Shown: piece after piece, positions 1-34,359 of the stretch | Position numbering within the stretch: the first letter of the stretch is position 1 | Layout: each line of letters opens with the position of its first letter | Origin: Phycisphaera mikurensis | GTDB taxonomy: Bacteria; Planctomycetota; B15-G4; JADJEK01 | Direction of reading: 5' to 3' | Assembly: GCA_020723465.1 (NCBI GenBank) | Contig: DYIW01000010.1 | Coordinates: 5,786-40,144 of the forward strand | Length of the DNA stretch: 34,359 nt | Translations under genes and position numbers: made by a program | The notes under the pieces: generated by a model | Told to the model about the DNA's origin: nothing | Databases searched by the model: none | What the model saw: the letters and a program-made list of their open reading frames with translations, nothing else

Positions 1-1815
1 GGTCTTCCGAAAGCTCAAGGTGGCGTGCTGGTCCGGCGCGGCCGAAGGGATGCGCACCTGCCCGTGCACGGATCCCATGGGGGCCGGATCGAGCAGGAAG
101 TCGCGCGCCTTGTCGCAGAGCACCACCTCGTCGCCGCCGCGCTCGTCCTGCAGCTCCTCGATCAGTGCTTCCTCGCGGTTCAACTCCGCCAGGGCGGTGG
201 CCAGCTCCTCCTGCTCCAGGGCGAAGGTCGCGTCGTCCATGCAGCGCGCGCGCAGCGCCAGCTCGAGCGTCTTGCGCAGCGCCTCCTCGCGTTCGTCCCC
301 GGGGAAGCGGCCGTGGTGGCGCTCGATGCGCTCGAGCAGCGCTTTGGCGATCTCCGGCGCCTGCTGCAGGAAGATGCGCACCGGGATCTTGCGCAGCTCC
401 TTGAGGGCGCGCACCTGCTGCTCGTGCGTGTTCGCCTGCCCGGCGCGCACCGGGTCCTTGAGGTTGTGCGGCGGGATCAGGCACGCCTTGTAGTCGATGA
501 GCACCTGGCGCTGCGCGTCGGTGAGCAGCTCCGCCACCTCCTGCGCCGGCGTCAGTTCGCGGTCGCGCATGGGCTTCCGCGCGCGCCGGCCTGCGGCCTT
601 GCCGGCCGTTTCCTTCACGCGCGCGTCCTGCGCCGCGTCCACGCAGTGGCGCAGGGCGGCGCGCGCCGGCTCGTGGCCGGCGCACAGGTCCTGGGCCACG
701 GCCCCGAGCGCCTCCTCCAGGTCGGCGAGCGCCTCGGCGCAGTCCAGCTCGCCCTGGCGGCCGGGCGCGCCTTCCGGCACCACCTCGAGCAGCCCGCCGA
801 TCTGTTCCTGGTCGAAGTGCATGCCGTTCATCAGGTTGACCAGGTTGATGTCGCGGCGCAGGTCCTGGACCAGCGCGGCCACCACCGGGTCGACCGCCTG
901 GCCGGAGCGCCGCGGCGGCTCCTCGCCCGTGCGCCGCGCCAGGATTTCCGCCAGGGCCGGTTCGGCGAGCAAGAGCCCGAGCGCGTCCGTGCCGCCGTGC
1001 TTCTGGCGCGCGATCTCGTGCAGCTCGGCGCGCGCGTCGCACTCCTGCTTGCGGCTGGCGAGCCCGTTCTTCAGCTCGGCCAGGCGTTCGGCCGCCTGGG
1101 CGCGCGGCAGGCGGCGCAGGTCGGCGAGATAGGAGCGCACCACCTCGCGCTCCTCCGGGGAGAGCACGCGGCGGCCGCCGGTGAGGCCGAGGTCGCGCAG
1201 GTCGTTGATCAGCTCGGGCAAGGACTCGTCGATGTCGCGCTCGGAGAGCTGGCCCAGGCGCTTGACGAACTTCTTGGTCTCGCCGGTCGGCCGGGGTTCG
1301 GCGGCCAGCTCCTCCCTGAGCCAGGCTTCCGGCCGGGGCGCCTGCTCGACCAGGAAGTCCTGCTGCGAAGAAAGCACCTCGTGGGCGCGCGCCGAGAGCA
1401 CGTTGAGCTGCTCGAAGAAGCGCAGGCGCAGGTTCTTCTCCGCTTCGTTGGCCTGCGCCGTCTCCTGCTCCACCTGCGGACTGAAGCCGCGATCCGCCAT
1501 CCCCTCCTGGTAGAAGGCGTTGAAGGCGGTCCACTGGCGCTCGAGGATCGCCGCCAGCTCCTGCTCGTGATCGGCCCGCACCTTCTGCGCCTCGACGGCG
1601 ATGGCGAGCAGGGAACGCGCCTGCTCCGCGTCGAGCGCCAGGCGGTCCACGGCGACCGCGGCCTGGATCGTGGCGTAGTGCTGGCGCACGCGCTCGGCGG
1701 TCTCGATCTCGCGCGTCTTCCGCGGCGTGGCGCGCGCGTCCGCCGGGGCCGCGAGCGCGGCGGGGGAGAGGAGCAGCGCGCAGGAGGAGAGGAGGAGGAG
1801 CTGCGGGAGCTTCAC
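1..1815 (-). CDS. Secreted coiled-coil-rich protein of unknown function (C-terminus cut by window edge)
   Basis: The frame is open for exactly 605 codons from a GTG at 1815 to base 1, so the end of the protein lies outside the window. I chose the GTG because a GAGG sits about 6 bases upstream and the first 22 residues (MKLPQLLLLSSCALLLSPAA) form a signal peptide. The mature part is rich in Glu, Gln, Arg, Leu and Ala and looks largely alpha-helical with long charged coiled-coil stretches, for example around residues 60-130. A distinctive patch around residues 440-460 (LIDYKACLIPPHNLKDPVR, Cys445) is followed by a Gln/Arg-rich helix. I recognise no enzyme motif. It is probably exported and structural or regulatory. 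It is transcribed divergently from the propeller gene at 2097, with 281 bases between the starts that should hold both promoters; these are not clearly readable. Confidence 0.75.
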   Translation of the reverse strand, partial: MKLPQLLLLSSCALLLSPAALAAPADARATPRKTREIETAERVRQHYATIQAAVAVDRLALDAEQARSLLAIAVEAQKVRADHEQELAAILERQWTAFNAFYQEGMADRGFSPQVEQETAQANEAEKNLRLRFFEQLNVLSARAHEVLSSQQDFLVEQAPRPEAWLREELAAEPRPTGETKKFVKRLGQLSERDIDESLPELINDLRDLGLTGGRRVLSPEEREVVRSYLADLRRLPRAQAAERLAELKNGLASRKQECDARAELHEIARQKHGGTDALGLLLAEPALAEILARRTGEEPPRRSGQAVDPVVAALVQDLRRDINLVNLMNGMHFDQEQIGGLLEVVPEGAPGRQGELDCAEALADLEEALGAVAQDLCAGHEPARAALRHCVDAAQDARVKETAGKAAGRRARKPMRDRELTPAQEVAELLTDAQRQVLIDYKACLIPPHNLKDPVRAGQANTHEQQVRALKELRKIPVRIFLQQAPEIAKALLERIERHHGRFPGDEREEALRKTLELALRARCMDDATFALEQEELATALAELNREEALIEELQDERGGDEVVLCDKARDFLLDPAPMGSVHGQVRIPSAAPDQHATLSFRKT

Positions 1816-2096
1816 GATCGACCTCGACTCGCCCGGCCGGAAGCCACGGATCAGGTCTCGAGGCGCGGAACCCGCGGCCGCGGCCGGCACGGCTCGGCGG
1901 GGCGCCCGCGCTCCATCCGGATCAACCAATAGCATCGTAATTCAACCCGGCCCGCCAGGGGAAGTTGCGGGGCTTTCCTGGTCGGCCGGGTGCCGCTTCG
2001 CCTGGCCGGGGGGGGCGGGCAGGGGAAGGCCGCGCGTCGCGGCCTGGCGGGATCTCTGGTATGTTCGAGGCAGGAGATCCTGCACGGGAGTTGGCC

Positions 2097-3365
2097 ATGC
2101 GCCTCGTCCTCGCCGCCGCCGTCTGCTGCGTCCTCGCCCCGCTCGCCTGGTCCGACTCGCTCGCTCCGGGCGAGACCAAGGTCCTGAGCTTCAAGAAGAG
2201 CGTGCCAGCCGTGGGCGAGAGCACGCGCCCCTCGGTCTCCGAGAACGGCCGCTGGGTCGCCTTCCTGTCCGATCGACCGAACCTGACCGCGCCCCCCGGC
2301 AACGGCAATGTGCAGGTCGTCCTGCTCGACCGCGAGACGAACGACACCAGCCTCGCCTCCGTGAGCACGGTCGGCGTGCAAGCGAATGCCTCCTGCTACG
2401 CCCCGCAGGTCGCCGCGCAAGGCCGGTACGTCGTCTTCTACACGACCGCGTCGAACCTGGTGGTCGGCGACACGCTCGGCCACCACGACGTCTTTCGCCG
2501 CGACCGTAAACTCGGCGAGACGTTGCTTGTCACCCTGTCCCACACCCAGCAGTGGCCGAACGCCGGCTGCATCCGGCCGAGCGTGTCGGCGAACGGCCGT
2601 TTCATCGCGTTCGAGTCCTCGGCCTCGAATCTGACCGCGGCCGGCGGCAACGGCTTCAATCAGATCTACGTGCGCGACATGAAGCTCGGGAGCACCGAAC
2701 TCATCTCCGCCGGAGCGGGCGGCGTGCTGGGCAACGCCCACTCCTCGCACCCTTCGATTTCCGCGGACGGCAAGCTGGTCGCGTTCCAGTCTGCGGCGTC
2801 CAACCTCGGCGCGGCGAGCGGCAACCAGGTGTGGGTGCACAACCGCGGGACCGGGCAGACCCAGCTCATCTCGCGGGGCCACGGCGGGGCGGCGCCGGAG
2901 AGCGGCAGCGAGCTGCCCCGGATCTCGGGGAACGGCCGCTTCGTCGCGTTCACCTCAACGGCGGGCAACCTGACCGCCCAGGACCAGGGGCCGGCCACCG
3001 AGGACGTGTTCGTCTTCGACCGCAAGAAGAAAAAGATGCGGCAGTGGGTGATCCACGCTGCGGGAGAGAAGCGGGACGCGCAGGTCCAGGGCATCTCCGA
3101 GAACGGCCGCCATGTGCTGGCCAAGTCGGCGGAGATCTTGCCGTTCACTTTCCTCGCGAACGCCCTCTGGCGCATGCATGTCATCGACCGCGAGCAGGAG
3201 ACGATCAAGGTGTGCTCGGTCAACTCGCAGGGCAAGCAGGCGAACGACACGGCCTTCGCGGGCGCGCTCTCGTCGAACGGCAAGTACATGGTGTTCGACT
3301 CGACCGCCACGAACCTCGGCAAGGATGAGGACATCCTGTTCGACGTGTTCATCCACCGCGAGTGA
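2097..3365 (+). CDS. Secreted seven-bladed PD40/TolB-like propeller protein, copy A
   Basis: The protein has 422 residues. The first ~19 residues are a signal peptide, so it should act outside the cytoplasm. The rest is seven repeats of about 58 residues, starting near residues 44, 102, 160, 218, 273, 331 and 388. Each follows the pattern P-x-[IV]-S-x-N-G-R-x-V-A-F-x-S-x-A-x-N-L, then a D/N-rich turn, then [VI]-[FY]-V-x-[DN]-R. This is the WD40-like PD40 repeat of TolB-type beta-propellers, and seven repeats make one complete ring. I chose the ATG at 2097 because copies B and C start at the same place with the same first residues. Upstream ATGs would bury the signal peptide. No catalytic residues are recognisable, so a binding or scaffold role is likely. 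It is the first and most diverged of three tandem paralogs. Confidence 0.88.
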   Translation: MRLVLAAAVCCVLAPLAWSDSLAPGETKVLSFKKSVPAVGESTRPSVSENGRWVAFLSDRPNLTAPPGNGNVQVVLLDRETNDTSLASVSTVGVQANASCYAPQVAAQGRYVVFYTTASNLVVGDTLGHHDVFRRDRKLGETLLVTLSHTQQWPNAGCIRPSVSANGRFIAFESSASNLTAAGGNGFNQIYVRDMKLGSTELISAGAGGVLGNAHSSHPSISADGKLVAFQSAASNLGAASGNQVWVHNRGTGQTQLISRGHGGAAPESGSELPRISGNGRFVAFTSTAGNLTAQDQGPATEDVFVFDRKKKKMRQWVIHAAGEKRDAQVQGISENGRHVLAKSAEILPFTFLANALWRMHVIDREQETIKVCSVNSQGKQANDTAFAGALSSNGKYMVFDSTATNLGKDEDILFDVFIHRE

Positions 3366-3383
3366 GGCGCCCGCTCGGGCGCC
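3366..3383 (+). terminator. Hairpin terminator directly after propeller copy A
   Basis: GGCGCCC-GCTC-GGGCGCC is a perfect 7-bp GC stem with a 4-base loop that begins on the base after the stop codon. There is no U-tract. The same hairpin with the same position follows copy B. Confidence 0.6.
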
Positions 3384-3392
3384 GGCGCCTGT

Positions 3393-3620
3393 GCCACTGA
3401 TCGCGAGGATCCTCGCGAGGCGCGCAGATCCCGTGCGGCATCGACGAGCCAGACGATCTTTCCGGGCCGTGGCAAGGCGGAAGGCAGAAGCGGTCGGATG
3501 GGCCCTGCAAACCACCAACTTCAAACTTCTGACTGGCGGCGGCGTTGGGCTTGCAAAGGCAGGGGGCGAACCGCGTGCCTCGGATGAACGCAAACCGCCG
3601 AGTTCGGTTGCGGCGCCGCC
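3393..3620. other. Extra spacer between propeller copies A and B; no gene seen
   Basis: Between copies B and C the shared terminator runs straight into the shared promoter. Between A and B about 230 extra bases separate them. This stretch has no convincing coding frame and contains a locally AT-richer part (about 3508-3535). It also holds a perfect 18-bp palindrome, TCGCGAGGATCCTCGCGA at 3401-3418, with no spacer. It may be inserted DNA in A-B or deleted DNA in B-C; I cannot tell which. Confidence 0.5.
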
Positions 3621-3624
3621 GCGA

Positions 3625-3653
3625 TGTGTGCGGCGACTGCTCCCGGGTAGACT
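3625..3653 (+). promoter_or_regulatory. Probable sigma70-type promoter of propeller copy B
   Basis: TGTGTG (3625-3630), 17 bases, TAGACT (3648-3653), about 33 bases before the start codon. The same arrangement with one changed base in the -35 box precedes copy C, which supports conservation. Confidence 0.5.
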
Positions 3654-3685
3654 GGGCTTCGAGAGATTCCGCAAGGGAGCTGGCC

Positions 3686-4957
3686 ATGCGTGTCGTCCTC
3701 GCCGCCGCCGTCTGGTGCGTCCTTGCCCCGCTCGCCTGGTCCGGTTCGCTCGCCCCGGGCGAGACCAAGGTCCTGAGCTTCAAGAAGAGCCTGCCGCCCG
3801 TGGGCGAGAGCCTGCAGCCCGCGATCTGCGAGAGCGGCCGCTGGGTGGTCTTCCTGTCGGACCGCACCAACCTGACCGACCCGGCGGGCAACGGGCTGAA
3901 CCAGGTCATCCTCCACGACCGCAAGAAGGACGATTACCGGCTGGTCTCGGTGAGCACGCTCGGCGCGCAGGCGGCGAGCGACTGCTACCTGCCCACGATC
4001 TCGAAAAACGGCCGCTACGTCGTGTTCTACACCGTTGCGTCGAACCTGGTGGCCGGAGACACCCTGGGCCACCACGACGTCTTCCGCCACGACCGCAAGA
4101 CCGGAGAGACCGTGCGCGCCAGCCTGACGTGGGACGAGAAGGAGCCGAACGCCGGCTGCACCTATCCGCGCGTCTCCGGGAACGGCTACTGCGTCACGTT
4201 CCAGTCCACGGCCACGAACCTCGTGGCCGCGGGCGGCAACGGCTTCAGTCAGATCTACGTGCGCGACCTGCTGCTCGGGAACACCGAGCGCGTCTCGGTC
4301 GGCCCGGGCGGCGTCGCCGGCAACGACGACTCGCAGAGGCCGTCCCTTTCCCACGACGGCGGCATCGTGGCCTTCCACTCCGAGGCTGGCAATATCGGCG
4401 GGCCGGTGGGCACGCACGTCTACGTGCGCAACCGCCAGACGGGGCAGACCGAGCTCATCTCGCGCGGGCACGGCGGCGAGCTTCCGCAGAGCGGCAGCCG
4501 CTACGCGCTGGTCTCCGCGAACGGGCGGTTTGTCGCGTTCACGTCCACGGCGAGCAACCTCACCGCAGAGGACAAGGGGCCGGCCACCGAGGACGTGTTC
4601 GTCTTCGACCGCAAGAAGGAGAAGATGGAGCAGTGGGTGCTCAAGGCCGGTGGAAAGAAGCTCGACGGGTCGGTCCAGGGCATCTCGGCGAACGGCCGCT
4701 ACGTGCTGGCCGCGTCGCAGGAGATTCTCACTGCCGCCGGCAAGCTTGCGAACAGCCTCAATCGCATGCACCTCATCGACCGCGAACAGGGAACGGCCGA
4801 GCTTTGCTCGGTCAACTGCCAGGGCAAGCAGGCGAACGGCACCTGCCCGCGGGGCGCGTTGTGCGCGAGCGGCAAGTACATGGTCTTCGACTCGATCGCC
4901 ACGAACCTCGGCAAGGATGAGGACATCCTGTTCGACGTGTTCATCCACCGCGAGTGA
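3686..4957 (+). CDS. Secreted seven-bladed PD40/TolB-like propeller protein, copy B
   Basis: The protein has 423 residues, with a signal peptide (MRVVLAAAVWCVLAPLAWSG) and seven PD40-type repeats in the same register as copies A and C. The start is the ATG at 3686, preceded by AAGGGAG at 6-7 bases; this context is repeated before copy C. The last 88 nucleotides of the unit (4897-4984: end of the gene, stop codon and terminator) are identical base for base to 3305-3392 of copy A, although the middles differ at many positions. That suggests duplication followed by divergence or partial gene conversion. Mature protein is presumably periplasmic or extracellular. No enzymatic motif is visible; it probably binds a ligand or protein. 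Each copy seems to be its own transcription unit rather than part of one operon. Confidence 0.88.
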   Translation: MRVVLAAAVWCVLAPLAWSGSLAPGETKVLSFKKSLPPVGESLQPAICESGRWVVFLSDRTNLTDPAGNGLNQVILHDRKKDDYRLVSVSTLGAQAASDCYLPTISKNGRYVVFYTVASNLVAGDTLGHHDVFRHDRKTGETVRASLTWDEKEPNAGCTYPRVSGNGYCVTFQSTATNLVAAGGNGFSQIYVRDLLLGNTERVSVGPGGVAGNDDSQRPSLSHDGGIVAFHSEAGNIGGPVGTHVYVRNRQTGQTELISRGHGGELPQSGSRYALVSANGRFVAFTSTASNLTAEDKGPATEDVFVFDRKKEKMEQWVLKAGGKKLDGSVQGISANGRYVLAASQEILTAAGKLANSLNRMHLIDREQGTAELCSVNCQGKQANGTCPRGALCASGKYMVFDSIATNLGKDEDILFDVFIHRE

Positions 4958-4975
4958 GGCGCCCGCTCGGGCGCC
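4958..4975 (+). terminator. Hairpin terminator directly after propeller copy B
   Basis: Same 7-bp stem and GCTC loop as at 3366-3383, starting on the first base after the stop codon. Confidence 0.6.
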
Positions 4976-4986
4976 GGCGCCTGTCC

Positions 4987-5015
4987 TGTGTACGGCGACT
5001 GCCCCCGGCTAGACT
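4987..5015 (+). promoter_or_regulatory. Probable sigma70-type promoter of propeller copy C
   Basis: TGTGTA (4987-4992), 17 bases, TAGACT (5010-5015), 32 bases before the ATG; matches the copy B promoter and lies right after the copy B terminator. Confidence 0.5.
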
Positions 5016-5047
5016 GGGCGCCGAGAGATTCCGCAAGGGAGTTGGCC

Positions 5048-6316
5048 ATGCGTCCCGTCCTCGCCGCTGCTGTCTGCTGCGTCCTCGCCCCGCTCGCCTG
5101 GTCCAGCTCGCTCGCTCCGGGCGAGACCAAGGTCCTGAGCTTCAAGCAGGGCGTGCCGGCGGTCGGTGAGAGCATGTGGCCCTCGATCAGCGAGAACGGC
5201 CGCTGGGTCGCTTTCGCGTCCGATCGCCCGAGCCTGACCAATCCGCCGGGCAACGGCAACAAGCACATCGTCCTCCTCGACCGCAAGAAGGACCACTACA
5301 GCCTGGCGTCGGTGAGCACGCTCGGGGTGCAGGCGAACCAGGACTGCTACACGCCGGTGATCGCGGGGAACGGCCGCTACTTGGCCTTCTACACCGTGGC
5401 GTCCAACCTCGTGTCCGGGGACACGCTGGGCCAGCACGACGTCTTCCGCCACGACAGGAAGACCGGCGAGACGCTGCGCGCCAGCCTGACGCACGACGAG
5501 AAGGAGCCGAACGACGGCTGCACCCTGCCGAGCATCTCCGCGAGCGGCCGCTTCGTCGCCTTCGAGTCCCTGGCCACGAACCTCACCCCGGCCGGCGGCA
5601 ACGGCTCCTACCAGGTCTACGTGCGCGACATGCTGCTCGGGACGACCGAGCTCGTCTCCGCCGGCGCAGGAGGAGTGCTGGGCGACGCCAATTCCCGGCA
5701 TGCCTCGATCTCCGCGGACGGCAAGCTGGTCGCGTTCCACTCCAGCGCTTCCAACCTCGGCGCGGCGAGCGGGGTCCAGGTGTGGGTGCGGAACCGCAAG
5801 TCGGGGAAGACCGAGCTGATCTCGCGGGCCCACGGCGGCGCGGCGCCGGAGAGCGGCAGCATGAACGCCAGGATCTCCGCCAACGGCCGCTTCGTGGCGT
5901 TCTCGTCCACGGCGCACAACCTGACCGCTGACGACAAGGGGCCGGCCACCGAGGACGTGTTCGTTTTCGACCGCAAGCAGGACAAGCTGCGGCAGTGGGT
6001 GATCAAGGCCGCGGGAGAGAAGCGGGACGCGGAGGTCCAGGGCATCTCGGGGAACGGCCGCTTCGTGCTGGCTCTGTCCGAGGAGCCGCTGCCCTTCGCG
6101 TTTGGCGGGAACTCCCTCTGGCGCATGCATCTCATCGACCGGGAGCAGGAGACGATCGAGGTGTGCTCGGTCAACTCCCAGGGGAAGCAGGCGAATGACT
6201 CGACGTACTCGGCCGCGCTCTGCGCGAACGGCAAGTACGCGGTCTTCGATTCAGCGGCCACGAACCTCGGCAAGGACGGGGACACGGCCCGGGACGTGTT
6301 CATCCATCGCAAGTGA
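5048..6316 (+). CDS. Secreted seven-bladed PD40/TolB-like propeller protein, copy C
   Basis: The protein has 422 residues, with a signal peptide and seven PD40 repeats aligned with copies A and B. The start at 5048 is supported by the AAGGGAG before it and by the identical leader context in copy B. Within the propeller it resembles copy A in some blades (for example the ADGKLVAFHSSASNLGAASG stretch, nearly as in A) and copy B in others (HDEKEPN), a mosaic pattern. The C-terminal blade departs most: the acidic DEDILFDVF of A and B becomes DGDTARDVF. The clean GGCGCCC terminator found after A and B is not preserved here. The role is unknown; like its paralogs it is probably a secreted binding protein. 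Confidence 0.88.
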   Translation: MRPVLAAAVCCVLAPLAWSSSLAPGETKVLSFKQGVPAVGESMWPSISENGRWVAFASDRPSLTNPPGNGNKHIVLLDRKKDHYSLASVSTLGVQANQDCYTPVIAGNGRYLAFYTVASNLVSGDTLGQHDVFRHDRKTGETLRASLTHDEKEPNDGCTLPSISASGRFVAFESLATNLTPAGGNGSYQVYVRDMLLGTTELVSAGAGGVLGDANSRHASISADGKLVAFHSSASNLGAASGVQVWVRNRKSGKTELISRAHGGAAPESGSMNARISANGRFVAFSSTAHNLTADDKGPATEDVFVFDRKQDKLRQWVIKAAGEKRDAEVQGISGNGRFVLALSEEPLPFAFGGNSLWRMHLIDREQETIEVCSVNSQGKQANDSTYSAALCANGKYAVFDSAATNLGKDGDTARDVFIHRK

Positions 6317-6374
6317 AGCGGCGCCCCGCGGCCCGCCGAGCCGGAACGTGGCTCTCCGCCGCTGGTGGAGGTGA

Positions 6375-7352
6375 ATGGACCGCAGGCTCTGGATCTCCGG
6401 CCCGCTGCGCGCCCTGCTCGGATTGATCGTCGCCGCGGGCGTCCTCGGCGCGCTGGCGAGCGCGTGCGGCTTCCTCGGCAGGCTCTGGTGGCGCTTCGAT
6501 CACCTCGCTCACTTCCGGGCGCAGTACCTCGTGCTGCTGCTCGTTGTCGCCGGCGCGTGCGCTCTTGGCCGGCGGCTGCGCCTGGCAACGCTGTTCGCCG
6601 CGTTCGCGCTGCTCGATCTGGCCGTGATCGCGCCGCTCTACGTCGCGCCGCGGGCGGCGCCGGGAGTGCGCGCCTCCGCGACCCTGCGCGGCATGCTGGT
6701 GAACGTGTGCACCAGCCAGGGCGATCCGGCCCGCGTCCTGGCCGAGATCGCCGCGTGGAATCCCGACTTCGTCCTGTTGGAGGAGATCGACGACCAGTGG
6801 CTGGCGCGCCTCGGTCCCCTGGCGGCGAGCCACCCGCACGCCCTCACCAGGCCGCGGCCGGACAACTTCGGCATCGGCCTGTTCAGCAGGATCCCCTTCG
6901 CGCGCGCGGAGATCGTGACGCTCGGCGAGGCTTCGCCGCCGTCGCTGCTGGCGCGCTTCGAGCTCGACGGCCGGCCGCTCCACGTCTTCGGCACGCACCC
7001 GGTGCGGCCGGGAGAGCGGCGCTACACCCTCTGGCGGGACCAGCAGCTCGAGCGGATCGCCCGCTTCCTGGGGAGCGAGGTCCGGCCGGTGCTGGTCCTC
7101 GGCGACTTGAACGTCACGCCCTGGTCCTGCCGCTTCTCCGAGCTGCTGGAGGCGGCCGGCCTGCGGGACTCGGCGCGGGGAAGGGGGGTGCAGGCGACCT
7201 GGCCGGTGGACCTGCCCTGGCTCTGCATTCCCATCGACCATTGTCTGTGCTCGGAGGGAATCACGGTGGAGGACCGCTGGCTGGGGAAGGACGTGGGATC
7301 GGATCACTTCCCGTTGATCGTGGACTTCCATCTGTCTGACGGGGGCTCCTGA
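6375..7352 (+). CDS. Membrane-anchored endonuclease/exonuclease/phosphatase (EEP) family protein
   Basis: The protein has 325 residues. Three hydrophobic segments (about 9-33, 48-66, 70-90) precede a catalytic domain beginning near residue 107, the layout of YafD-like EEP proteins, which places the enzyme domain on the outer face or in the periplasm. Visible family motifs: LLEEID with the metal-binding Glu at 136 or 137, GTHP with His208, GDLN with Asp244 and Asn246, IDH with Asp288-His289, and GSDHFP with His311. These are the metal and general acid/base residues of the Mg-dependent phosphodiesterase fold, so activity is likely; the substrate (nucleic acid, phospholipid or sugar phosphate) cannot be read from the sequence. 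The start is preceded closely by GGAGG (3 bases spacing, short). It lies 58 bases after propeller copy C and could share its transcript, since C lacks a clear terminator. Confidence 0.88.
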   Translation: MDRRLWISGPLRALLGLIVAAGVLGALASACGFLGRLWWRFDHLAHFRAQYLVLLLVVAGACALGRRLRLATLFAAFALLDLAVIAPLYVAPRAAPGVRASATLRGMLVNVCTSQGDPARVLAEIAAWNPDFVLLEEIDDQWLARLGPLAASHPHALTRPRPDNFGIGLFSRIPFARAEIVTLGEASPPSLLARFELDGRPLHVFGTHPVRPGERRYTLWRDQQLERIARFLGSEVRPVLVLGDLNVTPWSCRFSELLEAAGLRDSARGRGVQATWPVDLPWLCIPIDHCLCSEGITVEDRWLGKDVGSDHFPLIVDFHLSDGGS

Positions 7353-7386
7353 CCGGGCGCCCCGCGGCGATGACCAGGAGGCTCGC

Positions 7387-7728
7387 ATGAAGCGGCGGCT
7401 GTGCAGGATGCTGAGCTGTGTCTTCCCGTTTGCCGGTCTTGCCGTCTTCGCCCGCGGCCACGCCGCCGGCGCGCGCGAAGGTCTCCTGCTGCTCGAGAAC
7501 GTGCGCGTCTTCGCCGCGGGACGCGGCGCCTTCAGCGAACCGCTCGAGATCCTGCGCGGGGCGACCAGCTACGCTGCGGCCTGGCTGGGCCTCGACCAGC
7601 GCCGCGGCTCCCTCGAGCCCGGGAAGGCCGCGGACATCGTGATCCTCGACCAGGACCCCCTCGCGCGCATCGAGAACATCCGCTCGGTATGGCTCGTGGT
7701 GCGGAACGGCGCGATGCTGTCCGACTGA
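7387..7728 (+). pseudogene. Amidohydrolase remnant: N- and C-terminal ends joined, catalytic barrel missing
   Basis: This 113-residue frame begins with a good Shine-Dalgarno (AGGAGG, 5 bases spacing) and a signal peptide (about residues 1-27). Then come a short strand region typical of the start of amidohydrolases (LLLLENVRVF) and, from about residue 50, the typical end of imidazolonepropionase-like amidohydrolases (LRGATSYAAAWLGLDQRRGS, then LEPGKAADIVILDQDPL and NIRSVWLVVRNG). Family members are 400 or more residues long; about 300-350 residues carrying the metal-binding His-x-His and the TIM barrel are absent. The join keeps the frame and lies near 7508-7550. It cannot be an active hydrolase. 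I read it as an internal-deletion pseudogene, although the intact frame and start leave open a small secreted beta-sandwich protein. Confidence 0.75.
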
Positions 7729-7818
7729 AGAGGGCGGCCGTCCCGCCGCGTGATAGAATCGAGCCGCCACCCGCGCGGCGCCGCGCGCGGCGCCAATACC
7801 GCTCACGAGGTCCTCCCC

Positions 7819-10440
7819 ATGCGAACATCCACCGGGAACCCGCTGCTCGTGCTCGGGCTCACGGCCTTCGCGCTGGTGTGCCTCCCCGCCCCAACGCCGG
7901 TCTCCGCGGGCCCGCCCGCGCCGCCCGTGGTCAATCCGGCCGAATGGGAGCCCATGAGCGGAGTCCTCGTTCGCATGTCGGCGGGAGGAGTCCCCCTGGC
8001 TCTCATCGCCGAGATGTCGCAGGACGTCGAGGTGATGACGATCGTCCTCGACAGCGCCGAACAGACGGCGGTCGCCAGCATGTACGCCGGCAACGGCGTG
8101 AACATGGCGAACTGCGCCTGGCTGTTCGCCCCGGCCAATACCGTGCTGACGCGGGACTACGGGCCCTGGTACGTCTTCACGGGCGGCGGCGCCCAGGCCA
8201 TCGCCGACAACGTGTACGGCAACCCGCTGGACGACGCGATCCCGCTCGCTCTCGGCGCCGCGCTCGGCATACCCGTCCATCAGACGTCCCTCTTCATCCA
8301 GGGAGGGAACTACATGAGCGACGGCATGGGCACCGGCATGTCGGACGAGATGGTGCTGGAGCAGAATCCAGGCCTCACGCCCGGCGCCATCCAGGCCATC
8401 ATGAAGTCCTACCTGGGCGTGGAGCCCTACCACGTGCTCGAGGACATCGGCAGCGCGTCCCACGTCGACACGTGGGCGAAGCTCGTGGCGCCCGGGCGCG
8501 TGCTGGTCAAGCGTCTCGATCCGCCGAACCTGATGCTCGAGGCCAGGGCCAAGCATCTCGCCACGCTGATGAGCTCCTACGGGCGCCCGTACGAAGTGGT
8601 CCGCATCGACAATACGTACGAGACCGGCTACGTCAACGCGCTCATCCTCAACGACAAGGTCCTGGTGCCCCTCTTCAACCACTCCCTCGACGGCCCGGCC
8701 CTGGCCGCCTGGGCGAACGCTCTGCCGGGCTACCAGATCATCGGCGTGCCCAACGGCGGCTGGGGGCCGGGCAACGCGCTGCACTGCCGGACCATGGGCA
8801 TCACCGACCGCTACATGCTGCGGGTCGCGCACGTCCCGCTCGGCGACCGCGAGAACGACGGCTCCGCCTATCTGGTGAGCGCGGAGGCGCACGCGTACAG
8901 CAACCAGCCCCTAGTCTCCGGCGCTCCGACCGTCATGTGGAAGACGGTGGGAAGCCCTGGCGGCTTCGCCGCCCTGGCGATGGCGCACGCCGGCGGCGAC
9001 ACCTTCCGGGCGTACATCCCGCAGCAACCCGACGGCACCGAGGTCCTCTACTACATCGAGGCGTCCGACGCTTCCGGACGCACCGAGCATCACCCGAGCA
9101 TCGGCGCCGGCGCTCCGCACCGCTTCGCCGTCGGACCGGACCTGACCGGGCCGACGATCGATGTCGATCCGCCCGCCATCCTGCTGGCCGCGAGCTGGCC
9201 GCTGGCGCTCACCGCGGAGGTGCGGGACGAGCGTGGCGTCGCGAGCGTCGACCTGGAATACCAGGTGAACGGCGGGCCGCCGACTTCGCTTCCCATGCAG
9301 CTCCGGCCGTCGAGCGCGGTGGTGTACGAGGCCGCGATGGCCGCCCCGGCCGTCGCGCCCGGGGACCGCATCGAGCTGCGTATCAAGGCGGTGGACATTT
9401 CGGTCAGCCAGAACCTCACCGTCGAGCCGCCGTTCGGGCACCACTCGATCGAGGTGGTGAGCGGGGCGCAGGCCTGCGTGTGGAATCCCGCGGGACAACC
9501 CTCAGGAGGGGTGTTCTACGACATGCTCGTCGACGCCGGGATCCGCTGCGTGTATGCGAGCGGCGAGCCGCCCAGCTTCGTCGGCTTCGACAAGCTGTTT
9601 GTGTTCCTCGGCCTCTATCCCAGCGCCTTCGCGTTGAGCCAGAGCCAGGTCGCGGCGATCGCCGCGCACGTGAACGCTGGTCACGACGTCTACCTGGAGG
9701 GCGGCGATTGCTGGGCCTACCATCCGCATCACGATCAGTTGGGCGCCGCGTTCGCTATCCAGGGTGTCTCGGACGGCGGCCCGATTGCGAATCCGATCAG
9801 CGGCGTGGGGCGGACCTTCACGGAGGGCATGTCGTACAGCTACACGCATCCCAGCTCGTATGTCGACGTGGTGCAGCCCGTGGGCGGCGGCGCGGCGATC
9901 TTCGGTCACGCGGCCGGGACCATCGGCGTGGCCAATGAGGCCTCGGGCCACCGAACCGTGGGAACGAGCTTCGAGTTCGCCAGCATCTCGGGCCAGAACC
10001 CGCTGAGCTCTCAGGACCTGCTGTTCGAGCGGATCCTGCGCTTCTTCTCCTTCAGCTTGTGGACGGACAGCAGCAGGGTCGAGGCGACGACCGGCGGGAT
10101 CGTTCACTTCACGCTGGACGCCGGCGCGGACCACGGCGGCCGCAGCTACGTGCTGCTCGGCAGCGCCAGCGGCACAGCGCCGGGCCTCGCTCTGCCGGGC
10201 GGCCTGACTTTGCCTCTGGCCTGGGACGCGTTCAGCGGGCTGACCTGGTCCTTCGCCAACACGCCCGTGTTCCAGGGCTTCGGCGGCACGCTCGACGCCG
10301 CGGGCGGAGCGGCGGCCGCGTTCGACACGCTGGGTCCGGTGCCCGCCGCCGCGGTGGGCACAACCTTCTTCTTCGCGTACTTGCTGCACTCGCCGTTCGA
10401 CTTCGTCTCGACCCCGGTGGCGATCGAGATCGTGCCGTAG
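7819..10440 (+). CDS. Secreted peptidylarginine/agmatine deiminase-like multidomain protein
   Basis: The protein has 873 residues. Residues 1-31 are a signal peptide ending in PVSAG. Residues ~37-350 form a PAD_porph (PF04371) domain of the guanidine-modifying superfamily. Visible are RDYGPW with Asp113, QGGN with Asn164, HVDTW with His215 and Asp217, and the active-site Cys323 in ALHCRTMGI, so the catalytic set of Asp, His and Cys is complete. Family enzymes convert arginine side chains or agmatine to citrulline or carbamoyl-putrescine plus ammonia. An export signal fits a peptidylarginine deiminase better than cytosolic agmatine deiminase; this is inference. Residues ~350-590 look like beta-sandwich domains, ~590-745 a flavodoxin/GATase-like alpha/beta region (VFLGLYPS, YLEGGDCWAY), and ~750-873 a C-terminal beta module common in planctomycete secreted proteins. 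The start at 7819 sits at the signal peptide; a TAGAAT at 7754-7759 could be its -10 box. Confidence 0.85.
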   Translation: MRTSTGNPLLVLGLTAFALVCLPAPTPVSAGPPAPPVVNPAEWEPMSGVLVRMSAGGVPLALIAEMSQDVEVMTIVLDSAEQTAVASMYAGNGVNMANCAWLFAPANTVLTRDYGPWYVFTGGGAQAIADNVYGNPLDDAIPLALGAALGIPVHQTSLFIQGGNYMSDGMGTGMSDEMVLEQNPGLTPGAIQAIMKSYLGVEPYHVLEDIGSASHVDTWAKLVAPGRVLVKRLDPPNLMLEARAKHLATLMSSYGRPYEVVRIDNTYETGYVNALILNDKVLVPLFNHSLDGPALAAWANALPGYQIIGVPNGGWGPGNALHCRTMGITDRYMLRVAHVPLGDRENDGSAYLVSAEAHAYSNQPLVSGAPTVMWKTVGSPGGFAALAMAHAGGDTFRAYIPQQPDGTEVLYYIEASDASGRTEHHPSIGAGAPHRFAVGPDLTGPTIDVDPPAILLAASWPLALTAEVRDERGVASVDLEYQVNGGPPTSLPMQLRPSSAVVYEAAMAAPAVAPGDRIELRIKAVDISVSQNLTVEPPFGHHSIEVVSGAQACVWNPAGQPSGGVFYDMLVDAGIRCVYASGEPPSFVGFDKLFVFLGLYPSAFALSQSQVAAIAAHVNAGHDVYLEGGDCWAYHPHHDQLGAAFAIQGVSDGGPIANPISGVGRTFTEGMSYSYTHPSSYVDVVQPVGGGAAIFGHAAGTIGVANEASGHRTVGTSFEFASISGQNPLSSQDLLFERILRFFSFSLWTDSSRVEATTGGIVHFTLDAGADHGGRSYVLLGSASGTAPGLALPGGLTLPLAWDAFSGLTWSFANTPVFQGFGGTLDAAGGAAAAFDTLGPVPAAAVGTTFFFAYLLHSPFDFVSTPVAIEIVP

Positions 10441-10484
10441 CAGCCCAGCTCTGCCCAGCCCAGGTCGTCGGCAAGGAACGAGTC

Positions 10485-11102
10485 ATGGTCTTGCGCCGTC
10501 TTCTGCTGCTCGCGTCGTTCGCGCTCGTTGCATGTGCGCCCGAGCCGGGCGCGCCGCGCGCCGGCCTCCAGACCGGCGAGCGGCTGGTGCGCGAGGCGGT
10601 CCATCGCGCCAACCCGAACATGAACCCGGAGGCGGTCTTTCCCGTGCGGGAGATCACGCCGGAGCCGGTCTGGCTGGAACTCGGGCTGCAGGTGTTCCAG
10701 GTCACGGAGCAGGCCACGACCCAGCAGCACGAGACTTTCGTGGTGCGAGGGCAGGAAGTGGTGCACATCGCGTCGGGCATCGGCGGCATGGGAGTCGAGT
10801 CTCTGCTGGCCGCCGACCTGGACGGAGACGGCAGCGCCGAGCTGGTGTTCAGCTACTCGTGGGGATCGGGCATCCACCGCTCCCAGGTCGGCGCACTCGT
10901 CCGGCGCGGGGACGCGCTCAGCGAGCTGACGGCGGATTGGGCCTTCCGCGGGGACGTAGAGCTCGAGCGCGATCCGCGGGGAGCGGTCTACGTGTGCGCG
11001 GACGGCGTGCGGCTCGGCCAGGTCGCGCTGGAGCAGGACGCGCTGCGCGTGCTCGTGCGGCCGGATTTGCCGGAGACCCTCCAGCAAAAGGTGTGGCGCT
11101 GA
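10485..11102 (+). CDS. Putative lipoprotein with an FG-GAP-like calcium-binding segment
   Basis: The protein has 205 residues. The N-terminus MVLRRLLLLASFALVACAPE is a lipoprotein signal with lipobox L-V-A-C, so it should be lipid-anchored at residue 17. A stretch LLAADLDGDGSAELVFSYS, about residues 107-125, has the Asp-x-Asp-x-Asp-Gly loop of FG-GAP/EF-hand-like repeats, which often bind calcium in beta-propellers; only one such repeat is evident. The rest is beta-rich and I cannot assign it. AAGGA lies about 8 bases before the ATG. It starts 44 bases after the deiminase gene and ends 54 bases before the glycosyltransferase operon, so it could be co-transcribed with either. Confidence 0.75.
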   Translation: MVLRRLLLLASFALVACAPEPGAPRAGLQTGERLVREAVHRANPNMNPEAVFPVREITPEPVWLELGLQVFQVTEQATTQQHETFVVRGQEVVHIASGIGGMGVESLLAADLDGDGSAELVFSYSWGSGIHRSQVGALVRRGDALSELTADWAFRGDVELERDPRGAVYVCADGVRLGQVALEQDALRVLVRPDLPETLQQKVWR

Positions 11103-11156
11103 CAAGCTGGCTCATCGGTTACCATGCTCTGCGCCGGGGCGCCGACCCGGCAGGAG

Positions 11157-12137
11157 ATGTCGCGGGTGCCGGCCGTCTACTACCTCTGCTGCTGGACGGG
11201 CGAGAGTGGGGGCATCAAGGTCCTGTACGACCATGTGCGCCTGCTGCGCGCGCTGGGCGTGCCGGCCTCCCTCGCCTCCTACGGCGCGTTCGAGCGCGCG
11301 GACTGGTTCGCTCACGATCCGCTGGCCGTGCCGGGCCGCTCCGACCTGCTCGGACTTGTGCGGCCCGAGGACGTCGTGGTCCTGCCCGAGTTCTGCATGC
11401 GCGACCGGGAGCTCGCGGCCGCGCGCTGCCGCCAGTACGCCTTCGTGCAGAACCCGCAGCTCGTCACGGGCGCGCTGGATGACGAGCGCTACGAAGGGCT
11501 GATCGCCAGCAGCCGTCCGCTCGCGGCGTGGGTGCGGGAGCGGGGACGTCCGGGCGGCAGGGTCCACCTCGTTCCGGGCATGCTGGAGGAGGAGTGGATC
11601 TTCCCGCCGCGCGCGCCGCCCGCGGAGCGGCTGCGTGTGCTCGTCCTGGACCGCCTGGACAAGCATCAGGGCGAGCCGGAGCGCGCCTACGCGGAACTGC
11701 TGCGCCACGATCGGCTGGCCGTGACCTACGTGCGGCCGCGCCTGCCGCGCGACGCCTTCGTGCGGCTCTTCCGGAGCCACGACGTCTACGTGCACCTGGG
11801 CTACCCGGAAGGCTTCCCAGTGTCGGTGCTCGAGGCCTTTGGCGCCGGCTGCCTGGTCGTGGGCTTCGCCGGCCTGGGCGGGCTCGAGTTCATGCGGGAC
11901 GGCAAGAACTGCTTTGTCGTCACCGACGGGGCCTGGGAGGCGGCCGTGCGCCGCGTGCTGGCGCTAGAGCCCATGCCGCGCGCGGCCTGGGCCGCCATGC
12001 TCGCGGCCGCACACCGCACGGCGCGGCGCTGCAACGAGGCCAGGACGCGGCGCGCGCTGGGGCGCATGGCGCGGGCCCTGCACCGCGCGCCTGGCCAGGT
12101 GTCCCCCTTCTCCTGGCTCACCCGATGGACGGCCTGA
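11157..12137 (+). CDS. GT4-type glycosyltransferase
   Basis: The protein has about 326 residues. The N-terminus (VYYLCCWTGESGGIKVLYDH) is the Gly-rich first strand-loop of a GT-B fold. The C-terminal half has the nucleotide-sugar motif EGFPVSVLEAFGAG, with the Glu-x7-Glu spacing of GT4 retaining enzymes, followed by a typical GGLEFMRDGKNCFVV end. It probably transfers a sugar from a nucleotide donor in the cytoplasm to a surface glycan or lipid; donor and acceptor cannot be told. The start is uncertain: AGGAG directly abuts the ATG at 11157, and a GTG at 11166 would have better spacing (9 bases); an ATG at 11124 has no Shine-Dalgarno. Its stop overlaps the next gene by 13 bases, so the two are translationally coupled. 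Confidence 0.85.
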   Translation: MSRVPAVYYLCCWTGESGGIKVLYDHVRLLRALGVPASLASYGAFERADWFAHDPLAVPGRSDLLGLVRPEDVVVLPEFCMRDRELAAARCRQYAFVQNPQLVTGALDDERYEGLIASSRPLAAWVRERGRPGGRVHLVPGMLEEEWIFPPRAPPAERLRVLVLDRLDKHQGEPERAYAELLRHDRLAVTYVRPRLPRDAFVRLFRSHDVYVHLGYPEGFPVSVLEAFGAGCLVVGFAGLGGLEFMRDGKNCFVVTDGAWEAAVRRVLALEPMPRAAWAAMLAAAHRTARRCNEARTRRALGRMARALHRAPGQVSPFSWLTRWTA

Positions 12138-13162
12138 TCACGCACCTCATGCGCGCTCCGATCGTCGGCGGCTCGGAGCTGGAGACGCTGGCCATCACGC
12201 GGACTCTCCGCCGCTTCCGCCAGCGCGTGATCTTCCCGGAGCGCTTCACCGGGCTCGGAGAGAGCATCCAAAGCCGCTTCCCGGAAGAAGTCGAGGTGAA
12301 AGCCGTCCCGGACGTGGAGGAGGAGCTGCGCCGCGCTCCGCCCGACCTGCTGCACATCCAGTTTCCCTTCATCCTCGAGCCCTCTCCGCGCGGGCTCGAC
12401 TCGGTGCTCGAGCTGCGCCGCCTGCCCGCTCTTCCCGCGGTCTTCACCGTGCACGCCGCGGTCAACGTGCCGGTGCTCGATGATCTGCACTACGTGTTCC
12501 ACACCGAGAGCCTTTACCGGCGCTTCGCCGCCCGCGTGCCGCCCGAGCGAGCGACCATCTGCGGCAGCCTGGTCGAGCCGCCGGCCGCGCCGCTGGCCCG
12601 GAGGCTCGCCGGCTCGCGCGCCCGCATCCTCTGGGTGTCGCGGAACGAGGACGCCAAGTTCCATCCCGAGACGGGCGACATCTGCCGCGCGGTGCTCGCC
12701 GCCTGCCCGCGGGCGGACTTCCGCTTCATCGGCCGGCCGGAGAACGTCGCGCTGCCGCGGGACGCGCGCGTGAGCGTGGTCGCGGCGCCGGTAGAAGACC
12801 TCGAGGCCGAGTACCGGGGCGCGGACCTGTTCTGGGCCTTTCCTCATCCGCTGCTCGAGGAGACCTGGTGCCGCACCGTGACCGAGGCCATGGGCCACGG
12901 CCTGCCGGCGGTCGTGGCCGCCCACGGCGCCATGCGCGAGCAGCTCGAGCACGGCGTGCACGGGCTGGTGGCGGCGACGCCGGAGGCGTGCGCTGCCGCG
13001 CTCATCGCGCTCTGCCAGGACGGCCCGCGGCGCCTGGAGATGGGCGCCGCGGCCGCGCGCCGGGCGCGCGCGCTGCATCAGGAGACCGTGGCGCGCCTCG
13101 AGGAGATGTACGGCCGCCTGCTGCGGCGAAAGGAGCGGCATGCCGCGCGTCCAGGCCCATGA
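12125..13162 (+). CDS. Second GT4-type glycosyltransferase
   Basis: The protein has 345 residues. It starts with MDGLITHLMRAPIVGGSELE, a GT-B N-terminal strand and glycine loop. The donor-binding region near residues 240-265 carries EETWCRTVTEAMGHGLPAVV, again the Glu-x7-Glu pattern of GT4 enzymes, followed by GMREQLEHG-like helix features. It is shorter than many GT4 members but complete in both halves. The start at 12125 lies inside the end of the previous gene (13-base overlap) and its own end overlaps the next gene by 23 bases, so three genes form a tight operon. A shared role in building one surface glycan is likely, with each enzyme adding a different sugar; this is inference from context. 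Confidence 0.85.
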   Translation: MDGLITHLMRAPIVGGSELETLAITRTLRRFRQRVIFPERFTGLGESIQSRFPEEVEVKAVPDVEEELRRAPPDLLHIQFPFILEPSPRGLDSVLELRRLPALPAVFTVHAAVNVPVLDDLHYVFHTESLYRRFAARVPPERATICGSLVEPPAAPLARRLAGSRARILWVSRNEDAKFHPETGDICRAVLAACPRADFRFIGRPENVALPRDARVSVVAAPVEDLEAEYRGADLFWAFPHPLLEETWCRTVTEAMGHGLPAVVAAHGAMREQLEHGVHGLVAATPEACAAALIALCQDGPRRLEMGAAAARRARALHQETVARLEEMYGRLLRRKERHAARPGP

Positions 13163-13769
13163 GCGCCTGCTCTTCATCGGGGACAGCATCACCGACTGCC
13201 TGCATGAGAGCGTGGCGCCGCCGCTCGGCGGCGGCTACGTGCAGATGGCGAGCTGCCTCTTCGCCGCGCGCTACCCCGAGCTCCGCCTCGTCTTCGAGAA
13301 CCGCGGCAAGGGCGGCGAGACCATCCGCGACCTGGAGCGCCGCTGGGAAGAGGACGTCCTCGCCGCGCCTCCCGACTGGCTCTTCGTCATGATCGGGGTG
13401 AACGACGTGCTCTATGCGCTGCTTCCGGGGCTGAAGGAGCGGGCCGTGGACGCGGCCGAGTACCGCAAGATCTACCGGCGCCTGCTCGAGCGCACGCGCA
13501 GCGGCTCTGCCGCGCGCATCGTGCTCATGGAGCCCACGCCCCTCGAGGAGGACCCGCGCTCGCTCTCGCACGAGCTCATGCGCGCGCGCTGCGCTCTCGT
13601 GCGCGACCTGGCGGCCGAGTTCGACTGCGGCCTGGTCGATACCTTCGAGCGCCTCCAGCGCGCGATCACGCGCTTTCCCGGCCAAGGCTGGATGGACGAC
13701 GTGCCGCATCCGAGCCTGAAGGGCCAGGCCGTGCTCGCCCTCGCCGTGCTCGAACATCTCGGCTGGTGA
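13140..13769 (+). CDS. SGNH/GDSL-family hydrolase
   Basis: The protein has 209 residues, the usual size for a single-domain SGNH esterase. All four blocks are visible: GDSITD with nucleophile Ser16, NRGKGGET with the oxyanion Gly around 56-59, IGVNDV with Asn88, and DDVPHPS with Asp187 and His190. It should hydrolyse an ester such as an acetyl group on a sugar or lipid. No signal peptide is present, so it acts in the cytoplasm. AAAGGAG precedes the ATG by 5 bases. It is the last gene of the overlapping glycosyltransferase operon, so removing or trimming acyl groups on the same glycan is a reasonable guess. It ends 12 bases from the convergent ankyrin gene. Confidence 0.9.
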   Translation: MPRVQAHERLLFIGDSITDCLHESVAPPLGGGYVQMASCLFAARYPELRLVFENRGKGGETIRDLERRWEEDVLAAPPDWLFVMIGVNDVLYALLPGLKERAVDAAEYRKIYRRLLERTRSGSAARIVLMEPTPLEEDPRSLSHELMRARCALVRDLAAEFDCGLVDTFERLQRAITRFPGQGWMDDVPHPSLKGQAVLALAVLEHLGW

Positions 13770-13781
13770 GGCGCGGCGCGC

Positions 13782-14549
13782 TCAGCACTCGTCGCGGATG
13801 CGCTGCAAGAGCTCGTCGATGATCGCCTCACTCGGCAGAGGGGCGCCGTCCCCGTTCCCGGCGTCGAGCAGCTCACGCACGTCCACGCCGTGCCGCAGCA
13901 GGAACTTCGCGACCGCGAAGCGGCCGTGGCGGCAGGCCAGGAAGAAGCTGCACTCGAGCAGATCGTCGGGCGTGGAGAACGCGTGGCCGAACACGTCGAG
14001 GTACGGCCGTGTCTCCGCGCGCAGGCGGCCGGAGGCGTCGAACTCGCGCTCCACCAAGTCGAGGCGCCCGAGGCCCGCGGCCGCCACCAGGTTGTCCACG
14101 CGCGCGCCGCGGCGGGCGAGCAACTCCGCCACCGCGGTGTGGCCGAAGCCGAGCGCGCCGGCGAGGGGCGCGCCGTCGTTCCGCGGGCCGTTCACGGCCG
14201 CGCCGTGGTCGAGGAGCGCCGCGGCGAGCGCGCACTGCAGGCCGGCGGCCGCGGCGCGTTCGGAGGCGACGACCGCGGCGAGAGGAGTTGCCCGGACCGA
14301 GCCCGCGGCGGCCGCGTCGGCTTCGGCGCCGGCGGCGAGGAGCAGCCGTGCCACTTCCACGGCGTTCTCGGGAATGGCCTCGCGCTCGGGCTCGACCCCG
14401 TTGCCGGCCACGTAGTGGAGGAGCGTGGCGCCGTGGCTCAGCTTCGAGCGCGCGTGCACCAGCTCCGGGTCCTCGCCGAGAAGCCGGCGCAGCGCCTCCA
14501 GGTCGCCCGAGACCAGGGCTTCGACCGCCGCTTCGAAGCGCTCGCTCAT
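13782..14549 (-). CDS. Ankyrin-repeat protein
   Basis: The protein has 255 residues and about six ankyrin-like helical pairs, for example GATLLHYVAGNG, PLAAVVASERAAAAG, GAPLAGALGFGHTAVAELLA, LVAAAGLGRLDLVE and FFLACRHGRFAVAKFLL. Ankyrin repeats bind other proteins; no enzymatic domain, signal peptide or membrane segment is present, so it should be cytoplasmic. I chose the ATG at 14549 because GGGAGG lies about 9 bases upstream and the first repeat begins at once; the frame is open further upstream but the added residues are Arg-rich without repeat character. It is transcribed convergently with the SGNH hydrolase and divergently from the initiator tRNA. The partner is unknown. Confidence 0.85.
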   Translation of the reverse strand: MSERFEAAVEALVSGDLEALRRLLGEDPELVHARSKLSHGATLLHYVAGNGVEPEREAIPENAVEVARLLLAAGAEADAAAAGSVRATPLAAVVASERAAAAGLQCALAAALLDHGAAVNGPRNDGAPLAGALGFGHTAVAELLARRGARVDNLVAAAGLGRLDLVEREFDASGRLRAETRPYLDVFGHAFSTPDDLLECSFFLACRHGRFAVAKFLLRHGVDVRELLDAGNGDGAPLPSEAIIDELLQRIRDEC

Positions 14550-14667
14550 CGCCTGTTCCTCCCGTGCCGTACAGCGCTTGCGCACGCAGTCTAGCAGATG
14601 GAACAGAGCGCCCGGCCCTCGGCGCGCCTGGCCCGCCTCTTTCCGCCGGACTTTCTCCGCCTGCCCG

Positions 14668-14696
14668 TTGAAGCCGCGTGCGCCGGTGCCTAGAAT
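14668..14696 (+). promoter_or_regulatory. Sigma70-type promoter of the initiator tRNA
   Basis: TTGAAG (14668-14673), exactly 17 bases, TAGAAT (14691-14696). Transcription would start about 20 bases before the mature tRNA end at 14723. This is the best promoter match in the window. Confidence 0.7.
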
Positions 14697-14722
14697 CACC
14701 CGTTCGGACAGACAGCACACAC

Positions 14723-14798
14723 CGCGGGGTGGAGCAGCTGGCAGCTCGTCGGGCTCATAACCCGGAGGTCGTAGGTTCGAATCCTACCCCCGCTACCA
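14723..14798 (+). tRNA. Initiator tRNA-fMet (anticodon CAT)
   Basis: The cloverleaf is complete in 76 bases with an encoded CCA end. Acceptor strand CGCGGGG pairs with CCCCGC, leaving base 1 (C) opposite U72 unpaired, as expected for an initiator. The D stem is GAGC/GCTC with an A11-U24 pair. The anticodon stem ends in the three G-C pairs (GGG/CCC) that mark initiator tRNAs. The anticodon CAT is at 14756-14758. The T arm is GTAGG-TTCGAAT-CCTAC. The C1-U72 mismatch differs from the more common C-A. A recombinase remnant follows on the other strand, so the 3' end of this gene may be an integration site. Confidence 0.93.
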
Positions 14799-15615
14799 AC
14801 TTGGGTGCGACCGTTGCCCGCCTGAGACTTAGGTGCGCAACGGTCGCTCTCTTCAGGCGGTTTCTCCATCCCTGCCGCGCCGCGAAGTCGAAGTAAATCA
14901 CGATCGGGTACTTCCCTTCGCGTGGTCGAAGCAGTCGGCGCAGGGCCTCGCGCTTCTGTTCGAGCGTCGCCTGCGAGCCCTTGAGCGCAGCGTCGAGCGA
15001 GCGGATCCGGTCGAGCGCGGCGCTGACGCGCTCCTCCACGTCGACCTTCGCCGCCGCCCTGGCCTCCTCGGCGGCCACCGCCGCGCGCACGCCTTCGAGC
15101 TCCGCCTTCATGCCCGCGAGCGCGTCGCGCGCCTCGGGTAGAACATCGTCCGGCACCTCGAGGAGTCGCCGCGCGCCCTTGGCGACCGCGTCTCCCAGCA
15201 TGCGCTCGCGCGCCTGGAGGCGGCGGAGGTTCGCGACGTCCTCCCCGACCCGCTCTCGCCGGAGCACGCGGCGCAGGGCTTCCTCCAGGTCGCGCGGGCG
15301 CTCCGGCGCGAACGCGTCCTGGTCGAGGATGCGCACGATCGCCTGCTCCAGGTTGTCCCGTGGGATCGGAATCTGCCGGCAGCCGCCGGACTTCACGCCG
15401 TTCGAGCAGGAGTAGCTGGGGTAGAGGTAGGTGTGCGTCCCGGTCTCCGTGACCTTCCTGCGGATCCGCGTGTGGCCGGTCATGGCGCTGCCGCAGTTGC
15501 CGCAGGCCACCAGCCCCGACAGAAGGTACTCGTGCCGCCGCCTCCGGGGCGGCCGGGGATGTCCGGCCGCTCTCCGCTGCACCGACTCGGAGAGTTGCCT
15601 TGACACCAAGGACAA
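14755..15615 (-). pseudogene. Truncated large serine recombinase (C-terminal zinc-ribbon and coiled-coil part)
   Basis: The frame gives 286 residues. Residues ~22-80 match the recombinase zinc beta-ribbon (HEYLLSGLVACGNCGSAMTG, then SYSCSNGVKSGGC), with zinc cysteines at about 38, 41, 70 and 79. Residues ~85-235 form the long charged coiled coil typical of large serine recombinases. The N-terminal resolvase domain with the catalytic serine and most of the recombinase domain are missing, and no frame upstream restores them, so it cannot recombine DNA by itself. The last ~13 codons are read antisense through the tRNA (VAGVGFEPTTSGL), and the stop falls exactly in the anticodon. The normal C-terminus has probably been lost or fused at the integration junction. 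Serine recombinases of this size integrate phages and islands; this one is a relic. Confidence 0.8.
14807..14847. repeat. 11-bp inverted repeat just after the initiator tRNA
   Basis: GCGACCGTTGC (14807-14817) and GCAACGGTCGC (14837-14847) are perfect inverted copies separated by 19 bases. Each arm is also preceded by a similar direct repeat (TTGGGTGCG at 14801, TTAGGTGCG at 14829). It could terminate the tRNA transcript, though no T-tract follows, or be a recombinase binding site at an integration junction. Confidence 0.6.
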
Positions 15616-15751
15616 GCATGCCGCGTGGCCGATCTCCTTCGAGCTTCACGGCAACACCCTGTAGTTGCAGATCGGCAACTCGCCGTGGATCCAGTTGAGC
15701 CGGATGAACGTGGACGTCTCCGGGGCGATCGGGCTTTACGTTGTGCACGAA

Positions 15752-15784
15752 GGCGTGCCGTCTCGATGCCCAGGGCGAGGTGAG
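15752..15784 (+). repeat. Dispersed repeat, copy 1
   Basis: These 33 bases match the reverse complement of 34274-34306 at 31 positions; weaker similarity extends on both sides. Read on the minus strand the match codes for similar peptides in one frame (ALGIETARLRAQRK here, ALSIETARRRSERR at copy 2), suggesting both come from the same former gene. Confidence 0.6.
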
Positions 15785-16077
15785 AGCCTGAGCAGGTATC
15801 TACCGGTAGCCGCGCCGGGTCGAGGAGCGAGCAGGGCAAGGCGCGAGGAGGAGTCGTGTCAACGGAGAGACACGCCGACGACGAGCAACGCAGCCATGCG
15901 AAGCTACTCGGCCCGGCCCTTCGGGTTGCGGCGGCGGGGGGGCCGGCTGCGGCGTTCTGGGTCCTCAATGACTCAAAAAAAAGTCGAGTCGTCGCCGCGC
16001 CGCGCATTCGGCCCCCCGGGCGCTCGCAACGCGGCCGCGGGGGATTCCTGCTCAGGCTCTGAGCAGAGACCGCTCCC

Positions 16078-17502
16078 TCAGGCGCCCATCTCCTCCAGCC
16101 AGCGCCCGAGGCGCGCGGTGAAGTGGCGGAACTCGAAGCCCGTGGCCTCGCGGATCGCCTCCACCGGGTGCTCGCCCCCGGCCTGCAGCATCTGCAGCGT
16201 CAGGCCCGCGCGCGGGTCGGCCCAGATGAAGTAGGCCATGACCGCGTAGGCGAGCACGGTGTCCTCGCCGGTGAGGTCGTTCAGGTCGCGGCCCATCAGG
16301 GAGGGCAGGTCCGGCGGATGGCTGCGCGCGTACAGCTTCCGGCCCAGGAGCAGCCAGTCGGCGTCCGGCAGGCGCAAGTCCACGTCACGCCCGCTGCCGC
16401 GCTTCGAGGCATAGCGCTCTTCGCCGAAGGTCGTGGTCAGGCGCGTCCCCAGGAGCAACTCCGTGAAGTGGTGGGCGACCGCTTCCCTCCCCCATCCCTG
16501 ATCGGTGTGGCCCACGGTCTGGCTGACGAGGTCCGCGACCAGGGCGTGGACCACTCCGTCGATGCGCACCTCGCGCCGGTCGCTGTACTTCACGAACGTC
16601 TTGTCGCAGATCCAGCAGCCTGACAGCTCGAGCGCCTGCGCGCGCACCTCCGGGGTGACGCTTGCGTGGCGCTCGAGCAACGCGCGCGCCTCGTCCTTGT
16701 CGCGCAGCAGGTAGAAGGTGAAATCGCGCGGCGGCCGGCCGAGCGTCACGAACACGTCGCGGAACAGAGCGGCGGCGGCCTCCAGCGCGCGTGCGGCGCG
16801 CAGCAGCTCCGCGTCGTCGACCGTGCCGGCCACGCGGAAGCCGGCCGTCGCTCGCGCGCCCTTCCAGGGCAGGCGCAGCTCCGTCTCCGAGTCGCGAATG
16901 CGGCTCACCTCGGGCTCGGGGATCTCCGCCTCGATCTCCTGCGCGCGCGCGAGCAGGCGCTTCCTGCCGGCGCGCGCGGCCACGGTCTCAGAGAGCAGCC
17001 AGCGCCCGCCCTCGCGCGTCTCGCCGAGGTAGTCGCGCACCGCCGCGCAGTCCTGGTCGAGCAGCAACAGGAGCGCCAGGGTCTGGTGGCGCGCGGCCGA
17101 GTCCGCGGACTCCTGGTACTCCTCCACGAGGGCCAGGAAGCCGTCCAGCAGTGGTTCGAGAATCTCGTCCCGCCGGCGCGGGTACTCCTGCTCGAGAGCG
17201 CGCAGCGACTCGTTGCGTGGCGCGCGGTAGCTGGCGGAGCGCGTCCAGCTCCCGTCCTGCGCGCGCCGGTACTTCAAGGCCTCCCGCGCCGGGGCGCAGT
17301 CCGGGTCGGCTTCGAGGATCAGCTCGTAGACGCGGTCGCGCTGGCCGGCGAGCTGATTCCTCTGGCACCAGGCCGCGAGCTCGGTGAGCTGCGGCAGGGA
17401 CTCGGCCAGGCGCTGGCGCGCGCGCCCGGCGAGCGCCTCGCCGCCCGCGGGGTCCTCGAGGACCCAGGCCACCAGCAGAACCGCGACGAGTGCCGTGCTC
17501 AT
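16078..17502 (-). CDS. Secreted metalloprotease-like protein lacking the HExxH site
   Basis: The protein has 474 residues. The N-terminal ~15 residues are hydrophobic and probably direct export. Residues 20-200 are helical and charged. Residues ~215-470 have the layout of planctomycete peptidase-MA-like (gluzincin) proteins: a strand-rich start with FTFYLLRDKDEARALLE; a helix where HExxH is expected but which reads VVHALVADLV (His319 only, no Glu and no second His at the right spacing); GWGREAVAHHFTELLLG in place of the usual W-x-x-E-G-x-A; and a C-terminal EAIREATGFEFRHFTARLGR. If the family call is right, zinc catalysis has been lost. The start ATG at 17502 has GAGGT close upstream. It lies 26 bases after the propeller gene at 17529-18635 on the same strand, so they are probably co-transcribed. 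Confidence 0.7.
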   Translation of the reverse strand: MSTALVAVLLVAWVLEDPAGGEALAGRARQRLAESLPQLTELAAWCQRNQLAGQRDRVYELILEADPDCAPAREALKYRRAQDGSWTRSASYRAPRNESLRALEQEYPRRRDEILEPLLDGFLALVEEYQESADSAARHQTLALLLLLDQDCAAVRDYLGETREGGRWLLSETVAARAGRKRLLARAQEIEAEIPEPEVSRIRDSETELRLPWKGARATAGFRVAGTVDDAELLRAARALEAAAALFRDVFVTLGRPPRDFTFYLLRDKDEARALLERHASVTPEVRAQALELSGCWICDKTFVKYSDRREVRIDGVVHALVADLVSQTVGHTDQGWGREAVAHHFTELLLGTRLTTTFGEERYASKRGSGRDVDLRLPDADWLLLGRKLYARSHPPDLPSLMGRDLNDLTGEDTVLAYAVMAYFIWADPRAGLTLQMLQAGGEHPVEAIREATGFEFRHFTARLGRWLEEMGA

Positions 17503-17528
17503 CCGACCTCACCTGCGCCGGCGCGCGG

Positions 17529-18635
17529 CTAATGCACATCGACCTTCAGCCCGCTGGACGCGGACATGTCGATGATCGAAGCCGTGTCGGCCACGAACGC
17601 CTGGAAGTCGATCGTCACCGGCGGCGTACCAGCCGGGATGAGCCCCGTCAAAGTCCAGGATCCTCCTCCCGGACCGCTGCCGCCGAGCGGAATGAAGAGG
17701 CACAGGGGAGTGGACTGGACCAGGAGGAAGCACCCTCCGCCGAGCGGGACCTGCGCCTGCCCTGAGCTGATGAGCAGCGCCGACATGCTGCCGCCCAGAC
17801 ACTGCGCCAGATTCAGGGTCGTCTGCTGCCCGGCGTGCGGACAGCCGTTCATGGACAGGACGGGCACGAAGCCGCCGGCGCCCGGGCAACCCGTGCCGTA
17901 GGGCGTGACGCACGCTCCATCCACCAGGTCGAAGCCTTTGGCGAAGTCCACGCCAGCCCCGTGCGCGCCGATGAGCGTGGCCGCGCCGCTCCCCGGGTCG
18001 ATGGCATGGAGGGCATCATCGGCCGTGTTCGCGCCGTACCAGAGTCCGCTGGCCGCGTCGATGCCGAGGTCCTGAAAACCGGGAATGGTCGTCGCCACGG
18101 CCGTGCCGGCGCCGGTCGACTTGTCCACCCGGACGATCGCTCCGCTGGAGTAGTCGATCCCCCAGAGCACGCCCGCCCCGTCCACGTCGAGACAGGCGAT
18201 GAGGCTGAAACCGGTGGCGCCGAGCAGGGTCGTGGCGCCGCTGGCCGGGTCGAGCACCGAGCACAGGCCGTTCTGATGGGAGAGGTAGAAGAGCTGCGTG
18301 GCCGGATCCCAGGCCATGCCCTGCCAGCCGCTCTGGCCCGTCTGGCAGCGCGGCGTGAAGGTCCCGGTGGCCACGTCCACGGTCCCGGCCTCGCCCCCGC
18401 TCAGATCGATCGTCCACAGCTCGCTCGTGTCTCCCCGCCAGGCCAGGTCGGCCGGAATGTCGAGGCCGTGGTTCGCCGTGGAGGCGAGCAGCGTGGCCGC
18501 GCCCGTGGCGAGATCCACGGCGCAGAGCTGATCCAGGTTGCTGTCGAGGAGATAGGCCTGAACCTGCGCGGACGCGGCCTGAGCCGGCAGGGCGATCAGG
18601 CACAGGGCGAGGAACGAGCGACGGATCGATCTCAT
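17529..18635 (-). CDS. Secreted propeller-like protein with planctomycete C-terminal module
   Basis: The protein has 368 residues with a signal peptide (MRSIRRSFLALCLIALPAQA). Residues ~27-255 contain about six repeats with the pattern [IL]-D-x-[AG]-[ST]-G-A-[AT]-T-x-[IL] (for example VDLATGAATLLAS, LDPASGATTLLGA, IDPGSGAATLIGA), alternating with WGIDYSSG-like strands; this is an NHL/YVTN-like beta-propeller. Residues ~260-368 begin with TPYGTGCPGAGGFVPVLSMN and end in GLKVDVH. This Cys- and Gly-rich module is known to me from many secreted Planctomycetota proteins and may serve sorting or anchoring. The ATG at 18635 has GGGGAG 7 bases upstream. A divergent region of 150 bases separates it from the M14 peptidase gene. 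Confidence 0.82.
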   Translation of the reverse strand: MRSIRRSFLALCLIALPAQAASAQVQAYLLDSNLDQLCAVDLATGAATLLASTANHGLDIPADLAWRGDTSELWTIDLSGGEAGTVDVATGTFTPRCQTGQSGWQGMAWDPATQLFYLSHQNGLCSVLDPASGATTLLGATGFSLIACLDVDGAGVLWGIDYSSGAIVRVDKSTGAGTAVATTIPGFQDLGIDAASGLWYGANTADDALHAIDPGSGAATLIGAHGAGVDFAKGFDLVDGACVTPYGTGCPGAGGFVPVLSMNGCPHAGQQTTLNLAQCLGGSMSALLISSGQAQVPLGGGCFLLVQSTPLCLFIPLGGSGPGGGSWTLTGLIPAGTPPVTIDFQAFVADTASIIDMSASSGLKVDVH

Positions 18636-18735
18636 GACGGACACTCCCCGCCGGCCGCACTGCGCGGACGTGCCGGCTGGCACGTTCATCGTACCCGATC
18701 GGCCTGCCAGCCGCGCAGCGCCGGCGAAGCCAACG

Positions 18736-18764
18736 CTGTGGGCGCAGCGCCGGATCGCTATGCT
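18736..18764 (+). promoter_or_regulatory. Possible promoter of the M14 peptidase gene
   Basis: CTGTGG (18736-18741), 17 bases, TATGCT (18759-18764), 21 bases before the ATG at 18786. The match is moderate and the leader would be only about 15 bases. Confidence 0.35.
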
Positions 18765-18785
18765 CGGGGCCCTCGCGGAGGTCAA

Positions 18786-21404
18786 ATGGCCACGATACAC
18801 GCTCGCGTTCTCGCGTTCCTCTTGCCGCTCCTCCCCGCACTCGCCTCCGCCCGGGCCGCGGATGTCCCCACGCCTGAGAGCGTGCTCGGCTTCGCGGTCG
18901 GCGCCGACACGAAGCTCGCGGACTGGGACCTGATCCAGCGCTACTTCCACGCCCTGGACGAGGCCTCGGAGCGCGTCGCCGTGGAGGTCATCGGCGCGAG
19001 CACCGAGGGCCGGCCCATGCTGCTCGTCGCCATCTCCAGCGCCGAGAACCTGGCCCGGCGCGACGCCCTGCGCGAGGCGCTCTGCCGCCTGGCCGATCCG
19101 CGCGCGCTTCCCGCGGCCGAGGCCGAGCGCCTCATCGCCGAGACGCCGGTCGCCCTGTTCGTGGGCTGCGCGCAGCACGCCACCGAGATCGGCGCCACGC
19201 AGATGTCGCTCAGCCTGGCCTACCGCCTGGCCGCGGAGGAGACGCCGGAGATGGAGCGCATCCGCCGCGAGGTGGTCCTGCTGCTCGTCCCCTCCATGAA
19301 CCCCGACGGCCACCAGATGGTGTGCGACTGGTACGCCGCGCAGCTCGGCACCCCCTTCGAGGGCGGGCGCATGCCCTGGCTCTATCACAAGTACGTCGGA
19401 CACGACAACAACCGCGACTGGGCCATGATCACGCAGGCGGAGAGCCGCCACATCTCGCGCGTGCTCTACGAGGAGTGGCTGCCGCAGATCGTCGTCGACG
19501 TGCACCAGATGGGCTCGAGCGGCGCGCGCATGTTCATCCCGCCGTACTGGGACCCGATCAACCCCAACATCGACCCGCTCATCGACCACGAGCTCACCCT
19601 CTTGTGCGCGCAGATGCGCCTCGACCTGTCCGCGGCCGGTTTGAAGGGCGTCATCTCGAGCGCGATGTTCGACGAATGGCTGCTCGGCTACTTCACTTCG
19701 GTGCCGAGCCGGCACAACATGGTCTCGCTGCTGTTCGAGCTGGCCAGCGTGAACGTCGCCTCGCCGGTCTTCCTCAGGCAGAGGGAACTGCGCGGCGCCT
19801 CGGGCAGCGAGAACGCCCGCCGCGCCAACTTCCCCGAGCCGTGGGAGGGCGGCTGGTGGCGGCTCCAGGACATCGTGCAATACGAGGAGACCGCGCTCCT
19901 CTCGGTGCTCTCCCTCGTCGCGCGCAGCCGCGACCTCTTCCTCAGGAACTACCACAGCCTGGCCAGGAAGCAGGTCGAGGCCGGCCAGAGCGAACCGCCC
20001 TTCGCCTTCCTCGTGCCTCCCCGCCAGGAGGATCCGGCCACGGCGTGGAAGCTGCTCGCCGCGCTCATGCGCGGCGGCGTGCAGGTGCACGAGGCCGCGG
20101 GAGGCTTCGCGGCGGACGGCGTCGAGTACCCGGCCGGGACGCGCGTCGTGCTCATGGCCCAGCCCTACCGCGCGCACGCCAAGGACCTGCTCGAGCAGCA
20201 GGTCTATCCCGACCTGAAAAGCGGCCCGGACGGCGCGCTCGAACGCCCCTACGACGTCACCGGCTGGACCCTGCCGCTGCTCATGGGAGTCGACTGCATG
20301 GAGGTGGTCCATCCCTTCACGGCCGAGCTCAGGCTGCTCCAGCGGAGCGACGACCCGCCGCCGGGCGCGATCACCGGGCTCACGCCCGAGGCGTGCTGCC
20401 TGCTGATCGACCGCAAGCAGAACGACGCCTTCCGCCTGGTGAACCGCGTGCTCGCGCGCGGTGGAGCGGTGCGCGTGCTCGACCGGGAAGAGGAGTGGGA
20501 TGAACGCGCCTTCCCCGCCGGCACCTTCGTGCTGCCGCTCGCGGGTGAGGGCGACCCGCTGTTCGAGGAAGCGCGCCGGCTGGGCCTGTCCGCCCACGCT
20601 CTCGCCGAGGAGCCCTACTCCAGCGAGATCCAGCAGCCGCCGCGGCTCGGGCTCTACCAGCCCTGGACCGCCAGCATGGACGAGGGCTGGACGCGCTGGG
20701 TGCTGGAGCAGTTCGAGTTTCCTTGTCGCTCGCTGCACGACGCGGAGATCCGCGCCGGCGGCCTGCGCGAGCGCTACGACGTGATCGTGCTCCCCGACCT
20801 CGAGGGCGCCTCCATCATCCGCGGCGTCACGGCAGGCAACCTGCCCAAACCCTACACCGGCGGCATCGGCGAGGAGGGAGTCTTCGCCCTGCGCGACTTC
20901 GCGCGCGACGGCGGCACGCTCGTGGCGCTCGACTCCTCGTGCGACTTCCTGATCGAGGCCCTGGAGCTGCCGCTGCGCCGCGTCCCGCAGGGCGAGAAGG
21001 ACGGCAAGAGGTTCCTCTGCCCCGGATCGATCCTGCGCTGCGCCTTCCACCCGGACCATCCCCTCGCCTACGGCATGCCGCAAGCCGCCCCGATCATGTT
21101 CACGGACAGCATGGTCATCGAGGAGAAGCCGGCCAAGCGCGAGAAGGGCAAGCAGGAGGATGAGCAGGAAGAGGCGCCCCCGCGGCCGGTCTTCGTCGGG
21201 CACTATCCGCGCATGAACCCCTTGATGAGCGGCTGGATCGAGCACGACGAGGTCATCCGCGGCAAGGGCGCCCTGGTGCAGGCCGAGTTCGGCGACGGCA
21301 GGGCCGTGCTGATCGGCTTCCGCTGCCAGTTCCGCGCCCAGGCGCACGGAACCTTCAAGGTGCTGTTCAACGCCATCTTCTCGGCCGCCCAAGTGCCCGA
21401 GTAG
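18786..21404 (+). CDS. Secreted M14-family carboxypeptidase-like protein with C-terminal GATase-like domain
   Basis: The protein has 872 residues. Signal peptide 1-24 (MATIHARVLAFLLPLLPALA...). Residues ~30-400 form an M14 zinc carboxypeptidase domain: zinc ligands His131 and Glu134 in CAQHATEIGA, substrate-binding Asn209-Arg210 in DNNRDWA, third zinc ligand His240 in VDVHQMGSSG, and a candidate catalytic Glu318 in LLFELAS. All catalytic elements are therefore present, so it should cleave C-terminal residues from peptides or act on peptidoglycan-type substrates outside the cytoplasm. Residues ~430-640 and ~690-870 are alpha/beta; the latter has the YDVIVLPDLEGA and GGTLVALDSSCDFLIEAL features of a class I glutamine-amidotransferase-like fold, without a visible catalytic Cys. 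A highly charged segment (AKREKGKQEDEQEEAPP) lies near residue 785. GGAGGT precedes the ATG by about 4 bases. Confidence 0.88.
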   Translation: MATIHARVLAFLLPLLPALASARAADVPTPESVLGFAVGADTKLADWDLIQRYFHALDEASERVAVEVIGASTEGRPMLLVAISSAENLARRDALREALCRLADPRALPAAEAERLIAETPVALFVGCAQHATEIGATQMSLSLAYRLAAEETPEMERIRREVVLLLVPSMNPDGHQMVCDWYAAQLGTPFEGGRMPWLYHKYVGHDNNRDWAMITQAESRHISRVLYEEWLPQIVVDVHQMGSSGARMFIPPYWDPINPNIDPLIDHELTLLCAQMRLDLSAAGLKGVISSAMFDEWLLGYFTSVPSRHNMVSLLFELASVNVASPVFLRQRELRGASGSENARRANFPEPWEGGWWRLQDIVQYEETALLSVLSLVARSRDLFLRNYHSLARKQVEAGQSEPPFAFLVPPRQEDPATAWKLLAALMRGGVQVHEAAGGFAADGVEYPAGTRVVLMAQPYRAHAKDLLEQQVYPDLKSGPDGALERPYDVTGWTLPLLMGVDCMEVVHPFTAELRLLQRSDDPPPGAITGLTPEACCLLIDRKQNDAFRLVNRVLARGGAVRVLDREEEWDERAFPAGTFVLPLAGEGDPLFEEARRLGLSAHALAEEPYSSEIQQPPRLGLYQPWTASMDEGWTRWVLEQFEFPCRSLHDAEIRAGGLRERYDVIVLPDLEGASIIRGVTAGNLPKPYTGGIGEEGVFALRDFARDGGTLVALDSSCDFLIEALELPLRRVPQGEKDGKRFLCPGSILRCAFHPDHPLAYGMPQAAPIMFTDSMVIEEKPAKREKGKQEDEQEEAPPRPVFVGHYPRMNPLMSGWIEHDEVIRGKGALVQAEFGDGRAVLIGFRCQFRAQAHGTFKVLFNAIFSAAQVPE

Positions 21405-21481
21405 CCCGCGGGCCCGCAGCGCGCCGCCGGGCCTCGACGGCCGCCTGGCGCTGCCGCTCCCGGCGCGCACCCTGGTAGGAT

Positions 21482-21514
21482 GTACCCGCTCGCTGCTTCG
21501 CGCGCTGCGGGTAC
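21482..21514 (+). other. Inverted repeat upstream of the TlpA-like gene
   Basis: GTACCCGC (21482-21489) and GCGGGTAC (21507-21514) are perfect 8-bp arms with a 17-base loop, just after a TAGGAT (21476-21481) that could be a -10 box, and 19 bases before the Shine-Dalgarno. It may form a leader hairpin or an operator. Confidence 0.35.
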
Positions 21515-21543
21515 GCCGCTCCCAGTCTCCCCAAGGAGGACAC

Positions 21544-22809
21544 ATGAGGACAGCACGACTCCTTCTCGCCGGCTTCCTGGCCGCCGGCTTCCCGCTCCTC
21601 GCCGCCCAGGAGGGCGAGCAGCCGTCCGCCGAGTCGCTGGTGAAGGCCTTCCAGGAGAAGATGAGTGAGCTGAAGCAGCCCGGCCGCCGCGTGTCTCGGG
21701 CGGAGGTGGCGCAGGCCGCGGCCGCCGTGCTCGAAGGAGTGCAGATCGCCGAGCTCTCGCTGGCCGACCTCGAGGTGCTCGCCAAGGAGGGCATCATCCA
21801 GTACGGCGGGGTGGGCGCGGCCGCGGTCGAGCGCCTGGCCGCCTTCACCGCGGACGAGACCGCGGACGGAGCCGCGGCCGCGTGCCTGCGCCTCAGCCTG
21901 TCCGAGGTCTCCTCGGCCGAGGAGCTGGTGGAGCCGCTGCGCGCCGCTCTCACGCATCCGGGCCTGAAGGAAGCGCTCAGCGCCGGACGGAGCGCGAACC
22001 TGTTCGGCGTGCTGGGCGAGGCGCCTCCCGAGGCGCTCGCGGGCTGTTTCGATCAGATCGTCGCCCTCGAGGCCCTGCTCCAGGACGACCTGGCGCCCGA
22101 GGCGGCCGCCAGCCTGCCAGACCTCGTCATGGCCCTGGTCGGACTCGAGGAGGAGCGCTACGCCGCGGGCCGCGAGCAGCTGCGCGAGCGCGTGCTCGCG
22201 GTGGTGCAGGCGGCCGCCGGCCGGGCCAGCGACGAGCGCCTCGCCGGCTACCTGCGCCGCCAGGCCCAGGTCCTGAACGGCGCCTACGCCCGCGGCCAGC
22301 TCGTCGGTCACGAGGCGCCCGCGCTGCACTTCGCCTGGACCAACTCGAAGGACACGCTGACCACTCTGGCGGACCTCAAGGGCAAGGTCGTGGTCCTGGA
22401 TTTCTGGGCCACCTGGTGCGGGCCTTGCGTCGGCAGCTTCCCCAAGATCTGGGAGGTGGCCGACCACTACTCCGGCAGCGCGGTGGCGATCGTCGGCGTC
22501 ACCAGCTTGCAGGGCAGGCACATCGGCCCGGGCGGGCCGGTGGACTGCGAGGGCGATCCGGAGAAGGAGTACTCGCTCATGGAGGAGTACATCGGCCAGA
22601 AGGACATCAACTGGACCATCGCCTTCAGCGAGGAGGAGGTCTTCAACCCCGAGTACGGAGTGAGCGGGATCCCGCACATGGTGATCCTCGACGCCGAGGG
22701 CAAGGTGCGCTTCCGCGGACTCCATCCGGCCGGACCCTTCGAGGAGAAGGCGGACAAGATCGATTCGCTGCTCAAGGAAGCGGGCCTCCCCTGCCCGGGC
22801 AGGGAGTGA
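21544..22809 (+). CDS. Exported TlpA-like thioredoxin-domain protein
   Basis: The protein has 421 residues. Residues 1-21 are a signal peptide ending near LLAAQ. Residues ~25-255 are a helical repeat-like region without a known enzyme motif. Residues ~258-415 are a TlpA/ResA-type thioredoxin domain: FWATWCGPCVGSFP with redox cysteines 292 and 295, and the cis-Pro loop GIPHMVILD. The active site is intact, so it should reduce or exchange disulfides outside the cytoplasm. It has an insertion containing another Cys (GGPVDCEGDPEKEYS) after the second strand. A strong AAGGAGG lies 4 bases before the ATG. It is followed 50 bases later by a second thioredoxin-fold gene, probably in one operon. Confidence 0.9.
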   Translation: MRTARLLLAGFLAAGFPLLAAQEGEQPSAESLVKAFQEKMSELKQPGRRVSRAEVAQAAAAVLEGVQIAELSLADLEVLAKEGIIQYGGVGAAAVERLAAFTADETADGAAAACLRLSLSEVSSAEELVEPLRAALTHPGLKEALSAGRSANLFGVLGEAPPEALAGCFDQIVALEALLQDDLAPEAAASLPDLVMALVGLEEERYAAGREQLRERVLAVVQAAAGRASDERLAGYLRRQAQVLNGAYARGQLVGHEAPALHFAWTNSKDTLTTLADLKGKVVVLDFWATWCGPCVGSFPKIWEVADHYSGSAVAIVGVTSLQGRHIGPGGPVDCEGDPEKEYSLMEEYIGQKDINWTIAFSEEEVFNPEYGVSGIPHMVILDAEGKVRFRGLHPAGPFEEKADKIDSLLKEAGLPCPGRE

Positions 22810-22859
22810 GGCCGCCGGCCTGCGCGCCGGGACGTTGCCGCCCGGAACGGAGAAACCCC

Positions 22860-24077
22860 ATGTCCGCCCCGCGTCTCGCGCTCATCTTGCTGCTGGCCGC
22901 GGCGCCGCTTCTGGACGCCGCGGAGGACCGCATCCGCTGGGTGAACGGCATGCTCGCCGACGCGCTGCGCGCCGCGACGGAGAGGGAGCGCCCGGTGCTG
23001 GTCTACTGTTGGGAGGAGGAGCAGCAGGCCTGCGTCTCGCTCTACGCCAACACCATCACCACCGAGACGGTCATGAGCGCGGTCGAGGACTGGGTGTGCT
23101 TCAACGCCAAGAAGGGCACGCCGGGCGGCGATGAGGTGCTGAGCCGCTACGAGGTGCGGATCGTCCCCACCATCCTCTTCTTGAACGCGCAAGGCGAGCT
23201 CGTGGACCTCATGGGCGGCGTGATCCCTCCCGGCCAGTTCGTCCTCGAGCTGGAGCGCGTGCGCCGCGGCGAGGGCACGCTGCGTGAGCTGATCACGCGC
23301 GCCGCGGACGACCAGGACCCCGGGCAGCTCGAGGCGCGCTTCCTGCTGCTGTTCCGCTACCGCGGCCTGGGAGAGTTCCCCAAGGCCGAAGCGGAGCTCA
23401 ACGCCCTGAGCGCCGCCGACCCAAAGGCCAAGACGCTGCCCGGCGCGCGCGCGCTCTTCATGCTCGTGGCGCGCGAGGCGGCGCGCGCGGCCAAGGACGA
23501 CACGCAGGACGTGGAGTGGGACGGCCAGCGCGTCGTGCTGCGCGGCAACGTCAAGACCTGGCCGCTCAAGCCCTTCCAGGACTGGGCCAAGAAGGTGCAG
23601 CACCCGGTGGGCAGATTCGAGGCCTATGACCAGCTCGGCGAGCTGGAGTTGGCGCAGGAGCGCCGCGACGCGGCCGTCTCGGCCTGGCAGCAGGCGGAGA
23701 AGGACGTGCCGCCGCGGCGCGCCTTCGACTGGTGCGCGACGCAGGCGCGCGCGATCATGGATCACCCGGGCAAGCCCTCCGCGGGCGACCGGAAGTTCGC
23801 CCTCAAGCTGGCCCAACACGGAGTCAAGCTGGCCGAGGACATCGACCCGGCGAGCGAGGACTTCCGCGCGCTGTTCCGCGACCAGTCCAAGGACAGCGTG
23901 ATCGCCAGGCAGCTCGAGGTGCTGGGCTACGCGCTCAAGTTCAACGGCCAGCACGGCAAGGCCGTGGAAACGCTGGAGCGTTGCGTCGCGCTCGAGCCCG
24001 CGAACCGGCAGTACGAGTCGAGCCTCGAGCTGATCAAGAGCGGCCGCTGGCCGCCGCCGCCTCCGGACGAGAAGTGA
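22860..24077 (+). CDS. Exported thioredoxin-fold protein without CxxC, with C-terminal helical (TPR-like) region
   Basis: The protein has 405 residues with a signal peptide (MSAPRLALILLLAAAPLLDA). Residues ~25-130 have a thioredoxin-like layout: RPVLVYCWEEEQQACVSLYA where the active site should be (two cysteines, but seven residues apart rather than CxxC) and VRIVPTILFLNAQGELVD with the cis-Pro. Thiol-disulfide exchange by the usual mechanism is therefore unlikely. Residues ~145-390 are helical; the last part (VLGYALKFNGQHGKAVETLE, then CVALEPANRQY) is a recognisable TPR. The GGAG before the start has about 8 bases spacing. It is 50 bases after the TlpA-like gene and probably works with it as a folding or binding partner; that link is inference. 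Confidence 0.8.
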   Translation: MSAPRLALILLLAAAPLLDAAEDRIRWVNGMLADALRAATERERPVLVYCWEEEQQACVSLYANTITTETVMSAVEDWVCFNAKKGTPGGDEVLSRYEVRIVPTILFLNAQGELVDLMGGVIPPGQFVLELERVRRGEGTLRELITRAADDQDPGQLEARFLLLFRYRGLGEFPKAEAELNALSAADPKAKTLPGARALFMLVAREAARAAKDDTQDVEWDGQRVVLRGNVKTWPLKPFQDWAKKVQHPVGRFEAYDQLGELELAQERRDAAVSAWQQAEKDVPPRRAFDWCATQARAIMDHPGKPSAGDRKFALKLAQHGVKLAEDIDPASEDFRALFRDQSKDSVIARQLEVLGYALKFNGQHGKAVETLERCVALEPANRQYESSLELIKSGRWPPPPPDEK

Positions 24078-24086
24078 GCGCACTGC

Positions 24087-24109
24087 GGCGGCGCGGGCTC
24101 GCGCCCGCC
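24087..24109. terminator. Hairpin between convergent genes (probable bidirectional terminator)
   Basis: GGCGG-CGCG-GGCT-CGCG-CCGCC-like fold with one bulged C, nine base pairs, in the 46-base gap between the convergent genes ending at 24077 and 24124. Confidence 0.5.
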
Positions 24110-24123
24110 GGCCGGACCGCGCC

Positions 24124-26181
24124 TCAGGGAGCGGCCTGCCAGCGCCGCGCCTCCGGGCCGCTGCCGATCACCGGGAAGGAGCTGATGCGCAGCCGCGCCG
24201 CGCCCATGGGGATGAGGACGATCTCCTCCTCGGGCTCGCCCGTGAGAACCGGGCTCGGCTGGAGCGTCCCCACGAGGCCGGTCGCGTCGAGCCCCCATTC
24301 CGGGATGCGGCGGCCGTGCGTGCGCAGCGCCAGCGGCGTTCCCTCTTGGGTGAAGGGCATGTCGCTGGCGGGCCATTCCCTCGTGACGACCTCGAAGCTC
24401 TCCTCCGGACGCGCCGCGTCGAGCGCCAGGCCGTAGTTCCAGGGCGTGGTGGGATGGATCTCGTAGGCGGGCCACGCCTCCGTGCCGCCCTGGCGCACCA
24501 CGTTCTCGCCGATCCTCAGGGAGAAGCTGAGCGCCCCGAGGTCCACGGAGACCGAGGCGCCGTTCTGCTCCCAGCGCCGCAGCCGCACCTCCTGCGGCAG
24601 GCTGAGGCGCAGCGTGTCCCCGTCCTGCCAGGAGCGCTCGATCTTGAGCCAGCGCCCGGCGGCGCCGTGCACCTCCGCGCCCCTGCCCGCGAGCGCGAGG
24701 CGCGCCTCCCGCGCCCAGCCGGGCACGCGCAGGTAGAGCGGGAACGCGGCCGCGCGCGCCGTCCTGAGCGTGAAGGTCATCTCTCCGGAAAAGGGGTAAC
24801 GCGTGTCGAGCTCGAACGTCACCTCGTTGCCGCCCGCGACCTCGGCGGTGACGCGGCTGCTGGCGTAGAGCGCCGCTGCCAGGCCGCCGTCCGCCGTGGC
24901 GAACCAGAGATGTTCGACGAAGTAGGGCCAGCCGTGCCCGAAGTTGTGCTGGCAGCAGCGGTGGATGTGCGGGTTCATCTGCAGCATGGGCCCGTCGTTC
25001 TGGAAGCCCGGCGCCTTCGAGGCCGCGTCCGAGAGGACGAGGTTGGGCGCGGTCAGGTAGCGCAGCGCCTTGAAGTCGGCGGCAAGCGCCGCGGGCAGCG
25101 AGTTGAAGGCCACGTCCTCGCAGCGGTCCGCCCACAGCGCGTCGCCGGTGATGCCGAGCAGGCGCTCGCTCGAGAGCATCATCTCGACCATGCCGCAGGT
25201 CTCGACTGCCTGGCGCGGATCAGCGCAGCCCGGGCGGCAGTTCTCGTCGCCGGCGAACATCCCGCCCGGGACCTGGCCGTAGGTGTCGCGGATCGTCGCG
25301 TAGTTGCGATACGATGCCGCGAGGTGCGCGGGGTCCTGCGACTGCAGCCAGTACGTGGTGGGCTCGCCGAAGCCCTGGGACATGTTCACGTTGTGACCGT
25401 CCACCACGCCGCTCGTCCAGTCGGCCGTGTGGCGGTGGACCTTGTCCGCCAGCCCGAGCAGCCACGGCTCCCCGGTGCGGTCGTGGAGCCAGTAGACGCT
25501 GGAGAGCAGGTCGCCGCCGCGCATCTTCGGCCAGTAGCCCTTGAGGAACTCCTCCTCGGGCACTCCCTCGAGATAGCGGAAGTAGCGGGTCATGAGCGCG
25601 AGCACGCGCTCGTCGCCGCTGAAGTCGTGCCAGTCCTGCAGACAGAAAAGCATGATCATGTTCGGCCAGAGGTCCTCGCGCCCCACGAGCGGCGTGGCCG
25701 CTCCGGTGCGCCCGCGGTCCGGGCCGAACCAGCCGTCCTCCTTCTGGCTGGCCAGCGCACCCTCGATCCACACGCCCGTCTCGGCGAGCATGGATTCATC
25801 CCGCAGCAGGTAGGCCACGTTGGAGTAGCCCTTCAACCAGTACGGCGGCTCCTCCCACCCGTGGTCGCCCTCGCCCGCCTTGCTCAGCCAGGCGTTCCCT
25901 TCCTTGGCGAGGAAGCGGCTGATCTCGCCGAGGTGGCCGTGGAAGCCCGCGGCCTGCAGCTCGAGCTGCTTCCTGAGCCAACCGCGCGGCTCGATCGAGC
26001 GGATGGGCAGCTTGAGGAGCGGCTGCGGCGCCAGGGGCGCGCGATGGGCGAGGTACTGGCAGCTCGAGCCGCCGGCCGGCGGGTGGCTGACGACCTGCAC
26101 CTCCATGCGCGGTCCGAGAGCGCAGGCGGCGAGCGATACGAGTCCGGTCACGAGGAGCGGCGCCTTCTGGCAGCGTCCCAT
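24124..26181 (-). CDS. GH127-type (DUF1680) beta-L-arabinofuranosidase-like lipoprotein
   Basis: The protein has 685 residues. The N-terminus ends in a lipobox LAAC with Cys20, so it is an anchored lipoprotein. Residues ~60-430 form the (alpha/alpha)6 barrel of the GH127 family. The signature zinc and catalytic residues are present: VETCGMVE gives Glu327 and Cys329, and HRCCQHNFGHGWP gives Cys409-Cys410. In characterised GH127 enzymes the first of these paired cysteines is the nucleophile. Residues ~440-685 are beta-sandwich domains. Together this supports an active glycosidase acting outside the cytoplasm on arabinose-containing or related plant or microbial glycans; the exact sugar is not certain. 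The ATG at 26181 has GGAGGAA at 6 bases; the frame is open upstream but a longer N-terminus would bury the signal. It follows the candidate peptide gene by about 170 bases. Confidence 0.9.
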   Translation of the reverse strand: MGRCQKAPLLVTGLVSLAACALGPRMEVQVVSHPPAGGSSCQYLAHRAPLAPQPLLKLPIRSIEPRGWLRKQLELQAAGFHGHLGEISRFLAKEGNAWLSKAGEGDHGWEEPPYWLKGYSNVAYLLRDESMLAETGVWIEGALASQKEDGWFGPDRGRTGAATPLVGREDLWPNMIMLFCLQDWHDFSGDERVLALMTRYFRYLEGVPEEEFLKGYWPKMRGGDLLSSVYWLHDRTGEPWLLGLADKVHRHTADWTSGVVDGHNVNMSQGFGEPTTYWLQSQDPAHLAASYRNYATIRDTYGQVPGGMFAGDENCRPGCADPRQAVETCGMVEMMLSSERLLGITGDALWADRCEDVAFNSLPAALAADFKALRYLTAPNLVLSDAASKAPGFQNDGPMLQMNPHIHRCCQHNFGHGWPYFVEHLWFATADGGLAAALYASSRVTAEVAGGNEVTFELDTRYPFSGEMTFTLRTARAAAFPLYLRVPGWAREARLALAGRGAEVHGAAGRWLKIERSWQDGDTLRLSLPQEVRLRRWEQNGASVSVDLGALSFSLRIGENVVRQGGTEAWPAYEIHPTTPWNYGLALDAARPEESFEVVTREWPASDMPFTQEGTPLALRTHGRRIPEWGLDATGLVGTLQPSPVLTGEPEEEIVLIPMGAARLRISSFPVIGSGPEARRWQAAP

Positions 26182-26328
26182 CGAGTTCCTCCGGGAGAAG
26201 CGAGGTGGAACGGGCAAGACGCTAGCAACTCGCGCGCTGCGCGAGAAGGCTGCCGTCAGGGCTGGAAGATGACGAACCCTCCCCGCATCCGCGCGCACCC
26301 GGCGCACGGGAACTTCCCACCCTGCGGA

Positions 26329-26352
26329 GCCGCGACCGCAAGCGGCCGCGGC
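26329..26352 (-). terminator. Hairpin just after the candidate precursor gene
   Basis: On the minus strand GCCGCGGCC-6 bases-GGTCGCGGC forms nine pairs including one G-U, beginning 3 bases after the stop codon of the 32-residue peptide. No U-tract follows. It would end the operon before the GH127 gene. Confidence 0.55.
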
Positions 26353-26355
26353 GTC

Positions 26356-26454
26356 TCAGAAAGTGATGCCGACGAACTCGACGCCCGCCAGGAGTTCAGC
26401 GGCGTCGATGGTCTCGATCTTCGGCGGCTCCCACACGAGGACGTTGTCCTGCAT
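26356..26454 (-). CDS. Candidate RiPP precursor peptide (32 residues)
   Basis: Starts MQDNVLVWEPPKIETIDAAE and ends LLAGVEFVGITF. An in-frame TGA lies four codons upstream of the ATG, so the start is fixed; GGAG lies 4 bases before it. The pattern aromatic-x-x-Pro-x-Ile (WEPPKI, residues 8-13), then an acidic helix and E-L-L-A-G, resembles the YxxP leader motif that PqqD-type recognition domains bind in lasso-type precursors. If cleavage follows Ala-Gly or Gly, the core would be the 8-9 hydrophobic residues at the end. The peptide is encoded last in the minus-strand operon with the peptidase-PqqD fusion and the nucleotidyltransferase. No residue of the putative core is Cys or Ser; one Thr and one Glu could be modified. 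A short frame by itself is weak evidence; context makes it likely. Confidence 0.6.
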   Translation of the reverse strand: MQDNVLVWEPPKIETIDAAELLAGVEFVGITF

Positions 26455-26478
26455 CGTGCTCCGACCTCATGCTAGATG

Positions 26479-26497
26479 GCCGGGCGGCCTGCCCGGC
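26479..26497 (-). other. Hairpin between nucleotidyltransferase and precursor genes
   Basis: GCCGGGC-5 bases-GCCCGGC is a perfect 7-bp stem, 24 bases upstream of the precursor start. It could stabilise or attenuate the message so that the small peptide is made at a different level from the enzymes. Confidence 0.4.
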
Positions 26498-26542
26498 TTC
26501 AGCCTGAACGTGCATGCAGTGTTCCATGAGCGCCTTCCGGCG

Positions 26543-27468
26543 TCAAGGCCTGCGCCGGAGCCGTGCAGCCAGCTTGCGCTCGATGCGCCATGCGGGCCGC
26601 AGGCGCGTGCCCTGAGGATGCAGGGCGAGAAAACGGGCCCAGCGCAGGCAGGCGCGCTCGCAGGGCTCCGCGGGCGCTGCGGCGGGCCACCCCAGCAGGC
26701 CGGCCAGCAGCGCGCGCGCCAGCGCGAGCGCCCGAGGCACATCTGCGACGACGTAAGCCGTGAACGGTTCATCGCCTGCAGCGACATCGCCGAGAAGCGC
26801 CAGGTCGAGCAGAGCGCGCAGCGGGAAGTGAAAGCCGTGCACGGCCGCGTGCACCACGACCTGCGCCTGCGCGTCCGCCGGAGCGAGAAGGCGCGGCGAA
26901 ACGCCCTCCGGCGCCCGGCGAAACAGGCTGAGCAGGCGCGACGGCTCCGGAGCCCCGCCCGGTTCGAGCGCGTCGTGGACTTCCACGGGAACGGCGAAGT
27001 CAGCGCGCGCGAGCGGCGCGGCGTGGTGGTGTGTGCCGTAGTCTGGGGCCCTGTCCTTCACGATCGGCGCGAAGCCGGCCGCGATCAGGCACTCGACCGC
27101 GGCCTGCCGCGCGCCCGGAGGAACGAGAAGGTCGACGTCCCCCATCCATCGGAAGCTCGGATCGAGGCCGGTGCGCAGCAGCAGGTCCGTCCCCTTCAGG
27201 GGCAGCGCCTCGATGCCGCGTCCTTGCAGCAGCGCGCTCACGGCGCGCATGGCCTCGAGCCCGCTGCGGCCGCGCCGGCCCGCTTCGTCCGCGGCGAACG
27301 CGAGCGCGCGCTCGGCCGAGGCCGGCAGGCGCCCGAGGTCGCCGCGCGCAGCACGGCGAGCGCCAGGCCAGGAAGCCCCTGGCAAGCGAGCGCGCGCGCG
27401 AGCTTCCCGGGCGGGAGCGAACGCAGGGCCGGCCCCTCGCGGAACAGCCGGATCGCCCGGTCGATCAC
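26543..27468 (-). CDS. PF14907-type nucleotidyltransferase of a RiPP-like operon, with apparent frameshift
   Basis: The start is the GTG at 27468, which overlaps the stop of the upstream gene as GTGA, a classical coupled junction. The first frame gives about 50 sensible residues (IDRAIRLFREGPALRSLPPG, then ALACQGLPGLALAVLRAA) but stops at 27238. The rest of the protein, including the signature, continues in the neighbouring frame (from about RGDLGRLPASAERALAFAAD). A one-base loss near 27325-27355 would explain this. The main part has LPLKGTDLL, then RWMGDVDLLVPPG, the Gly-Asp-x-Asp core of the uncharacterised nucleotidyltransferases (PF14907), and a later VVVHAAVHGFHFPLRALLDL. Such proteins accompany PqqD and HPr-kinase-like genes in peptide-modification loci; their reaction is not established. 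If the frameshift is real the gene is damaged; an assembly error or recoding is also possible. Confidence 0.7.
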
Positions 27469-28169
27469 GGGGCAGCCCGCCGCTCCGCGAGGCCACGCCG
27501 CAGCAGAGAGCCCGCGAGGTGCAGCACGTCGTCCTTCACGTCGCGGCCATACTTGCGGCCGAGCTCCGCGGCGACCTCGGCCAGGGTGCGGCGGGCATCG
27601 AGCGCCAGGAAGATCTCGCGCGCCGTCGCGTTGAGGACGTGCACCTTCTTGCCGGACGGATCCCGCACGAACAGCTCACGCTCCAGGTCCTGCGTGGTGA
27701 GGCCCGGAGTTCGGCCCAGCACGGCCTCGTCCGGCAGCGTGGCGCCGAGCAGGGCCTGCACCGGGAAGCCGCAGCGCTCGGCCGCCGCCGTCAGGCCGGC
27801 GCCGAGGTTCCGGAGCGCCGCGCGGAGCGGCGCCGCGGCCGGATGCGGAGGCTCGAGCGCGCGGCCCACCAGGCGGGCGGCGTCGAACCAGTCGTCCGGC
27901 TCGGCGTTCGCGTCGCCCTGGGTGCGCACGCGAAACGATCCTTCTCTGCCCTCGACCGCGATCACGCGATGGACCACGACCTGGCCGCGGTCGAGGAAGG
28001 CCACCACGTCGCCGGGCTCGGGCCTCGCCCCGCTCCCCCGGATGCGCACGCGCGCCCCATCCGCGTAGGCGGGCTCCATGCTGCGGCCGCGCAGCGTGAC
28101 CGCGCACTCGGTTCCCAGCTCTCGGAACCGCGCCAGTGTCTCCGGGATCTCGTCCGCAGCGCCGGACAT
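27465..28169 (-). CDS. S26-like peptidase fused to a PqqD peptide-recognition domain
   Basis: The protein has 234 residues. Residues ~10-110 match S24/S26 signal-peptidase-like domains: TLRGRSMEPAYADGARVRI with nucleophile Ser30, EPGDVVAFLDRGQVVVHRVI with His67 in the place of the usual Lys (as in the archaeal/ER S26B type), and VRTQGDANAEPDDW with Asp86. There is no membrane anchor, unlike ordinary signal peptidases. Residues ~152-232 are a PqqD domain (KKVHVLNATAREIFLALDAR, then RTLAEVAAELGRKYGRDV), the winged-helix fold that binds leader peptides of RiPPs. The natural reading is that PqqD brings the precursor to the peptidase for leader removal; this is inference. GGGAGG lies 7 bases before the ATG. 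First gene of the minus-strand operon, divergent from the kinase-like gene. Confidence 0.85.
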   Translation of the reverse strand: MSGAADEIPETLARFRELGTECAVTLRGRSMEPAYADGARVRIRGSGARPEPGDVVAFLDRGQVVVHRVIAVEGREGSFRVRTQGDANAEPDDWFDAARLVGRALEPPHPAAAPLRAALRNLGAGLTAAAERCGFPVQALLGATLPDEAVLGRTPGLTTQDLERELFVRDPSGKKVHVLNATAREIFLALDARRTLAEVAAELGRKYGRDVKDDVLHLAGSLLRRGLAERRAAP

Positions 28170-28235
28170 GGGCCGCCTCCCTGCAGGCCTCGCTACGATG
28201 GCAGCGTAGCCCTTGTCGCGCGGGCTTGTCCAGCA

Positions 28236-29159
28236 ATGCCCTCCAACGACATCCAGACGCTGCTGCTCGACCTGTGCGGCGTCCGCGTCGAGATCCGCTC
28301 GGTGGAGCCGGCGCTGCTGCGCGGACTGGCCGAGGCCTATCCCGCCGCGGTGGTCGAGGGTGGCCTGCCGCACGCCCGGCTCGGCATCGAGCTGGCCGGA
28401 CGCGGAATCGTCGCCTGGACCGACCCGGCCGCGTCGCTCGAGGAGGTCTTCCCGGCCGAGCTGGACGAGCGCTTCGCGCGCCGCGGCGAGGAGCTGCTGG
28501 ACCGCCACTCTGGGATCCGCCTGCGGGCCGGCGCCGGGCGCATCGAGCTCGACGGTCCCGCGCCCGCCGCGGCCGAGATACTGCTTTTCCACGTCATGCT
28601 GCTCGCGGCGCGCCGCGCCGGCCGCGACCTGCTCGTCCTGCACGGCGGCGGCGCCATCGCCGACCCGGGAAAGGGCGCCCTGCTGCTCCTGGGGCCGAGC
28701 GGATCGGGCAAGTCCGTGCTCACCGCCGCCCTCTGCCGGCGCGGCCTGGCCTGCGTGTCGGACGAGGTCCTGGTCATCGAGGGCGGCCGCGTCCTGCCCT
28801 ATGCGCGCGCCATCGGCCTGCGCGAGCCGCCGCCCGAGCCGCACGCGACGCGGCCCGCCGCCTCCGGCGAGATCAAGCACCTCGCGTCCCCGTGCTCTCT
28901 CGGGGCGGGTCAGGCACCGCCAGGCGCCGCCATCGGCTGCGTGGTGCTGCTCGAGCCCTACGGCGCCTCGCCCAGCGCGCAGCCGCTCGAGCGCCGCCAG
29001 GCGGCAGAGCGCCTCCTTCCCCACTGCTACACCGGACGCAAGGACCCGGCGCGGCTCCTCCTGCGCCTGCTCGGCCTCTGCCGCGGGGCCGCGTGCTGGT
29101 CGGTGAGGCCGGGCACGCCCGCGGACACGGCGGCCCTCCTGCAAGAGCTCGCTTCCTGA
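28236..29159 (+). CDS. HPr-kinase-like P-loop protein of a RiPP-like locus
   Basis: The protein has 307 residues. Residues ~130-200 have the HprK/P layout: LLVLHGGGAI with His136, Walker A GPSGSGKS (153-160), CVSDEVLVIEGGRVLPYARA with the acidic Asp177-Glu178 pair. The C-terminal HPr-loop of true HPr kinases is absent and the N-terminal ~120 residues are specific to this subfamily. Relatives occur in lasso peptide clusters, where one (in paeninodin) phosphorylates the precursor C-terminus, so a peptide kinase role is plausible. No clear Shine-Dalgarno precedes the ATG at 28236; the next downstream in-frame start would remove conserved sequence, so I kept this one. It diverges from the peptidase-PqqD gene across 66 bases, which must contain both promoters. 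Confidence 0.85.
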   Translation: MPSNDIQTLLLDLCGVRVEIRSVEPALLRGLAEAYPAAVVEGGLPHARLGIELAGRGIVAWTDPAASLEEVFPAELDERFARRGEELLDRHSGIRLRAGAGRIELDGPAPAAAEILLFHVMLLAARRAGRDLLVLHGGGAIADPGKGALLLLGPSGSGKSVLTAALCRRGLACVSDEVLVIEGGRVLPYARAIGLREPPPEPHATRPAASGEIKHLASPCSLGAGQAPPGAAIGCVVLLEPYGASPSAQPLERRQAAERLLPHCYTGRKDPARLLLRLLGLCRGAACWSVRPGTPADTAALLQELAS

Positions 29160-29280
29160 GCCATCGGACCTCTCCTCGGTTTCGAGCGTAACACCGGCCG
29201 GCGCCCTCCCATGTAGACCTTGCGCACGCCCGCGCCACGCCGGCCCGAGGCGGCGCGCAGCAGAAAACGCGGAGGACGCC

Positions 29281-31296
29281 ATGAAGACCAGGATCCGATT
29301 CCCGTCCGGCGCGGCGCGGCGGCTCGTTCTCGGGCTGCTGCTGGCCGCACCGGCCTCGCTCGCGCCGGCGCAGACGCCCATACCCGCCGACTTCGGCGAC
29401 GCGCCCGACGGCACGCACGGCTTCGTCTGGGCCTATCCCCTCGTGCCCGGCCACTTCCCCTCCTACCTGCGGAGCGTGCACCTGCAGTACCCGGAGACCG
29501 CCGGGATCTGGCACCACGACGTGTCCGCGGTATGGATGGGCGGCCACAAGTCCCCGGTCAGCACCACCACCAAGGAGCTCGACGCCAAGGTCATCCCCGG
29601 GGACGAGGACGACGGCAGGATCCTCCTGCTGTCCGACCTGTCTCTCGGTCCCGACTACAGCACCTACGCGCTCGTGGTGGTCAAGTCCGGCCTGGCCGAG
29701 CCGCAGACCTGCTACCTGAACATCGTCATCGACCTGAACCGCGACGGGCAGTGGTGCTGGCTCAGGAACGAGCGGGCGGAATGGGTCGTGAAGAACCTGC
29801 CCGTGGTCCTCGACCCCATGGAGGCCATGGTCCTGCACACGAACTCCTTCTGGGCGCCTCACCGCGGCCCCTTCTGGGCGCGGACCACGCTCAGCGATAT
29901 GAAGATCGATCCGGAGCTCTACGGCGAAGCGGGCTGGGACGGCAGCGGACCGGACGCGGGCTTCGCCTTCGGTGAGACCGAGGACCACCTCGCATACACG
30001 TACGACGCGAACGACGGCTGGGGCTGGCCGCAGGACGGCGGGCCGCCGGGACCGGGCGACGACGATCCTCCGGGGGATCCTCCTGGTGGTCCGGCCGGCG
30101 GTCCCGGGGCCCCTCCAGGCGGTCCCGGACCGGGTGGGCCGAAGCCGCCCGGCGGACCTCCCTGGAATCCGCCGGGCGGGGGAGGTGGAGGGGGCGGCGG
30201 AGGTGGAGGGGGTGCTGGCGGCGGCGGCGGCGGACCGGTGCCACCGGTGCTGCCCACATGCCGGCTGCTGGCCACCGGCATACCGGAGAGGATCGGATGC
30301 GACGAGGGAGACCAGAACTGCGAGAACCTCAAGGTCACCGCAACCGTGGGTGCGGGCGCTCCTGGGCCGTTCCCCGAGGGTGACATCTACTTCCTCTGCT
30401 CCGGCTTCGCCAAGACGCCGGACAGCACCGAACCCCTGCCACATGACGTCACGAAGCCGGGCTCGTGGCCAGGGGACAATGTCAACCCCGCCAAGTTCAA
30501 CGGCTGTGGCATGCCTGGCGAAACGGCGACCTTCCAGCGGAAGTACCACGTGAAGGACCCGACCGACGATGCGGCGCTCACGCTCACCAGCAAGGGCCTC
30601 GTGACCGTCAAGTTCGCGTCTGGCCTCAACATGGGAGTGCCCACCAACCCGATCGAGTCTGTGACCAAGGAAGTCGAGATCGTGGAGGGCGAGTGCGATC
30701 AGCATCCGACGACCTACTCTGTGACGTACGGGTTCGTCGGGAGCGTCAAGAAGTACGCCTACGTTGACGTGGAGGATCACGACGGACTCGCTCAGCTGAT
30801 CGAGGTCCAAACCAACAACTGCACCTTCCAAGAAACCCCGCCCGCGGGAGGCGATCCCACACCGAGCCACAGGAAGTTCACGCTGACCAAGACGGTCGAC
30901 GCCCTCCCCGCGAGTGCGACGATCCAGGCCAAGGACGTGTGCGGCAGCCTGTACAACGTGGACCCGGTGATGCTCACGCTCACCGACGGCGGCGGGCGGC
31001 TCGAGCGCGTCCAGTTCGGCGTGCCGGCCGAGGAGAAGTACCTGAACGTGGAGAACATGGGCGTGGCCTGGCTCGGCCTGCTGCTGAACAACGTGCCGCT
31101 GCTCTACACCACGGACCGGGTCGCCGCGGCCAACCCGTTCGACCTGGTGTTCGAGATCCCGCTCGACGGCTCGGCGGACTTCGACCTCAAGACCTTCCTC
31201 GTGCCCGGGATGAACCGCGTCTGGGCCTACGCTCCGGTCGGCGCGGGACAGGCGATCTCGCTTGTCTTCACGGATGTAGCGCCGTCTACTCCCTAG
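29281..31296 (+). CDS. Secreted protein with GEVED-like domain and polyglycine/proline linker
   Basis: The protein has 671 residues with a signal peptide ending near PAQTPIP (about residue 31). Residues ~36-245 begin with ADFGDAPDGTHGF and include GDEDDGRILLLSDLSLG, DLNRDGQW and FGETEDHLAY, the D-G-D and G-x-x-E-D features of GEVED-type secreted domains. Residues ~258-322 are low-complexity: Pro/Gly/Asp-rich, then 13 Gly, Ala, 6 Gly. Residues ~325-671 are a beta-rich region with scattered Cys, unknown to me. The layout suggests two extracellular domains held apart by a flexible linker. The cysteine-rich C-terminal part may be an adhesion or matrix module; that is a guess. GGAGG lies 5 bases before the ATG. 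The gene follows the kinase-like gene by 121 bases but no functional tie is evident. Confidence 0.75.
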   Translation: MKTRIRFPSGAARRLVLGLLLAAPASLAPAQTPIPADFGDAPDGTHGFVWAYPLVPGHFPSYLRSVHLQYPETAGIWHHDVSAVWMGGHKSPVSTTTKELDAKVIPGDEDDGRILLLSDLSLGPDYSTYALVVVKSGLAEPQTCYLNIVIDLNRDGQWCWLRNERAEWVVKNLPVVLDPMEAMVLHTNSFWAPHRGPFWARTTLSDMKIDPELYGEAGWDGSGPDAGFAFGETEDHLAYTYDANDGWGWPQDGGPPGPGDDDPPGDPPGGPAGGPGAPPGGPGPGGPKPPGGPPWNPPGGGGGGGGGGGGGAGGGGGGPVPPVLPTCRLLATGIPERIGCDEGDQNCENLKVTATVGAGAPGPFPEGDIYFLCSGFAKTPDSTEPLPHDVTKPGSWPGDNVNPAKFNGCGMPGETATFQRKYHVKDPTDDAALTLTSKGLVTVKFASGLNMGVPTNPIESVTKEVEIVEGECDQHPTTYSVTYGFVGSVKKYAYVDVEDHDGLAQLIEVQTNNCTFQETPPAGGDPTPSHRKFTLTKTVDALPASATIQAKDVCGSLYNVDPVMLTLTDGGGRLERVQFGVPAEEKYLNVENMGVAWLGLLLNNVPLLYTTDRVAAANPFDLVFEIPLDGSADFDLKTFLVPGMNRVWAYAPVGAGQAISLVFTDVAPSTP

Positions 31297-31304
31297 CCCG
31301 ATCT

Positions 31305-31348
31305 AGCGGGCGCGCGTGACTGTCTCCGGGCGGCCGCGCGCGCCCGCT
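31305..31348 (+). terminator. Long hairpin after the polyglycine-linker protein gene
   Basis: AGCGGGCGCGCG (31305-31316) and CGCGCGCCCGCT (31337-31348) form a perfect 12-bp stem with a 20-base loop, starting 9 bases after the stop codon; no T-run follows beyond TTCC. Confidence 0.6.
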
Positions 31349-31430
31349 TCCATTGCATGCCCAGCCGCCCCGGGCCGAAACCGGGTTCGGTCGCGTCACG
31401 GCCCTGCTACCCTCCCCGCGGAGGTGATCG

Positions 31431-34136
31431 ATGCTTGCCGCGACCCTGCTCTCCCTCCTGACGATCCTCTCCGGCGCGCAGAACACAGCCAGCGAGGCCG
31501 CGCCCGTCCAACACGAGATCATCCTCCGCGAGGACTTCCCCGGCACGGTGCTGGCTGCGCCCTGGGAGGCGCACGTCTCACCGGGGAACCGCATCGCCCT
31601 CCAGGACGGTCACCTCGAGATCACGGCGCGTGAGAACACCTTCGCCCACGTCGTGCGTCCCCTCGCGCAGGACCTGGTCCGCGCCTCGTGCCGCCTCCGG
31701 CCGGGCACGGGCATAAGCTGGGCCGCGTCCCTCTTCCTCTACTGGTCGCCCGGGCACTGGCTGCAGATGGGCGTCATCCGGCGGAGCGAGGAGACACGCT
31801 TCTACTCCTGCGAAATGGCCGCAGGCATCCCCGTGGAATGCGATCTCGCGTTCTGCGGCGCGGAGGACTGGCAGCACGTGGCCATCGAGCTCGGAGAGGA
31901 CTGCGTGCGCTTCCTCTCGAGCGCGGACGGCGTGACCTGGACCCTGCGGCGGCTGGCGCAGCGACCCGAGGCCTTTCACGGGCCGCCGGCGCTGCTCGTC
32001 CTCGGCAAGGGGTACGGCCGCGGCTCTGGCGAGAGGGATCTCGACACGGACTACGGCGATCCCGGGTCCGTGAGCGTCTCGCTCCTGGCTGACGTCCTGG
32101 TGCAGCGGACGGCGCCGCAGCGCCTGCGCGCCGGTGCTGCCGACCGCGAGGAGCTCGAGCGGCTCGGCCGCGACGAGCTGGGCGAACGCGAGCTGGCCGC
32201 GGCGGGCGGTCCCACCTTCGAGTCCGCGGCCCGGCACTTTCCTCCGCTGCAACACCCCCGCGAGGCGCTCGGCGTCAAGGACCATCCACACGAGTTCCTG
32301 GTCGCTCCGGACGCGGCCATCGAGATCCCCGGAGACGGCGCGGGCTGGACGCAAGGAAGCGCGCGCGGCTTCTTCACGCGCGCCGGCCGGCGCCTGGGCC
32401 GGGGTGCGACCAAGGCCCTGCTCGGCGGCCATTTGCCGATCGTGGTCGCGCGCTGCGAGGACGAGGGCGTGGCCTGCGAGGAGACGCTCTTCGCCCATGC
32501 GGAGGGTATGAGCGCCACCGCCGAGCTGAGTGCGTACCTGCGCCTCAGGTCATCCGCGCCGGCCGAGCTCGGTTTCCGCGTGGAGCGGGCCGGAGGGGGC
32601 GCGCCGGAGATCCGCCGCGCAGGGAGCGAGCTGTGCGTGCGCATTTCCCACCGCCCAGCCGGCACCGTGCTGGAGGAGATCGAGCCGGCCCTGTTCGAGA
32701 GCCGCCTCGCCGAGGCGCGGGCCGCCTGGGAGGAGATCCTCGCGCGCGGCCTGGACCTGCGCCTGCCGGAAGCGCGCGTCGATCAGGCCTGGCGCGCGTG
32801 GCTGGCCTACAACTTCATCGACGTGGATCGCCGCGGCGACATCCTGGAGCCGCACGACGGCGCGGGGTTCTATGAGGCTGTCTTCGACTACAGCGCGGCG
32901 CTCTACTGCAACGCGCTCGACCTCTATGGCTTTCACGAGGACGCGGGTCGCTACCTCGACTCGCTCCTCTCCCTGGTGCGGCCGGACGGGCTCTTCCACG
33001 TGAACTACGGCCTGCCCGGCACGGGCGCGCTGCTCCTCGCGCTCTCCGAGCACTACCGCCTGACGCGGGACGCCGAGTCCCTGCGCACCGCTTCACCCAA
33101 GATGCTGGCCATGTGCCGCGGGCTGCTGCGGCGCCGCGCCGAGTCCATGACGGCGCCGCCGGGCGAGCGCGGGGTGACGTACGGCCTGATCCGCCACACG
33201 CCCTACGCCGACTACCCCGAGGCGACGTACGACTACTACGGCGACGCCTACTCCTGCGCCGGCATCGAGGCCGCGGCCGCGGCGCTGGGCGAGATCGGCA
33301 TGGTGGAAGATGCGGACTGGCTGGCGCGCGAGGCCGCGGCCTACCGCGCGGACATCCTCGCCTCCATGGACCGCGCCGTGTTCGAGCAGGACGGCTTGAA
33401 GGTCTTGCCCATGGAGCCTGAAACGCGGCGCCTGCTCCAGGCCACGGGCGGTGCGGCCGGCGGCTACTACGGTCTCGTGGCCTCGATGCTGCTCGAGAGC
33501 GAGTTCCTGCCCGCCGGCGATGCGCGCGCTGCCTGGATCACGGGGTTCATGGAAAGGAGGAGCGGCCTGATCCTCGGCATGTGCGAGTTCGCCGGCGGCG
33601 TGGACCACGCCTACACCTACGGCTACTGGCTCGACTGCCTGCGGCGCGACGAGCCGCGGCGGGCGATCCTCGGGCTCTACGGCTCCCTCGCCTACGGCAT
33701 GGGGCGAGACACGTTCTGCGGCGTGGAGGTGACGCGGATCCGCACCGGCGAGAACACCCCGACCACTCCCCATCTCTACTCGGGCACGCAGCAGCTCCGG
33801 CTGCTGCGCATGCTGCTCCTGCGCGAGGAGGGCGAGGACCTGCACCTCGCGCCCGCGCTGCCGCGCCACTGGCTCGAACCGGGCAAGACCGTCGAGGTGC
33901 GCCGCGCGCCCACGCGCTTCGGCACGGTGTCCTTCTCCATTGCGTGCGCGGAGGACTCGGTGACGCTCCGCCTGGACCCCGCGCTCCGTGCCCGCGCCAC
34001 GATCATCCACCTGCGCCGCCCCGACCCGCGGCCTATCGCGTCCGTCACGGCGCCGGGCGTACGCTGCGCGGTGCGCGGCGACAGGATCGAGTTCCACGAG
34101 CTGACCGGACCGCTTGAACTCGAGGTGCGCTACTGA
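31431..34136 (+). CDS. Secreted six-hairpin glycosidase-like protein
   Basis: The protein has 901 residues. Residues 1-22 are a signal peptide. Residues ~30-215 look like a concanavalin/DUF1349-type beta-sandwich (REDFPGTVLAAPWEAHVSPG, WLQMGVI, FYSCEM). Residues ~270-430 are a second beta domain. Residues ~440-800 are an (alpha/alpha)6 barrel: repeated aromatic helices (WRAWLAYNFIDV, GAGFYEAVFDYSAALYCNAL, TYDYYGDAYSCAGIEAAAAA, MCEFAGGVDHAYTYGYWLDC). The end has the usual closing strands (DLHLAPALPRHWLEPG, then FGTVSFSI). It is likely a glycoside hydrolase or lyase for a polysaccharide; the exact family and catalytic acids are not certain. GGAGGTGAT precedes the ATG, close to a full match to the 16S tail. 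Together with the GH127 lipoprotein it suggests polysaccharide use. Confidence 0.75.
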   Translation: MLAATLLSLLTILSGAQNTASEAAPVQHEIILREDFPGTVLAAPWEAHVSPGNRIALQDGHLEITARENTFAHVVRPLAQDLVRASCRLRPGTGISWAASLFLYWSPGHWLQMGVIRRSEETRFYSCEMAAGIPVECDLAFCGAEDWQHVAIELGEDCVRFLSSADGVTWTLRRLAQRPEAFHGPPALLVLGKGYGRGSGERDLDTDYGDPGSVSVSLLADVLVQRTAPQRLRAGAADREELERLGRDELGERELAAAGGPTFESAARHFPPLQHPREALGVKDHPHEFLVAPDAAIEIPGDGAGWTQGSARGFFTRAGRRLGRGATKALLGGHLPIVVARCEDEGVACEETLFAHAEGMSATAELSAYLRLRSSAPAELGFRVERAGGGAPEIRRAGSELCVRISHRPAGTVLEEIEPALFESRLAEARAAWEEILARGLDLRLPEARVDQAWRAWLAYNFIDVDRRGDILEPHDGAGFYEAVFDYSAALYCNALDLYGFHEDAGRYLDSLLSLVRPDGLFHVNYGLPGTGALLLALSEHYRLTRDAESLRTASPKMLAMCRGLLRRRAESMTAPPGERGVTYGLIRHTPYADYPEATYDYYGDAYSCAGIEAAAAALGEIGMVEDADWLAREAAAYRADILASMDRAVFEQDGLKVLPMEPETRRLLQATGGAAGGYYGLVASMLLESEFLPAGDARAAWITGFMERRSGLILGMCEFAGGVDHAYTYGYWLDCLRRDEPRRAILGLYGSLAYGMGRDTFCGVEVTRIRTGENTPTTPHLYSGTQQLRLLRMLLLREEGEDLHLAPALPRHWLEPGKTVEVRRAPTRFGTVSFSIACAEDSVTLRLDPALRARATIIHLRRPDPRPIASVTAPGVRCAVRGDRIEFHELTGPLELEVRY

Positions 34137-34223
34137 GGCGCCTGCTCCGCGCCCGAAACGACCGCGATCGCTCCTCACCTCGCTTCCCCTCCGGTTCCGG
34201 GTAACCGACTGCGATGCCTATCT

Positions 34224-34245
34224 CACCGCGCGTCCCCGCGCGGTG
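34224..34245 (+). terminator. Hairpin downstream of the glycosidase-like gene
   Basis: CACCGCGCG-TCCC-CGCGCGGTG is a 9-bp stem with a 4-base loop, 87 bases after the stop codon. The rest of 34137-34359 has no confident gene, though one frame (from a GTG at 34243) stays open to the window end. Confidence 0.45.
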
Positions 34246-34273
34246 CACCCTCTGCATGTTCTACTCAAGCAGG

Positions 34274-34306
34274 CTCACCGCGCCCTGAGCATCGAGACGG
34301 CACGCC
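34274..34306 (-). repeat. Dispersed repeat, copy 2
   Basis: Inverted relative to copy 1 at 15752-15784, with 31 of 33 bases matching. On the plus strand it lies in an open frame to the edge (HVLLKQAHRALSIETARRRS), possibly the remains of the same mobile gene. Confidence 0.6.
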
Positions 34307-34359
34307 GGCGGAGCGAGCGGCGTTTCCTCGGCGCAGGGAGCGGTCGCGGCGACGTTCCA

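Follow-up and report, generated by a model that had tools for sequence, protein, structure and literature searches.

The closest described system is that of the linear polyphosphorylated peptides (LPP; Popov et al. 2026, PMC13381572), known from the lppAKBSDN genes of Paenibacillus alginolyticus. In the part of that report on which we draw, the set comprises a precursor (LppA), an HprK-like kinase (LppK), an RRE protein (LppB), a SipW-like peptidase (LppS), an NTP transferase (LppN), and an exporter (LppD), with no cyclase, and it is reported as restricted to Bacillota and of unknown role. The same part of the report states that LppS depends on LppB to cut LppA and requires S29, H68, and D93, that LppB holds the YxxP motif via N33 and D70, and that FusB1, a non-Bacillota protein, bound both tyrosine and tryptophan leaders. 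It further states that the S3T variant was not modified by LppK, that LppS is poorly soluble, and that LppB is insoluble alone. Other known systems share some of these components. The paeninodin/pseudomycoidin type of lasso cluster (PadeK, PsmK, PsmN) has in common with the locus described here a WxxP leader, a PqqD-type protein (B1), an HprK-like kinase, and a nucleotidyltransferase. The HPr-rel-A and SynChlorMet cassettes of NCBIfam (TIGR04352/04353, TIGR04248/04249) share the combination of an HprK-related kinase with a PqqD-related chaperone; their models match the window or related proteins weakly, all below the family cut-offs, and among kinases the SynChlorMet ScmC model picks up those of related loci but not the one in the window.

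The window is the whole stretch of DNA analysed here, from an uncultured planctomycete and 34,359 nucleotides in length. A preliminary description had proposed an undescribed RiPP-type locus made up of a short peptide, a peptidase-PqqD fusion, a PF14907 protein, and an HPr-kinase-like protein. All of these parts are present in the sequence, the first three on the minus strand and the kinase gene divergent on the plus strand (Table 1), and the RiPP-type assignment agrees with a conserved short precursor with a leader motif adjoining an RRE gene. The claim that the locus is undescribed has to be given up, as the same core set is already on record from Bacillota, as LPP (PMC13381572, 2026). We consider it probable that this is an LPP-like RiPP locus that follows the LPP logic of precursor, leader cutting, and kinase, an assignment that rests on gene set, motifs, folds, and RRE profile matches. 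We use LPP-like, and do not place the locus within LPP, because two defining features of that family are missing: the RRE is not a discrete protein and the full leader motif is absent. A sister genome carries the peptide, an identical gene order, and the same flanking genes. In the window the peptide gene lies 89 nt downstream of the nucleotidyltransferase gene.

Table 1. Features of the locus and their positions in the window
Feature	Position	Strand	Remarks
GC-rich hairpin straight after the peptide stop codon	26321-26355	-	possible transcript end, without a T run
Precursor peptide, 32 aa, MQDNVLVWEPPKIETIDAAELLAGVEFVGITF	26356-26454	-	GGAG upstream
Nucleotidyltransferase-like protein, LppN-like	26543-27496	-	NTP_transf_5 PF14907, E 3.6e-23
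Fusion, 234 aa: SipW/archaeal-type signal-peptidase-like domain, linker, PqqD/RRE	27465-28169	-	Pfam/NCBIfam; PF05402 E 4e-8
HPr-kinase-like protein, LppK-like	28236-29159	+	HprK_rel_A E 1.6e-9, below family cut-off

In the literature collection searched, no paper connected planctomycetes, PqqD, and RiPP. The three larger proteins of the locus had no match in PADLOC, and an anti-phage defence system was dropped as a candidate on that result. Elsewhere in the window, three paralogous proteins with signal-like N-termini are encoded in tandem at positions 1965-6316 (PD40 beta-propeller kind, Pfam on the first one), and at positions 7750-10440 a peptidyl-arginine deiminase domain of the Porphyromonas type is followed by a long C-terminal extension.

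The precursor carries its WxxPxI leader motif at W8 to I13 (WEPPKI). Between the window and the sister genome 31 of the 32 residues are kept (97% identity), compared with 66-86% for the neighbouring proteins, and the codon differences comprise six synonymous and one nonsynonymous change (pS 0.28, pN 0.013). The pN values of the fusion, the kinase, and the next gene are 0.083, 0.138, and 0.099, respectively. Because silent changes dominate and constraint is stronger than on the neighbours, the peptide is a real gene. The ribosome-binding stretch AGGTCGGAGCACG is identical in the two genomes. The sister also has a hairpin at the same place after the stop codon, of different sequence, although compared with shuffled sequence these hairpins are weak and not clearly better (z -1.8 and -1.5). 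Among profile searches, the NCBIfam and Pfam models for precursor peptides provided none that was useful, and the window peptide was not among the matches of a first HMM, for which five precursors from a single planctomycete family had been used. An HMM of other planctomycete precursors, with this genus left out, placed the window peptide first among 181 short frames of the window (E 0.005); its score with the broader precursor HMM is 10 bits, which none of 20,000 shuffles reaches. The window peptide is likely homologous to the other planctomycete precursors, as judged from this modest similarity, and a related precursor in locus L138, YEPPKIETYTDEELLEKLG, resembles the window peptide, WEPPKIETIDAAELLAG.

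In the fusion protein the peptidase occupies residues 1-110 and the PqqD/RRE domain residues 155-234, with the linker between. The peptidase domain is S24/S26-like and matches sigpep_I_arch (E 5e-12, below the cut-off), and the catalytic residues Ser30, His67, and Asp92 are conserved in the aligned relatives, with the exception of Cys for Ser in a fused relative (L157). When the fusion was run against the PDB with phmmer, weak signal-peptidase matches were the best result. The AlphaFold model (pLDDT 82, pTM 0.52) is confident for the domains and not for their relative placement; with Foldseek its N-terminus resembles SpsB and LexA and its C-terminus resembles PqqD and the lasso RREs TbiB1 and TfuB1 (target-normalised TM 0.75-0.80). 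A planctomycete RRE-domain profile run against the PDB matched TbiB1 (E 1e-12), LppB (9x8z, E 2.9e-9), and PbaB1 (1.1e-5). When the alignments are read together, the window RRE domain has Asn and Asp where LppB has its peptide-contact residues N33 and D70; the contact residues that the LPP report, in the part consulted, ties to tyrosine leaders (PMC13381572) are therefore present in a protein whose own leader carries Trp. Among the genomes searched, the RRE-peptidase fusion occurs in this genus only.

We propose that the C-terminal RRE would grip the precursor via WxxPxI, with the leader as an added beta-strand, and that cutting would then fall to the SipW-type peptidase of that chain, with its Ser/His/Asp residues; Ala23 or Gly24 would most likely be the last leader residue. 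A cut after Ala23 is predicted because 12 residues separate the motif proline from the LPP cleavage site; this probable junction, ELLA/G at residues 23-24, would leave the nine-residue core GVEFVGITF, and a cut after Gly24 the eight-residue core VEFVGITF. That the fused peptidase removes the leader, as the preliminary description had suggested, is well supported by analogy with LppS and LppB, since the catalytic residues are kept and both domains lie on one protein. According to the published account the leader is presented to the peptidase by the RRE, and the natural fusion lends that view independent support.

The HprK-like kinase would act on the RRE-bound precursor, with Thr31 the likeliest site because no other residue of the predicted core bears a hydroxyl. 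The fold is supported by a predicted model of the kinase (pLDDT 78), which resembles structures of PEPCK and HprK/P, although all family scores are below the cut-offs. The key residues are His136, the P-loop Lys159, Asp176, and Glu177, of which the first three are invariant among 14 relatives; published lasso kinases have a His-Lys-Asp-Asp motif, and Glu177 in place of Asp would be a conservative change. Action of the kinase on this peptide, which the preliminary description had put forward, is only a candidate step: Ser is missing from the predicted core, and LppK left the S3T variant unmodified, which also counts against the LPP-like reading. By analogy with LppK, phosphorylation is the least secure step of the scheme, and we regard it as conceivable but somewhat doubtful. 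The PF14907 protein, if intact, may add a further group, as is thought for PsmN or LppN, and a transporter whose gene lies elsewhere might export the product. Neither Pfam on the ten larger frames scanned nor a reading of the ORF list by eye revealed an MsbA-like exporter, again a point against the LPP-like reading, as are the peptide similarity of 10 bits, the kinase scores, and a shifted nucleotidyltransferase frame that could belong to a decaying or mis-assembled copy.

Loci in other genomes bear on how far the likeness to LPP extends. A search for the same gene set had been suggested in the preliminary description, and [Y/W]xxPx[I/V] peptides do lie beside the same enzymes in planctomycetes and acidobacteria. 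In 392 planctomycete genomes the kinase, RRE, and nucleotidyltransferase genes often adjoin; the short [Y/W/F]xxPx[I/L/V] peptides that accompany them are twin-arginine-like, lasso-like, or of a third kind, 'YEAPKIETYTDEELLEKLGPAHTGY', which the window peptide resembles. A similar peptidase is present in 114 of 366 Acidobacteriota genomes, though ordinary SipW may account for many of these; when the best 20 loci were read to 12 kb, six had both kinase and RRE and three more had one module gene. In locus L007 a nucleotidyltransferase, peptidase, peptide, kinase, RRE, and radical SAM protein stand in a row. The peptidase is fused to a kinase in L156 and L157 and to a nucleotidyltransferase in L200. 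That the same peptidase occurs in three distinct fusions is an argument for a single substrate shared by these proteins.

These relatives also provide the alternative that survives best, a separate RiPP family of Planctomycetota with LPP-like recognition and cutting, in which the kinase acts on a conserved Thr or is idle and the peptide has a different fate, such as one in the cell envelope. Within the precursors of one planctomycete family, Thr lies at the same distance from the motif (+22) in 40 of 48; in the window peptide it is at +23. Precursors may be present in many copies, up to eight per genome in one family (f43), and of the 36 precursor loci read a secreted SBBP-repeat protein was close at 22, a kinase at 10, and a C25 peptidase at 8. 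The gene row with the C25 peptidase and a leader consensus unlike that of LPP point the same way. The enzyme set, however, is otherwise that of LPP, and the window locus has neither an SBBP nor a C25 neighbour. We consider a separate family unlikely, but it deserves consideration, and multi-copy precursors beside secreted proteins are a first clue to function.

Several further arrangements were seen in these genomes. Small RRxFLKK...YxxPxI proteins (L024 484-750, L025 505-678, L026 159-425, L029 3-275, L052 32-199, and others) merge a twin-arginine-like stretch with the RRE-type motif and adjoin PqqD, HprK-like, and PF14907 genes with no peptidase; they are possibly another substrate class. 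Multi-copy precursor-like peptides occur in L075, L076, L077, and L123-L141, most beside secreted DUF7948/SBBP beta-propeller proteins, with MacB-like transporters beside them in L132, L139, and L141. The fused relative L157 has PqqD, radical SAM/SPASM, and peptidase-kinase fusion genes in a row (8383-11074), with Cys at the catalytic Ser position. In L012 (8755-9942) a PqqD domain is joined to TPR repeats and a methyltransferase.

A decaying locus, whose enzymes would have ceased to act jointly in this genome, is suggested by the state of the nucleotidyltransferase gene. The sister gene is intact, with a GTG start that overlaps the stop of the fusion gene, and the window copy is 69% identical to it. 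The window stretch is 4 nt shorter than the sister between 27347 and 27348, and because of this difference the frame from the GTG at 27468 stops after 76 codons, with the conserved PF14907 domain going on in another frame. The nucleotidyltransferase named in the preliminary description is therefore confirmed as a domain but has a shifted reading frame relative to the sister. The lack of a recognised exporter in the frames covered and the restriction of the fusion to this genus would also fit decay. Against this, purifying selection acts on the peptide, the fusion, and the kinase in the genome pair, the sister gene is intact, and the 4-nt difference may be a mutation or an assembly (consensus) error. 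Decay is rather improbable in our judgement.

The WxxP leader, RRE, HprK-like kinase, and PF14907 protein are all known from paeninodin-like clusters, and a phosphorylated lasso cluster of this type with its B2 protease and cyclase elsewhere in the genome was considered. The preliminary description had noted that B2 and C are not in the window, which is correct, and no such pair was found in the 92%-complete genome either. The genome has one Transglut_core3 match, in a secreted-type protein of ~650 aa with no adjoining RRE gene, and three Asn_synthase matches on other contigs, two of them ~690-aa frames of the usual AsnB length. The precursor, too, had been likened to those of lasso peptides; the W-x-x-P-x-I motif is present, but the resemblance stops at this RRE-binding motif. 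The predicted core has no Asp or Glu at the ring distance of 7-9, its sole acid, Glu26, being the second or third residue, and lacks the C-terminal Ser of the paeninodin/pseudomycoidin type, from which the window also differs in having neither a transglutaminase-like B2 protease nor an Asn-synthase-like cyclase. A lasso cluster with scattered parts was rejected by the searches of the 92%-complete genome and is very unlikely. Weakest of all, and rejected by the codon-change pattern between window and sister, is the reading of the short frame as a chance ORF whose neighbours act on something else: GC-rich short frames are common in the window, but the six-to-one excess of silent changes, the sister identity, and the best family match among the short frames make this extremely improbable.

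The LPP-like reading is therefore compared directly with the published system. LPP and the window locus have in common a [Y/W]xxPx[V/I] leader, a PqqD-like RRE, a SipW-type peptidase with Ser/His/Asp, an HprK-like kinase, and no lasso cyclase. The NTP transferase of LPP has a counterpart in the PF14907 domain of the window, whose frame is shifted relative to the intact sister gene. LPP is found in Bacillota, has a leader Tyr, a discrete RRE, and an MsbA-like exporter, whereas the window locus is in Planctomycetota, with a leader Trp, an RRE fused to the peptidase, and no such exporter recognised in the frames covered. Of the LPP motif YxxPxVLxHQxIxFETxxS only the first part, [Y/W]xxPx[I], and the spacing from Pro to the junction are matched, and HQxIxFETxxS is absent, which weighs against the LPP-like reading; in the scanning motif Px9Fx[T/A] the window has P11-x9-L21-x-A23, with Leu for Phe. 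The LPP core has 45 residues with phosphorylated S3, compared with 8-9 residues, Thr31, and no Ser in the predicted window core. Threonine-centred, very short, often multi-copy products, and in this genus an enzyme that recognises and cuts on one chain, might set the planctomycete sets apart from LPP, a distinction that we offer only tentatively. If it is true, the enzyme of this genus would by nature unite the tasks that LPP divides between LppB and LppS. Together with its relatives, the locus extends the logic of recognition, cutting, and kinase from Bacillota, the range given in the part of the LPP report used here, to Planctomycetota and Acidobacteriota, and compared with the poorly soluble LppS and the LppB that is insoluble alone, the fusion offers a single-chain protein for structural work.
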